A stretch of 64,000 bases of DNA from NCBI RefSeq assembly GCF_946151045.1, contig NZ_OX267714.1, forward strand, positions 558,001 through 622,000, in the 5' to 3' direction. Of this stretch, positions 1 to 64,000 are shown piece by piece; the first letter of the stretch is position 1; every line of letters starts with the position of its first letter. The position numbers and the translations under genes are program-made. The stretch is from Mammaliicoccus sp. Marseille-Q6498 (lineage in GTDB: Bacteria > Bacillota > Bacilli > Staphylococcales > Staphylococcaceae). The notes beneath the pieces are model-generated. The model was not told where the DNA came from, made no database searches, and saw nothing but the letters and a program-made list of their open reading frames with translations.

Positions 1-595
1 TATAAATCATTCTTTCTTCAAATAACAAAGTATTTGGATTGTATGAATCACACGTAATTAAAGTTAATTGGTTAGGTTTACCATTATGTTCTTCTAATAC
101 TTCAACTTGGCTCGGCTTAACATTTTTTATGTTTTCAATTTTATATGTTTTAACACCTTTTAAAGTAATTAATTCTACTTTATCTCCTATTTTAGCTTTG
201 TCTAAATAATTAAATCGAATGCCAGCACCTTCAACTCTATGCCCTGCAATTGCGACATTTTGTTCGGATAATTTTTCTCCTTCATCCACTAAAGAAAGGC
301 CGTTTTTCAAGTTTTGTTCAGTAGCTGGTCCTTTAAAAATAGGTTCATTTATTTTTGCAGATGGTATTTTTAAATAACCCACCATATTGTCGTTTAATTT
401 AATTTGATCTGTTTCAGCTTTCGTGATCCATGATTCAATTGGATTAATTTGAACTTTATCATTTTGATTCTCATATGAAGTAATCACTTTGTCATTGACC
501 CGCTCTGTAAAATAAGTTCTAATGTCATTCCAGAAGAATATTGTAATAGCTGTAATGATTAATAAAACACCTATTATTCTTAATATCCAACGCAT
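1..595 (-). CDS. srtA: Sortase A (class A housekeeping sortase), 3' end cut by window edge
   Basis: Membrane-bound transpeptidase that cleaves LPXTG surface proteins between Thr and Gly and links them to the cell wall. The sequence translates from ATG at 595 to an N-terminal membrane anchor (residues 4-20) and a class A sortase domain. His118 is in AIAGHRVEG, Cys181 in LTLITCDSY and Arg194 in FEERM, matching His120/Cys184/Arg197 of S. aureus SrtA. About 198 codons are present and roughly eight should lie outside the window. It is downstream of recG in the same direction, but a TTGACA box overlaps the recG stop, so it probably has its own promoter. The LPKTG protein at 20915-21637 is a likely substrate. 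In S. aureus srtA is elsewhere on the chromosome (recalled). Confidence 0.93.
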   Translation of the reverse strand, partial: MRWILRIIGVLLIITAITIFFWNDIRTYFTERVNDKVITSYENQNDKVQINPIESWITKAETDQIKLNDNMVGYLKIPSAKINEPIFKGPATEQNLKNGLSLVDEGEKLSEQNVAIAGHRVEGAGIRFNYLDKAKIGDKVELITLKGVKTYKIENIKNVKPSQVEVLEEHNGKPNQLTLITCDSYNPNTLLFEERMIY

Positions 596-627
596 ATTTT
601 TACCTACTCTCAAATTATGGTAATTCA

Positions 628-656
628 AATTTATACAATCATCATGTTGTTGTCAA
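628..656 (-). promoter_or_regulatory. Candidate sigma-A promoter for srtA
   Basis: On the minus strand TTGACA (656-651) is followed after 17 bases by TAAATT (633-628). TATAAA is also available at 15 bases. The -35 box overlaps the TGA stop of recG. The gap to the srtA ATG is about 30 bases. Confidence 0.45.
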
Positions 657-2692
657 TCAAAATTTTGTTCTTGCATAGATTCTTGAACGAGCAATCTAAG
701 TTTGTCGTATGAAGGTTTAAAAAATTCTCCGGATTGAACTAATTCAGCTGCTTCATCTCTCGCAACTTCTAACATTCTATAGTCTTCTACTATATTTGCT
801 ACTCTGAAGTCTGGTAATCCACTTTGTTTTACACCAAAGAAATCACCAGGTCCTCTCATCTCTAAATCTCTTTCAGATAAGTAAAAACCATCTGTAGATT
901 CTGTCATAATGTGCATACGTTCAACACCACTTTCCGTTTTAGGTGAAGAAACGAGTGTACAGTAACTTTGATGATGACTTCTTCCGACTCTACCGCGAAG
1001 TTGATGCAACGTTGAAAGTCCGAATCTATCTGCGTCATAAATAATCATAAATGTAGCGTTAGGAACATTCACACCTACTTCAACAACTGTAGTAGATACT
1101 AATATCGCAATTTCATTTTTACTAAATCGTTCCATTATATGATCTTTTTCATCGGAAGACATTTTCCCATGTAAGAGCCCAACTTTTTCAGGACCGAATT
1201 TAAGTTGTAATTGTTCAAAAATCGCCACTACATTTTGGGCATCCAAAGCTTCACTTTCTTCAATCAAAGGACATATAACATAAGCTTGTCTGCCTTTTTC
1301 AACTTCGCTATTCAATTGATTTAAAACTTTATCTATTTCATCATGTTTAGCCCATGAAGTGATAATTTCTTTTCGTCCTTTAGGCATTTGTTTAATTGAT
1401 GTGACGTCCATTTCACCAAAAGCAGATATAGATAACGTTCTCGGAATTGGTGTCGCCGTCATAAATAATACGTTTGTATCTGCACCTTTTTCTCGTAGTT
1501 TCTTACGTTGATTAACACCGAATCTATGTTGCTCATCAATAATAACAAGTCCGATATCATTAAATTCTACATCATCTTGAATTAAAGCATGCGTCCCTAC
1601 AATGATATCAACTTCACCAGCTTTTAATTGTTCAAGCAACAGCTTTCTCTTTTTACCTTTAACTGAACTTGTTAATAAAGCAACATTTAATTGCCCACCA
1701 AAAAGTTCATCTAAACTAATCGCATGTTGTTCTGCTAATATTTCAGTAGGAACCATTAAAGCACTCTGTTTACCAGCATTAAACATAGCAAAAATCGCAA
1801 TTGCTGCTACGACTGTTTTACCTGATCCAACGTCACCTTGTAACAATCTATGCATTTTAATCGGCGCTTTTAAATCTCTAAAAATTTCATTCACACTATT
1901 TTTTTGAGCATCTGTTAACTCAAATGGCAATGAATTAATAAAAGTCTTAACATCTTCAATATTATAATTAAGTCCTTCTATTTTATTATCTTCTTTTTCA
2001 AGCTTGCTTAACCATTTCATCTTTAACTGAAATAAAAATAATTCATTAAAAGAAAACGTGCGTCGTGCCAATTTTAAATGATTAAATTCAATCGGTTTAT
2101 GTAAAATTGGTATTACGTCTTTTAAAGACATTAATTTGTATTTTTGAATTATTTCTTGTGATAGCCATTCATCAATTTCAACGAGTTGTAATGCTTGTTC
2201 AATATATTTACCAAGTTGTTTTTGTTTAAGTCCTTCTTTCACTCTATAAATAGGCGTTAATGTATTTCCGCCTTCTTCTCTTTCAGCCATCACTTTTTGT
2301 CCTGTAATCACTTGCTTTTTTTGCTCCCACTTACCTTTAACTGTTACCGTTTCTCCCATTACCAATCGTTTTTTTAAATACGGTTGATTAAAAAAAGTTA
2401 CTTTAACAGCAATATCATTTATCATCATATGGCAAGTTAATTTTGATTTATTTCTACCAAAAAATGCAACTGTTGGAGATGAATATACTTCACCTGTCAC
2501 AGTCACAACATCACCATCATGTACTTCATTTAAATTCACAACAGATTCATCTTCGTATCGTGTTGGCAAATAAAGCACTAAATCTTCTAATGTATGTATA
2601 TTTAATTCATTTAATAGTTGTAAACTTTTCGGTCCAACCCCTTTTAATTCTTGTAAAGTATGGTTGGTATAAATCAAATGTTGTTTTTTCAT
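653..2692 (-). CDS. recG: ATP-dependent DNA helicase RecG
   Basis: Superfamily 2 helicase that remodels stalled replication forks and Holliday junctions. It has an N-terminal wedge with OB fold (about residues 55-140), Walker A GDVGSGKT near residue 290, DEQH box near 390, the TATPIPRT motif and the RecG C-terminal signature [14 protein letters not shown]. Length (about 680 residues) and sequence match staphylococcal RecG. A GTG at 2701 would add three residues. The ATG at 2692 is preferred because TAGGTG stands six bases upstream of it. The gene follows the sda genes after a terminator-like hairpin and precedes srtA. Confidence 0.97.
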
Positions 2693-2776
2693 TTTTATCA
2701 CCTAGATTATTTAATACTTTAATTATAGAACATTTATATTTGATAAACAAAGTTGGCAACTGAATTCATTAAAATA

Positions 2777-2832
2777 AGCCGTATATCATACAATTCTATA
2801 CAACAATTTGTATTCATGTATGATATACGGCT
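2777..2832 (-). terminator. Inverted repeat between sdaAA and recG
   Basis: A perfect 15-bp inverted repeat (2777-2791 with 2818-2832, AGCCGTATATCATAC) has a 26-base loop. On the minus strand it is followed by only a weak T-rich stretch (TTATTTTAATG). It may terminate sda transcription or act as a processing hairpin. Confidence 0.5.
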
Positions 2833-2852
2833 ATATGTTATTCATGATTGAT

Positions 2853-3722
2853 TTAGTTTCCAAATATTTCTTGTTTTAATCTTTCTCCTGTTGGTGTGCC
2901 AGCTAAACCGCCACGACCTGTTTCTCGGAGTGCAGATGGCATTGTTTGTCCAATTTTATACATTGCTTCAATGACTTCATCAGTAGGTATTCTTGATTTA
3001 ACACCTGCTAATGCCATATCTGCTGATATAATCGCATTGGATGCACCCGCAGCATTTCTTTTAACACAAGGTACTTCTACAAGTCCCGCAACTGGATCAC
3101 ATACAAGTCCAAGCATATTTTTCAAACTGATTGCAAAAGCTTCTGCAGATTGTTGTGGCGTTCCCCCAGCCATTTCAACGGTTGCAGCAGCACTCATAGC
3201 AGCTGCAGATCCTACTTCTGCCTGACAACCACCTGCTGCACCAGAAATAGAAGCATTGTTGGCCACTACGAAACCGAATGCACCCGTTGTAAATAAGAAG
3301 TTTAGCATATCTTCTCTAGACGGATTTAAACGTTTTTTAAGTGCGAATAATACTCCAGGTGCTACACCAGCTGAACCTGCTGTTGGCGTTGCACAAATTT
3401 TACCCATAGCAGCATTTACTTCATTAGTCGCAACCGCTTTACTTACCGCATCTATCATTAAATCACCAGAAAGTGATTTCCCGCTTTCTAAATAATCTTG
3501 AAGTAATACAGCATCCATACCTGTTAATCCAGTAGTAGATGTTACACCATTCAAACCACGTTCAATTGCTTTTTCCATTGTATCAAGATTTCTTTCCATA
3601 TTCTGATACACTTCTTCTTTTGAAAGCTTTGTAACACGCATTTCTTGCTCTACCATCACTTCATAAATCTTTTTATTTTCTTTTTCACAAATTTCTATAA
3701 GTTCTTTCACACTTTGAAACAT
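2853..3722 (-). CDS. sdaAA: L-serine dehydratase, iron-sulfur-dependent, alpha subunit
   Basis: Catalytic subunit of the bacterial [4Fe-4S] L-serine ammonia-lyase (serine to pyruvate plus ammonia), working with the beta subunit encoded just upstream. Conserved cysteine motifs GGCQAEVG and GLVCDPVAGLVEVPC supply the cluster ligands. The sequence aligns along its length with staphylococcal SdaAA. The ATG at 3722 is chosen because AGGAGGG lies seven bases before it. A longer frame starting at 3746 would overlap that ribosome binding site and the upstream gene. Only 13 bases separate it from sdaAB, so the two form one operon. Confidence 0.95.
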   Translation of the reverse strand: MFQSVKELIEICEKENKKIYEVMVEQEMRVTKLSKEEVYQNMERNLDTMEKAIERGLNGVTSTTGLTGMDAVLLQDYLESGKSLSGDLMIDAVSKAVATNEVNAAMGKICATPTAGSAGVAPGVLFALKKRLNPSREDMLNFLFTTGAFGFVVANNASISGAAGGCQAEVGSAAAMSAAATVEMAGGTPQQSAEAFAISLKNMLGLVCDPVAGLVEVPCVKRNAAGASNAIISADMALAGVKSRIPTDEVIEAMYKIGQTMPSALRETGRGGLAGTPTGERLKQEIFGN

Positions 3723-3735
3723 ATTAACCCTCCTC

Positions 3736-4401
3736 TTAAGACTCACCCATTAACGACACAGTTTGTACGCCGTCAATTTCTTTAATTTTATCTAATACAT
3801 CTTGAGGAATATCATCATCAAGTTCACAAGTCATTAAAGCAAGTTCACCTTTTTCTTTTCGAGCGACCTGCATGCTTCCTACATTGATTCGGTAATCACC
3901 GAAGACATTGGTAACTTTACCAATCGTTCCAAAAGTGTCTTTATGAAACACGAGAAGTGCTGGATAATTCCCGCTAATCGCGATATGGAAACCATTTATT
4001 GCTACTATTTCAACTTTCCCTCCGCCAATTGAGATGCCTTCTACTGATATTTCCATTTCTTTATTACGCATGCTAATAATAGCGGTGTTAGGATGCGTTC
4101 TTTCTTCAAACATTTCGATAAAATTAACTTCAATTCCAAGATTTTCTGCATCTTTTAAACTTGTTTTAATTCTATCGTCATCTGTATCATAACCTAAAAT
4201 GCCACCAATCAATGCAACATCTGTTCCATGACCTTTATATGTTTCCATAAATGATCCATATAGATATATGTCTATATGATCAGGTTTTCCGCTAAATAAT
4301 TCTCTAGCAATCAAACCAATTCTTACTGCGCCAGCAGTATGTGATGATGATGGTCCTACCATGACTGGGCCTATAATGTCAAAGACACTTCTATACTTCA
4401 T
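3736..4401 (-). CDS. sdaAB: L-serine dehydratase, iron-sulfur-dependent, beta subunit
   Basis: Partner subunit of the iron-sulfur serine dehydratase. The N-terminus carries the family signature GPSSSHTAGAVR, and the C-terminal third (from about residue 148) reads as an ACT domain, which may bind an amino acid regulator. The ATG at 4401 gives 221 residues; a TTG just before it is ignored. It is the first gene of the sda pair, read from a promoter at 4438-4465 that overlaps a cre-like element, which suggests catabolite control of serine breakdown. Confidence 0.94.
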   Translation of the reverse strand: MKYRSVFDIIGPVMVGPSSSHTAGAVRIGLIARELFSGKPDHIDIYLYGSFMETYKGHGTDVALIGGILGYDTDDDRIKTSLKDAENLGIEVNFIEMFEERTHPNTAIISMRNKEMEISVEGISIGGGKVEIVAINGFHIAISGNYPALLVFHKDTFGTIGKVTNVFGDYRINVGSMQVARKEKGELALMTCELDDDIPQDVLDKIKEIDGVQTVSLMGES

Positions 4402-4437
4402 CAATTATCACTCTTTCTCTATTAATTTCACCATACT

Positions 4438-4475
4438 ATTATAACAACTTTAGCAGGATTTGTAAGCGTTTTACA
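4438..4475 (-). promoter_or_regulatory. sdaAB promoter with overlapping cre-like site
   Basis: On the minus strand TTACAA (4465-4460), a 16-base spacer ending in TGT, and TATAAT (4443-4438) form an extended -10 promoter. The plus strand at 4461-4475 reads TGTAAGCGTTTTACA. This resembles a CcpA cre site (TGNAARCGNWWWCA) with one extra base, and it covers the -35 box, where a repressor would act. Confidence 0.55.
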
Positions 4476-4482
4476 TTAGAAA

Positions 4483-4514
4483 AGACAACAATGCAAGAAT
4501 TAACATTGTTGTCT
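4483..4514 (-). terminator. Rho-independent terminator after fakA
   Basis: Perfect 11-bp stem AGACAACAATG (4483-4493) with CATTGTTGTCT (4504-4514), loop of ten. On the minus strand it is followed by TTTTCT. It closes the asp23-fakA unit and insulates sdaAB. Confidence 0.8.
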
Positions 4515-4528
4515 TATAATTTATATCA

Positions 4529-6187
4529 TTATTCTACTGAGAATAGGAATGAATATATCGGTTGACCACCTTGATGAACTTCTACTTCAACATCTTCATA
4601 TTTTTCTTCAATATATGATGATAATTGCGAGACTTCTTCATCAGTTGCGTCTTCACCTTTAATAATCGTCAATATTTCACTATCTTCATCTAGCATATCA
4701 TCTAGCAATTTTTTACTTACGTTAACATGGTCAGCATCACAAACTTTAATATTGCTTTCATTAATGCCCATGAATTCGCCTTTTTTAATTGTAATGCCAT
4801 CAATATTTGTATCTCTTACAGCGTACGTAACAGACCCAGATTTAACAAATTGCATCGCATCTTCCATTTGAGCTTTGTTTTCTTCTATTGATTGTTCTAA
4901 ATTTAAGTTTAACATTGCTGATAATCCTTGAGATACAGTCTTTGAAGCAACAACTGCAACTGGAATATCAACTAATTGTTCCACTTGTTCAGCGGCCATT
5001 ATAATATTTTTGTTGTTAGGTAAAATAATTGCTTTTTCACAACCAGATTGTTTAACTACTTTAACAATATCTTCTGTAGATGGATTCATCGTTTGTCCAC
5101 CACTTATTACATGTGTTGCACCAAGTGATTTAAATAGATCTGTTATGCCATCTCCCATAGAAATTGTAATAACAGCAGTTTCTATTTTCTCTTGTTGCTG
5201 CTCTTGTTCATGTTTAATTTTTTTATCTGCACTTTTTCTAAGTACTTCTCTATGTTGTTCGCGCATATTTTCGATTTTTATTTTAATGAGTTCTCCATAT
5301 TGACTACCATAAGTTAATACTTCACCAGGCGTTTCAGAATGGACATGAACTTTAACGATTTCCTCGTCAGATATCACAAGTAATGAATCCCCGAATTCAC
5401 TCATATCTGCTCTGAATTGTTCTTCATCAAATGGTTTCTTGTCTTTACCAAATCTAACCATGATTTCTGTACAATAACCAAATTCGATATCCTCGGTATT
5501 CATGACGCCTCCGAAATCGTGATCATCGTTAATAAATTCATCTGTGTCTACTGTTTCTTTGTTAGGAACTATTTTTTCGCCTTTAAGTGTTGCAAGGAAT
5601 CCTTCATAAACAAACATTAATCCTTGTCCACCACTATCAACTACGCCAACTTCTTTAAGTACTGGTAATTGATTTGGTGTGTTATCTAAAGCTTTTTGCC
5701 CTTGTTCAATAACTGCTTCCATTACTGTGATAATATCTTCAGTTGTTTCAGCTGATTTCACAGCAGCTTCACCAGCTTCTTTAGCAACTGTTAAAATAGT
5801 ACCTTCAACTGGTTTCATTACAGCTTTATAAGCCGTTTTCACCCCAGATTGAAAAGCTTTAGCGAATTGTTTTGAATCAATTGTGCTTTCATTTTCAATT
5901 GATTTTGAAAATCCTCTAAAAAGTTGAGATAATATAACACCAGAGTTACCTCTAGCGCCCATTAGTAATCCTTTAGAGAAAACTTTACCTACCTCACCTA
6001 TATGTGTACTATTCTGAGATTTAACTTCAGCAGCACCGGATGACATAGATAAATTCATATTTGTACCAGTATCTCCGTCTGGAACTGGAAATACGTTTAA
6101 AGAATCTACAAAATCTGCTTTGTTTGATAAACTGTCTGATCCTTGTACGATCATATCAGCAAACAATTTGCCGTCAATCTTTTTCAT
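4529..6187 (-). CDS. fakA: Fatty acid kinase subunit FakA (DAK2/DhaL plus DegV-like)
   Basis: ATP-binding subunit of the fatty acid kinase that phosphorylates exogenous fatty acids held by FakB proteins, feeding phospholipid synthesis. The N-terminal DhaL-type domain carries the nucleotide and metal signature [14 protein letters not shown] near residues 34-47 and [11 protein letters not shown] near residue 80. The C-terminal half matches the FakA/YloV architecture. Its 552 residues are close to the S. aureus length. AGGGAGG stands ten bases before the ATG. It lies 15 bases after the Asp23-family gene and is probably cotranscribed with it. Confidence 0.95.
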
Positions 6188-6202
6188 ACTGTAATTGCCT
6201 CC

Positions 6203-6583
6203 CTATGTTTCCTCATCATCATCTTCATTAATCACACGAACACCTTGTATATATATATTTACTGCGTTGACTTTTAAGTTTAATGATTGTTCTAAAGTAT
6301 ATTTAACAGCAGATTGGACATTGTTTGCTATTTCTGAAATTTTCGTACCATAACTCACAATTATATACATATCTACATCAAGTACGCCTTCATTTTGAGA
6401 AACGATTACACCTTTGGAATAATTGTCGCGACCTAATATTTCAGCGATACCATCTCTCACTTGATGTTTACTTGCCATACCTACGATACCATAACATTCT
6501 ACGGCAGATCCGCCTGCAAGTGTTGCAATGACATCATTTGAAATATCAATACTGCCGTACTCATTTGTAATTTCTAAAGTCAT
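6203..6583 (-). CDS. Asp23/Gls24 family envelope stress response protein (YloU-like)
   Basis: Small DUF322/Asp23-family protein of 126 residues, without a signal peptide or membrane segment. Homologues sit upstream of fakA across Firmicutes; their biochemical role is not settled. The ATG at 6583 follows GGAGGGACGTAATC. The gene begins the unit transcribed from the promoter at 6649-6678 and is divergent from rpmB. Confidence 0.9.
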   Translation of the reverse strand: MTLEITNEYGSIDISNDVIATLAGGSAVECYGIVGMASKHQVRDGIAEILGRDNYSKGVIVSQNEGVLDVDMYIIVSYGTKISEIANNVQSAVKYTLEQSLNLKVNAVNIYIQGVRVINEDDDEET

Positions 6584-6648
6584 GATTACGTCCCTCCTAC
6601 ATTTCTAAAATATAACGTATTTATCTTTAATTATATATGTTCTGTTTA

Positions 6649-6678
6649 ATTATACTTAAAATCATGTTCATATCGCAA
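6649..6678 (-). promoter_or_regulatory. Sigma-A promoter for the asp23-like/fakA unit
   Basis: On the minus strand TTGCGA (6678-6673), an 18-base spacer and TATAAT (6654-6649). It lies in the 314-base divergent region between the Asp23-like gene and rpmB, which holds no gene of its own. Confidence 0.65.
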
Positions 6679-6810
6679 GAATTCTTCATTTTGTTTACGT
6701 TTTTATGATAGAACGTTTTCACAAGATATTATTATAACAAATTTATTGAACTTTAAAACACTTTTGTTGAAATTTCTTATTATTTTTTCTTGTTTTGTTA
6801 AAAATAACCA

Positions 6811-6839
6811 TTGAATTGGTTCTATCTGCGTGTTATATT
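6811..6839 (+). promoter_or_regulatory. Promoter for rpmB
   Basis: TTGAAT (6811-6816), 17-base spacer, TATATT (6834-6839) preceded by TGT, giving an extended -10. The AAAGGAGGATATTT ribosome binding site of rpmB is about 50 bases downstream. Confidence 0.7.
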
Positions 6840-6897
6840 ATTAAAGTGTGTAAACGTAAATAAATGTGTATTTATATTTCATTAAAGGAGGATATTT

Positions 6898-7086
6898 ATG
6901 GCTAAAGAATGTTTCGTAACAGGTCGTAAAGCTAGAACGGGTAACAATCGTTCTCACGCATTAAATGCTAACAAACGTCGTTGGAACGCTAACTTACAAA
7001 AAGTTAGAATTTTAGTTGACGGTAAACCTAAACGTGTATGGGTTTCTGCTCGTGCGCTTAAATCAGGTAAAGTTACACGCGTTTAA
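6898..7086 (+). CDS. rpmB: 50S ribosomal protein L28
   Basis: Large-subunit ribosomal protein of 62 residues, basic, beginning [15 protein letters not shown] as in other Firmicute L28 proteins. It lacks the paired cysteines of the zinc-type L28. A strong AAAGGAGG ribosome binding site precedes the ATG. It is monocistronic on the plus strand, with its own extended -10 promoter and a terminator. Its position between thiN and the asp23-like gene is the usual Firmicute arrangement. Confidence 0.98.
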
Positions 7087-7108
7087 TGAATATAAGTCAC
7101 ATATATTA

Positions 7109-7141
7109 AGAGAACCTTTGTGTGGAAGGTTCTCTTTTTTT
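7109..7141 (+). terminator. Rho-independent terminator of rpmB
   Basis: Ten-bp stem AGAGAACCTT (7109-7118) with AAGGTTCTCT (7126-7135), loop of seven, then a run of T. It touches the convergent stop codon of thiN. Confidence 0.9.
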
Positions 7142-7781
7142 ATATGTCTTTACTTTGAATCATCAATAAATTACCTAGTTCAACTGTTACAAGTGGCTCT
7201 GAGTAACCATCTTTAAACTCATTGCTAATTGTTAAAGTTGATCCTTGCTTAAGCGTTGTAAATGGTAATTCATATTTAAAATTCTCAAGTTTAACACGTA
7301 TATTTGTCGTTAATGGAATGAATGATACATAATGCATATCTTTAATTTGAACAATGTTATGCTTTCCTGGTTTTAAGACTTGTATATGGTTTTGTTTATC
7401 TATTAATGAAATATTTAAATCATGTTCCAAAAACTCCGGCTTCGCTAAGATTTGCACTGCCCCCATAAAATGATCTAATCTCCCACCAGTTGCACCATAT
7501 ATCGAAATGTCTTTATAACCTAATTCTACTGCTAGATTTGTTGCTAAAGCTAAATCTGTATCATCTTTTTCTTTTTGTACAGGATTAACATTTATTCTTT
7601 CTTTAATTTGTTTCAATTCTTCTTCATTAACTGAATCAAAATCTCCAACTGCAGCTACAGGTTCAATTTGATGGTTAATCAAATCTAAAGTACCTCTATC
7701 GACACCAATCCAATCAACATGCTTATCTTCAAATATGTCTTCATTTGTGTTTCGTAAACTACATAACAAATTTACTTTCAA
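7140..7781 (-). CDS. thiN: Thiamine pyrophosphokinase
   Basis: Transfers pyrophosphate from ATP to thiamine to make thiamine diphosphate. Family motifs are visible: GVDRG, AVGDFDSV, KDDTDLALA and GATGGRLDH. The start is a TTG at 7781, with AGGGTGA seven to eight bases upstream. It begins two bases past the rpe stop, so rpe and thiN are translated as a tight pair. 213 residues is normal for the family. Confidence 0.94.
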   Translation of the reverse strand: MKVNLLCSLRNTNEDIFEDKHVDWIGVDRGTLDLINHQIEPVAAVGDFDSVNEEELKQIKERINVNPVQKEKDDTDLALATNLAVELGYKDISIYGATGGRLDHFMGAVQILAKPEFLEHDLNISLIDKQNHIQVLKPGKHNIVQIKDMHYVSFIPLTTNIRVKLENFKYELPFTTLKQGSTLTISNEFKDGYSEPLVTVELGNLLMIQSKDI

Positions 7782-7783
7782 TA

Positions 7784-8431
7784 TTATTCACCCTTTAATT
7801 TAAGTACTGGTTCTTTATAATCTTCATGTTTAAAGAAATAAGACCCTGCTACTAAAACATCTGCTCCTTTATCTTTACATAATTGCGATGTTTGTTCATT
7901 AATGCCGCCATCTACTTCTATTTCGTAGTTTAATTGATTTGTTTTTCTATATTCGTTTAACCACTCTATTTTTTTTAATGTAGAGTCTATAAATGATTGA
8001 CCGCCAAATCCTGGATTGACCGTCATGATTAGAACGAAATCTACATCTCCAAGTACAGCTGAAATGTTCTCTACTGGCGTTCCTGGGTTTATAACAACAC
8101 CAGCTAATTTCCCATGAGATTTAATTTGTTGAATTGCTCGATGAATATGATTTGTAGCCTCATAATGAACAGATACCATATCACTTCCCGCTTCACAAAA
8201 TAAATCAATCATCTGTTCTGGATTTTCTATCATTAAATGCGTATCAATCGTCATATCGGTTACTTTTCTTAAAGATTCTAAAATGGGCAAGCCAATCGAA
8301 ATGTTTGGTACAAACTGTCCATCCATTACATCAAAATGTAAAATATCCGCTCCAGATTCACGAACTCTGTCCACTTCTTCCTTTAATACTGAAAAATCAC
8401 ATGCTAATAATGAAGGTGCAACTTTAACCAT
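7784..8431 (-). CDS. rpe: Ribulose-phosphate 3-epimerase
   Basis: Pentose phosphate pathway TIM-barrel enzyme interconverting ribulose 5-phosphate and xylulose 5-phosphate. Motifs HFDVMDGQFVPN, MTVNPGFGGQ and EVDGGIN carry the metal-binding His/Asp residues and the phosphate-binding loop. 215 residues. Its ATG overlaps the rsgA stop by one base (TAATG), so it is coupled to rsgA. Confidence 0.96.
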   Translation of the reverse strand: MVKVAPSLLACDFSVLKEEVDRVRESGADILHFDVMDGQFVPNISIGLPILESLRKVTDMTIDTHLMIENPEQMIDLFCEAGSDMVSVHYEATNHIHRAIQQIKSHGKLAGVVINPGTPVENISAVLGDVDFVLIMTVNPGFGGQSFIDSTLKKIEWLNEYRKTNQLNYEIEVDGGINEQTSQLCKDKGADVLVAGSYFFKHEDYKEPVLKLKGE

Positions 8432-9306
8432 TAATATCTTACCTTTCTATTTTGAATTTCTTCAAATAATGTTAAATAGTGTTTATATCTTAAATTATAA
8501 AAGTCATTTTCTTCAATCAATAATTTAACTGCACAGTGTGGTTCATTTATATGTGTGCAATTTCTAAATTTACATTCAGACTTAACCGCTTCAAACTCAG
8601 GGAATAAATCCGCTAATTCTTCTTTTTCAATATGAGAAAAGTCTAATGCGCTAAATCCAGGTGTATCTGCTAAAAATCCATGTTCCATTTCAAATAACTC
8701 AACATGTCTTGTCGTATGTTTCCCTCTATTTAATGCTTTTGATATTTTGTTCGTTTCAATATTCAAGTCTTTAAATAACCTATTCATAATAGTAGACTTT
8801 CCTACTCCTGATTGACCGCTTAATACGATAATCCCATTAATAAGTGGTGTTATAGTGAGCGATAAATCATCATCATTACCTACAAACAATGTATCATAAC
8901 CGACTACTTTATAATGATTTAATAATTGTTCTACATGCTTGATTTGTGCCTCTGTTGCTAAGTCTTTCTTCGTTATACAAATAATAGGTGTAATATTGTA
9001 TGAGTGTACGACAACAAGGAAGCGATCTAGTAGCTGTTGACTAATAATAGGTTCAACAGCACTCATCACGACTATCACTTTATCTATATTAGATACAGGC
9101 GGTCTGAGTAACAAGTTATCTCTTTCATGTATATTATGAATATATCCGCCCGTTTCATTTTCCACTTGAAAATCGACAATATCTCCAACTACTGGAGAAG
9201 TTTTCTTTTTTCGAAATAACCCTCTTGCTTTTGCAATATATACGCCGTCATCAGTCAAAACTGAATAATCACCGCTAATCGATTTAATAATTCGACCAGT
9301 TTTCAA
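8431..9306 (-). CDS. rsgA: Ribosome small subunit-dependent GTPase A
   Basis: Circularly permuted GTPase that acts in late 30S subunit maturation. An N-terminal OB fold is followed by G4 (TKKDL, about 112-116), then G1 GQSGVGKST (164-172), G3 DTPG, and a C-terminal zinc motif with Cys245, Cys250, His252 and Cys258. The start is TTG at 9306 after AGTAGGTG; the sequence from MKTGRI matches S. aureus. First gene of rsgA-rpe-thiN, with an extended -10 promoter in the 54-base gap before it. Confidence 0.96.
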   Translation of the reverse strand: MKTGRIIKSISGDYSVLTDDGVYIAKARGLFRKKKTSPVVGDIVDFQVENETGGYIHNIHERDNLLLRPPVSNIDKVIVVMSAVEPIISQQLLDRFLVVVHSYNITPIICITKKDLATEAQIKHVEQLLNHYKVVGYDTLFVGNDDDLSLTITPLINGIIVLSGQSGVGKSTIMNRLFKDLNIETNKISKALNRGKHTTRHVELFEMEHGFLADTPGFSALDFSHIEKEELADLFPEFEAVKSECKFRNCTHINEPHCAVKLLIEENDFYNLRYKHYLTLFEEIQNRKVRY

Positions 9307-9333
9307 TTTAACACCTACTTCGTTTTATTTTCT

Positions 9334-9342
9334 ATTATATCA
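9334..9342 (-). promoter_or_regulatory. Extended -10 element upstream of rsgA
   Basis: On the minus strand TGATATAAT (9342-9334) forms a TGn extended -10 box, about 28 bases before the rsgA TTG start. No clear -35 box is visible. It would let rsgA be expressed separately from hssRS. Confidence 0.45.
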
Positions 9343-9360
9343 AAAATATATATTTTTAAT

Positions 9361-10746
9361 TTATCGATTTTGATTAAATAATATCGTCACTTCTGTACCT
9401 TCATCAATTTCACTTATGAAATTCATTTCAGCTTTATGATGATCGATGATAGATTCTACAATCGATAAACCAAGTCCATTACTATCTGAATGAACATTAT
9501 GTGATTGGTCACCTTTATAAAAACGATCTTTAACTTGATTCAATTGTTCAGGTGTCATGCCTTTACCTTCATCAGAAATAGAAACTTGTACTTTATCATC
9601 TTTATTTAAAACAACAATTTGAATCATACTATATTCAGGCGAGTATTTAATCGCATTATTTATTATATTATAGAATGCTTGATATAACAGTTTATTATTA
9701 CCTTTAATTGTATATTCTTCAATATCAAAAATGATTGAAATGTTTTTATCATCGATTAAATAATTTAAATTTCGTACGACTTCTTTTAATACTTTACTTA
9801 TTTCTACATCTTCATTAAATGAAAGATGTTCACTATTATCTAATTCAGAAAGTAATAGCAACTGCTTCGTTAAATTACTTAAACGATATGCTCATCCATA
9901 TATATCTTGAATGATTTCTTTTCGGTTTTCTTCGTTTCGTTCATATTCAAGTTGTCTTAATAAACTTAAAATAGACTGCAATGGAGATTTTATTTCATGA
10001 GATACATTTTGAACAAATGAATTTCTCATCGTATCTAATTGTTTCAACTCATCTCTCATTTTAATAAAACGATGTTGAAGAATACCAATTTCATCTTCTC
10101 TCGTAACTTTAATATCAACATCAAAGTCACCTTGACCTAATGATTCCGTTGTTTTCATCAGTCTTCTTATTGGATTAGCTAAAGAATAACTTGATAACAA
10201 TACAAATGATAGCGATATAACGACAAGTAACACGAGTAATATGACAAGGAATACTCTAAATTCTCCAAGAAGTGCACCTACACTTGGTCGTAAAAACAAT
10301 GCATAGTCTGAACCTTCATGTTTAATTTTAATACCTACTGTGTTTCTTGTTTCATTATCAAAAAATCCTGTTATAAAAATATTAAATGGACGTTCTTTTA
10401 TACCATGATAATCATGACCTTCTAATACTTTTTTTACATCATTATCTTTTAAATTAAATTTTCTAAAGTCATCACCATAATATTTAGGTTGTCTTTTATC
10501 GTCATATAAAATAGCTTGATAATGTAAGTCACCTAAATGCTTTAAATATGTATTCAGTGGTACATTTTTGTCATCATCAGTAAAAGACTGAATTTCTTTT
10601 AATGTTTTCATCACTTTATGGTCATTTTTTTGCTTCAAATCAATATGATAATACATGTTTGTAAGTATAAATCCCAAAATAGAACTTACGACCATCACAA
10701 CCATTGTGTAAATTGTAATACGTTGAGCAAGGGACTTAAACTTCAT
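9361..10746 (-). pseudogene. hssS: Heme sensor histidine kinase HssS, interrupted by an in-frame TGA
   Basis: Membrane sensor kinase of the HssRS heme-stress system. Read from ATG 10746 (AAGGTGG nine bases upstream), it has two transmembrane segments (near residues 10-30 and 165-190), an extracellular sensor, a HAMP-like linker, the phospho-acceptor box VSHEIKSP, and an ATPase domain with N and G boxes (NNAIKYS, SNGLGLSIVESI). Reading through gives 461 codons, near the 457 residues of S. aureus HssS. Codon 285 (9892-9894) is TGA, in the helix between H-box and ATPase (DIYG-stop-AYRLSNLT); the frame is the same on both sides. As read, the product loses its kinase domain. A sequencing error or recent inactivation are both possible. 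Confidence 0.85.
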
Positions 10747-11416
10747 GTTCAAGCACCACCTTATAACCTACACCTCTTACTGTTTTAATGATGACATCAC
10801 TTTCTAATTTTTCTAGACGTTTTCTAAGTCGTTTAATATGGACATCAAGTGTTCTCTCGTCACCTTCAAAATCCACACCCCATACCACTTCGATTATACG
10901 TTCTCTTTGTAGTACTTTATCTTTATTTCTCATTAAATAATCTAGTAAAGTAAATTCTTTTTTAGGTAATAGCATCGTTTTTTGATCTATTTTGATTTCC
11001 ATATCTACAGAATTTACAATTGTATTACCAAGTTTAAGCTCATTAGACGAATTAATTTTAAATCTACGCAAGACAGCTTTAATTCTAAAAATAAGTTCCT
11101 TCATTTCAAATGGTTTCGTTACATAATCATCTGTACCAGATAGAAAAGCATTTTCTTTATCACTTAATTCATCTCGTGCAGTTAACATGATAACCGGTAT
11201 GTCAAAACTATCTTTAAGCATCTGACAAAGTTCAAATCCATTAATACCTGGCATCATAATATCTACCACTGCTAAATCTATATATTGGTGTTCCACAACT
11301 TCTAAAGCTTCTTCACCACTTAAACTTGTTATAACATGCATATTTTCTCGTTCTAATTCTTTTTTAACATCGTTTAAAATAAAACGATCATCGTCAACTA
11401 CTAAACACGTAATCAT
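10736..11416 (-). CDS. hssR: Heme response regulator HssR (OmpR/PhoB family)
   Basis: DNA-binding response regulator: receiver domain (1-120) with acidic pocket DDD, phospho-acceptor Asp in AVVDIMMPG, and Lys in DYVTKPFE. The C-terminal winged helix ends in TVRGVGYKV. The whole length resembles S. aureus HssR (GTDDYVTKPF, EGDERT, DVHIKRLRKRL). It overlaps hssS by 11 bases. In S. aureus it activates the hrtAB heme exporter next door; no ABC transporter gene occurs anywhere in this window, so any target lies elsewhere. The start at 11416 has a GAGGTGATAAC ribosome binding site. Confidence 0.88.
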   Translation of the reverse strand: MITCLVVDDDRFILNDVKKELERENMHVITSLSGEEALEVVEHQYIDLAVVDIMMPGINGFELCQMLKDSFDIPVIMLTARDELSDKENAFLSGTDDYVTKPFEMKELIFRIKAVLRRFKINSSNELKLGNTIVNSVDMEIKIDQKTMLLPKKEFTLLDYLMRNKDKVLQRERIIEVVWGVDFEGDERTLDVHIKRLRKRLEKLESDVIIKTVRGVGYKVVLEHEV

Positions 11417-11454
11417 GTTATCACCTCTTACATATCATCATACCAAATTCACGT

Positions 11455-11474
11455 TCATAATTAATCATAATTAA
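11455..11474. promoter_or_regulatory. Tandem 10-bp direct repeat upstream of hssR
   Basis: TCATAATTAA occurs twice head to tail, 40-60 bases upstream of the hssR ATG. Winged-helix response regulators bind such tandem repeats, and the S. aureus HssR site is a related GTTCATATT direct repeat (recalled). Autoregulation by HssR is inference; the repeat spacing here is 10 bases rather than 11. Confidence 0.35.
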
Positions 11475-11502
11475 GCTTTTTATTTGTCATTTCATTTAAA
11501 CT

Positions 11503-11541
11503 TAAAAAAACAGACTAGAAATTAAAATTTCCAGTCTGTTT
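11503..11541 (-). terminator. Rho-independent terminator of the oleT-like gene
   Basis: Stem AAACAGACT (11508-11516) with AGTCTGTTT (11533-11541), extended after one mismatch by four more pairs. On the minus strand it is followed by TTTTTTT. It separates the P450 transcript from hssRS. Confidence 0.85.
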
Positions 11542-11567
11542 TAACATTAATCATTTATTCTATTAAA

Positions 11568-12857
11568 TTAAACTGATTCAACGTTACGATTAACTAATGC
11601 ATTAACATTTTCGATAATCGTACCACTTACTACACGTCCAGGTAATTTATTAAGATTAACTGATAAGTCTTGGTCTTTTTTAACATCATATGAAATATTT
11701 CTTGCAAAGTATTTCATTGATTCTTCCATAATTATGATTGTCATCCATTCTCCGGCACAACGGTGATTTGTATTATAATCTCCGCCACCTTGAGGAATTA
11801 AATCGAATGGACTTCCATCCCAATCGCTGAAACGGTTTGGATAGAATCTTTCTGGGTTCTCCCAAAGTCCTTCATTATGCAATGTTCCATAAATATCTAA
11901 TACTAAGAAAGTATCTTTTTCGATCGTATAACCATCAAATTCAATATCCACTGCTGCTTTACCTGGTAAGAATGGTACGAATGGATAGAATCTTCTTACT
12001 TCTTGTACGAATTTATAAGCATAATCATCTTCATTATTAAATACGCGTTCTGCTTCACCTGGATAGTCATGTAATGCTTTAACGCCAAAGCTTACGAAAC
12101 GGTTGATAGCTACTAATGGACGTACAACGTTCATTAAATCAATTGCACATAATCTTGCATCCATTAAGTTACCTTCGAAATCTTCCCAATGACTAAATTC
12201 ATATAACGCTGTACCTTGAGGCGGAGTTAATTTACCTTCACGGACTGCAATGATTTGATTTTCAAGGAATGTTTCTACACGGGCTCTTGCTTGTTTAGCT
12301 TCTTTGTATCCTTTAAATGCTGTACCTAAATTTTTAAATGAATCAATCATTGTATCCATGTCGTCTGCACAACTTTCAATTTCTTCAGGAGATGCAATAA
12401 TACCTGCCCATCTGAAACCTACTTTTGTAAGTAATACGATAGATTCTTTATATACATTTACTTCGTCCATTCTTTCCATACGTTCAGTATTCATGAACCA
12501 ATGGCTACGAGTAAGTTCTCTTAAATATTCTAAGTTTTCTTCAGTCATTAATGACATAAATAGTGCTTTACGATCGATATGTTTTTTTCCACCTGTCGTA
12601 TGTATCGCACCTTTACCGAATAAAGTATTTACAACACGTTTAGGTAAAGTACCTTGTCTTTCAATTAAATCGTTATTATAGAACACTTCAGCAGCTTCTT
12701 TACCACTAAAAATAACTGCTCTACGTCCACCTAAAACTTTTGTTTCAAAAATGTTTGAATCAAATTTTTCTAGTCTATTTGGTATAAATTTATACCCTTC
12801 TTTTAATACTTTAAATGTATTATCAAGTCCGCGATCTTTTGGTATTCTGTTACCCAT
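11568..12857 (-). CDS. CYP152-family cytochrome P450, OleT-like fatty acid decarboxylase/peroxygenase
   Basis: Hydrogen-peroxide-driven P450 acting on free fatty acids. The heme ligand is Cys367 in NHRCAGEW, and Arg246 in RPLVAINRF should bind the substrate carboxylate. The position that is Gln in the hydroxylase P450-BSbeta is His here (His86 in FGKGAIHT), as in Jeotgalicoccus OleT (His85), which makes terminal alkenes. Long stretches (LPKRVVNTLFGKGAIH, KALFMSLMTE, SPFDLIPQGGGDY) match OleT closely. ATG 12857 is preferred over 12866 because AGGGGG is 11 bases before it and only two before the other. It has no redox partner gene and its own terminator. Substrate and product are inferred. Confidence 0.88.
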   Translation of the reverse strand: MGNRIPKDRGLDNTFKVLKEGYKFIPNRLEKFDSNIFETKVLGGRRAVIFSGKEAAEVFYNNDLIERQGTLPKRVVNTLFGKGAIHTTGGKKHIDRKALFMSLMTEENLEYLRELTRSHWFMNTERMERMDEVNVYKESIVLLTKVGFRWAGIIASPEEIESCADDMDTMIDSFKNLGTAFKGYKEAKQARARVETFLENQIIAVREGKLTPPQGTALYEFSHWEDFEGNLMDARLCAIDLMNVVRPLVAINRFVSFGVKALHDYPGEAERVFNNEDDYAYKFVQEVRRFYPFVPFLPGKAAVDIEFDGYTIEKDTFLVLDIYGTLHNEGLWENPERFYPNRFSDWDGSPFDLIPQGGGDYNTNHRCAGEWMTIIIMEESMKYFARNISYDVKKDQDLSVNLNKLPGRVVSGTIIENVNALVNRNVESV

Positions 12858-12932
12858 AAAAATCATTGCCCCCTAAAATATTGTAAATTTCATATACTTT
12901 CATATTATTTCATTTTTTAAAGAAATAATCAA

Positions 12933-14129
12933 TTAACAACTATATTCTATCGTAAATTTTATGTCTAAATCAACAATCGTATGTCTTTTTGACCATTCAA
13001 TAAGTTCATTTGGATAAATAACTTCATCTTGAATCGTCTTTTTCACATTTTCAACCGGAAAAGTTAAAACAAAACGTTGATCAATTATTTCATCTACTAA
13101 ATCTAGAAAAGATAAATTACCTTTCGAAGGTCTACCTAAAACATTCACAATTTTTGATTTTGAAACTTTATTTACTAACCATTCTGCAGCCATTTTTGTA
13201 TCTTTATCAATAAGAACTTTAATACATTCAAAACGACTCAATCCAGTAAATTCAATCTTATTGTCATCAAAATAACGCCAATTTCCAACAGGTTGATCTA
13301 TAACATTTTGATAAAAGGCTTGTTCATTCATCTCGTTAGCTTCTTTAAATAATCGATCTAATTTCTTTTTATATAATACCTTATGTCTTTCACGATTTAT
13401 TTCCACTTGCGCATCATTCGTTAAAACCGTTTCCTCAGCACCAATTTCATAAAAATATGGAATTAGAAATTCAGCAATATTTAGTTTATCAAAACTCGCT
13501 TTTCTCATATCGAATATTAAATGACCAACTTTAGAATCCACTTTTGATAAATCATATAACGCATCTACAGCCTGATCAAACGTTATATTACCTACCATCT
13601 CCACAATAGGCACATCATCTCTCACATATACATTAACTTTCGCTTCATCATCAACCTTATACTGTTTCAATTCAAAGTGATACGTCTGATTACCACGCTT
13701 AACCTCCACTTCATTTTGAAAAGTAAGAATATGATGCCACTCCTCACGATGAAAAGGCTCATCATTTAATAAACGACTATAACGTTTTCTACAATAGTCA
13801 ATCTCATCTCCAGATAAAGAAACGATCTCATCCCCAACAACAAAACGAATATCATCAAGCACCTCAGTCACAACTAAAGAATCCTTCGTTGCCCTAACTT
13901 TAATACCAACCTGTCTCTCAGGTACCTTCAGTGACTTTAACTTAGCATTCACTAAACCAACATCATAAAAATAATTATTTATAACTTCAATAAACACACT
14001 ATCCGTCAACTGTGGAGAGGTAACTATATTTTTATATTCATTATAAATATCTAATTTAGAATCAACAGAATCAATCGCATGTTCAACCTGTTTATGTATA
14101 TATTCATACACCGATACATAAGGAAGCAT
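12933..14129 (-). CDS. S41 (C-terminal processing protease)-like protein lacking the catalytic serine
   Basis: 398 residues with no signal peptide or membrane segment. A helical N-terminus is followed by a PDZ-like region (about 73-155, with DIRFVVGDEIVSLSGDEI) and an S41-like fold (about 170-350, VGHLIFDMRK and CIKVLIDKDTKMAAEW). Active S41 enzymes carry a TASASE-type motif where this protein reads TKMAAE (311-316), so the nucleophile is replaced. A lysine at 336 in GRPSKGN may correspond to the catalytic Lys. It is probably a non-catalytic relative, perhaps a binding protein. GAGGTGAATAT precedes the ATG; promoter at 14156-14184. It lies upstream of the P450 gene with no terminator between them. 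Confidence 0.55.
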   Translation of the reverse strand: MLPYVSVYEYIHKQVEHAIDSVDSKLDIYNEYKNIVTSPQLTDSVFIEVINNYFYDVGLVNAKLKSLKVPERQVGIKVRATKDSLVVTEVLDDIRFVVGDEIVSLSGDEIDYCRKRYSRLLNDEPFHREEWHHILTFQNEVEVKRGNQTYHFELKQYKVDDEAKVNVYVRDDVPIVEMVGNITFDQAVDALYDLSKVDSKVGHLIFDMRKASFDKLNIAEFLIPYFYEIGAEETVLTNDAQVEINRERHKVLYKKKLDRLFKEANEMNEQAFYQNVIDQPVGNWRYFDDNKIEFTGLSRFECIKVLIDKDTKMAAEWLVNKVSKSKIVNVLGRPSKGNLSFLDLVDEIIDQRFVLTFPVENVKKTIQDEVIYPNELIEWSKRHTIVDLDIKFTIEYSC

Positions 14130-14155
14130 ATATTCACCTCTTAGCCATTTTCTAA

Positions 14156-14184
14156 ATTTTACTAATAAGATGACATTAAAGCAA
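14156..14184 (-). promoter_or_regulatory. Promoter of the S41-like gene
   Basis: On the minus strand TTGCTT (14184-14179), 17-base spacer, TAAAAT (14161-14156). It sits just after the prkC terminator and about 30 bases before the gene. It may also drive the P450 gene by read-through. Confidence 0.65.
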
Positions 14185-14214
14185 TATTTTGCGAATATAT
14201 TTTTAACTTAATAT

Positions 14215-14251
14215 AAAAAATCGGACTGATTAAAAACTCAGCCCGATTTTT
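14215..14251 (-). terminator. Rho-independent terminator of the prkC operon
   Basis: Stem AAAATCGG (14217-14224) with CCGATTTT (14243-14250), then after a mismatch CTGA with TCAG. On the minus strand it ends in TTTTTT. It lies about 20 bases after the prkC stop. Confidence 0.88.
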
Positions 14252-14270
14252 GTTGTTATATATTTAGTTA

Positions 14271-16256
14271 TTAAAAATCATCATAATCTATCGTATTACT
14301 TTCTATTTCTTTACCATCTACTTCAACTCGATATTCCGCTGATTCGTCTTGTGGAATCGTAAAGTTAATACTTTTAGTTGTATCTTTTTTTATAGTAAAT
14401 GTTTGTGATGCTTTAGAAATATCATGTGATTTGTCTTTAACAAATATTTCTACTTTTTGTCCTTTTTTATCTGAACCGGTATAAGGAATATAGACAGTTT
14501 GTGTATATGTTTTATCTTCCACACTATCTTTACTGTCGTCAGAACTTTTATCTGGTTTTGATTTATCTTTTTTAGAATCTGATTTTTCTTTTTTACCATT
14601 AGAAACGTCAAAGTAAATCGTTGAATCTACTGGTAATTGAACATTTTTAATTGATTGTTTCAATATAGTACCTTCGTCTTTATCACTATCTACATCTTTA
14701 GTTTCAACAGTGAATCCTAAATCTTCTAATTCAGATCTAGCATTATCTATATTTTCACCAGTAAAGTCTTTAACAAATACTTGTTGTACACCAACGGATT
14801 TAGTTAAAATAATTGTCGTATCTTTTGGTACTACTTTACTACCTGGTTCAATATTTTGATTTATGATACTACCTTTTTCAGCTTTATCATATTGTTCTTT
14901 AATACGAACAGAGTTAAAGCCATGTTTTTCAAGTTGTTTTTTAATATCATCTGCAGATTTACCAACGTAGTCTTCTATTGTAAAGGTCTTTACACCTTTA
15001 GAAATTACAAGATCTACTTTCGACATTTCTTTTATTTTAGTTCCAACTTTAGGCGTTACTTTCATCACTTCGCCTTCTTTAAAGCTATTACTATAATCTT
15101 CTGTTATTTTACCTTTACGCAATCCTTTTTCATCTAGTAAAGCTATCGCTTCTCCTCTAGATTTACCAAGTAAATTTGGCACGTCTTCGTATTTTGGTGC
15201 AGTAATGGCAAATCCTATTGCGCCGACTAACATGAAGAGTAACAGTATTGGAACGAATATGACTAACCATTTACTCTTTTTACGTTTTGGTTCATTTGAA
15301 TGATGATTGACTTGTCCGTTTGAACCATTACCATTAACAGGTACTGGCTTTGTCTTTTCTTCATTTTCAGATGCTGTCATAATTGGTATCGTTTTAGTAT
15401 CTGAAGATGAATCAAACATTGGTGATTCATCTTTTCTTTCTTCATCTAATGCCGTTAGTAAATCGTAATACATTTCATTTGTATCATGATATCGCAAAGC
15501 TTTTTCTTTTTGTGTTGCTTTCATAATTACATTCTCAATACTTTGAGGAATCGAAGGTCTTTCTTCCTTGATTGACGGTATTGGATCTTGTATATGTTTA
15601 ATTGCAACACTAACTGGCGTTTCCCCATTAAATGGTGGGTGTCCCGTTAACAATTCAAAAAGTACAATACCTATTGAATATATATCAGACGATTCGTCAG
15701 TTGATAAACCTTTTGCTTGTTCTGGTGATAAATATTGGACTGAACCCATAACATGGTTCGTTTCAGTCAATGCTGTTTCACTAAGGGCGCGAGCAATACC
15801 AAAGTCTAATATTTTTAATGTACCATCTTTAGTCATTAAAATATTTTGAGGCTTTATATCTCTATGAATAATACGATGGTGATGTGCATGGGCTATACCC
15901 TTTAAAATTTGAAGTGTCATATCTACTGCTTCTTTAGCAGATAATTTACCTTCTTTATTTAAATATTCTTTCAAAGTTGGACCATCTATATATTCCATTA
16001 CTAAGTAATAACAATTATCGTCTTCTTCAACATCAAGTACATTAACAATATTGCTATGACTTAAAATAGTTGTGTTTTGAACTTCTCTTTCAAAGCGTTC
16101 AACAGTTTTTTCTTTTTCATATGGCGGTATATTTATAACTTTTACAGCTACTTTACGATCTAAAATATTATCTTTAGCTAAATAAACATTACTCATACCA
16201 CCGCCACCTAAATACTTCACAAATTCATAGCGACCGGCGATTATACGACCTATCAT
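14271..16256 (-). CDS. prkC: Serine/threonine protein kinase with PASTA repeats (PrkC/Stk1)
   Basis: Eukaryotic-type membrane kinase that senses muropeptides or lipid II and regulates cell wall growth and division. The kinase domain spans residues 1-270: glycine loop GGGGMSNVY, Lys39, catalytic HRDIKPQN (131-138), DFG (151-153). A charged linker leads to one transmembrane helix (about 330-352) and three extracellular PASTA repeats (from about 355 to 565), then a Lys/Asp-rich linker and a C-terminal beta domain. Its start overlaps the stp stop by four bases, the usual kinase-phosphatase pair. Confidence 0.97.
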   Translation of the reverse strand: MIGRIIAGRYEFVKYLGGGGMSNVYLAKDNILDRKVAVKVINIPPYEKEKTVERFEREVQNTTILSHSNIVNVLDVEEDDNCYYLVMEYIDGPTLKEYLNKEGKLSAKEAVDMTLQILKGIAHAHHHRIIHRDIKPQNILMTKDGTLKILDFGIARALSETALTETNHVMGSVQYLSPEQAKGLSTDESSDIYSIGIVLFELLTGHPPFNGETPVSVAIKHIQDPIPSIKEERPSIPQSIENVIMKATQKEKALRYHDTNEMYYDLLTALDEERKDESPMFDSSSDTKTIPIMTASENEEKTKPVPVNGNGSNGQVNHHSNEPKRKKSKWLVIFVPILLLFMLVGAIGFAITAPKYEDVPNLLGKSRGEAIALLDEKGLRKGKITEDYSNSFKEGEVMKVTPKVGTKIKEMSKVDLVISKGVKTFTIEDYVGKSADDIKKQLEKHGFNSVRIKEQYDKAEKGSIINQNIEPGSKVVPKDTTIILTKSVGVQQVFVKDFTGENIDNARSELEDLGFTVETKDVDSDKDEGTILKQSIKNVQLPVDSTIYFDVSNGKKEKSDSKKDKSKPDKSSDDSKDSVEDKTYTQTVYIPYTGSDKKGQKVEIFVKDKSHDISKASQTFTIKKDTTKSINFTIPQDESAEYRVEVDGKEIESNTIDYDDF

Positions 16257-16996
16257 ATTTTCCCACCTTCAAATGGGCATAATACTAATGAAATATTATC
16301 TTTACCTTCAGCTTCAATTGTTGCATCTATGATTGAAGTCCCTATTTCATCTATAGAACCTTCATGTGACATAATGATTTTTTGTACTTCATCTTCCTGC
16401 AAGTAATCTGTTAACCCATCGGAATTTAATAGTAAGTAGTCATAGAATTTTGTATTAAAATAAAATACATCCGCTTTTACGCGTTTATCTGTGCCCATTA
16501 CTTTAGTTATAATATTTCTTTGTGGATGTGTAAATGCTTCTTCTTTTGTAATTTCACCAATCGAAATAAGATGATTAACAAATGTATGATCATCTGTTAA
16601 TTGCATCATTTCTCGACTATTCATCAAGTAAGCACGTGAATCACCTATATTCGCGACAACGATATCTTTTTCATAAACTAACGCGCAAACACAAGTCGTA
16701 CCCATGCCTCTGTACGCATCGTTGCTCATTGACTCGTTATATAAATGTCTATTGATATCTGCTAAGTTGGATTTCAACCAATCTTCAGCTTGTTCATATT
16801 CAATATAGTTTTCATTTTCGAATCTCTCTCTAAGTGAGTCATTCACAAATTGACTTGCAACTTCTCCGGCAGCGTGTCCACCCATACCATCACATATAAC
16901 AAGTAATACTTGACCTGTTTGATTAGTATAGATACCGCCTGCATCTTCATTTTGTTCTCGAAATTGACCGACATCTGTAAAAAAACGTGCTTCCAT
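16253..16996 (-). CDS. stp: PP2C-type serine/threonine phosphatase (Stp/PrpC)
   Basis: Metal-dependent phosphatase that reverses PrkC phosphorylation. PP2C motifs are present: FREQNEDAG, VICDGMGGHAAGE, GDSRAYL and NSDGLTDYL, supplying the aspartates that hold the manganese ions. 247 residues, cytosolic. It lies six bases after rlmN and overlaps prkC by four, so translation is coupled. Confidence 0.97.
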   Translation of the reverse strand: MEARFFTDVGQFREQNEDAGGIYTNQTGQVLLVICDGMGGHAAGEVASQFVNDSLRERFENENYIEYEQAEDWLKSNLADINRHLYNESMSNDAYRGMGTTCVCALVYEKDIVVANIGDSRAYLMNSREMMQLTDDHTFVNHLISIGEITKEEAFTHPQRNIITKVMGTDKRVKADVFYFNTKFYDYLLLNSDGLTDYLQEDEVQKIIMSHEGSIDEIGTSIIDATIEAEGKDNISLVLCPFEGGKI

Positions 16997-17002
16997 GACT
17001 TG

Positions 17003-18094
17003 TTACCTCGTTTCTTCTTTTCGCTCTTTTGCTCTTAATTGTCCACATGCAGCATCAATATCCGCACCTTGGTTACGTCTTATTGTAGCATTTATACCAT
17101 TTCTTTTTAATTCTTTTTCGAATTTAAAGATATCTTCTTTTGGTGTTTTAACGTAATCACGTTCTGGCACATGGTTTACTGGAATTAAATTCACATGGCA
17201 ATTTAAATGTTTAATTAAGTCAGCTAATTTTCTAGCATGATGTACTTGATCGTTTACGCCGCCAAACAAACCATATTCAAATGTAATACGACGGTTCGTT
17301 TTTTCAACGTAATATTCAATTGCTTCCATTAATTTATCCAAGTCATATGCTCGGTTAATCGGCATTAGTCTTGAACGTGTTTCATTGTCAGCAGCGTGTA
17401 AACTTAACGCAAAATTGATTTGTAATGATTCATCTGCGAAATCATAAATTTTAGGAATAATACCTGAAGTTGACACAGTAATATGACGTGCACCGATATT
17501 TAAACCTTTATCATGATTAATGATTTTTAAGAAGCCCATCATTTCATCATAGTTTTCAAATGGTTCGCCAATACCCATTATAACTACTTGGCTTACTCTT
17601 TCATCAGTTTCGTCTAACGCTTTTTGAACTGTAAGTACTTGAGAAACGATTTCTCCCGCTTCTAAGTTACGTTTTAATCCACCTAGCGTTGATGCACAGA
17701 ATGTACACCCAATTCTACATCCTACTTGAGTTGTTACACATACTGAATTACCGTATTCATGTCTCATTAATACTGTTTCAATTGTATATCCATCTTGTAA
17801 TTCGAATAAGAATTTAATTGTTCCATCTTGACTTTCTTGCTTAACTGCTACTTCTAATGTTGTAATTTCAAATGATTGCGCTAAATTTTCTCTTAATTCT
17901 ATTGATAAATTCGTCATTTCACTAAAAGCATCTACTCTTTTAACGTATAACCAATCAAAAATTTGTTTCGCTCTAAACTGTGGTTCTGATTGATCAGCTA
18001 ACCAATCTTCCAAATCTCCTAACTCTAAAGAATATATTGAAGGTCTTTCGAAGTTAGGCATAAACTTATTGCGCTTTTTCTGTATCGCTGGCAT
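17003..18094 (-). CDS. rlmN: Dual-specificity RNA methyltransferase RlmN
   Basis: Radical SAM enzyme that methylates C2 of A2503 in 23S rRNA and A37 in some tRNAs. The cluster motif [10 protein letters not shown] is present, together with the family motifs [10 protein letters not shown] and ISTSGIIP-like VSTSGIIP, and the C-terminal catalytic cysteine in DAACGQLR. 363 residues match the S. aureus protein over full length. It starts one base after the rsmB stop, inside the def-to-prkC run of tightly packed genes. Confidence 0.97.
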
Positions 18095-18095
18095 A

Positions 18096-19406
18096 TTATC
18101 TTTCCTTTCTTGTAATTTTAGTTATAAAGAAACCATCTGAATTATAATCTTGTGGTAATAATTGTAATGTTTTCACTTCTTCATTCGTTCTTGGATCAAT
18201 AAATGGTGCAAATTCAAAATCTGGATTTGCTTTTAAAAATGAATAAACGACATTTTCATTTTCCATTTGTTCTATCGTACAAGTAGAGTAAACCAATTCT
18301 CCTCCAGGTGCTAATGATTTACTCGCATTTTCTAATATTTCTAATTGAAGGTGCCATAATGCTTCGACATCTTTTGATGTTTTATCATATTTAATTTCTG
18401 GCTTTCTTCTCATAACACCAAATCCACTACATGGCGCATCTATTAAAACATAATCATAAGTCTTATCAAATGGTTGTGTAGCGTCATGTACACCAGTCGT
18501 AACATTTTGAAGTCTTAATTTATTTACATTGAAATCAATTAAATCAATTTTATGCGGATGAATATCATATGCTTCAACCATACCTGTTTGATTTAATTTT
18601 TCAGCTATATGACAAGCCTTACCTCCTGGTGCACTACATGCATCTAGTACAGTACTATTTGCTTTTGGATTCAATATTTCTGCAACAAACATAGAACTTT
18701 TATCTTGAACTGATAACAAGCCATCTTTAAATAGACGATCATTAACAATAGGGTCACCTTTAATATGTAGGCAACGTTCGATATCTTGATCCATTTCGAC
18801 AGTATAACCATTACTTTCTAATCTTTCAACCGCTTCTTCAACAGTTATACGTGTTGTATTCACTCTAACAGTCGTATCAGGTGGTGTTAAACTTAACAAG
18901 CACATTTCTCTCGTTTTCTCATAACCAAAGTGAGTAATCCAATGTTTTGTTAACCATAATGGCACACTACCTTCGACTGATAATCTTTTATCATCGTGTT
19001 TAATTTCATCTAGTGATCTCAGTGGTGATGAAATGAAGTTTCTAAGTATCGCGTTGATTGATTTACTATTGTGTAAGTCTCCTCGATCTTTAGCAATGTT
19101 CACCGCTTCATTTATAATCGCATGATTTGGTACTTTGTCTAAATATACAAATTGGTACGCACTCATGATTAATAAACGTTTCATCCAACCTTTTAACTTC
19201 GTTTGAATAAAAGGTTCTATTAAATATTCTAATGTAATCTTTCTTTGCAATGTACCATATACAAGTTCAGTTAAAAGACCAACATCTTTTTTCCCAATGG
19301 CTTCATTCTTAATTGCATCATTAAGATGTAAGTTACTATATGCTTCGCCTGTTAATACATCGTCTAATATTGTTAATGCAACGTATCTTACGTTATTTTT
19401 CATCAT
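18096..19406 (-). CDS. rsmB: 16S rRNA (cytosine-967-C5)-methyltransferase RsmB
   Basis: SAM-dependent rRNA methyltransferase. The N-terminal NusB-like RNA-binding domain (about 1-135) is followed by a Rossmann methyltransferase with [14 protein letters not shown], the PC motif DAPCSGFGV and the catalytic cysteine in YSTCTIE. 436 residues. Two consecutive ATG codons (19406 and 19403) could serve as start; the first overlaps the fmt stop. Confidence 0.95.
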
Positions 19407-20335
19407 ATTAATTTTGTCCCATCAATTTTGGTTTGTAATCCGCTTAAATAATCACGTGCTTGAACACGTTTTTTACCTGCAAGTTGAATTTCAGTTAATC
19501 CAACTCCGTCCTTTGATCCTGTAGCCACAATTATAGCATTTTTAGTCGTTTCTACGATTTCTCCAGGATTTCCTTGGACATCTTCTACAACTTCACTTCT
19601 CCAAAGTTTCAAGTTTTTGTCATTCATTGTTGTATATGCAACCGGCCATGGAGATAACCCACGAATATGGTTGTGTATGGATTGTGCATCTTTAGTCCAA
19701 TCAATTCTTTCATCTTCTCTAGATATGTTTGAAGCAAAACTAACTAATGATTCATCTTGAGGTCTTCGCTCGTTCGTACCATTAAAAATAGTAGGTAAAG
19801 TTCTTTTCAATAACTCTGTACCTAGTACTGCTAATTGATCGTGAACATCTCCTACTGTATCATTTTCTTTAATTTCTACTTCACCTTGGCTAATAATATC
19901 GCCAGCATCTAATTTTTCTGCCATGTACATAATCGATACACCTGTTTTTTCTTCGCCATTCATCACAGCATAGTGAATCGGTGCGCCGCCTCTATATTTA
20001 GGAAGTAATGATGCATGAACATTAATTGCTTTATATTTAGGTGCTTCTAACAATGACTTAGGAAGTAACTGACCAAAAGCAGCTGTAACAATCAAGTCTG
20101 GTTTAAGGTTAATAATTTCTTCCAACTCAGGAGAATGATTTAACTTTTCTGGTTGATAAACTGGAATATTATATTCTAAAGCTACTTTTTTCACAGGAGG
20201 TGGCGTTAATACTTTTTTTCTACCAACAGGACGATCAGGTTGTGTAACGACTGCAATGACTTCATAATTTTGAATAAGCATTTCTAATATGCCAGTTGAA
20301 AAATCAGGTGTCCCCATAAATACAATCTTACTCAT
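19403..20335 (-). CDS. fmt: Methionyl-tRNA formyltransferase
   Basis: Formylates initiator Met-tRNA using 10-formyl-THF. The N-terminal formyltransferase domain shows FMGTPDFS, the catalytic signature [17 protein letters not shown] and GDIISQ; the C-terminal tRNA-binding OB domain begins near residue 205. An ATG at 20341 is possible, but 20335 has the better spacing (ten bases) from GGAG, and [10 protein letters not shown] matches homologues. It overlaps def by eight bases. Confidence 0.96.
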
Positions 20336-20816
20336 CCTCATACATCTCCTCTAGTTCTTCTTCAGTAACTTCTCTTATCATTTTATCTGTAAACATTTCA
20401 CCATATAAATGGTCTATCTCATGTAAGATAATTCGCGCGACATCATCATAAGCAGTTAATTCAACTTCATTTCCATTAATATCATAACTTTTTACGACAA
20501 TCATTTTACTTCTTTCAACTTCTCCGTAAACACCCGGAACACTTAAGCATCCTTCTACATCTACTTCGGTATTCTCAGATTGAGAAACAACAATGGGATT
20601 TACAAGCTGTAAAATACCATCTTGTTCCATATCTACAATTGCAACCTTTAAATCTATACCAATTTGTGGCGCAGCAATACCGACACCATCATTTTCAAAC
20701 ATTGTATCCTCTAAATCTGTAATCAACTCTTTAAGTGATTCATCAAAAGTTACAACATCTTTAACTTCTCTTTTTAAAATTGGATTTGGTACTGTAACAA
20801 GTGGTTTTACAGCCAT
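20328..20816 (-). CDS. def: Peptide deformylase
   Basis: Metallohydrolase removing formyl groups from nascent proteins. All three motifs are intact: GVGIAAPQ (44-51), EGCLS with the metal ligand Cys90, and HEIDH with His132, Glu133 and His136. 162 residues. The short S. aureus homologue at this locus is degenerate in the last two motifs (recalled), so this copy looks functional where that one does not. Paired with fmt as in most bacteria; AAAGGAGCGATATTT precedes the ATG. Confidence 0.95.
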
Positions 20817-20874
20817 AAATATCGCTCCTTTTTAAAAACTCATCGTATAATTATAACGTAAATCAACATAAAAA

Positions 20875-20901
20875 GCGACAGAGAATATTTATCCCTGTCG
20901 C
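20875..20901 (-). terminator. Rho-independent terminator of the LPXTG gene
   Basis: Stem GCGACAG (20875-20881) with CTGTCGC (20895-20901), followed on the minus strand by TTTTTATG. It ends transcription of the surface protein gene before def. Confidence 0.8.
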
Positions 20902-20914
20902 CTATAACTTAATA

Positions 20915-21637
20915 TTAATTTCTAGCACGTTTCAATAAACTTCCAACACCAGCAAGACCAAATAAAGTTGCTGTGAATAAAACAGTTCTTAATAAACCAT
21001 TGTCTTCTTCACCAGTTTTCGGTAATGATTTTTTATCTTCTGATTTTTTATTATCTTTAACTTTGTTTTTGTCTTCTGATTTTTTGTCATCTTTCTTAGA
21101 TGTTGTTGCTTTGTCTTCTGATTTTTTGTCATCTTTCTTAGATGTTGTTGCTTTGTCTTCTGATTTTTTATCATCTTTCTTAGATGCTGTTGCTTTGTCT
21201 TCTGATTTTTTGTCGTCTTTCTTCGGTGTTGTTGCTTTATCTTCTAATTTTTTGTCGTCTTCTTTAGTTGTTGTAGCTTTGTCATCTGATTTTTTGTCGT
21301 CTTCTTTAGTTGTTGTAGCTTTGTCATCTGATTTTTTGTCGTCTTCTTTAGTTGTTGTAGCTTTGTCATCTGATTTTTTGTCGTCTTCTTTAGTTGTTGT
21401 AGCTTGATCTTCTGATTTTTTGTCATCTTCTTTTGGTGTTGTAGCTTGATCTTCTGATTTTTTGTCATCTTCTTTTGGTGTTGTAGCTTGATCATCTGCT
21501 TTTGGTTCTGGAGCTGGATTTTCGTTAGTTGTTGTTGGATTTGCTGGTTGATCACTTTCCTCTGCATTAATAGCAGCTACAGTTGATAAACTTAAAGTTG
21601 AAACCATTAAAGTTGATAATAATAATTTTTTATACAT
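20915..21637 (-). CDS. LPXTG-anchored surface protein made of 14-residue repeats
   Basis: 240-residue wall-anchored protein. A signal peptide (1-25, ending near INAEES) leads to ten tandem 14-residue repeats (51-190) of the type ATTTKEDDKKSDDK, then a Lys/Asp-rich stretch, LPKTG at 205-209, a hydrophobic segment and a basic RARN tail. No folded A domain is present, so it looks like a stalk or charge layer rather than a typical adhesin. AAGGGGAATGTACA precedes the ATG. Sortase A at the left edge of the window is the likely anchoring enzyme. It lies in the accessory stretch between def and priA. Function unknown. Confidence 0.88.
   Translation of the reverse strand: MYKKLLLSTLMVSTLSLSTVAAINAEESDQPANPTTTNENPAPEPKADDQATTPKEDDKKSEDQATTPKEDDKKSEDQATTTKEDDKKSDDKATTTKEDDKKSDDKATTTKEDDKKSDDKATTTKEDDKKLEDKATTPKKDDKKSEDKATASKKDDKKSEDKATTSKKDDKKSEDKATTSKKDDKKSEDKNKVKDNKKSEDKKSLPKTGEEDNGLLRTVLFTATLFGLAGVGSLLKRARN
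21068..21487 (-). repeat. Ten tandem 42-bp repeats inside the LPXTG gene
   Basis: Ten in-frame 42-base units encode the 14-residue repeats. The middle units (three to five) are nearly identical in DNA, while end units differ (Pro, Ser or Ala at the fourth position, Lys for Glu at the sixth). This gradient is typical of expansion and contraction by slippage or unequal exchange. Confidence 0.92.
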
Positions 21638-21759
21638 TGTACATTCCCCTTAACTTATAATATGTGTTGTTTTTCAACTAAATACAATCGATTCTATTTA
21701 GCACTTATAGTAAATATTAAGTTTTACTTCTAGGTTTATAAATTAAAACAATGTCCTAT

Positions 21760-21883
21760 TTATTCATCATTATTAAATTCATCTTCATCATCTGCTTTAT
21801 TTTGGAAGACCATTATTAGTGAGATTAAAATACTTACAAATAAAAAACTCACTAACAAAGTCGAATTTAATATTTTTCAGCAT
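21760..21883 (-). pseudogene. Frameshifted gene for a 40-residue small membrane protein
   Basis: AAAGAGGTGTGAT precedes ATG 21883. As read, the frame gives only 28 residues. Removing one base from the T6 run (minus strand of 21842-21847) yields 40 residues: a hydrophobic segment FLFVSILISLIMVF and an acidic tail DDEDEFNNDE. That product resembles the intact small gene at 22149-22274 in length, hydrophobic core (ISL) and acidic end, and the two share leader sequence. It is either a real frameshift, phase-variable by homopolymer length, or a sequencing error. No known family recognised. Confidence 0.55.
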
Positions 21884-22023
21884 ATCACACCTCTTTACTT
21901 AGGATTTTAATCCCTATATCCAGCAACCTCCTTCTCCAAAACTAAGGCTTTCTCTCTCTATTTACCCCATTTACATAATTAACATTTTTTATGTTAATAC
22001 ATAATAGAGATTAATTATTATAT

Positions 22024-22029
22024 ATTATA
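22024..22029 (-). promoter_or_regulatory. Probable -10 box of the first small membrane-protein gene
   Basis: On the minus strand TTGTATAAT, followed shortly by TTAATCTCT. The same arrangement occurs at 22402-22407 before the second small gene. No clear -35 box is visible. It implies an untranslated leader of about 130 bases. Confidence 0.4.
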
Positions 22030-22102
22030 CAATCAGTTATGGTAAAAAGCTACAATTTATATAAGACCTTTACATAAATTTTACTATTTCAAATAAAAAA
22101 AC

Positions 22103-22133
22103 AACCTCCAGATTAATTTTCAATCCAGAGGTT
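22103..22133 (-). terminator. Terminator of the second small membrane-protein gene
   Basis: AACCTC (22103-22108) pairs with GAGGTT (22128-22133), and after a two-base internal loop GATT pairs with AATC. On the minus strand a TTTTTTT run follows. Confidence 0.75.
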
Positions 22134-22148
22134 ATTTTATACATTTTT

Positions 22149-22274
22149 TTATTCTTCTTCATCAAAGTCATGTTCGTAAGAAATCTCGCATTCACCAAAT
22201 ACAAAGATAATTAAACACAGTGAGATAAGCGCACTTAACACTAGCATCAGCGAAACTTTCAAAAATTTCTTCAT
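22149..22274 (-). CDS. Small membrane protein with acidic C-terminus (41 residues)
   Basis: Short gene with CGAGGT six bases before the ATG. The product has a lysine-containing start (MKKFLKVS), one transmembrane helix (about 8-27) and an acidic tail ending HDFDEEE. It has its own promoter-like box at 22402-22407, a leader of about 120 bases and a terminator. It resembles the broken gene at 21760-21883, including the GATTAAAATCC leader element. Small membrane peptides with long leaders can be type I toxins, regulators or secreted peptides; the sequence does not decide between them. Confidence 0.65.
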   Translation of the reverse strand: MKKFLKVSLMLVLSALISLCLIIFVFGECEISYEHDFDEEE

Positions 22275-22401
22275 AATATACCTCGTAATAATAGGATTTT
22301 AATCTCCTAATTTTCTCGGCTTTAAAGGTAATCTATATGTATCCCATTTATTCGACCTGATTAAATTTAAATTTCTATATATAGAGAGATTAAGTACTAT
22401 A

Positions 22402-22407
22402 ATTATA
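22402..22407 (-). promoter_or_regulatory. Probable -10 box of the second small membrane-protein gene
   Basis: On the minus strand TTGTATAAT, then TTAATCTCT, as before the sister gene. About 120 bases separate it from the ATG at 22274; the stretch contains GATTAAAATCC just before the ribosome binding site and no other gene. Confidence 0.4.
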
Positions 22408-22449
22408 CAATTGGACATTCTGAAAATCTATCTTTTTTGTGTTTATGAT

Positions 22450-23649
22450 TTAAAAATACGCTTCTGATAATTTATACAATATCGGTCGTTTACCAACTTT
22501 TTCGATATACCCTAAGTCTAATAAATCATTTAATATTTTTCGAATGGTTTTATCTGTTAAGTTAAGATAACTTTCTATTTGTTGAACTGTAATATGTTCC
22601 TCAATTGAGTAATAATAAAATTGTGCCATGATAAATACTGTATCTTTATGTGTTTGGCTTAAATTTTGATCTTTATTAATGATGTTTATAGCATAATCCA
22701 ATTGTGTTTTTTTAGCTTTTAATTCTTCGATTAAGAGTTCTTGCCCATCTTTAATAAATGCTAAAAAATGCTCTATAAAATAATTAAGCTCTCCTTTGTT
22801 CATTGCACTATTCGTCTTATCAAAAATATCATAGTAAACTTTATTATTTGATTCTATTCCTCTCGAAAGAGATATTGCTGTTAATTGGTCATAAGTTTCG
22901 TTTAAATATAAACTTGAAATAAAACGTGAAGTTCTTCCATTACCATCATAGAAAGGATGAATATAACCAAAATAATAATGCGCAATCGCTATTTTTATGA
23001 TTGGCTCAATATCATCTTGATTATTAAGAAAGTTAAGTAATTCTTCAACTTTTTCTACTATTAAATTATGTGGCATAATCCCTTCATGTAACACTCTATT
23101 TGTAGAACTCATAACTTTCACTGCTTCTTCTCTGAATAATGATCCTTCTATTTTATTCATTTCTGAAATTTCACCAGCCGTAATTTCATCATATATTGTT
23201 CTTACATCTTTAGCATTTCGTGGCAATTTATTAGTCGAGTATAAAATTTTCATATAGGCTTTCAACATACTTTCAAACCTTGGAGATTTTTGATTGTTTT
23301 CTTTCATTACTTTCATACTTTTTGCTATTTCTTTTTTTGTACTCTTAACGTTTTCAATTTGATTTGAAAAATAAAGTTCATTAACAACCATTTCATCTTG
23401 AAGTGATTCTTTAGCACCTATTGGTAATGGAAAACTGAGCTCACGTAACAATGCATTACACTTTTCTATTTGTACCACCAAAGACATTATAGATAAAGTC
23501 GGTATGAAGTATAGTTTATAATTTTCATTTGATTTCTTAGGTTTAATACTCAAATCTAATACTTTCGCATTTGGTGAATGTACTCTTTTTTTATATTCAC
23601 GTTCCCATGAATCTGGAAATTTATAAAAGAATTTATACATAAACTCCAT
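22450..23649 (-). CDS. Fic family protein, class II (N-terminal inhibitory helix)
   Basis: Likely AMP-transferase or other nucleotidyl-transferase acting on protein hydroxyls. The complete catalytic motif HPFYDGNGRTSR is at residues 231-242. An SNQIEN sequence at 95-100 fits the S/T-x-x-x-E-G/N inhibitory motif of class II Fic proteins, so activity should be self-restrained. The C-terminus (about 350-399) is a winged helix (LTDKTIRKILNDL). ATG 23649 follows TTAGGAG at nine bases and is preferred over an upstream TTG. Promoter at 23681-23709. No separate antitoxin gene is seen. Target and role unknown; it could act in stress response or phage defence. Confidence 0.87.
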   Translation of the reverse strand: MEFMYKFFYKFPDSWEREYKKRVHSPNAKVLDLSIKPKKSNENYKLYFIPTLSIMSLVVQIEKCNALLRELSFPLPIGAKESLQDEMVVNELYFSNQIENVKSTKKEIAKSMKVMKENNQKSPRFESMLKAYMKILYSTNKLPRNAKDVRTIYDEITAGEISEMNKIEGSLFREEAVKVMSSTNRVLHEGIMPHNLIVEKVEELLNFLNNQDDIEPIIKIAIAHYYFGYIHPFYDGNGRTSRFISSLYLNETYDQLTAISLSRGIESNNKVYYDIFDKTNSAMNKGELNYFIEHFLAFIKDGQELLIEELKAKKTQLDYAINIINKDQNLSQTHKDTVFIMAQFYYYSIEEHITVQQIESYLNLTDKTIRKILNDLLDLGYIEKVGKRPILYKLSEAYF

Positions 23650-23678
23650 ATAACCAACTCCTAAACGGTAATTTTTGA

Positions 23679-24038
23679 ATATTTTACCATTTAAGCGGAC
23701 TTCAAACAATAAATAAATCTAATTTATCAGATGATGGAATAGCCCTACTTACATATTCAGAATTAAATTCAGGTGATCTGAGAGTTGAAGGTATGCAAGC
23801 TTCTCAAATTAAAAATGAAGATGGTTTACAAACAGCTTATGGGATGGGGATACCAAACGAAATTGATACTACTGAAATCAAAAGAATATATTTTAAAATT
23901 TTATACTTGCCTAGCGCATTCGGTGAAAACAGAATTTATCACGATACTTTCAACTATATTAAGAGAGATACCGAAAACGAAATAGCTAAAATTTCTTTCC
24001 CATTACTTTTAATGAAAAGAGGGGCTAAAAATGAGTAA
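23679..24038 (+). pseudogene. 3' fragment of an unidentified gene, truncated at the Fic promoter
   Basis: The frame is open from 23679 to the TAA at 24038 but has no credible start before ATG 23793. That ATG gives 81 residues and has only a poorly spaced GAAGGT. The coding sense of the upstream part (SNLSDDGIALLTYSELNSGD) suggests that the reading frame once continued further left and was cut where Fic now begins. The stop overlaps the next gene by eight bases, so the two were one operon. I do not recognise the family. Confidence 0.5.
23681..23709 (-). promoter_or_regulatory. Promoter of the Fic gene
   Basis: On the minus strand TTGTTT (23709-23704), 17-base spacer, TAAAAT (23686-23681), about 32 bases before the ATG. 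It lies within the open frame of the truncated gene on the other strand. Confidence 0.55.
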
Positions 24039-24405
24039 ATCCCATTTATCAGTAGTAGAAGACCTTAATCCTAACGATGCGGGAAAAACTATTTCTGAAA
24101 CTTCCACTCTAACAAATCATGATATAATAGAAATAAAGAAAGTTATCTACGACACAATAAATACACTAGATATATCCCAAAGTTTAGAAGGAGGGAATAG
24201 TATGAGTAATTATATAACTAAAGATACTTTCGAACAATTCGAAAAACGTATAGACGATAAGTTAGATACCTTACCTGAAAGAATGGCAGATAAAATGGAT
24301 GCTAAAATTAATGGACTAGAGGCTAGACAAACTAAATGGTTTGTAGGTATTTTAGCTAGCGTAATGATTGGATTGTTAGGAATAATAATTAACTTCTTCG
24401 TTTAA
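24031..24405 (+). CDS. Hypothetical membrane protein with C-terminal anchor and possible internal start
   Basis: 124 residues with AAAAGAGGGG before the ATG. A polar N-terminus and a coiled-coil-like region (about 62-100, DKLDTLPERMADKMDAK) lead to one transmembrane segment (about 102-123), so the protein should sit in the membrane with its bulk in the cytoplasm. An in-frame ATG at 24202 with a stronger site (AGAAGGAGGGAATAGT) would give a 67-residue form containing the coiled coil and anchor. It overlaps the truncated gene before it and ends at a strong terminator. It resembles small phage or island proteins in layout; no family recognised. Confidence 0.7.
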   Translation: MSKSHLSVVEDLNPNDAGKTISETSTLTNHDIIEIKKVIYDTINTLDISQSLEGGNSMSNYITKDTFEQFEKRIDDKLDTLPERMADKMDAKINGLEARQTKWFVGILASVMIGLLGIIINFFV

Positions 24406-24415
24406 AACTTATAAA

Positions 24416-24440
24416 AACCACCCATTTCTGGGTGGTTTTT
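24416..24440. terminator. Bidirectional terminator between the accessory genes and priA
   Basis: Perfect 8-bp stem AACCACCC (24416-24423) with GGGTGGTT (24430-24437), loop of six, T run on the plus strand and TTTTTAT on the minus strand. It serves the plus-strand membrane gene and convergent priA. Confidence 0.92.
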
Positions 24441-24458
24441 AATATGTCTTTTATTCAT

Positions 24459-26867
24459 TCACATCATCATCTGTGGGTTAATATCTATTTCTAATGATAG
24501 TTTTTCTTTGAGATATTGATCGTGATAGTAATCGTCTAAATATGTTAAGGCGGTTAATAGGTCTGGTTCGTTTTTGAATTTTATGAGTATTTGGAATCGA
24601 TGTTGATTGTTAATGCGTGATAATGGGCTTGGTGATGGCCCTAATATAAATGATTGTGCTGATACGTGTTGCACGAGTATATCGTGTATGTGTTTAGATG
24701 CTTTAAGAACTTTCTTTTTATCGAAGTGACTAATTGTTAAGTTCACGAGATAGTAATAAGGTGGATACTTTCCTACTTGTCTAAATTTCATTTCTTTTTG
24801 GTAAAATGATAAATAGTCATTTTTAGTTACATCAAGTATCGCATAATGTTCTGGATTATATGTTTGAATCATTACTTCGCCTTGTTTCTCATGTCTCCCT
24901 GCTCTACCTGCAACTTGCGTGAGTAGTTGGAAAGTTTTTTCAGTGGATCTAAAGTCAGGCAAGTTTAACATTGTATCTGCGTTGAGTACGCCTACTAATG
25001 TTATATTTTCAAAGTCTAGCCCTTTAGCAATCATTTGTGTACCTAGTAATATATTGGCTTCTTGATTTCCAAATGCAGTTAACAATCTTTCGTGTGCACC
25101 TTTTTTCGAAGTTGTGTCTACGTCCATTCTGATGACTTTTGCATTTTCAAAAGTTTCATATATGAGTTCTTCTACTTTTTGCGTACCTACACCCATTTGT
25201 CTAATATGTTCACTTTCACAACTTGGGCATACTTGTGGCATCGGTTCACTATAACCACAATAATGACATTTTAAATCGTCATTTGTTTTATGGTACGTTA
25301 ACGAAATATCACAATTCGGACATTGAGGCACATGTCCACAATCTCTACAAAGTACGAACGATGAATGTCCTCTTCTGTTTAAGAACAGTATAATTTGTTC
25401 GCCTTTTTCTATTCGATCTTGTATCGCAGCAGTCAATTGTTCTGAAAACATTGATCTATTGCCTATTTTAAGTTCTTCTCTCATATCTATTAACGCTATT
25501 TCTGGCATTTTTTGTTGATTAACCCGTTCTGGTAACCCTAAATATTGATACACACCTTTTTCTGCTCTAGCAAACGTTTCTAAGCTTGGTGTTGCTGACC
25601 CTAAAACGACAGGACAATTGTGATATTCACTTCTCCAAATTGCAATTTCTCTTGCATGATACCTCGGATAATCTTCTTGTTTATATGTAGATTCATGTTC
25701 TTCATCTATAATGATGAGCCCAAGTTTATCAAATGGCGCGAATATACTAGATCTTGCTCCTACTGAGACACTAGCTTTACCATCTCTAATCTTCTGCCAT
25801 TCGTCATACTTTTCACCTTTAGATAATCCTGAATGTAATACCGCTACTTCATCACCAAAACGAGCTTTAAAGCGATTAACCATTTGCGGTGTTAACGCTA
25901 TTTCAGGAACAAGCATAATCGCCTGTTCACCTTTTTTTAGGACATTTTCTATCGTTTGTAAATATATTTCGGTCTTCCCTGAACCAGTAACCCCGTGTAG
26001 AAGGAATGTTTTAGATTCATTTGCTTTAACCGCTTCATCAATTTGTGAAAATGCTTCTTGTTGCGCATTTGTTAATGATTTATTGATTTCTTTTTCAAAT
26101 ATTCTATTCTCATAAGGATCACGATTCACAACGGCTTCGTACTTTTCTAAAATTTGATTTTTCACTAAAGTTTGAATGCTAGAATTTGAAAATCCTTCTT
26201 CTTTTAATGTTCTTAACAGTACGTCTTCGTGTCGATGCTCAATTAAATAATTGATAACGTCTAATTGTTTTTCCTTTTTACGTAAAGATTCAATGATTTC
26301 ATCTAGTCTGTCTGTTGCAACAAGTCGTACGCATGTCGCATACTTTCTCGTTAATTGTTGACCAACTATCGTATCTTTCACTATAGCTTCATTTTTAACA
26401 AACTGTTCAAGTTCAGCTACAATTTGTAATTTTTGTGCTTGATCAAATGATAAAATGCCATCTCTACTAAAATGATTCAAGTATTCAGCTGGAATCGCTT
26501 CTGGATCATTTACTTGATACACTTTTTGATATTTTGCTTTAACTGCACTAGGCAGCATTATTTCCAAAGCTGATATGCGTTTTAATAAATGAAAATTGGA
26601 CATCCATTCACTAAGTTCTATCAATTCAGATGTAAGCTCTGGTTTAAAATCTTTCACTCTAATGATTGATTTCACTTTAGACATATCAATATCACTTGAA
26701 AGTTGCTCGCTTATTCCAATGACAAAGCCTTGGATTTTTCTCGGACCAAAAGGCACTTCAACACGTACCCCTACTTTTACAACGTCTTCAATATCTTGAG
26801 GTATCTTATAATCAAATATTTTGTCTACATTTTTAGACGGAATATCTACTACAACATTCGCTATCAA
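24459..26867 (-). CDS. priA: Primosomal replication restart helicase PriA
   Basis: 3'-5' helicase that rebuilds replication forks and loads DnaB. An N-terminal DNA-binding domain is followed by Walker A GVTGSGKTE, a DEEH box, TATPS-like GSATPSLE, and a zinc-binding insert with eight cysteines (CRDCGH, CPNC, CHYCG, CPSC). About 802 residues. TTG 26867 is chosen: it overlaps the coaBC TGA as TTGA, has TAGGTGG five bases upstream, and gives an N-terminus like S. aureus PriA. GTG 26876 would add three residues. Confidence 0.96.
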   Translation of the reverse strand: MIANVVVDIPSKNVDKIFDYKIPQDIEDVVKVGVRVEVPFGPRKIQGFVIGISEQLSSDIDMSKVKSIIRVKDFKPELTSELIELSEWMSNFHLLKRISALEIMLPSAVKAKYQKVYQVNDPEAIPAEYLNHFSRDGILSFDQAQKLQIVAELEQFVKNEAIVKDTIVGQQLTRKYATCVRLVATDRLDEIIESLRKKEKQLDVINYLIEHRHEDVLLRTLKEEGFSNSSIQTLVKNQILEKYEAVVNRDPYENRIFEKEINKSLTNAQQEAFSQIDEAVKANESKTFLLHGVTGSGKTEIYLQTIENVLKKGEQAIMLVPEIALTPQMVNRFKARFGDEVAVLHSGLSKGEKYDEWQKIRDGKASVSVGARSSIFAPFDKLGLIIIDEEHESTYKQEDYPRYHAREIAIWRSEYHNCPVVLGSATPSLETFARAEKGVYQYLGLPERVNQQKMPEIALIDMREELKIGNRSMFSEQLTAAIQDRIEKGEQIILFLNRRGHSSFVLCRDCGHVPQCPNCDISLTYHKTNDDLKCHYCGYSEPMPQVCPSCESEHIRQMGVGTQKVEELIYETFENAKVIRMDVDTTSKKGAHERLLTAFGNQEANILLGTQMIAKGLDFENITLVGVLNADTMLNLPDFRSTEKTFQLLTQVAGRAGRHEKQGEVMIQTYNPEHYAILDVTKNDYLSFYQKEMKFRQVGKYPPYYYLVNLTISHFDKKKVLKASKHIHDILVQHVSAQSFILGPSPSPLSRINNQHRFQILIKFKNEPDLLTALTYLDDYYHDQYLKEKLSLEIDINPQMMM

Positions 26868-28066
26868 GATTCCCACCTACTAGTTATTTCATTTAAAATT
26901 TTAAAAGCAATTTTTTGTTTAGATTCTTTTGTTAATGGTACTCTATCACCATTAGCAAAGAACATTTCTACTTCATTATCAGAAGATCTAAATCCGATTT
27001 CTTGGTTTGCTACATGATTTGCAACAATAACATCAGCATTTTTCTTTTTTAACTTGCCCATTGCATATGATGCTACATTATCGGTTTCAGCTGCAAAGCC
27101 TACTAAATATTGCTTTGTCTTATGCTCGCCTAAATATTTCAAAATATCTGTTGTTCTTTTAAATGTAAGGTCAAGATTGCCATCTTTCTTTTTCATTTTT
27201 TTATCTGAAGTTTCTATTGGTGTATAGTCAGCAACAGCTGCAGCTTTAATAATCATATCCATATCATTCATATTCTCTTTAACTGCAATAAACATATCTT
27301 CAGCACTAGATACTTGAATAAACTTGAGCCCTTTTGGCTGAGGTAAATTCGTTTCTCCACTAACTAATATGACATTCGCCCCTAAATCTCTTGCCGCTTC
27401 AGCTAACGCATATCCCATCTTGCCGCTTGAACGGTTCGTAAAGTATCTTACTGCATCAACTTTTTCAACTGTAGGTCCTGCTGTAACTAATACATTTTTA
27501 CCTTGTAATGAAAATGTTTGTGGATTTGTATTTTCTTTAAAAAAGTCATCTATAATCGTTAAAATGGTCATAGGTTCTTCCATTCTACCTTTAGCTACAT
27601 ATCCACATGCTAAATAACCTTCACCTGGTGCAATGATTTTATATCCAAAGTTTCTTAAACGAGACATATTCTCTACAATAGATGGATGATTTAACATGTG
27701 AACGTTCATTGCTGGAGCTATAAATACAGGAGCGGTAGTAGCAAGTAAAGTAGATGTCACCATATTATCAGCTAATCCATTAGCTAATTTACTTATTGTA
27801 TTTGCAGTTGCTGGGGCAACGATGACTGCATCAGCCCAATCTGCTAATGTAATATGTTGAATTTCACTTACATCTTTTTCATCAAAAGTATCTGTATATA
27901 CATGGTTTCGACTGATTGCTTGAAATGCTAACGGTGTAACAAATTGTTGCGCATTTTCAGTTAACATTACTCTTACAACATAACCATTTTGAGTTAGTTT
28001 ACTCGTTAAATCTATAGCTTTGTAGGCAGCTATCCCACCTGTAACAGCTAGAAGTATATTCTTCAT
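26864..28066 (-). CDS. coaBC: Bifunctional phosphopantothenoylcysteine decarboxylase/synthetase
   Basis: Two steps of coenzyme A synthesis. The N-terminal CoaC flavoprotein domain (1-180) has GGIAAYKA, PAMNVHM and the substrate-lid cysteine in ACGYVAKGRM. The C-terminal CoaB domain (from about 187) begins VLVTAGPTVEKVD and contains the CTP-binding region and KAAAVADY. 400 residues. It is separated from rpoZ by a strong terminator, so it must have its own promoter or receive read-through; the 156-base gap holds no other gene. Confidence 0.96.
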   Translation of the reverse strand: MKNILLAVTGGIAAYKAIDLTSKLTQNGYVVRVMLTENAQQFVTPLAFQAISRNHVYTDTFDEKDVSEIQHITLADWADAVIVAPATANTISKLANGLADNMVTSTLLATTAPVFIAPAMNVHMLNHPSIVENMSRLRNFGYKIIAPGEGYLACGYVAKGRMEEPMTILTIIDDFFKENTNPQTFSLQGKNVLVTAGPTVEKVDAVRYFTNRSSGKMGYALAEAARDLGANVILVSGETNLPQPKGLKFIQVSSAEDMFIAVKENMNDMDMIIKAAAVADYTPIETSDKKMKKKDGNLDLTFKRTTDILKYLGEHKTKQYLVGFAAETDNVASYAMGKLKKKNADVIVANHVANQEIGFRSSDNEVEMFFANGDRVPLTKESKQKIAFKILNEITSRWES

Positions 28067-28160
28067 GTGTACGCCTCCGATAATTCGTTTCTTAATCTTA
28101 TTGCTTATTATACATTCTTTAAATTATACTGTCATGAATCAAATCTATATAATCGAATAA

Positions 28161-28210
28161 AAAAAGCATTCTATGGATGGATTAAAAGTTCCATTCATAA
28201 AATGCTTTTT
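28161..28210 (-). terminator. Rho-independent terminator of gmk-rpoZ
   Basis: AAAAAGCATT (28161-28170) pairs with AATGCTTTTT (28201-28210) and the inner TATGGATGG with CCATTCATA. A T7 run follows on the minus strand. Confidence 0.88.
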
Positions 28211-28222
28211 AAAATATTCGAA

Positions 28223-28422
28223 TTACTCTTCTAATTTTGCGTACACTTTGTGTGCTGCAATTTCTTCAAGCGCTTGTCCAACGTTTTTAAGTGAACGATA
28301 TTCATCTAATAATAAGCTATCAGGATGTTCTTGAAGTTCACGTGCTCTCTTAGCAGCAGTTGTAACAACTAAGTATTTAGAATTGATACTATCTTTAAGT
28401 TCGTTTTGTGGTGGGTATAACA

Positions 28423-28423
<1 letters not shown>
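28223..28423 (-). CDS. rpoZ: DNA-directed RNA polymerase omega subunit
   Basis: 66-residue omega subunit that helps assemble RNA polymerase by holding beta-prime. The conserved N-terminal region SKYLVVTTAAKRARELQ is visible. It starts on the last base of gmk (TAATG-type overlap), the standard gmk-rpoZ pair, and ends before a strong terminator. Confidence 0.96.
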
Positions 28424-29061
<638 letters not shown>

Positions 29062-29189
29062 CTAATGAATACTAACGACATATCATCATTTTGTTTTTTT
29101 TATCTTACCATACTTCATTTCTGTATGGCTATAGACGTATTGAACTTTAAACAGAAATATATTCATTTAAACCCTTACATGTTACAATA

Positions 29190-29198
29190 AATTGACTT
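29190..29198 (+). promoter_or_regulatory. Extended -10 promoter of rqcH
   Basis: TGTTACAAT in the gmk-rqcH gap reads as a TGn extended -10 element, roughly 20-30 bases before the start. No good -35 box is seen. Confidence 0.4.
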
Positions 29199-29219
29199 TT
29201 GATAAAGGTGTGAATGCAA

Positions 29220-30911
29220 ATGGCTTTTGATGGATTATTTACAAGAAAAATAGTTGAAGATTTACAATCGCTCGTAACAGGAAGAATTCATAAAATTTCT
29301 GAGCCAAGTTCTGATACTATTATTTTAACAATTCGTAGTGAAAGAAAAAACAAACAATTACTACTTTCTACTCATGCAAATTTTAGTAGATTTCATTTAA
29401 CGACAGAAAAATATGATAATCCTTTCGATCCGCCAATGTTTTTAAGAGTATTACGTAAACATTTAGACGGTGGACTTGTTCAAGGTATCACGCAAATTGG
29501 CAACGATAGATTAGTAGAAATCGATATACACTCCAGAGATGAAATTGGAGATTTAAGAAAACGTACCCTCATCTTAGAAATCATGGGGAGACATAGTAAC
29601 ATCATATTAGTTGATGGTGACCGTAAAATAATCGATGGTTTTAAACACCATACACCTAATACGAATACTGCACGAACAATTATGCCTGGGTTTAAATATG
29701 AATACCCACCTACTGCTAAGAAGATGAATCCTTTCGAAGTAGATGATCTCAATAAATATATTGATTTTAATTCAGGTAAAATTGATCGCCAATTATTGCA
29801 ACAATTTGAAGGGTTTAGCCCACTTATTACAAAAGAAATTGTTTCAAGAAGACCATTTATGAATCAAGCAACATTAGCAGAAGCTTTTGATGAAGTGATG
29901 AATGAAGTAAAACAAACGCCTAAACCTGTCATCTATAGTGATGATTCAACAAATAATGAAATATTTTACTTCATGCCACTACAATCATATGGAAATGACT
30001 ATATGACTTTTGAAACGATTCATGAATGTTTAGATCGTTTTTATGAATCACGTGGAGAACGAGAACGCGTTAAACAACGTGCACTTGATTTAGTCAAAAT
30101 AGTAGATCAACACTTACAAAAAAATAGACATAAATTAGAAAAACTCATCAATGAAAAAGAAGCAGCTAGCACGAAAGATGTCCAACAATTGTACGGTGAA
30201 TTAATCACAGCAAATATGTATCAAATTAAACAAGGCGACAAAACATTAGACACAATAAACTATTACAATAATGAACCTGTGTCTATACCTTTAAACCCTA
30301 CAAAATCACCATCAATGAACGCGCAACATTATTACAAACAGTACAATCGACTTAAAACAAGAGAAATCGAATTAGAAAAACAAATCAAACTGACACAATC
30401 TAACATTTTATACTTTGAATCTTTAGAACAACAACTTGCTCATATATCTGTTGAAGATATAGACGACATTAGAGAAGAGCTAGAAGATCAAGGATTTGTT
30501 AAAAAACGTAAAAGTAAGAAACAGAAAAAATCTAAAAAAATTACAATTACGACATTTATATCGTCAGATGGCCAAACAATATTATTAGGAAAAAATAATA
30601 AACAAAACGATTATCTAACACATCGAGTCGCAAGAAAAAATCAACTATGGTTCCACACAAAAGATATACCAGGATCACATGTTGTTATACAAGAAGACGA
30701 ACCAACTGAAACAACAATAAACGAAGCGGCAATGATAGCTGGCTTTTATTCCAAAGCAAGTCAATCAGGACAAATCCCAGTGGACTACACAGAAATTAAA
30801 AACGTTCACAAACCAAGCGGCGCAAAACCAGGATTCGTTACTTATGACCACCAGACAACATTGTACGTAACAACAGACTATGATGATATAAAAAAATTAC
30901 AACAAAAATAA
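29220..30911 (+). CDS. rqcH: Rqc2 homologue RqcH (NFACT family; formerly FbpA)
   Basis: Ribosome quality control factor that binds stalled 50S subunits with peptidyl-tRNA and recruits alanyl-tRNA for C-terminal tailing. Layout: NFACT-N (about 1-180), helix-hairpin-helix, long coiled coil (about 275-420), a Lys-rich linker, and NFACT-R (about 435-560, LWFHTKDIPGSHVV). It matches the S. aureus protein over its length; that one was first described as a fibronectin-binding protein. ATG 29220 is preferred over 29214 because AAAGGTG is then at nine bases. It is transcribed alone on the plus strand. Confidence 0.95.
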   Translation: MAFDGLFTRKIVEDLQSLVTGRIHKISEPSSDTIILTIRSERKNKQLLLSTHANFSRFHLTTEKYDNPFDPPMFLRVLRKHLDGGLVQGITQIGNDRLVEIDIHSRDEIGDLRKRTLILEIMGRHSNIILVDGDRKIIDGFKHHTPNTNTARTIMPGFKYEYPPTAKKMNPFEVDDLNKYIDFNSGKIDRQLLQQFEGFSPLITKEIVSRRPFMNQATLAEAFDEVMNEVKQTPKPVIYSDDSTNNEIFYFMPLQSYGNDYMTFETIHECLDRFYESRGERERVKQRALDLVKIVDQHLQKNRHKLEKLINEKEAASTKDVQQLYGELITANMYQIKQGDKTLDTINYYNNEPVSIPLNPTKSPSMNAQHYYKQYNRLKTREIELEKQIKLTQSNILYFESLEQQLAHISVEDIDDIREELEDQGFVKKRKSKKQKKSKKITITTFISSDGQTILLGKNNKQNDYLTHRVARKNQLWFHTKDIPGSHVVIQEDEPTETTINEAAMIAGFYSKASQSGQIPVDYTEIKNVHKPSGAKPGFVTYDHQTTLYVTTDYDDIKKLQQK

Positions 30912-30919
30912 CAAACAAA

Positions 30920-30958
30920 AACCGAGGAGCCATTAATGTAGAATGGCTCCTCGGTTTC
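30920..30958 (+). terminator. 39-bp terminator-like hairpin, copy 1 (after rqcH)
   Basis: Perfect 16-bp stem: AAACCGAGGAGCCATT pairs with its complement around the loop AATGTAG. An identical 39-base copy, same loop orientation, is at 31377-31415. The T run is short on the plus strand (TTTCT) and longer on the minus strand. Confidence 0.8.
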
Positions 30959-31107
30959 TGACTGTCGATAAACTGAACCGAATAAAAACTCGCTTGCCTA
31001 GGGTACAGTCTCAAGTCTCAGCCTGTAGACTTCGTTGTTAATCGGGGCTGGATATTCTAACGGTCACAATTCCGAATAATGGTCGTTACAATTTCTAAAC
31101 AAACAAT

Positions 31108-31153
31108 AAACTGTCGACAAAGTCACTTAAAGTGTACCTGTTGGCAGTTTTTT
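31108..31153 (+). terminator. Imperfect hairpin with T run inside the cassette
   Basis: AAACTG at 31108 pairs with CAGTTT ending at 31150, and an inner part (GTCACTT with AAGTGTAC) continues the stem. The run TTTTTT follows. It is terminator-like, but no gene is seen directly upstream. Confidence 0.45.
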
Positions 31154-31154
31154 A

Positions 31155-31233
31155 GCTCTAACGAGATTGTTTTAAGATTCTTTCCCGTTAGAATTTCTAA
31201 GGGGATTGTTTTCTCAGTCTTTCACGTTAGAGC
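31155..31233. repeat. 79-bp composite inverted repeat, copy 1
   Basis: Begins GCTCTAACG and ends CGTTAGAGC. In this copy the flanks extend the terminal inverted repeat to a perfect 16 bp (31148-31163 with 31225-31240, TTTTTTAGCTCTAACG). It is built of two similar halves of about 39 bases, each opening TCTAA and closing CGTTAGA and sharing GGATTGTTTT/AGATTGTTTT and TCTTTC. Confidence 0.85.
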
Positions 31234-31284
31234 TAAAAAAGACCTATTTTTGATGAAGTATTACACTTTTTAGTAGAGAAAATT

Positions 31285-31363
31285 GCTCTAACGAGATTGT
31301 TTTAAGATTCTTTCCCGTTAGAATTTCTAAGGGGATTGTTTTCTCAGTCTTTCACGTTAGAGC
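31285..31363. repeat. 79-bp composite inverted repeat, copy 2
   Basis: Identical in sequence to 31155-31233 and in the same orientation, 130 bases further right. Here the flanking bases do not extend the terminal inverted repeat, so the repeat edges can be set at GCTCTAAC and GTTAGAGC. Confidence 0.88.
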
Positions 31364-31376
31364 ACAGAACAGATTA

Positions 31377-31415
31377 AAACCGAGGAGCCATTAATGTAGA
31401 ATGGCTCCTCGGTTT
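31377..31415. terminator. 39-bp terminator-like hairpin, copy 2
   Basis: Same 39 bases as 30920-30958, followed on the plus strand by ATTTTATT and on the minus strand by TTTTAATC. It can serve the minus-strand VOC gene that ends at 31431. Confidence 0.8.
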
Positions 31416-31430
31416 ATTTTATTCCAATAT

Positions 31431-31841
31431 TTAATTATTATTTTCTGGTAATGCTAATTGGAAGTTTACGCCAAATTTATCTTGTACCCATGCAAATTCT
31501 CTAAATGTTGGTGGTAGTTCTGTTTTTGGCATAAGAATCGCCCCACCTGATTTTAATTTAGAATATAAGTTTTCCATTTCCATTGCTGATTCACATGTGA
31601 CATATAAAAACATTGCCGGGTTCATTTCGATATCTACACCGTTATTCTGATCAATCGCCATAAATATTTGTCCATTTATTTTAAATATAGAATGTTGTAC
31701 CGTTCCTGGTTCGCCTGGTCCATCTTCATCGTATTTAACCATCGTCAATATTTCACTATCTTTAAAAATAGATGTATAAAAATTAATTGCTTCTTCAGCT
31801 TCTCCATTAAACATTAAAAAGGTCGTAATTTTTGGAATCAT
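31431..31841 (-). CDS. VOC-superfamily (PhnB/glyoxalase-like) protein
   Basis: 136-residue protein of the vicinal-oxygen-chelate fold in the PhnB-like group: FLMFNGEAEEAINFYTSIF at the start, the GTVQHSIFKINGQIFMAID strand, and WVQDKFGVNFQL at the end. These proteins form dimers; their substrates are usually unknown, and this one cannot be assigned a reaction. TGGAGTGAA precedes the ATG. It is monocistronic, ending at the second copy of the 39-bp hairpin. Confidence 0.82.
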   Translation of the reverse strand: MIPKITTFLMFNGEAEEAINFYTSIFKDSEILTMVKYDEDGPGEPGTVQHSIFKINGQIFMAIDQNNGVDIEMNPAMFLYVTCESAMEMENLYSKLKSGGAILMPKTELPPTFREFAWVQDKFGVNFQLALPENNN

Positions 31842-31935
31842 TTTTATTTCACTCCAGTATTTGTTGTAATTATTTTTTATCTCTTATGTAATTTAGTATA
31901 ATGGTTATAATAGTCAAAGACAAAGGAGAGTATTT

Positions 31936-32022
31936 ATGTCGTTTTCATTGTTATTACCAATTGTTATTTTAATAGCTGTTATTTTAGTGGGTTATGTTTT
32001 TATTAAATTATTTATGGATTAA
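31936..32022 (+). CDS. 28-residue single-pass membrane peptide
   Basis: Small plus-strand gene with a strong AAAGGAGAG ribosome binding site eight bases before the ATG. The product starts MSFSLLLP and is almost entirely hydrophobic up to a short KLFMD tail. TATAAT boxes at 31897-31902 and 31906-31911 and a strong terminator at 32051-32083 support a real transcription unit. No similarity recognised; small membrane regulators and type I toxins have this shape. Confidence 0.6.
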   Translation: MSFSLLLPIVILIAVILVGYVFIKLFMD

Positions 32023-32050
32023 TCTTAATTATGTTATATAGAAAAATAAA

Positions 32051-32083
32051 AACCTCGGACTCTTTTCTAGTCCGAGGTTTTTT
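32051..32083. terminator. Bidirectional terminator between the small peptide gene and sdcS
   Basis: Perfect 11-bp stem AACCTCGGACT (32051-32061) with AGTCCGAGGTT (32069-32079), loop of seven, T run on both strands. It serves the plus-strand peptide gene and the minus-strand sdcS. Confidence 0.92.
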
Positions 32084-32108
32084 CTTATTATAATTATAAT
32101 AATTTTGA

Positions 32109-33704
32109 TTATTTTGGATTAATTAACTCAATTCCAAATAACCAAGGTACCATGAACAATACGAAGGCTACAATTACAACACAACTGACTAAGTTTAACC
32201 AAAATCCTGCTGTTGCCATTTCCCGTATTGTCACTTTTTCTGTACCAAATACAATTGCATTTGGTGGTGTACCAACTGGTAACATAAACGCACAGTTAGC
32301 TGCCATAGCTGCCGGAATCATAAGTGCTAATGGATGTACATTTATACCAACCGCAATCGTTGCCAGTATTGGTAATATCATCGTTGCTGTTGCGGTATTG
32401 GACGTGATCTCAGTTAAGAATAGTACGAATAGTGATACGACTGCAATAATGAGTATTATATTGACGCCTTCTAAACCTGAAATTTGTTTACCCATCCATT
32501 TATCTAATCCACTTTCTGTAATTGCTGAAGCAACTGCTAAACCGCCACCGAATAGTAAAAGTATACCCCATGGTAAATCTTTCGCAATTGACCAGTCTAA
32601 AATTCTAGCAAATTTTCTTTTAGCGGGGATTAAGAATAGAATAACTGCAATAAACATGGATATTGTTCCGTCTTTCACGAGCTCTGTAAATGGTAATTGT
32701 GCAAGTAAAAATTCTCTTGATACCCATAAGAAAGCTGCTAAACAGAATAATGTGAACACAACTTTTTCTTCATATGTTGTTTTACCTAATGCCTTAAGCT
32801 CTCTCGTAATAATTTCTTTACCACCAGGTAATTCTTTCATATCGTGTCTAAACTTCATATAATTTAAATATGCCCAAGTGATACCAAGCAAAATAATAAC
32901 AGTTGGAACACCCATTATCATCCATTGTCCGAATCCAATTTCTTCTCCAAATATTTTTTCATATTGCCCTTTTAAAATAATTAATGGAGGTGTCCCAATT
33001 AACGTTCCGAGACCACCGATTGTCCCTGCATAACCAATACCTAGAACAAGTGATTTTTCAAACTGCGATAAACTATGACTATCGTCGCCATCAGCAGTTA
33101 ATTCATTTGCCTCTTTAATAATGGCCATACCAATCGGAATCATAATCATAACAGCAGCTGTATTAGATACGAACATTGATAACGCACCTGTAGCTACCAT
33201 GAATCCTAATAAAATTCTCCCGGTACTTGTTCCGATACTTTTAATAATGACAAGTGCTATTCTCGTATGTAAATTCCATCTTTCCATAGCAATTGCAATA
33301 ATGAAACCACCTAAGAATAAGAATATAATGTCGTCTCCATATGCGCTTGAAACAGTAGCGCTATCCATAATTCCACCTAATGGGAACATAAATAAAGGCA
33401 TTAAACTTGTTGCTGGAATAGGAATAGCTTCTGTAATCCACCAAACAGCAATCCACAGTGTAGCTGCCATTACAAATACACCTTTTTGACTCAACCCTTC
33501 TGGACTAAAAAATAATAGCGTAAATATAAACAGTAAAGGTCCTAGAAATAATCCAATTAATTGTGGCGTAGTATACGCTTTTAATGGTGGATCAGGTTCA
33601 TTTTGAGATTTTAAAGCGTCTGTTGAAAAGAATTTTAACATTTCTTTCGTTCTTCCACTTTCTTTCCAAAGCTTTTGAGTAATTTTTTTATCATGCTCTT
33701 TCAT
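32109..33704 (-). CDS. sdcS: Sodium-dependent dicarboxylate transporter (SLC13/DASS family)
   Basis: Inner-membrane symporter importing succinate, fumarate or malate with sodium. 531 residues, about 11-12 hydrophobic segments after a polar N-terminus. The paired substrate motifs SNTAAVMI and SNTATATM and GTPPN loops (LIGTPPLII, VGTPPNAIVFG) are visible, and it matches S. aureus SdcS along its length. GGGAGGTAAAAC precedes the ATG. A perfect CcpA cre site lies over the promoter start region, so glucose should repress it. Confidence 0.93.
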   Translation of the reverse strand: MKEHDKKITQKLWKESGRTKEMLKFFSTDALKSQNEPDPPLKAYTTPQLIGLFLGPLLFIFTLLFFSPEGLSQKGVFVMAATLWIAVWWITEAIPIPATSLMPLFMFPLGGIMDSATVSSAYGDDIIFLFLGGFIIAIAMERWNLHTRIALVIIKSIGTSTGRILLGFMVATGALSMFVSNTAAVMIMIPIGMAIIKEANELTADGDDSHSLSQFEKSLVLGIGYAGTIGGLGTLIGTPPLIILKGQYEKIFGEEIGFGQWMIMGVPTVIILLGITWAYLNYMKFRHDMKELPGGKEIITRELKALGKTTYEEKVVFTLFCLAAFLWVSREFLLAQLPFTELVKDGTISMFIAVILFLIPAKRKFARILDWSIAKDLPWGILLLFGGGLAVASAITESGLDKWMGKQISGLEGVNIILIIAVVSLFVLFLTEITSNTATATMILPILATIAVGINVHPLALMIPAAMAANCAFMLPVGTPPNAIVFGTEKVTIREMATAGFWLNLVSCVVIVAFVLFMVPWLFGIELINPK

Positions 33705-33722
33705 ATGTTTTACCTCCCTAAA

Positions 33723-33740
33723 TATGTATTCGTTTACATT
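33723..33740 (-). promoter_or_regulatory. Catabolite-responsive element (cre) at the sdcS promoter
   Basis: The minus strand reads AATGTAAACGAATACATA, matching every position of the Gram-positive cre consensus WWTGNAARCGNWWWCAWW. It overlaps the extended -10 box TGTTAAAAT (33746-33738) and the transcription start region, where CcpA binding blocks transcription. Confidence 0.75.
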
Positions 33741-33746
33741 TTAACA
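33738..33746 (-). promoter_or_regulatory. Extended -10 promoter element of sdcS
   Basis: On the minus strand TGTTAAAAT, a TGn extended -10 box about 35 bases upstream of the ATG; the -35 region is weak. Confidence 0.45.
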
Positions 33747-33874
33747 AAGATTTCTAGTAAGTCCTACTACTATTCTGAAAATTTAAAATAATTAATTAAT
33801 AAAATGCTTATCATTTCAGTTAATTATTGATTATCAAAAGTACTTTTCTTATATAAAAAAGGAAAATACAAATA

Positions 33875-33910
33875 AAAAAACACATCCCAAAATTGTCGGA
33901 TGTGTTTTTT
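33875..33910. terminator. Terminator at the end of the pyr operon region
   Basis: Perfect 13-bp stem AAAAAACACATCC (33875-33887) with GGATGTGTTTTTT (33898-33910), loop of ten. The A/T flanks make it work in both directions. It follows the 94-residue gene. Confidence 0.9.
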
Positions 33911-33912
33911 AA

Positions 33913-34194
33913 CTATATATGATTTTGTTCGCTTTTATCAAAAAAGCCTTCTTCTTCTAGTTCTTTTTTTATACTTTTGAAAATATTTTTATCATCTATA
34001 TCATAGCATCGTTGTCTATTTACATTTGTATTATTAGTATAACCGTTTCGTTCATTGTAATTTTCATCTCTTACTTTATAATGATTAAAGTCATTTGTGT
34101 TTTTAGAATCTTTTTTTAGAAAATCGTTAATATGTCCCCATTTTTTTAATTGCTCTTTTTGCTGATTAGCAGTAAGACGGTGTTGGCTTTCCAT
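33913..34194 (-). CDS. Hypothetical hydrophilic protein after pyrE
   Basis: 93 residues with no signal peptide or membrane segment, rich in Asn, Lys, Asp and Glu; the middle (NNTNVNRQ) looks disordered, and the ends (HRLTANQQKEQLKKWG and FKSIKKELEEEGFF) could be helical. AAGGGGGAGTCTTG precedes ATG 34194. It lies 26 bases after pyrE and before the shared terminator, so it is probably the last gene of the pyr transcript. Family not recognised; a link with pyrimidine metabolism is only positional. Confidence 0.65.
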   Translation of the reverse strand: MESQHRLTANQQKEQLKKWGHINDFLKKDSKNTNDFNHYKVRDENYNERNGYTNNTNVNRQRCYDIDDKNIFKSIKKELEEEGFFDKSEQNHI

Positions 34195-34220
34195 CAAGAC
34201 TCCCCCTTTTTATGACTACA

Positions 34221-34829
34221 TTATAAAGTATCTTTCCAGTCTTTTAAAGCTTTTATATCTTTACTTTGGATGTATCCTTCTTTTTCTGCAACGGTAATCA
34301 GTTCATCATAATTTGATAAAGTGTAGAACGGTGTATTAATAGATTTGAAAGCTTCTTCAGCTTTTTTTATGCCGTATGTAAATATTGCGAATACACCTAC
34401 TACTTCTGCACCATCTTCAATTAAAGCTTCTACAGCATTTATTGATGATCCGCCAGTTGAAATTAAATCTTCAATGACAACTACTTTTTTACCTTTGCTA
34501 GAAGCACCTTCGATTTGATTCCCTTTGCCGTGACCTTTACTTTTAGATCTCACATAACTCATAGGTAATTTTAAATTATCTGCAATAAAAGCAGCATGAG
34601 GAATTCCTGCTGTAGCTGTTCCTGAAATGATTTCGACATCTTCAGCGTGTTCTTTAATTAATTCAATTAGACCGTTATAAATGTTTTCTCTAATTTCTGG
34701 ATATGCTAAAGTCACTCTGTTATCACAATATATTGGTGATTTAATGCCAGAGCTCCAAGTATAAGGGTCCTCTGGTGAAAGTGTTACAGCTTTAATATCT
34801 AACAATGATTGTGCAATATTTGTTGTCAT
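34221..34829 (-). CDS. pyrE: Orotate phosphoribosyltransferase
   Basis: Joins orotate and PRPP to give OMP. The PRPP-binding motif [14 protein letters not shown] and the conserved [11 protein letters not shown] loop are visible. ATG 34829 is chosen because AAAGGATAATAAAT stands before it and [12 protein letters not shown] matches the family; the longer frame (34847) would overlap pyrF more. 203 residues. Confidence 0.96.
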
Positions 34830-34834
34830 ATTTA

Positions 34835-35527
34835 TTATCCTTTCCATCTTTGTAATATTTCATGATAACGTGCAATCGGATTTTCATGTTCAGTAATTGA
34901 TCTTCCTACAACAATATGTGTTGAACCTAATTTTTTAGCATCTTCAGGTGTTGTCACTCTTTGTTGATCATGTGTTTGATCTGATTCTAGTCTAATGCCT
35001 GGTGTAACTTTCAAAAATGTTGTACCAATGTTATCGGTTATGATTTTTGATTCTAACGGTGAACATACTATGCCATCAAGACCTGCTTTTTTAGAAAGTT
35101 TAGCGTAATTGATCACTGATTCTTCAATTGTAGATTGAATGTTTTGTTCATTTTTCATTTGTTCTTCTGTAGTGGATGTAAGCTGAGTCACTGCGATTAG
35201 CTTTGCATTTGGATTAGTTGATCTTAACCCTTCTAGTCCTGCTTGCATCATTTTAACACCACCAGCAGCATGGACATTGATTAAATCGATATTCAATTTA
35301 CCTAGCCCTGCAAGTGCACCTTTTACAGTGTTTGGAATGTCATGTAATTTTAAATCTAAAAATATGTCGTGACCTCTATCTTTAATCGTTGTTAAAATTT
35401 CTGGCCCATTTTGTAAATAAAGTTCCATACCGACTTTTACAAAAAGTGGTTCATCAAACAAATCTAAAAATTGTTCAACTTCGGCTAATGTAGCAAAGTC
35501 TAAAGCAATAATAGGCGTATCTTTCAT
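34835..35527 (-). CDS. pyrF: Orotidine 5'-phosphate decarboxylase
   Basis: Converts OMP to UMP. TIM barrel of 230 residues with the catalytic Lys-Asp array in [11 protein letters not shown] and the phosphate-binding end [17 protein letters not shown] and VVGRSI. It starts immediately after the pyrD stop and ends six bases before the pyrE start. Confidence 0.97.
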
Positions 35528-37209
<1,682 letters not shown>

Positions 37210-37221
37210 TGTAATCCCCCT

Positions 37222-40200
37222 CTACATTTGATCAGTTCTAAAAGTCATACTTTCAATTACATCTGCTAAAGCATTTGCTGTATCAAGTGAAGTTAAACAT
37301 GGTATACCATTTTCAACTGATTCTCTTCTAATTTGGAAACCATCTCTGTCATATAGTTTACCTTTAGTCATCGTATTCACTACAAGTTGGACTTGACCTT
37401 TTTGAATAACAGATAATAAATCATGTTCTCCGCCAATTTTACCGACTGTATAAACAGGTATATTATGTTCGTTAAAGTAACGCGCTGTACCTTCAGTAGC
37501 AAAGATGCGATACCCAATTTCATGGAATCTTTTTGCAATTGACATCGCTTCTGATTTATCTTTATCACTTACAGTAAAGAGTGCTGTACCAGAATCTTGC
37601 ACTTTCAGTCCGCTAGCTGTTAAACCTTTGTAAAGTGCTTTTTCAAGTGTGATATCTTTACCCATTACTTCACCAGTAGATTTCATTTCAGGCCCTAAAG
37701 TAATATCTACATTTTTCAATTTACTGAAACTGAACACCGGTGCTTTAACATAAACGCCTTCTTTATAAGGAACTAAGCCACTTTCATAACCTTGTTCTTT
37801 TAAAGAGATATTCGTAATTGCTTTTGTAGCTAATTTAGCCATTGGTATATCCGTGATTTTACTTAAAAATGGAACTGTTCTACTTGCTCTAGGGTTTACT
37901 TCTAGTACAAAGACATCTCCTTTAGATAAAACAAATTGTATGTTAATTAAACCGATAATATTTAATCCTTTAGCCAATCTAGTCGTATAATCAACTAATA
38001 AATCAATTTCTTCATCTGTTAAAGTTTGTGGTGGATACACAGCGATTGAATCCCCTGAGTGAACGCCTGCTCTCTCAATATGTTCCATAATACCTGGTAT
38101 CACTACTGTCTCACCATCTGAGATAGCATCCACTTCAATTTCTTTACCTGTTAAGTAACGATCAATTAATACTGGATGTTCAGGACTCGCTTTAACCGCT
38201 TGTTCCATATAATTTTGTAACTCAGTTTCGGCATATACAATTTCCATCGCTCTTCCACCTAATACATATGAAGGTCTTACAACAATTGGATAACCAATAG
38301 CGTTCGCATTGTCGATTGCTTCTTGTACTGATGTTGCTGTTTTACCAAGTGGTTGAGGTACGTCGATTGTTTGTAATAAAGCTTCGAATTCTTTTCTATC
38401 TTCTGCTCTATTTAAGTCTTCTAAAGTTGTACCAAGAATTTTAACGCCTTTTTTAGACAATTTATCTGCTAAATTGATAGCAGTTTGTCCACCGAATTGA
38501 ACGACTACGCCTTTTGGTTGTTCAAGATTGATAATGCTCATCACATCTTCTTCTGTTAAAGGTTCAAAGTATAATTTATCTGAAATTGAGAAGTCTGTTG
38601 AAACCGTTTCTGGATTATTGTTAATAATAATCGCTTCATATCCTGCTTCTTGAATAGCCCACACAGCATGTACTGTAGCATAATCAAATTCTACACCTTG
38701 CCCAATTCTAATTGGTCCAGAACCGAGCACAATGATTTTTTCTTTTTCAGTTACGATTGATTCATTTTCTTCTTCATATGTACCATAGAAGTAAGGTGTC
38801 TCAGATTCAAACTCAGCTGCACATGTATCTACTGTTTTATAAACAGGATTAATGTTGTGTTGTTGGCGTAAATCGTATATTTCGCGTTCGGTTTGTTCCC
38901 AGCGATGTGCAATCACTCTATCACTAAAGCCATATTGTTTCGCCCATTTCAACATGTCTAAATCGCCTTTATTCGCTTTCAAATCATGTTCAATATCGAT
39001 TATATGTTTAAATTTATATAAGAAGAAATAATCTATTTCAGTTAGTTCATGAATACGTTCTAATGAAGTACCGCGTCTAATTGCCTCACCTATAAAGAAT
39101 AATCTTTCATCATCTTGAGCTTTAATTCTTTCTTCAATAAAGTCTAATTCAATTTCATCGCCATTTGGTAAACCTAAGTGATGTACACCGTACTCTAATG
39201 AACGAATCGCTTTTAATAAAGATTCTTCATATGTTCTTCCAATTGCCATTACTTCCCCAGTAGCTTTCATTTGTGTGCCTAAATGACGTTCCCCTTTTTC
39301 AAATTTGTCGAATGGGAATCTTGGGATTTTTGATACAACATAATCTAGCGCAGGTTCAAATGCTGCATAAGAAGTTCCTGTAACAGGATTTAACATTTCA
39401 TCTAAAGTCATACCTACTGCAATTTTTGCTGCTAATTTAGCAATTGGATAACCAGTTGCTTTTGATGCTAATGCTGATGATCTGGATACACGAGGGTTAA
39501 CTTCAATAATATAATATTTGAATGAATTTGGATCTAAAGCTAGTTGAACGTTACAACCACCTTCTATTTTTAAAGCTCTAATAATCTTCAGTGATACGTC
39601 TCTTAACATTTGATATTCTATATCAGATAATGTTTGGCTAGGTGCAACTACAATTGAGTCGCCTGTATGAATACCTACTGGGTCAATATTTTCCATGTTA
39701 CAAACGACGATTGCATTATCATTTTTATCACGCATCACTTCGTATTCTATTTCTTTGAATCCTGCAATTGATTTTTCTAATAAACATTGTGTAACTGGGC
39801 TATATTTCAAACCGTTTTGAACGATTTCTCGTAAATCTTTTTCGTTATAACAAATTCCTCCGCCAGTTCCACCCATAGTGAATGCTGGACGTACGATTAA
39901 CGGATATCCAATTTTATTTGCAAAATTAAGTGCACCTTGTACATCATTTACAATATCACTTTCTGGAACGGGCTCATTAAGTTCGTTCATTAAGTTTCTG
40001 AATAAATCTCTGTCTTCTGCTTGTTGAATTGAGTCTAATTGAGTACCTAGTAAACGTACATTATTTTCTTCTAATACGCCGTTTTCATGCAATTCAATTG
40101 CCATATTCAAACCAGTTTGCCCACCTAATGTTGGTAACAAAGCGTCTGGTTGTTCTTTTCGAATGATTCTGCTAACAAAATCTAAAGTTAAAGGTTCAAT

Positions 40201-40395
40201 GTAAACTGTATCTGCAATTTCAGTATCTGTCATAATCGTTGCTGGATTCGAGTTTACAAGAATAACTCTATATCCTTCTTCTTTTAAAGCAAGACATGCT
40301 TGAGTTCCTGCATAATCAAATTCTGCAGCTTGACCTATAATGATTGGGCCAGAGCCGATAACTAGGATGGATTTAATATCTGTTTGTTTAGGCAT
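37222..40395 (-). CDS. carB: Carbamoyl-phosphate synthase large subunit
   Basis: Makes carbamoyl phosphate from bicarbonate, ATP and ammonia delivered by CarA. Two homologous ATP-grasp halves start at [16 protein letters not shown] and near residue 553 ([14 protein letters not shown]), followed by the C-terminal MGS-like allosteric domain (from about 930) where UMP usually inhibits. 1057 residues, normal length. It overlaps carA by eight bases. Confidence 0.98.
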
Positions 40396-41477
40396 TGATT
40401 GTATGCTCCTTCTCTTTATGTGATTTAATCATTTCAATAAATTCATCAAATAAATAATTTGAATCATGTGGTCCTGGCGAAGCTTCTGGATGATATTGTA
40501 CAGAGAAGGCTGGATGAACTTTATGTTTTAAGCCTTCGATTGATTTATCATTAAGCGCTAAATGTGTAACTTCTAAATCTGTATTTTCGATTGATGTTTC
40601 ATCTATAGCATAACCATGATTTTGACTTGTTAAATCTACTTTCCCAGTTTCTAAATTGATAACTGGATGGTTAGCACCTCTATGACCGAATTTCATTTTG
40701 TAAGATGTTGCGCCTTGTGATAGAGCAAACAATTGATGGCCTAAACAAATGCCAAAGAACGGAATTTTGCCAATGAGTTGTTGAATTGTTTGAATTGTTT
40801 CCTGTACACTTTCAGGATTACCTGGTCCATTTGATACCATGATGCCATCAGGCGAGATATTTAAAATTTCTTCTATTGATGTTTGATAAGGCACAACTGT
40901 CACATCACAACCACGTCTATTTAATTCTCTTATGATATTTTCTTTTTTACCGTAATCAATTAAGACAACTTTATAACCATCACCAGTTGATATGTATGGT
41001 CTAACTGATGAAACTTGTGCTACTTCATCCGTTCTAAATGTTTCGTTATTCAAACGTTGAACGAGTGCATCAATTTCTTCTTCATTATCTGTGAAACCAG
41101 CCTTTAGTACACCGAATTTTCTGATTTTACGTGTTAAACTTCTCGTATCTACGCCAGAAATTCCTGGTATATGATAAAAATTCAATGTCTCATCAAGAGT
41201 TTTGCTTGATCTAAAATTACTTGGATAATGACACGCTTCTCTTACAACGACGCCATTTAAAGTTGGTGTTAATGATTCAAAATCGTCTCTATTAATACCA
41301 TAGTTTCCAATTAAAGGATAAGTAAATGTGATAATTTGTCCTGTATAAGATGGATCTGAAATTGTTTCTTGGTAACCAGTCATTGCTGTGTTAAATACAA
41401 TTTCACCTGCTGTTAATTTATCTGAACCTAATGCATAACCTTTATATATAGTGCCATCTTCTAATACTAAGTATCTT

Positions 41478-41488
<11 letters not shown>
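40388..41488 (-). CDS. carA: Carbamoyl-phosphate synthase small subunit
   Basis: Class I glutamine amidotransferase subunit supplying ammonia to CarB. Catalytic Cys in [13 protein letters not shown], His and Glu in [14 protein letters not shown] 41488 is chosen: AAGGAGGATAATAATA precedes it and [12 protein letters not shown] matches the family start; the frame from 41524 lies inside pyrC. 366 residues; overlaps the pyrC end by 11 bases. Confidence 0.97.
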
Positions 41489-44975
<3,487 letters not shown>

Positions 44976-44992
44976 AATCATTCTCCTATTCC

Positions 44993-45103
44993 AAAAAAAT
45001 CCCTTCACAAGATATGCAAAGGGATTTATGTATACAGTGGTACTATCATTTTCTTTAAGTACCCTATATCATATTAGTTCCCTTGCCAGTCTCTCGTACT
45101 GAT
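44993..45103 (-). promoter_or_regulatory. PyrR-binding attenuator before pyrP
   Basis: The minus-strand leader reads, in order, a PyrR binding-loop-like element AGTACGAGAGACTGGCA (45100-45084), an antiterminator region with GGTACT pairing with AGTACC, and a terminator whose stem AAATCCCTT pairs with AAGGGATTT (44997-45005 with 45019-45027), followed by T7. High UMP bound to PyrR should stabilise the loop and favour termination. Confidence 0.75.
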
Positions 45104-45117
45104 TTAAAAGGATTTAT

Positions 45118-45645
45118 TTAATTTAATGTTACTGCTGTTTTTTTATCAAATTCTTCAAGTTCTACTACAATTGATTCATTAGAAGCTGTAGGTACATTCT
45201 TCCCTACGTAATCTGCTCTAATGGGTAGCTCTCTATGACCTCTGTCTACCAAAGTAGCCAAGCTTATTTTTTTTGGTCTCGCGTGATCCAATATAGCGTC
45301 TAGTGAAGCTCTTACTGTCCGACCCGTATATAAAACATCATCAACAATTATGACGTGTTTATCATTAATATCTACATCGATATTGAATGATTTTACTTTT
45401 ATCGTGCTTTGTTGATTTTTAACGTCATCACGATAATGTGTAACGTCGATTTCACCAGTAGGTACTTTAACTTGTTCAATAGATTCAATTTTCTTTTCGA
45501 TTCTATTAGCTAAAAATACCCCTCTTGTTTTAACACCTAACAAGACAATATCTTGAGTTCCTTTGTTTTTTTCAAGAATTTCATGAGACATTCTCGTAAG
45601 CGCTCTGTTGATAGCGGCATCGTCCATTATCAGTCTTTCAGCCAT
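45118..45645 (-). CDS. pyrR: Bifunctional pyr operon regulator/uracil phosphoribosyltransferase PyrR
   Basis: UMP-sensing RNA-binding protein controlling the operon by attenuation, with uracil phosphoribosyltransferase activity. PRPP loop [30 protein letters not shown], and the basic [19 protein letters not shown] segment. 175 residues. AAGGAG precedes the ATG. First gene of the operon, with its own leader attenuator at 45663-45762 and a promoter at 45791-45819. Confidence 0.97.
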
Positions 45646-45662
45646 ATTTAATCTCCTTCCAT

Positions 45663-45762
45663 AAAAAAATACTCACGTCTTTACAAAGACATGAGTATAT
45701 ACTGGTACCATTAAACTGGTCCACACGTACATATTATGTCTTGTCAGCCTCTCTGGACTGTC
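45663..45762 (-). promoter_or_regulatory. PyrR-binding attenuator in the pyrR leader
   Basis: On the minus strand CAGTCCAGAGAGGCTGACAA (45761-45742) is a near-canonical PyrR binding loop. It is followed by an antiterminator-capable segment around ACCAGT repeats (45720-45700) and a terminator: ACTCA plus GTCTTT (45671-45682) pairs with AAAGAC plus TGAGT (45685-45696), then T7. Confidence 0.88.
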
Positions 45763-45790
45763 TGTTAAAGACGCTTAAATTGTTAAATCT

Positions 45791-45819
45791 ATATTATCGT
45801 TTTTTTAGTACATTGTCAA
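45791..45819 (-). promoter_or_regulatory. Sigma-A promoter of the pyr operon
   Basis: On the minus strand a consensus TTGACA (45819-45814), 17-base spacer, TAATAT (45796-45791), about 30 bases before the PyrR binding loop. Confidence 0.85.
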
Positions 45820-45858
45820 AGTTTATAAAAAATTATACAAGTATTATTACACAATGCG

Positions 45859-46782
45859 TTATTTTTTATCTTCACGCTTACGCAATTTATCTATAAGCGT
45901 TTCAAAGTATTCAGGAAGTGGTGCTTCTCTTTCAATATATTCTCCTGTTACTGGATGTTCAAACCCGAGTAATCCTGCGTGTAACGCTTGACCATCTAAA
46001 TCTAAAGTCTTTTTAGGACCATATTTTGGATCTCCAACTATTGGAAAACCTATATGTTTCATATGAACTCTTATTTGGTGAGTTCTTCCTGTTTCTAACT
46101 GACATTTTATTAATGTATATTTTTCGAACTTTTCAATGACGTTAAAGTGCGTAACTGCTTCTTTACCATCATCTACAATTGCCATTTCTTGACGTTCTTT
46201 AGGATTTCTAGCAATTGGTGCTTCAATAGTACCAAATTCATGAGGTATATTACCGTGTACAAGAGCTGTATATTCTCTTGTTACAGTTTTATCAACTAAT
46301 TGTTCAACTAGCCCTCTATGCGCTATATCATTTTTAGCTATCATCAATAACCCTGAAGTATCTTTATCTATACGGTGAACGATTCCAGGTCTAATTTCAC
46401 CATTAATACCAGATAAATCTGTAATTTTATGCATCAAACCATTCACTAATGTTCCAGTATAATGACCAGGTGCAGGGTGAACGACCATACCTTTAGGTTT
46501 ATAAACAACTGCGACATCTTTGTCCTCATAATAAATCTCTAAACCTAAATCTTCAGCAACTAAATCTACTTCTTCGACTACTTTTTCAGTCGCTATAATT
46601 GAATCATTTAATTTAGTTTTATAATTGGATTTTACGGTATTACCATTAACCTCAACTAACCCTAATTTAATCCAATCTTGAATTTGATTTCTTGACCAAT
46701 CTGGATTTAATTCTGGTAATAATTTATCTATTCTAACACCGGTTTCTTGTTCGGTTTCTATTTTAAATTCAAATGTATTCAC
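45859..46782 (-). CDS. RluA-family pseudouridine synthase (RluD/YlyB-like)
   Basis: Converts uridines in 23S rRNA to pseudouridine. N-terminal S4 RNA-binding domain (about 14-75), then the RluA catalytic domain with the aspartate in VHRIDKDTSGLLMIAK and the ETGRTHQIRVHM motif. 307 residues. It overlaps lspA by four bases; this pairing is widespread, but the exact target uridines cannot be told from the sequence. Confidence 0.93.
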   Translation of the reverse strand: MNTFEFKIETEQETGVRIDKLLPELNPDWSRNQIQDWIKLGLVEVNGNTVKSNYKTKLNDSIIATEKVVEEVDLVAEDLGLEIYYEDKDVAVVYKPKGMVVHPAPGHYTGTLVNGLMHKITDLSGINGEIRPGIVHRIDKDTSGLLMIAKNDIAHRGLVEQLVDKTVTREYTALVHGNIPHEFGTIEAPIARNPKERQEMAIVDDGKEAVTHFNVIEKFEKYTLIKCQLETGRTHQIRVHMKHIGFPIVGDPKYGPKKTLDLDGQALHAGLLGFEHPVTGEYIEREAPLPEYFETLIDKLRKREDKK

Positions 46783-47264
46783 GCTTTCTCCTCCTTACCA
46801 TCAAATAATATGACGATGATTAATACAACTACTCCTATTGTTAAAGCTGCATCTGCTACATTAAATATCGGGAAATTATATCCAAAAATATATGTATCTA
46901 CAAAATCTACAACTTCACCTCTAAATAAACGATCGATAAAGTTACCAATTGAACCTGCAATAAGTAAGCTCAAACCTAATTGTATAAGTGGTTTACCATA
47001 TCCTTCATTTTTAAAGAACATAACTAATATAACTAATACAACAACTGTTACGATATAAAATAGCCACATCTTACCTTGTAATATGCCCCAAGCAGCACCT
47101 TGATTTCTATGTGATGTTATATATATAACATTTGAAATAACTTTTACTGATTCACCAACTTCTAGAGATTTAACGATTAAAAATTTAGTTAATTGATCGA
47201 ATGCTATTAACAAAATAATAAAAGTACTCCATATCGGTAAATTATAACCTTTACGCATCTTCAT
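46779..47264 (-). CDS. lspA: Lipoprotein signal peptidase (signal peptidase II)
   Basis: Membrane aspartyl protease that removes signal peptides from prolipoproteins after lipid attachment. Four transmembrane segments, and both catalytic aspartates in GNFIDRLF and FNVADAALT. FDQLTKFLIV and SHRNQGAAWG are also typical. 161 residues. ATG 47264 and 47258 are both possible; GGAGTGA is four or ten bases away respectively. Confidence 0.95.
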   Translation of the reverse strand: MKMRKGYNLPIWSTFIILLIAFDQLTKFLIVKSLEVGESVKVISNVIYITSHRNQGAAWGILQGKMWLFYIVTVVVLVILVMFFKNEGYGKPLIQLGLSLLIAGSIGNFIDRLFRGEVVDFVDTYIFGYNFPIFNVADAALTIGVVVLIIVILFDGKEEKA

Positions 47265-47326
47265 TTCACTCCAATCTTGACTATTTTACCACAATACAGG
47301 ACAAGAATGTTAATTTCATAAACAAA

Positions 47327-47366
47327 GACAAACCTGAACAAAATCTATTGATTTTCCAGGTTTGTC
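47327..47366 (-). terminator. Terminator of ileS
   Basis: Perfect 10-bp stem GACAAACCTG (47327-47336) with CAGGTTTGTC (47357-47366), with inner AAATC/GATTT pairing. On the minus strand TTTGTTT follows. It separates ileS from lspA-rluD. Confidence 0.75.
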
Positions 47367-47419
47367 CGTTATGAACGAAGCTTATACGCCTTTATCTCAT
47401 TCTTTTTTAAGTTACATTA

Positions 47420-50170
47420 TTAAATTAAAGTTTTTACTACTTCTTGACATCTTGGACATAAATGATCAAGTTCTCCTACTGATCCTAATTCATCAGAATA
47501 GTTCCAGCAACGTTGACATTTTTCTCCGTCAGCATGTTGAACTTTTACTTTAACATATTCATATTCTTCACCATCTGAAAGTTCATCTACTACATCAACT
47601 TTAGAAACGATGAATAATTGTTGTAAATCTTGGAATTGAGTTAAGAATTCAACCGTATCAAAGTCAGATGAATTTGATAATGTAATATGCGCTTCAAGTG
47701 ATTTACCAATAACTTTTTCGTTACGTGCAACTTCCAATGCTCTATTTACATCATCTCTTAAATTCATTAATTTAGACCATTTTTCAACTAACTCAGTATC
47801 TACTTCATGTGGATTTGGCATATCAGTTAAATGTACACTTTCTTCTTCCACATAAGGAATATGACCCCAAATTTCGTCAGCTGTATGAGGAATAATTGGT
47901 GCTAACAATTTAGTTAGTTTTACCAATGTTTCATATAATACTGTTTGCATACTGCGACGTTTTAATGAATCGAATTGTTCGATATATAAAATATCTTTAC
48001 CGTAATCTAAATAGAAATTACTTAATTCTACGTTGATAAAGTTTTGAATATCTTGATAAATATCTAAATAATCAAACGCTTCGTAATGTGATAAAGTACG
48101 ACCGATAAATTGATTCAATCTATTGTGCATATATTGATCAATTTCAAGCATATCTTCATATTTCACACTATCCGTTGTAGGATTAAAATCACTTACATTT
48201 CCTAATAAGAAACGGAAAGTATTTCTAATTTTACGATATACATCAGATGTTTGTTTTAAAATATCATTTGAGATACGAACGTCAGCTAAGTAATCTACAC
48301 TACTTACCCAAAGTCTTGCGATATCTGCACCCATTTGTTTAACAATTTTATCAGGTACGATTACGTTCCCAAGTGATTTACTCATTTTCTTACCTTCTCC
48401 GTCCATTACGAAACCATGAGAAAGTAACATTTTGTATGGTGAAATACCTTTTGTCGCTACTGAAGTTGTAATAGATGAGTTGAACCAACCTCTATATTGG
48501 TCACTACCTTCTAAATAAATATCTGCAGGATAAGATAATTCAGGTCTTGTTTCTAAAACACCTCTATGAGTTGAACCTGAGTCAAACCAAACGTCCATGA
48601 TATCTGTTTCTTTAGTAAATTCACCGTTTGGACTACCTTCATGAGTGAATCCTTCTGGTAATAAATCTTTAGCTTCTCTTTCAAACCAAATGTTAGAACC
48701 ATGTTTTTCAAATAAATCAGCAACATGATTGATTGTTTCAGGTGTCATGATAATATCGCCGTTTTCTGCATAGAATACAGGTAATGGTACACCCCAAACT
48801 CTTTGACGAGAAATAACCCATTCTCCTCTATCTCTAATCATGTTGTAAAGACGCGTTTTACCCCAATCAATTTTGAATTTCGTATTATCAATTTCATCCA
48901 AAATATCTTGTCTAACTTTACTGATAGAAGCAAACCATTGTTCAGTTGCTCTAAAGATAACAGGTTTTTTAGTACGCCAATCATGTGGATATGAATGTTT
49001 GAAGAATGAAAGTTTTAATAATGCGCCAACTTCTTCTAACTTTTCAGTAATTGTCTTATTCGCTTTATCATAAAATTGACCTGCGAATTCTCCAGCTTCT
49101 TCTGTAAATACACCTTTATCGTCTACAGGACTGATAACATCTAAGCCGTATTTTTGGCCGACAACATAGTCATCTTCACCATGTCCAGGCGCTGTATGAA
49201 CACAACCTGTACCAGCATCTGTAGTAACGTGATCACCTAGAATTAATAAAGAAGTTCTATCAATAAATGGATGTTTTGCAGTAACATATTCTAATTCAGA
49301 TCCACTAAATTCTTTTTCTCTAACAATTGTTTCTTTATTCCAATCTAATGCTTCACATACTGTATCTAATAATGCTTCTGCAACAACATATTTTTTACCT
49401 TCAACATTTACTTGAACATAATTTAATTTAGGATTTACTGCAATCGCAACGTTAGATGGAATTGTCCATGGAGTTGTTGTCCAAATGATAAATGATGCAT
49501 CTTCATCAACGATACCTTTTCCATCTAATACGTTAAAAGCAACATAGATAGAAGGAGATTTTTTATCTTGATATTCGATTTCAGCTTCAGCTAATGATGA
49601 TTCACTAGAAGGTGACCAATATACAGGTTTTTTACCTTTATAGATTAATCCTTTAGCGGCCATCTCGCCAAATACACGGATTTGTGCAGCTTCAAATTCA
49701 GGTTTTAAAGTGATGTAAGGATTTTCCCAATCACCATTCACACCTAAACGTTTGAAATCAGCTTTTTGTAATTCAATTTGTTCTAAAGCAAACTCTTTAC
49801 ATTTTTCACGGAATTCAGCTACTGACATTTCTTTTCTTTTAACGCCTTTGTTAGTCAATGCTTGTTCAATTGGTAAACCGTGCGTATCCCAACCTGGAAC
49901 GTATGGTGCATAATAGCCTGACATTGCTTTTTGACGAACGATGATATCTTTTAAAATTTTGTTTAAAGCATGTCCCATGTGTAAATTACCATTTGCATAT
50001 GGAGGTCCATCATGTAAGATAAATGTTTTATTACCTTTATTTTTTTCTAAAATTTTATTGAATAAATCTTTTTCTTTCCATTCTTCCTGTATTTGAGGTT
50101 CCTTATTAGGAAGCCCGCCTCTCATTGGAAAACTTGTTTTAGGCATTAGTAACGTGTCTTTGTAATCCAT
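47420..50170 (-). CDS. ileS: Isoleucyl-tRNA synthetase
   Basis: Class I synthetase charging tRNA-Ile. HIGH motif as [16 protein letters not shown] in [10 protein letters not shown], the editing domain with TTPWTIPSN and [16 protein letters not shown], and a C-terminal zinc motif with two CxxC pairs (CQRC and CPRC). 916 residues, the eubacterial type, so a mupirocin-sensitive form is expected (inference). It is preceded by a T-box leader, so transcription responds to uncharged tRNA-Ile. Confidence 0.98.
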
Positions 50171-50204
50171 AAGTCTTAATCTCCTTTATCAATTAAATTC
50201 AAAT

Positions 50205-50362
50205 AAAAAACTCTAAGTTGAAGTAAAAGGGACGATTTAAATCGCGGTACCACCCTCTTTAACTCAACTTAGAGTTCTCTCATTAAACATATTTATAATT
50301 TGTAAACAGGTGATACTTAAAGAAATTAAATCACTAGGCTCTCACCGTTCCTAGCTCGCTTT
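50205..50362 (-). promoter_or_regulatory. T-box riboswitch leader of ileS
   Basis: The minus strand carries the T-box core AGGGTGGTACCGCG (50256-50243) and a terminator in which AACTCTAAGTTGA pairs with its complement (50209-50221 with 50264-50276), followed by T6. A stem I region lies at about 50290-50362. An ATC codon (50314-50312) in AGTATCACC is the likely specifier, agreeing with isoleucine. Confidence 0.9.
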
Positions 50363-50370
50363 TAGATCAA

Positions 50371-50955
50371 TTATTCTTTAGGCTTGTCCTCTTTACTTTC
50401 TTCTGCTTGATTATTTATCTGTTCTTGATTATTTTGTTCTTCTTTATTCAAAATGTCAATATTTTCTTCAGTTACTTTTTGTTGATCAACATCATAATTT
50501 AATAGATAATCCCAATCATCATTTTTCAATAGATCTAATTGTGCTTCTACTAGCATGCGAAAACGTGAACGGAACACTTTTGATTGGCGTTTCATATCTT
50601 CAGTTTGGAAACTAATATGACGTGCTTTTTGTAATGCATCATTAATAATTTGATCTGAACGACCTTCTGCTTCTTTAATGATAGCGTCTGCTTTAAGTAC
50701 AGCAGTATGTTTCGTTTCTTCACCCGTTTTTTGAGCTTGTAAAAGTGCTTCAGAAATTGTGTTTTCTACCGCTTTAAATCGATTAATATTTTCATCTTTG
50801 TCATTAATCAAAGTTTGTAACTGTTCTTTATCAGCTTTTAATTTTTCTATTTCATCACTTAAAGTTTGTAAATATTGACGTACTTCTGATTCATCTAAAC
50901 CTTTATGAACTCTACTGAATTCTTTTTGTTTTATATTTTCTGGGGTAAATGCCAT
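50371..50955 (-). CDS. divIVA: Cell division protein DivIVA
   Basis: Coiled-coil protein that binds curved membrane at the septum. The N-terminal lipid-binding domain begins FTPENIKQKEFSRVHKGLDESEV, with two long coiled-coil regions (about 30-70 and 85-160) and an acidic, Gln/Glu-rich tail. 194 residues. AGGAGG precedes the ATG. Last gene of the division cluster before ileS. Confidence 0.95.
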   Translation of the reverse strand: MAFTPENIKQKEFSRVHKGLDESEVRQYLQTLSDEIEKLKADKEQLQTLINDKDENINRFKAVENTISEALLQAQKTGEETKHTAVLKADAIIKEAEGRSDQIINDALQKARHISFQTEDMKRQSKVFRSRFRMLVEAQLDLLKNDDWDYLLNYDVDQQKVTEENIDILNKEEQNNQEQINNQAEESKEDKPKE

Positions 50956-50973
50956 CAGTTTTCCTCCTCAGCA

Positions 50974-51747
50974 CTATTTAAACAAAGTACGATATTTGAT
51001 TCGTAACTTTCCTTTTTTTGATTGTCCATAATTAGCTATAATCATTGCTCTGCCATAGCCTTTTATAGATAGTAAATCATTCTCTTCGACAATAAAGTCT
51101 ACTGCATTAATTTCTCTATGATTAACTTTAACACGTTTACCGTCTATAAGTTTCTTGCTAATCGTTCGACTTGTATTTGTAACATGTTTGACGATTACAT
51201 CAAGTCTCATAGCACTTACAGTCGTATCATGCGTTAACCAATTCTCATTTGATTGTATCATATTTTCAAAAGGAATAGAACTCAATTTAATTCCTGCACC
51301 TTTAATCTTAGTAAGTTCTAACATAATATATGATTCAAATCTTTTTGTCAAAACAAACTGTATTTTGTCATTGACGATTATATCTCCAAGTTGATTTCTA
51401 TCAATGCCAAGAGACATTATTGTACCAAGTACATTTCTATGTGTTAATGTCACAAATTTTGAAGGATATTGAAGATCCATTAAGACAATTTCAAAATCAT
51501 CTTCACTAGGTTCAAAGTAATCTGGCGCAACAATTGCTCGTTTTCTCTCAGATTGAGTGTTACCTCCAAAATAATGAACTTTTAATTCTTCATATCCTCC
51601 AGCAATAGTGTTTAAAATATATTGCTCTCTAGGATCTAAAAATTCAGTTAATACAGGTTGATAGTTACTTTCAGCGATATCGCATTTATTAATAAATAAA
51701 TCTATAATATCTTTTTCTTCTTTTCTAAAATGTTGATATAAATCCAT
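50974..51747 (-). CDS. ylmH: S4-domain RNA-binding protein YlmH
   Basis: RNA-binding protein of the division cluster. The C-terminal S4 domain (about 183-240, SAMRLDVIVKHVTNTSR...KVNHREI) follows a YlmH-specific N-terminal region. Homologues bind 50S-peptidyl-tRNA in a ribosome rescue pathway related to RqcH (recalled), and rqcH is also in this window. 257 residues. A terminator stands between ylmG and this gene. Confidence 0.93.
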   Translation of the reverse strand: MDLYQHFRKEEKDIIDLFINKCDIAESNYQPVLTEFLDPREQYILNTIAGGYEELKVHYFGGNTQSERKRAIVAPDYFEPSEDDFEIVLMDLQYPSKFVTLTHRNVLGTIMSLGIDRNQLGDIIVNDKIQFVLTKRFESYIMLELTKIKGAGIKLSSIPFENMIQSNENWLTHDTTVSAMRLDVIVKHVTNTSRTISKKLIDGKRVKVNHREINAVDFIVEENDLLSIKGYGRAMIIANYGQSKKGKLRIKYRTLFK

Positions 51748-51770
51748 TTCACACCTCTAATTAGATAAAA

Positions 51771-51800
51771 AATAGGATGGACAAATTGTCTCACCCTATT
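51771..51800 (-). terminator. Hairpin between ylmG and ylmH
   Basis: AATAGG (51771-51776) pairs with CCTATT (51795-51800), with further pairs inside; on the minus strand TTTTTTATC follows. It would reduce read-through from sepF-ylmG into ylmH-divIVA. Confidence 0.6.
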
Positions 51801-51823
51801 GCTATATCTCATTCATTGTTTAA

Positions 51824-52120
51824 TTATAGGATTGGCATTACTGGAACAAACATGTTGAAAATGTTAATTAACCCGACATAGAACAAACTCAAAGTTATAA
51901 ATGCCACTATGGAAGATATGTCTAACATACCTAGTGGTGGGATTATTTTTCTGAACGGTTCTAAGAAAGGTTCATATATTTTTCCTAAAAATTGACCAAA
52001 TCCACCTTCTCTTACGCCTGGAAGCCAAGATGTAAGGAAATAAACAATCATACCATATTGATAAATTTTCACTACGAATAATATAAATGCTAAAATTGTA
52101 CTTAATAATCCACTATCCAT
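51824..52120 (-). CDS. ylmG: YggT family membrane protein (YlmG)
   Basis: 98-residue protein with two transmembrane helices (about 5-30 and 66-90) and the YggT loop YEPFLEPFRKIIPPLG. Homologues take part in division or chloroplast nucleoid distribution; no biochemical activity is established. It lies 12 bases after sepF. Confidence 0.92.
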   Translation of the reverse strand: MDSGLLSTILAFILFVVKIYQYGMIVYFLTSWLPGVREGGFGQFLGKIYEPFLEPFRKIIPPLGMLDISSIVAFITLSLFYVGLINIFNMFVPVMPIL

Positions 52121-52132
52121 ATATTATTTCCT

Positions 52133-52723
52133 CTATTCTTGATAAGGTTCTGCTTGTTCTAATTGTTCTGTAATTGATCCAGCAACTTCTACATTATCAG
52201 GTGTACATAAGAATATATCTGTTCCAACTCTTCTAATGTCTCCACCAATTGCATACACCGTTCCACTCAAGAAATCAATAATTCTTTTAGCAGAAACTTT
52301 ATCTATACGTTGTAAATTCACTAATGTAGTTCTTCTGTTTTTTAGTTCATCCGCTATATCTTGTGTATCAGAAAACACCCTTGGTTCAAACAAGCACATT
52401 TTTGAACTTTGCGCAAAATCCATATTACCACTCATGCTAACAACATTTGTTTGAGATGAATTTGTACGTTTTTCAGACATGGCCTCTTTCCTTTCAGGTT
52501 TTTTAAAATCACGTGATCGTTGTGATTGATAACGAGTCGTATTAGATTTTTGTGTAGGAACACTTTTAATTGATTGATTATTCGTCCCTTGATCTTGATT
52601 TCTTTGTTCTTGAGGTCTTTGCTCTTGTTGTGGCGTTCTTCTTTGTTCTTGTGTAGGTTCTTCATACACTTCTTCTTCTTCATCTACAACAAAGAATCCT
52701 TTAAATACATCTTTAATTGCCAT
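52133..52723 (-). CDS. sepF: Cell division protein SepF
   Basis: FtsZ-bundling membrane anchor for the Z ring. N-terminal amphipathic membrane-targeting helix ([11 protein letters not shown]), a long Gln/Arg/Asn-rich linker (20-100) and the C-terminal SepF fold (about 108-190, [17 protein letters not shown]-type region). 196 residues. Positioned between ylmE and ylmG as in other Firmicutes. Confidence 0.95.
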
Positions 52724-52735
52724 TATTTACACTCC

Positions 52736-53407
52736 CTATTCACCAACTAATTTTGTACCAATACGAACATAAGAAGCACCCTCTAAAATTGCTTCATTAA
52801 AATCGTTACTCATACCCATAGATAATTCTGTACATGGGGCATAAGGTAAATCCAATGATTGTACTTTATCTTTTATTGTTCTTAGTTGATTGAAATATTG
52901 TCTTAGTTCTGTTTTATTTTCAGTTAATGGTGCCATTGTCATCAATCCAACGACTTCAATATGTTTAAATGCATCAAGCTCTTTTATAAATGGAATAACC
53001 TCTTCAGGTGCAATACCATGTTTTGTTTCTTCACCGGATACATTAACTTGCACAAAGCATTTAATCACATGATTAGCACGTTTATCAATTTCTTTAGCTA
53101 ATTTCAACCTATCTAACGCGTGTAAGTAGTCTATTTCATTGATGATTTCTTTTACTTTTCTTGTCTGTATAGAACCAATGAAATGGATAATCGCGTCGTC
53201 TGGCAAATGTTTCTTTTTTTCTAAAAAGCCTTCAATTCTATTTTCACCAAAATTTCTTAATCCAGCTTGATAAGCTTCTATAGCTCGGTCTATTGTAACA
53301 TATTTTGTCACAACAATCACTTGAGGTGATGTGTCAAAATCGGATTCTTTAACACTATTACTAATTTGTGACTCAATCTCTTTTAAGTTTTCTTTCACTG
53401 ATTTCAA
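52736..53407 (-). CDS. ylmE: Pyridoxal phosphate homeostasis protein (YggS/YlmE family)
   Basis: PLP-binding TIM-barrel protein (PROSC family) that buffers free PLP. The PLP lysine is in VIVVTKYV near residue 36; FGENRIEG, HFIGSIQTRK, LSMGMSNDF and VRIGTKLVG are family motifs. 223 residues. Located between pgeF and sepF. Confidence 0.94.
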   Translation of the reverse strand: MKSVKENLKEIESQISNSVKESDFDTSPQVIVVTKYVTIDRAIEAYQAGLRNFGENRIEGFLEKKKHLPDDAIIHFIGSIQTRKVKEIINEIDYLHALDRLKLAKEIDKRANHVIKCFVQVNVSGEETKHGIAPEEVIPFIKELDAFKHIEVVGLMTMAPLTENKTELRQYFNQLRTIKDKVQSLDLPYAPCTELSMGMSNDFNEAILEGASYVRIGTKLVGE

Positions 53408-53415
53408 AGTTATTC

Positions 53416-54207
53416 CTACTTTCTACCTATAAATGCAAGCATTCTACCCGTATCGCCTTTTTCTTCTCTATATGAAAAGAATAAATCAGTTTCACTAGCA
53501 GTACAGTGATTAGATTTGATAATATGATCCGGTTCAATTCCATAATGTATTGCTAATAATTCATTAGCAGTCTTTAAATCAATTCCATAACAATCGTTAC
53601 CTCTTTGTTCAATGTACAATTCAGAATTGATTGGTAAAGTTTTGAATTTTTTATACATATCTTCATTTATTTCATAACTATTAGAAGTTGATGGGCCAAT
53701 AACGATACGAAGATTATTGAGTGAGCCCTTATATTTTTGAATCATTTCTCTTATAATTTGGGAATGTGTTCCTCTCCAACCAGCATGACATAAACCGACA
53801 TATTTGCCTTTTATGTCATATAAATAAATTGGAACACAATCAGCAAAACACATCGTTAACAATACATTGGAATCATAAGTAAATAAACCATCGATACCAT
53901 GTAAGGCATCAGTAAGTTCTGAAATATTTGTTCCTTTATCTTCAGTAAAAACTTCTTTAACTTTATTTTCATGTGTTTGAATTGGAAATACCCAAGTATC
54001 ACAACTAAAATTAATTTCATCAGCTAAAATTTCTTGATGCTTCGTAATGTTTTCTTGTTTATCATCAATGTAACGTGCCATATTAAAAGCATCTTTAGGG
54101 TATGAACTGAATCCATTAGATCGAGTTGTAATGCCTATCGTTAAATCAGTTCTATCTTCTACCTCATAAGTTAAATGATGTTCTCGCTGACTAAATATCT
54201 CTTTCAT
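53416..54207 (-). CDS. pgeF: Polyphenol oxidase/laccase-domain purine nucleoside phosphorylase (PgeF, YlmD)
   Basis: Cu-oxidase_4 family enzyme. Metal-binding residues are in TMCFADCVPIYLYD and GLCHAGWRGT. Homologues act on purine nucleosides or peptidoglycan-like substrates in vitro; the role here is not certain. ATG 54207 is chosen because TTAGGAGAGATGGA precedes it. A longer frame to 54234 would begin inside the ftsZ terminator. 263 residues. Confidence 0.93.
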   Translation of the reverse strand: MKEIFSQREHHLTYEVEDRTDLTIGITTRSNGFSSYPKDAFNMARYIDDKQENITKHQEILADEINFSCDTWVFPIQTHENKVKEVFTEDKGTNISELTDALHGIDGLFTYDSNVLLTMCFADCVPIYLYDIKGKYVGLCHAGWRGTHSQIIREMIQKYKGSLNNLRIVIGPSTSNSYEINEDMYKKFKTLPINSELYIEQRGNDCYGIDLKTANELLAIHYGIEPDHIIKSNHCTASETDLFFSYREEKGDTGRMLAFIGRK

Positions 54208-54225
54208 TCCATCTCTCCTAATAAA

Positions 54226-54257
54226 AAAAGTCATCAGGTAATAACCTGATGACTTTT
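54226..54257 (-). terminator. Rho-independent terminator after ftsZ
   Basis: Perfect 14-bp stem AAAAGTCATCAGGT (54226-54239) with ACCTGATGACTTTT (54244-54257), four-base loop, T7 on the minus strand. Genes from pgeF onward need read-through or another promoter. Confidence 0.9.
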
Positions 54258-54266
54258 TAATTTCAT

Positions 54267-55421
54267 TTATCGTCTAGAGCGTCTAGAACGTCTATCTTCT
54301 CTATTTCGAATGAAACTTGGAATATCACTATCATCAGTTGATTCATTTGTAGATTTAGTTTCAAATGAAGCATTTCTACCTAGTGATTCACCTTCGTCTC
54401 TTTTAGAAGGTTCTTCTGTAGTTCCACCAAATGCTCCGCCACTTTGTGGTTTGCGAGCATTAGAAGGTTTGTCATTAAATCCTGTAGCGATTACTGTAAC
54501 GACTAATTCGTCTTGTAATTCAGGGTTAATAACTGTACCAAATATCATGTTAACATCTTCGTCCGCTGCATCTTGAACAATGTCAGCTGCTTCTTGAGCT
54601 TCAAATAGAGATAATGATTCTCCACCTGTGATGTTCATAAGAACACCTTGAGCTCCAACGATTGAAGTTTCTAATAATGGTGATGAAATTGCTTTTTTAG
54701 CTGCTTCAATAGCTCTATTTTCGCCTGAAGAAACACCAATACCCATTAATGCAGAACCTTGGTTAGACATAATTGTCTTAACGTCAGCAAAGTCTAAGTT
54801 TACTTCACCAGAAACTGCGATTAAATCTGAGATACCTTGTACACCTTGACGTAATACATTATCTGCTTCTTTAAATGCTTCCATCATAGGTGTTGATTTA
54901 TCAACGATATCTAATAAGCGATCATTAGGGATAACGATTAATGTATCAACAGCTGCTTTCATTGATTCTACACCTGCAGCAGCTTGTGTTTGACGTTTAC
55001 GACCTTCAAAGCTGAATGGACGAGTAACAACACCAACTGTTAAAGCACCCATTTCTTTAGCAATTTTAGCAACAACTGGCGCAGCCCCTGTACCAGTTCC
55101 GCCACCCATTCCAGCAGTTACGAATACCATATCCGCACCTTGGATTGCATCTTCTATTTGTTCACGAGATTCTTCAGCAGCTTTTTTACCTATTTCAGGA
55201 TTAGCACCTGCACCTAAACCACGTGTTAATTTTTCACCGATTTGAATTTTAGATGAAGCTTTTGATAAATTCAAAGCTTGACCATCTGTGTTAATTGAAA
55301 TAAATTCAACATTATTCATACCGTGATCTATCATACGGTTAACAGCGTTGTTACCGCCACCACCAACACCAATTACTTTTAAAGTAGCTAAATGATTAAA
55401 CCCTTGCTCAAATTCTAACAT
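54267..55421 (-). CDS. ftsZ: Cell division protein FtsZ
   Basis: Tubulin-like GTPase forming the division ring. GTP-binding [14 protein letters not shown], tubulin signature [10 protein letters not shown] and [11 protein letters not shown] (T7 loop). A variable linker leads to the conserved C-terminal peptide [13 protein letters not shown], which binds FtsA and SepF. 384 residues. ATG follows AGGAGGATAATAA; 28 bases after ftsA. Confidence 0.98.
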
Positions 55422-55449
55422 TTATTATCCTCCTAATCTTTATGACCCA

Positions 55450-56844
<1,395 letters not shown>

Positions 56845-56882
56845 CTAACACATGATAATCAAATTTACACTATTACTAGTTT

Positions 56883-56911
56883 ACATGATTGATGATTTAA
56901 TGTGAACTAAT
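56883..56911 (-). promoter_or_regulatory. Possible promoter for ftsA-ftsZ
   Basis: In the divIB-ftsA gap the minus strand contains TTCACA, 17 bases, then TAAACT preceded by ATG. It would allow ftsAZ to be expressed apart from the mraZ operon. Weak match; positions are approximate to a base or two. Confidence 0.35.
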
Positions 56912-56941
56912 AACAGGTTTATTTATTGATTTTTTTGCTTG

Positions 56942-57892
56942 TTATGTTGATTTCTCAGTTGATTTAGGTTTTTCCTCTGATTTATCAAGTTCTTTAGATA
57001 AATCTTGCAATGCTTGATCTAATTTTTTTTGTTCTGATTTAGCATCTGCGTTTTGTTTTGATTCTTTCTGTGATCTTTCAGATTGTTGCTCTTTCGTCTC
57101 ATATGGTAAGAAAGTTGCACCAACTTGTAAATCTAAAAATCCAGGTGTTTTTAGTTGTCCAGAATTATCTCTTTCCAATTTATCCGATATACTTGGGTAA
57201 TAATTAATTTTTTTTGCAAAAGTTTGTATATCTCCTACAACTTCGACATTATCTGTCATAAACAATTGTATCCTATTTTGATTATTTTCACCTGGTTTAT
57301 AATTTATTTCAGACATCATACTTCTAACTTTCGGTTTAACTTTTTTCAGTTCAGGTAAAATTTTATTTAATTTTTTTGAACTAAAATCATTTAAAATGGG
57401 TACATCAACTGGTAATTCAGTTGATAAATTTTTTATTGTTGAACCATTTTCTAATAAAGGTTGATACCCCTTTTTCTTTTTGATTAAACCAACAGTCTCG
57501 TATTCATTAACGCTCACGGTTAAATCGTTTGGAAAGTGACGTTTTATTTCTACACTTTTAATACCTTCAATTTTTTCGATTTTAGATTTCATATCACTCA
57601 TTGGTAAATTATATAGTCTAGAATCTGAATTTATATTTAAAGCTTTATTTATGTCTGTCTTAGATACAATTTTTTCACCTTTAATATCGACTTTGTCAAC
57701 TTTGCTAATATCTGTAAACATATACAATACAATTAATAGAACAAGAAGTATAACACCTATGAATACGCCTAATTGAATTTGACGTCTACGTTTTCTTTTT
57801 ATTTTCATAGTTTTCAAACGTTCGTCTTCAGTAGTCGTATCAAATTGCAATATATCCTCATTTTTTTCAGAACTTTTATTCACAGATGTCAC
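56942..57892 (-). CDS. divIB: Cell division protein DivIB/FtsQ
   Basis: Bitopic divisome protein that forms a complex with FtsL and DivIC. A basic cytoplasmic N-terminus (KIKRKRRRQ), one transmembrane helix (about 40-60), a POTRA domain starting VDKVDIKGEKIVSKTDI, a beta domain and a charged Lys/Glu-rich tail. 316 residues, shorter than the S. aureus protein, which has a longer cytoplasmic part (recalled). 17 bases after murD. Confidence 0.94.
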   Translation of the reverse strand: MTSVNKSSEKNEDILQFDTTTEDERLKTMKIKRKRRRQIQLGVFIGVILLVLLIVLYMFTDISKVDKVDIKGEKIVSKTDINKALNINSDSRLYNLPMSDMKSKIEKIEGIKSVEIKRHFPNDLTVSVNEYETVGLIKKKKGYQPLLENGSTIKNLSTELPVDVPILNDFSSKKLNKILPELKKVKPKVRSMMSEINYKPGENNQNRIQLFMTDNVEVVGDIQTFAKKINYYPSISDKLERDNSGQLKTPGFLDLQVGATFLPYETKEQQSERSQKESKQNADAKSEQKKLDQALQDLSKELDKSEEKPKSTEKST

Positions 57893-57909
57893 TCCTTTTT
57901 ATACAATTT

Positions 57910-59259
57910 CTAAAATGTAGGTAAATGTTTTTGGAAACTTTCAATGAATTCATTCCCTCTTGCTTCGAAAGTATCATATTGATCCCAACTTGCGCACGCT
58001 GGTGATAATAATACAACATCATTTGATTGAATATAATCTTGTATGATATCTACAGCGTCTTTTACGTCTTTAGCTTGAATAACTTCCTTACCTTGACTAG
58101 CACCTAGCGTTTTAAGTTTATCTTTCGTTTCACCAAACGTAACCATTAAACGTACTTTTTCCATATAAGGTATTAAGTCATCAAAGTCATTACCTCTATC
58201 TAATCCCCCGCATAACCAAATAATTGGAGCATTAAATGAACTTAATGCAAATCTTGTTGCTAAAGTATTAGTCGCTTTAGAATCATTATAATATTTATTT
58301 CCTTTATTATTACCAACATATTGCAATCTATGTTTAATGCCTGAGAATGACGTTAATGTAAGTATGATTGATTTCAAATCTACTCCAGATATTATTGATA
58401 CCAATACGGCGCCTAACACATTCTCTAAATTATGTTTACCAGGTAGAACAATGTCATTGATATGAATAATTCGTACACCGTTATATACAACATACTCATC
58501 TTTAATATATATGCCTTCTACTTCTTGTTGAGTAGAAAAATATAATATTTTAGATTTAATTTCATCTGTATTGATTAAGTGACGTTGCTCATAATTAAAG
58601 ATTAAATAATCTTCTTCTGTTTGATTTCTAAATATGTTCTTTTTAGCATTTTGATATTCATCTAATGTTCCGTGATAATCTAAATGAGCCGAGTATATAT
58701 TCGTTACAATTGCGATATGTGGCTTATATTTAATCGTTCCTAAAAGTTGAAATGACGATAGTTCCGTTATTAAGTAATCATCTTTTGTTACGTCTTGAGC
58801 AACTTTTGATGCAACAACGCCGATATTACCTGAAACTTGTCCATTAACTTTACTGTTACTAAACATATCACCAATTAACGATGTCACGGTAGTCTTACCA
58901 TTTGTACCCGTTATACCTATTATTGGCGCTTCTGAAATATAATAACTCAACTCAATTTCAGTTATGATTTCCAGTCCTTTATTTTCTGCTTCTTGAAGAA
59001 GTGGAATACTATAAGGTATACCAGGATTTTTAACAATAATAGGATTGCTGTTTAACAGACTTAAAGGATGTTCCCCACTAATTACTGTTATACCTTGATT
59101 CATAAGTTCAACAGCATGAGGATCATTACTTAAATCTTTACCATCATTTACTGTGACATTCGCGCCAAGTTTCTGACATAGTTTCGCACTTTCATATCCA
59201 CTTTTTGCTAAACCTAAAATAAGTACATCTCTATCTTTCAGCGCTTCATAATTTTTCAT
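57910..59259 (-). CDS. murD: UDP-N-acetylmuramoylalanine--D-glutamate ligase
   Basis: Adds D-Glu to UDP-MurNAc-L-Ala. ATP-binding [16 protein letters not shown] near residues 113-128, [11 protein letters not shown], and YNDSKATN with the ligase residues. 449 residues, as in S. aureus. It starts one base after the mraY stop. Confidence 0.98.
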
Positions 59260-59260
59260 A

Positions 59261-60226
59261 TCACATTACTCCAATCCAAAGCCCTATTGCTCCTGTAATA
59301 ATTCCAGTAAGCCAGAACACTAAAACTATTTTCCATTCACTCCAACCTACTAATTCGAAATGATGATGTAATGGACTCATTTTAAATATTCTTTTACCTG
59401 TCAGTTTATATGAAGTTACTTGTAACATTACTGATAATGTTTCAATAACAAAAACTAAACCAATAAATAATAAAGTAATTTCTTGATTTAACATAATTGA
59501 TACTGTTGCGAAAATACCACCTAAAGCTAAGCTCCCAGTATCACCCATAAATACTTTAGCAGGATATTTATTAAAGATTAAGAATCCAAATAAACTTGCT
59601 AACATGATTAAACAGAAAATACCGATTTCCGGTTTATCTAAAATAAATGATAATGTTGCATAAAATGCAAAAGCGATGATAGATAATCCAGTAGATAAAC
59701 CATCTAATCCATCAGTTAAGTTAACAGCATTACTAAATCCAACTTGCCAAAATACAATAAAGACAATATAAAGTACTGACAATGGAAGAGACCAATCTGT
59801 GAACGGAATGTTGATAGCCGTTTCAAAATCATAGTTTGGCAAGAGTAGGCTAACGATATAAAATACTACCGCTATTCCTATCTGTGCAAAGAACTTTTGT
59901 TTAGAAGTTAGTCCTTGGTTATTTTTTTTAACGACAATAATGTAGTCATCAATAAAACCAATTAATCCAAACCCAATTGTTACAAATAACAATAGTATGA
60001 GTGGACCTACTTGATCTACATAAAATAGTGCAATGATGGTAACAATAATTGTTGAAAGTAAAAATGTTAATCCACCCATTGTTGGTGTTCCTGTTTTTTT
60101 CATATGACTCTTAGGTCCTTCTTCACGGATACTTTGGCCAAATTTCAATTTTTTAAGTGTCGGAATTAAAACCGGCACAAGTATTAAAGTCAATAAAAAC
60201 GCAATGACAGGTAGCGTAAAATTCAT
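59261..60226 (-). CDS. mraY: Phospho-N-acetylmuramoyl-pentapeptide-transferase
   Basis: Makes lipid I from UDP-MurNAc-pentapeptide and undecaprenyl phosphate. About ten transmembrane helices, the aspartate motifs [13 protein letters not shown] and [25 protein letters not shown] and the cytoplasmic [10 protein letters not shown] loop. 321 residues. Lies between pbp1 and murD. Confidence 0.98.
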
Positions 60227-60276
60227 AACTGTTCACCTTTTCTTTTGTTTATTTGTCAGGAAACTAATGATTCAAT

Positions 60277-62508
60277 CTAATCACTAGATTTCTCGTCTTT
60301 ACTTTTATCTTTATTTGAACTATCTTTCGATACGCTTTCTGGTACTTGTCCAATAGAATCATCTCCGTTAGGGTGATTGTTTGACAGTGTGAATTTCACT
60401 TTTGTACCAGCTTTAATATTTTGGTTTTCTGCGACTGATTGTTCTGTTACATAACCTGAACCTTCAGTATCAATGTCAATACCTGTTGCTTCTTGTAATT
60501 TGAGTAAATCACGTTTCGTCCAATTTTCTGTACTAGGCATTGTTAAATCACCGTCAGTCACAAGTAAGACTTTCTCTTTATCTTGGACATTTTTACCTTC
60601 TAACGGCAATTGTTTTGTAACTTTACTACCTTTACCTATAACAATAGGTTCTAATTTTTTACCTTTTATTGTATCGGTAGCTTTTTTAATTTCTGAATTT
60701 ACGACATCTGGAACTTTAGAAGCACTACTTTCTTTTTTACCTTCCGTTTCTCCAATGTCTAAATATTTCAATGTGTTTTCCATAATTGGATTAAAGGCTC
60801 TAGAAACACCATATTCATAAGCTTCTAAATCTCTTTTTTGCGCTAATGACATACCTGCATATACAACCACTTTAGGGTTTTTAGCTGGTGCATAGCCCAT
60901 GAAACTTACAAAGTAAGGGTTCGCCCCTTTAACATATCCGCCATTTTTCGTATCTGGAACTTGTGCTGTACCAGTTTTACCGGCTATATGATATCCATCT
61001 ATTTTATAGTTCGTTGCGTGACTTTCTTTACTGTTTACAACTTTATCCAACTCATCCATTGTTTTTTGAGCTGTATTTTTAGAAATAGGATTTCCAACTA
61101 CTTTTTTCTTACCTTTTTGGATTGTTTCATTTGTTTCACGGTTTTGTATAGATTTTACATAAAAAGGTTCTAACATGTTCCCTTGATTAAGTACTGCAGT
61201 TTCAGCTTGTAACATTTGAATAGGTGTTACTGTTGTTGATTGTCCGAATGCAGATGTTTTTCTTTGTAGTTCATTATCAAAGGCTATGTTACCTGGCGCT
61301 TCACTATCGAATAATCCACCAGTCTTCTTACCAAATCCGAACTTTTCATAATAAGCTTTAGCTTTATCTTCTCCAACTAAATCTTGAAGTTTCATCATAA
61401 GCGTATTTGCAGAATATGTGAATCCAGTTGTCATAGGTATATTACCCCAACCATCATCGTTCCAGTCATATATTTTAAATCCGTCTATATCTCTATGACC
61501 AGATTTGAATTTCTTATTCGGATCAAATTTGCCCTCTTCTATTGCGGCAGCTAGTCCATATGTTTTAAAAGTAGACCCTGGTTCATAAGTATTTTGGTAT
61601 AAATCATTCGCCCATTTTTTCCCGAAGTCTTTTTTAGTATCAGGATTAAATGTTGGACGTTGACTGTATCCTAATATTTCACCTGTTTGAGCGTCCATCA
61701 CAACAGCAAATATATCTTTAGGTTCGTAACGATCGACCATCTTATCAAGTGTATTTTCAACAAATACTTGTATGTTTGAATCCAATGTTAAATGCACATC
61801 GTCACCATTTTTAGCTTTGATATTATCTTCACTATTTGGCACAAGCATTCCCCAAATATCTTGTTTGTATGAATTCTTACCTTTTTTACCACTTAAATAA
61901 CTATCAAAAATCTTTTCTGCACCAGCAACACCTTTTAATTGGTTCGTTTTTTGATCTTTATCTGCTAATCCAATTAAATGTGATGCAAAGTTTCCATTAG
62001 GATAAAATCGTTTCTTTTCAGTTTCAAACGTTAATCCAGGTAACTTAAGTTTTTCTATTTCTTTCTTTTGCTTATAAGTTAAATCTTTACCCTTTTGACC
62101 AAATTCAACTTGAAATGCATTTTTAGTTTTTAATCTACTAAGGATATCTTTTTCGTCTATATTTATAATTTTTGATAATGCTTTAGCTGTTTTCTCTTTA
62201 TCTTTAACGTGTCTTGGCTTGTCACTATTTTTACTCATATTTTTATCTAAAATAGCAACTAACTTATAACTATCTGTATCTTCAGCTAAAACTTTCCCGT
62301 TTCTATCGTAAATTTTCCCTCTTTCTGGTTGAGCAATTGTCTGTCTTAAATACTTTTCACTTGCTCTATATGTTAAATCTTCACCAGCTGCATGACCACT
62401 TATCATCAGATAAGAATATCTTACGGCCAATATAAAAAAGAGCAGTCCGAAAAAACTTACTAAGAGGACTGCTCCTATTTTATTTTTCTTTATTTTAATT
62501 TTTGGCAT
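60277..62508 (-). CDS. pbpA: Penicillin-binding protein 1 (class B transpeptidase with PASTA)
   Basis: Septal transpeptidase working with FtsW. Transmembrane helix (about 12-33), N-terminal pedestal domain, and a transpeptidase domain with SxxK (Ser312-Thr-Phe-Lys315), SAN near 368 and KTGTAQ near 513. Two C-terminal PASTA domains (from about 600) are followed by a Lys/Ser/Asp-rich tail. About 743 residues, as S. aureus PBP1. ATG 62508 is favoured over GTG 62511 by the AAAGGTAG spacing. Overlaps ftsL by 14 bases. Confidence 0.97.
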   Translation of the reverse strand: MPKIKIKKNKIGAVLLVSFFGLLFFILAVRYSYLMISGHAAGEDLTYRASEKYLRQTIAQPERGKIYDRNGKVLAEDTDSYKLVAILDKNMSKNSDKPRHVKDKEKTAKALSKIINIDEKDILSRLKTKNAFQVEFGQKGKDLTYKQKKEIEKLKLPGLTFETEKKRFYPNGNFASHLIGLADKDQKTNQLKGVAGAEKIFDSYLSGKKGKNSYKQDIWGMLVPNSEDNIKAKNGDDVHLTLDSNIQVFVENTLDKMVDRYEPKDIFAVVMDAQTGEILGYSQRPTFNPDTKKDFGKKWANDLYQNTYEPGSTFKTYGLAAAIEEGKFDPNKKFKSGHRDIDGFKIYDWNDDGWGNIPMTTGFTYSANTLMMKLQDLVGEDKAKAYYEKFGFGKKTGGLFDSEAPGNIAFDNELQRKTSAFGQSTTVTPIQMLQAETAVLNQGNMLEPFYVKSIQNRETNETIQKGKKKVVGNPISKNTAQKTMDELDKVVNSKESHATNYKIDGYHIAGKTGTAQVPDTKNGGYVKGANPYFVSFMGYAPAKNPKVVVYAGMSLAQKRDLEAYEYGVSRAFNPIMENTLKYLDIGETEGKKESSASKVPDVVNSEIKKATDTIKGKKLEPIVIGKGSKVTKQLPLEGKNVQDKEKVLLVTDGDLTMPSTENWTKRDLLKLQEATGIDIDTEGSGYVTEQSVAENQNIKAGTKVKFTLSNNHPNGDDSIGQVPESVSKDSSNKDKSKDEKSSD

Positions 62509-62875
62509 CACTACGCACTACCTTTACATTGTCGTTATTCAGCTTTAGACCGTAACCTTCAGCTTTTTTGTAGATACGCTCATATGATGATTGTCTCATT
62601 GATTCAGTCTTCAAATCTCCATTAGTAGTTTGCTGCTTCTCGATTTTACTATCTAAATCTGCTATTTGTGACTTGTTGTTATACGCATCCATTTTTAAAG
62701 ATAGCATATAAATACTTATCAACGCAATCATAGTTATTAACGTTATGTATACAAACTTTTCAACTCTTGAAATGCCAACGACTTTGGTCTTAGTAACTTT
62801 TTTCCTCTGCGGTTCTACTTGTGGTTCTTGCCACTCATCGGGTCTATAATTCGGATATATTCTCTCTACTGCCAT
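62495..62875 (-). CDS. ftsL: Cell division protein FtsL
   Basis: Small bitopic divisome protein. A 45-residue basic cytoplasmic part, one transmembrane helix (about 46-65) and an extracellular leucine-zipper-like coiled coil (70-110). 126 residues. It is unstable and low in similarity across species, but its place between rsmH and pbpA is diagnostic. Confidence 0.94.
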   Translation of the reverse strand: MAVERIYPNYRPDEWQEPQVEPQRKKVTKTKVVGISRVEKFVYITLITMIALISIYMLSLKMDAYNNKSQIADLDSKIEKQQTTNGDLKTESMRQSSYERIYKKAEGYGLKLNNDNVKVVRSDAKN

Positions 62876-62894
62876 TCAATTAACACCCCTTTAA

Positions 62895-63830
62895 TTACTT
62901 TAAGATTTCAGCAACTCTCAATTTTGCACTTCTTGCTCGATTGTTTTCTTCAAGTTCTTTATCATCAGACAGAATTGGTTTTCTATTAACTCTCTTTAAC
63001 TTAGGTTCATACCCCTCCGGTATAACAGGAAGTCCCCTTGGAACATCTGGACCTTTTTCATATTCTTGAAAGACTTGTTTACACAAACGATCTTCTAAAG
63101 AATGGAATGTAATAACTGAAATTCTTCCACCAACTTTTACGCGTTGTATCGCTGCTTCAATTGAAGTTTCAAAAGCCCCTAGCTCGTCATTAACCGCTAT
63201 TCTTATTGCTTGGAATACACGTTTAGCAGGATGACCACCTTTTCTTCGTTTAGCAGCTGGAATACCTTCTTTAATTAACTCCACTAATTCGAAAGTCGTT
63301 TCTATAGGTACTTGTTCACGTCTTGCTTCTATCTTTCTCGCAATTTGTTTAGAAAATTTCTCTTCACCATATCTGAAAAAGATTTTGACAAGTTGTTCAT
63401 ATGACCATTCATTTATCACTTCATAAGCAGATAACTCTTGTGATTGATCCATTCTCATATCGAGTTTGGCATCATAGTGATAACTAAATCCTCTTTCGGG
63501 TGTATCAAGTTGTGGACTCGATACACCTAGGTCATAAAGTACGCCATCTACTTTACTAATATTTAAATCATCTAATATATGTTCTAAATTTCTAAAATTG
63601 TTTTGCACGAATGTTACTTTGTGGATATGATCTTTTAAAATATTTTTAGCGTGTTCAATAGCTGTTTCATCTTGGTCAATTGCAATCAGATGACCATTAT
63701 CATTTAATTGTTCAACTAGGTATAAACTATGTCCTGCTCCACCTAATGTACAATCCACGTATGTACCATCGGGTTTAATGTCTAACTTATCTACGGTTTC
63801 ATTTAAAAGTACTGATACGTGATGAAACAT
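62895..63830 (-). CDS. rsmH: 16S rRNA (cytosine-1402-N4)-methyltransferase RsmH (MraW)
   Basis: SAM-dependent enzyme modifying C1402 at the ribosomal P site. Motifs [36 protein letters not shown] and [17 protein letters not shown] are visible. 311 residues. It follows mraZ by 11 bases and opens the division operon in the usual way. Confidence 0.97.
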
Positions 63831-63841
63831 TTATTCCACTC

Positions 63842-64000
63842 CTAAAAATCAAAGTCAATGAGATCTTCCGCAATGTCCTCAAAATTGTCTTCAGACTCAT
63901 CATAAAAATCATTCCAAGTATTTCTATCCCAAATTTCTATTCTGTTAGATACACCAATTACAGTACATTCTTTACTTAAATTGGCGTAACTTCTTAAGTT
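63842..64000 (-). CDS. mraZ: Transcriptional regulator MraZ, C-terminal part
   Basis: Only the last 52 residues are in the window; the 5' end lies beyond the right edge. The sequence [18 protein letters not shown] is the second AbrB-like motif of MraZ, which binds repeats in its own promoter and controls the division and cell wall operon. An acidic tail ([10 protein letters not shown]) ends 11 bases before rsmH. Confidence 0.95.

Follow-up and report, generated by a model that had tools for sequence, protein, structure and literature searches.

The window, a stretch of 64,000 nucleotides from Mammaliicoccus sp. Marseille-Q6498, contains the gene of a 429-aa OleT-type (CYP152L) P450 (11568..12857, minus strand), predicted from its ORF, homology and tree position to be a fatty-acid decarboxylase. 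The product is very probably an H2O2-dependent fatty-acid peroxygenase of the CYP152L group that acts mainly as a decarboxylase. This reading is favoured by the 93.2% identity over the full length to PDB 9rxh and 65.6% to OleTJE (CYP152L1 from Jeotgalicoccus, PDB 4l40), by the retained pocket residues, the clade, the score against the CypC profile and the dN/dS of 0.045-0.079 relative to the seven other Mammaliicoccus copies. The gene is under strong purifying selection, and is the sole Pfam p450 match in the genome at E <= 0.001. Beyond a known enzyme type, our analysis adds a common chromosomal address of CYP152L and a probable mislabelling of the published enzyme OleTSA.

The reading frame is intact. 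Its first ATG would place the gene at 12866..11568 on the minus strand, whereas the Met at 12857, the start given in the original prediction, yields a protein beginning MGNRIPKD and 429 codons long. The latter is the better start, because the Shine-Dalgarno-like AGGGGG upstream of it (12869..12874, minus strand) lies 11 nt from this Met and merely 2 nt from the upstream ATG, and because all seven other Mammaliicoccus genomes match the P450 from residue 1 of this version. Directly 3' of the gene and before the next one, a terminator-like hairpin of 16 pairs is followed by a T run (11507..11542, minus strand); such sites number three between 8300 and 14500, where shuffling predicts 1.7.

Numbered from 12857, F80, H86, I171, S173, F174, L177, R246, P247 and C367 of the window P450 correspond to F79, H85, I170, S172, F173, L176, R245, P246 and C365 of OleTJE. 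His86, Arg246 and Cys367, singled out earlier from the sequence, align exactly, and the close similarity to OleT noted at the same time holds, with 274/418 residues identical to OleTJE and 400/429 to 9rxh. The phmmer match to OleTJE reaches 645 bits, far beyond chance. The hallmarks of CYP152 peroxygenases, the heme-ligand Cys367 and the carboxylate-binding Arg246-Pro247, are present, as are the counterparts of the four OleTJE residues by which OleT enzymes are recognized in PMC6452516 (F79, H85, I170 and R245, here F80, H86, I171 and R246). The entry 9rxh, named only 'Cytochrome P450' and likewise 429 aa long, has the same catalytic residues. It is identical at 428/429 positions to L044, the P450 of another Mammaliicoccus genome (G019), and a search of the open-licence literature for the term 9RXH found no paper. 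The differences lie in the pocket. Both 9rxh and OleTSA (CYP152L7, WP_049319149; PMC6452516), the latter compared by its four named residues only, carry Thr47 and Ile177 instead of Ala47 and Leu177, while OleTSA shares Val319 and Leu405 with the window P450 in identical numbering. OleTJE keeps the catalytic residues and differs in Phe46 and Ala317, which stand in place of Ala47 and Val319. Ala47 matches neither OleTSA (Thr) nor OleTJE (Phe), and the natural Ala47/Leu177 pair provides a variant with which the pocket could readily be studied.

Homology gives good support to the prediction that the enzyme uses H2O2 to decarboxylate mid-chain fatty acids to 1-alkenes and carries out some β-hydroxylation as well. 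Arg246 would bind a free fatty acid by its carboxylate above the heme, whose ligand is Cys367. Following the mechanism in the literature, Compound I would be made from H2O2 and would abstract a hydrogen from Cβ, after which mainly CO2 would be lost, giving the C(n-1) 1-alkene. Competing hydroxylation would, as in the literature, leave the β-hydroxy acid as the main by-product and the α-hydroxy acid as a minor one. The presumed preference for mid-chain acids is taken from published orthologs.

Assayed relatives agree with this chemistry in the main and vary in its extent. OleTSA converts myristic acid to 84.0% 1-tridecene, 15.4% β-hydroxy and 0.6% α-hydroxy product, with a decarboxylation/hydroxylation ratio of 4.0 on C14 and 2.6 on C12 (PMC6452516). 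With lauric acid, a truncated form of CYP-Sm46 from S. massiliensis yields 66.1% 1-undecene (PMC5588734), and OleTLA from Lacicoccus is mainly a decarboxylase (PMC12284513). The 646-aa open frame of the P450 of S. massiliensis raised the possibility of an intein, which was rejected because the insert consists of consecutive N. The variation, together with an Ala47 unlike both OleTSA and OleTJE, counts against the decarboxylase reading. The selectivity of OleTSA reverses on C20, and OleTMC from Macrococcus is cited as preferring the hydroxylation of long-chain acids (PMC6452516), in line with an enzyme of mixed activity that under physiological conditions makes mainly hydroxy fatty acids and forms alkenes as a side product on natural longer or branched substrates. 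We regard this alternative as unlikely, since OleTSA is decarboxylative on both C12 and C14 and Leu177 or its equivalent promotes decarboxylation in two enzymes. I177L was the only tested OleTSA mutation that raised 1-undecene formation from lauric acid (PMC6452516), and L176I in OleTJE lowers the decarboxylation/hydroxylation ratio, from which Leu was concluded to promote decarboxylation (PMC12284513); the window P450 carries Leu177 naturally. This Leu appears helpful but dispensable, because 9jqm, which we infer to be OleTLA, has Ile at the corresponding position and OleTLA still mainly decarboxylates. The 9jqm sequence is identical to one of our compared P450s (L089) over 421/421 aligned residues.

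Phylogeny supports the decarboxylase assignment. In a CYP152 tree of 73 rows (76 aligned rows minus three duplicates), the window P450 falls in the 60-row OleT clade (SH-aLRT 100), and in a more careful tree of 28 rows chosen from these it belongs to an 18-row OleT/CYP152L clade with support 100/100. The hydroxylases P450-BSβ (CYP152A1, 1izo) and CYP152K6 (6fyj) belong to the same CYP152 family and share the Arg-Pro pair and the Cys, but have Gln at position 85 of OleTJE and form a separate clade. Placing the window P450 with these two and four Gln85 paralogs is rejected by the AU test on the 28 rows (p-AU 1.8e-6). The phylogenetic check proposed with the original prediction thus puts the enzyme outside the hydroxylase clade. 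Its score against the CypC fatty-acid peroxygenase profile (NCBIfam NF053744), 495.4 bits, is below the curated equivalog cut-off of 600 bits. A CypC/P450-BSβ-type hydroxylase bearing the His by coincidence is therefore very improbable, even though five divergent proteins (L009, L010 and L102-L104) also have His85 and L009, the one member of this group that was scanned, scores just above the cut-off at 601.1 bits. Since the window P450 is of the OleT/CYP152L type and lies outside the hydroxylase clade, decarboxylation would be its expected main chemistry. On this point the original call stands; its argument from the histidine is weaker than claimed.

Among the 76 aligned rows, His at OleTJE position 85 is found in every OleT-type row and in the five divergent proteins; these share 37-42% identity with the window P450 and form a group of their own beside the OleT clade. 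Gln is present in L078, L105-L109, P450-BSβ and CYP152K6. In the 28-row tree the His-bearing rows occupy one side of a branch with support 98/94, so His85 may be an inherited state. Published mutations point both ways. Introducing His85 and Ile170 into the hydroxylases CYP-Aa162 and P450BSβ enhances decarboxylation (PMC5588734), and H85 is counted among the residues reported as crucial (PMC12284513), whereas the product profile of OleTJE H85Q stays nearly the same (PMC5377825). With this mutant and the divergent His-bearing group, the residue is weak evidence by itself and does not mark a decarboxylase, as had been assumed. His86 contributes less to the functional prediction than do the sequence background as a whole and the assayed orthologs. 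Nor is such an enzyme as notable in a staphylococcal-type bacterium as first thought, because CYP152L decarboxylases ascribed to staphylococci have been described in papers from at least 2017 onwards (PMC5588734, PMC6452516). Decarboxylases of this kind are already published from staphylococci, Jeotgalicoccus, Salinicoccus and Lacicoccus, and the window enzyme is one more OleT.

The comparison also bears on the origin of OleTSA, published as a Staphylococcus aureus enzyme with the named residues T47, I177, V319 and L405 (PMC6452516). Among the 76 rows, this combination in the same numbering occurs only in 9rxh and in six Mammaliicoccus orthologs of the window P450 (L043, L044, L045, L047, L048 and L069). 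One row from family f2 (L082) has the four residues in another numbering, and the remaining two Mammaliicoccus rows differ, the window by A47 and L177 and L046 at the position of V319. S. aureus is not known to have a P450. On the basis of the four residues, OleTSA is probably a Mammaliicoccus protein with a mislabelled source organism, which suggests that the recorded origin of one characterized enzyme is wrong. The printed identities of OleTSA are 69% to OleTJE and 64% to CYP-Sm46 (PMC6452516), while the six Mammaliicoccus rows and 9rxh give 64.6-65.3% and 65.3-69.3%, respectively. In view of this disagreement, either the printed figures are swapped or the residue match is imperfect.

The P450 locus lies between two conserved boundary genes, pknB/stk1 for a PASTA-domain Ser/Thr kinase upstream (14271..16256, minus strand) and rsgA downstream (8431..9306, minus strand). 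Together with the window locus we compared 56 further CYP152L loci, 57 in all, drawn from 71 carrier genomes of three families. In 56 of the 57, pknB is found no more than 2.7 kb upstream and in the same orientation; L053, the exception, is at a contig start. Of the 37 CYP152L genomes in the family of Mammaliicoccus and Staphylococcus, 35 have rsgA at a distance of 185-6492 bp downstream, again in the same orientation. The other two are G010, where the contig ends, and G019, whose chromosome is rearranged 3' of the P450, with rsgA on the opposite strand at a distance of about 760 kb. In G017 (L048) two overlapping ORFs make up a split rsgA. Two other families, with 34 such genomes, have rsgA downstream in 20/20 loci examined. 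In the rows nearest to OleTJE (L084-L088), the gene likewise sits between pknB and rsgA. We also inspected the pknB-rsgA junctions of 12 of the 71 CYP152L-negative Staphylococcus genomes. In 11 of these the two genes are on the same strand with no ORF of at least 100 aa between them, separated by 112-288 bp in ten and 835 bp in one; the twelfth (L111) has a reverse-strand ORF inside a gap of 1562 bp. Neither boundary gene was found in the short stretches around the distant CYP152 copies of 34-38% identity (nine intact, L078 and L102-L109, and the broken L080).

Between the P450 and rsgA of the window are the genes of an OmpR-type response regulator (10736..11416, minus strand) and a histidine kinase (9361..10752, minus strand). 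The latter contains an in-frame stop, leaving two ORFs of 286 and 166 aa, and is a single ORF of 460-471 aa in all six other Mammaliicoccus loci with the two-component pair at this site. In seven of the eight Mammaliicoccus loci (not L044) this pair comes immediately after the P450, which is seen in no other genus compared; five of six g3 loci have a response regulator of 50-52% identity farther downstream. An operon of the P450 and the two-component system as a general feature was rejected, given the hairpin between them and the restriction of the pair to Mammaliicoccus loci. Upstream, a 398-aa protein (12933..14129, minus strand) separates the P450 from pknB. It has no Pfam or NCBIfam match, and a sequence-profile search returned no significant match, the best being unrelated (E 0.15) and IRBP having E 0.93. 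Its AlphaFold model (mean pLDDT 55.7, pTM 0.37) matches S41-type processing peptidases among the best 50 of 400 structural matches (best E 6.3e-8, TM-scores 0.24-0.34); the model being poor, this is only a hint of a possible remote S41-peptidase-like fold. Homologues precede the P450 in 25/57 CYP152L loci, comprising all those of Mammaliicoccus, g2, g3, g4 and f2, and in none of the 13 Staphylococcus or 19 f4 loci. Elsewhere in the window lie a Fic-domain protein (PF02661, 419 aa; 22450-23709, minus strand) and a PyrR-binding RNA element (Rfam RF00515, 55.8 bits; 45663-45775, minus strand).

Of 157 genomes from the order, 71 carry CYP152L, counted by hand as matches of at least 61% identity. 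Within the family it is found in Mammaliicoccus (8/8), g2 (9/9), g3, which includes Macrococcus brunensis (6/6), g4 (1/1) and Staphylococcus (g5, 13/84); in the other families it is found in f2 (1/1) and f4 (33/33) and is absent from f3 (0/15). Family f4, which includes Aliicoccus, we take to be Salinicoccaceae. S. aureus is not known to carry CYP152L and would be among the Staphylococcus losses. Three other genomes (G051, G069 and G083) have matches at 22-38% identity only. A second CYP152 gene of 34-38% identity, in Gln85 and His85 versions and broken in L080, occurs in 17/33 f4 genomes and a few Staphylococcus. The distribution, the 73-row gene tree, which keeps g1, g2, g3 and g5 each together, and the low dN/dS speak for vertical descent, for a function kept over time and for loss from most Staphylococcus. 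Recent acquisition by horizontal transfer is highly improbable, since the tree holds the genera together, pknB keeps its place across three families, and the 72,556 plasmid records searched contain no match of at least 60% identity, although 118 of them carry distant CYP152-like genes, all below 60%. We lean towards a view in which OleT-type alkene synthesis would be ancestral in at least three Staphylococcales families, fixed beside pknB, kept under strong purifying selection and lost in most Staphylococcus, OleTSA really belonging to Mammaliicoccus. The claim stops short of the whole order because f3 lacks the gene.

The cell might use the P450 to dispose of free fatty acids along with peroxide, which is a guess. 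Oleate hydratase (PF06100) alternating with CYP152L was considered as a sign of such disposal and rejected, as there is no association within Staphylococcus (Fisher p 0.72). Full-length matches, tallied by hand from the per-genome table with one short fragment (G084) scored negative, occur in 2/13 CYP152L-positive and 18/71 CYP152L-negative genomes of this genus. None is found in 8/8 Mammaliicoccus and 33/33 f4 genomes, where even the best matches have E-values above 1e-6, a contrast confounded by ancestry. By title and abstract start, the open-licence literature yielded no paper on alkene formation by living Mammaliicoccus, on this enzyme under Mammaliicoccus and cytochrome P450, or on the position of CYP152 genes in staphylococci; Mammaliicoccus, alkene and P450 together gave no paper in that literature, and the text consulted on the physiological role of OleT held no answer. 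No long-chain 1-alkene is among the S. sciuri volatiles named in the available text of PMC6955855. If our reading is true, 1-alkene formation would be a long-kept function, perhaps the disposal of fatty acids and H2O2, and not a Jeotgalicoccus curiosity. The shared gene position offers a clean comparative system, with genera that all have the gene set against a genus mostly without it, for the question of what bacteria use terminal-alkene formation for.
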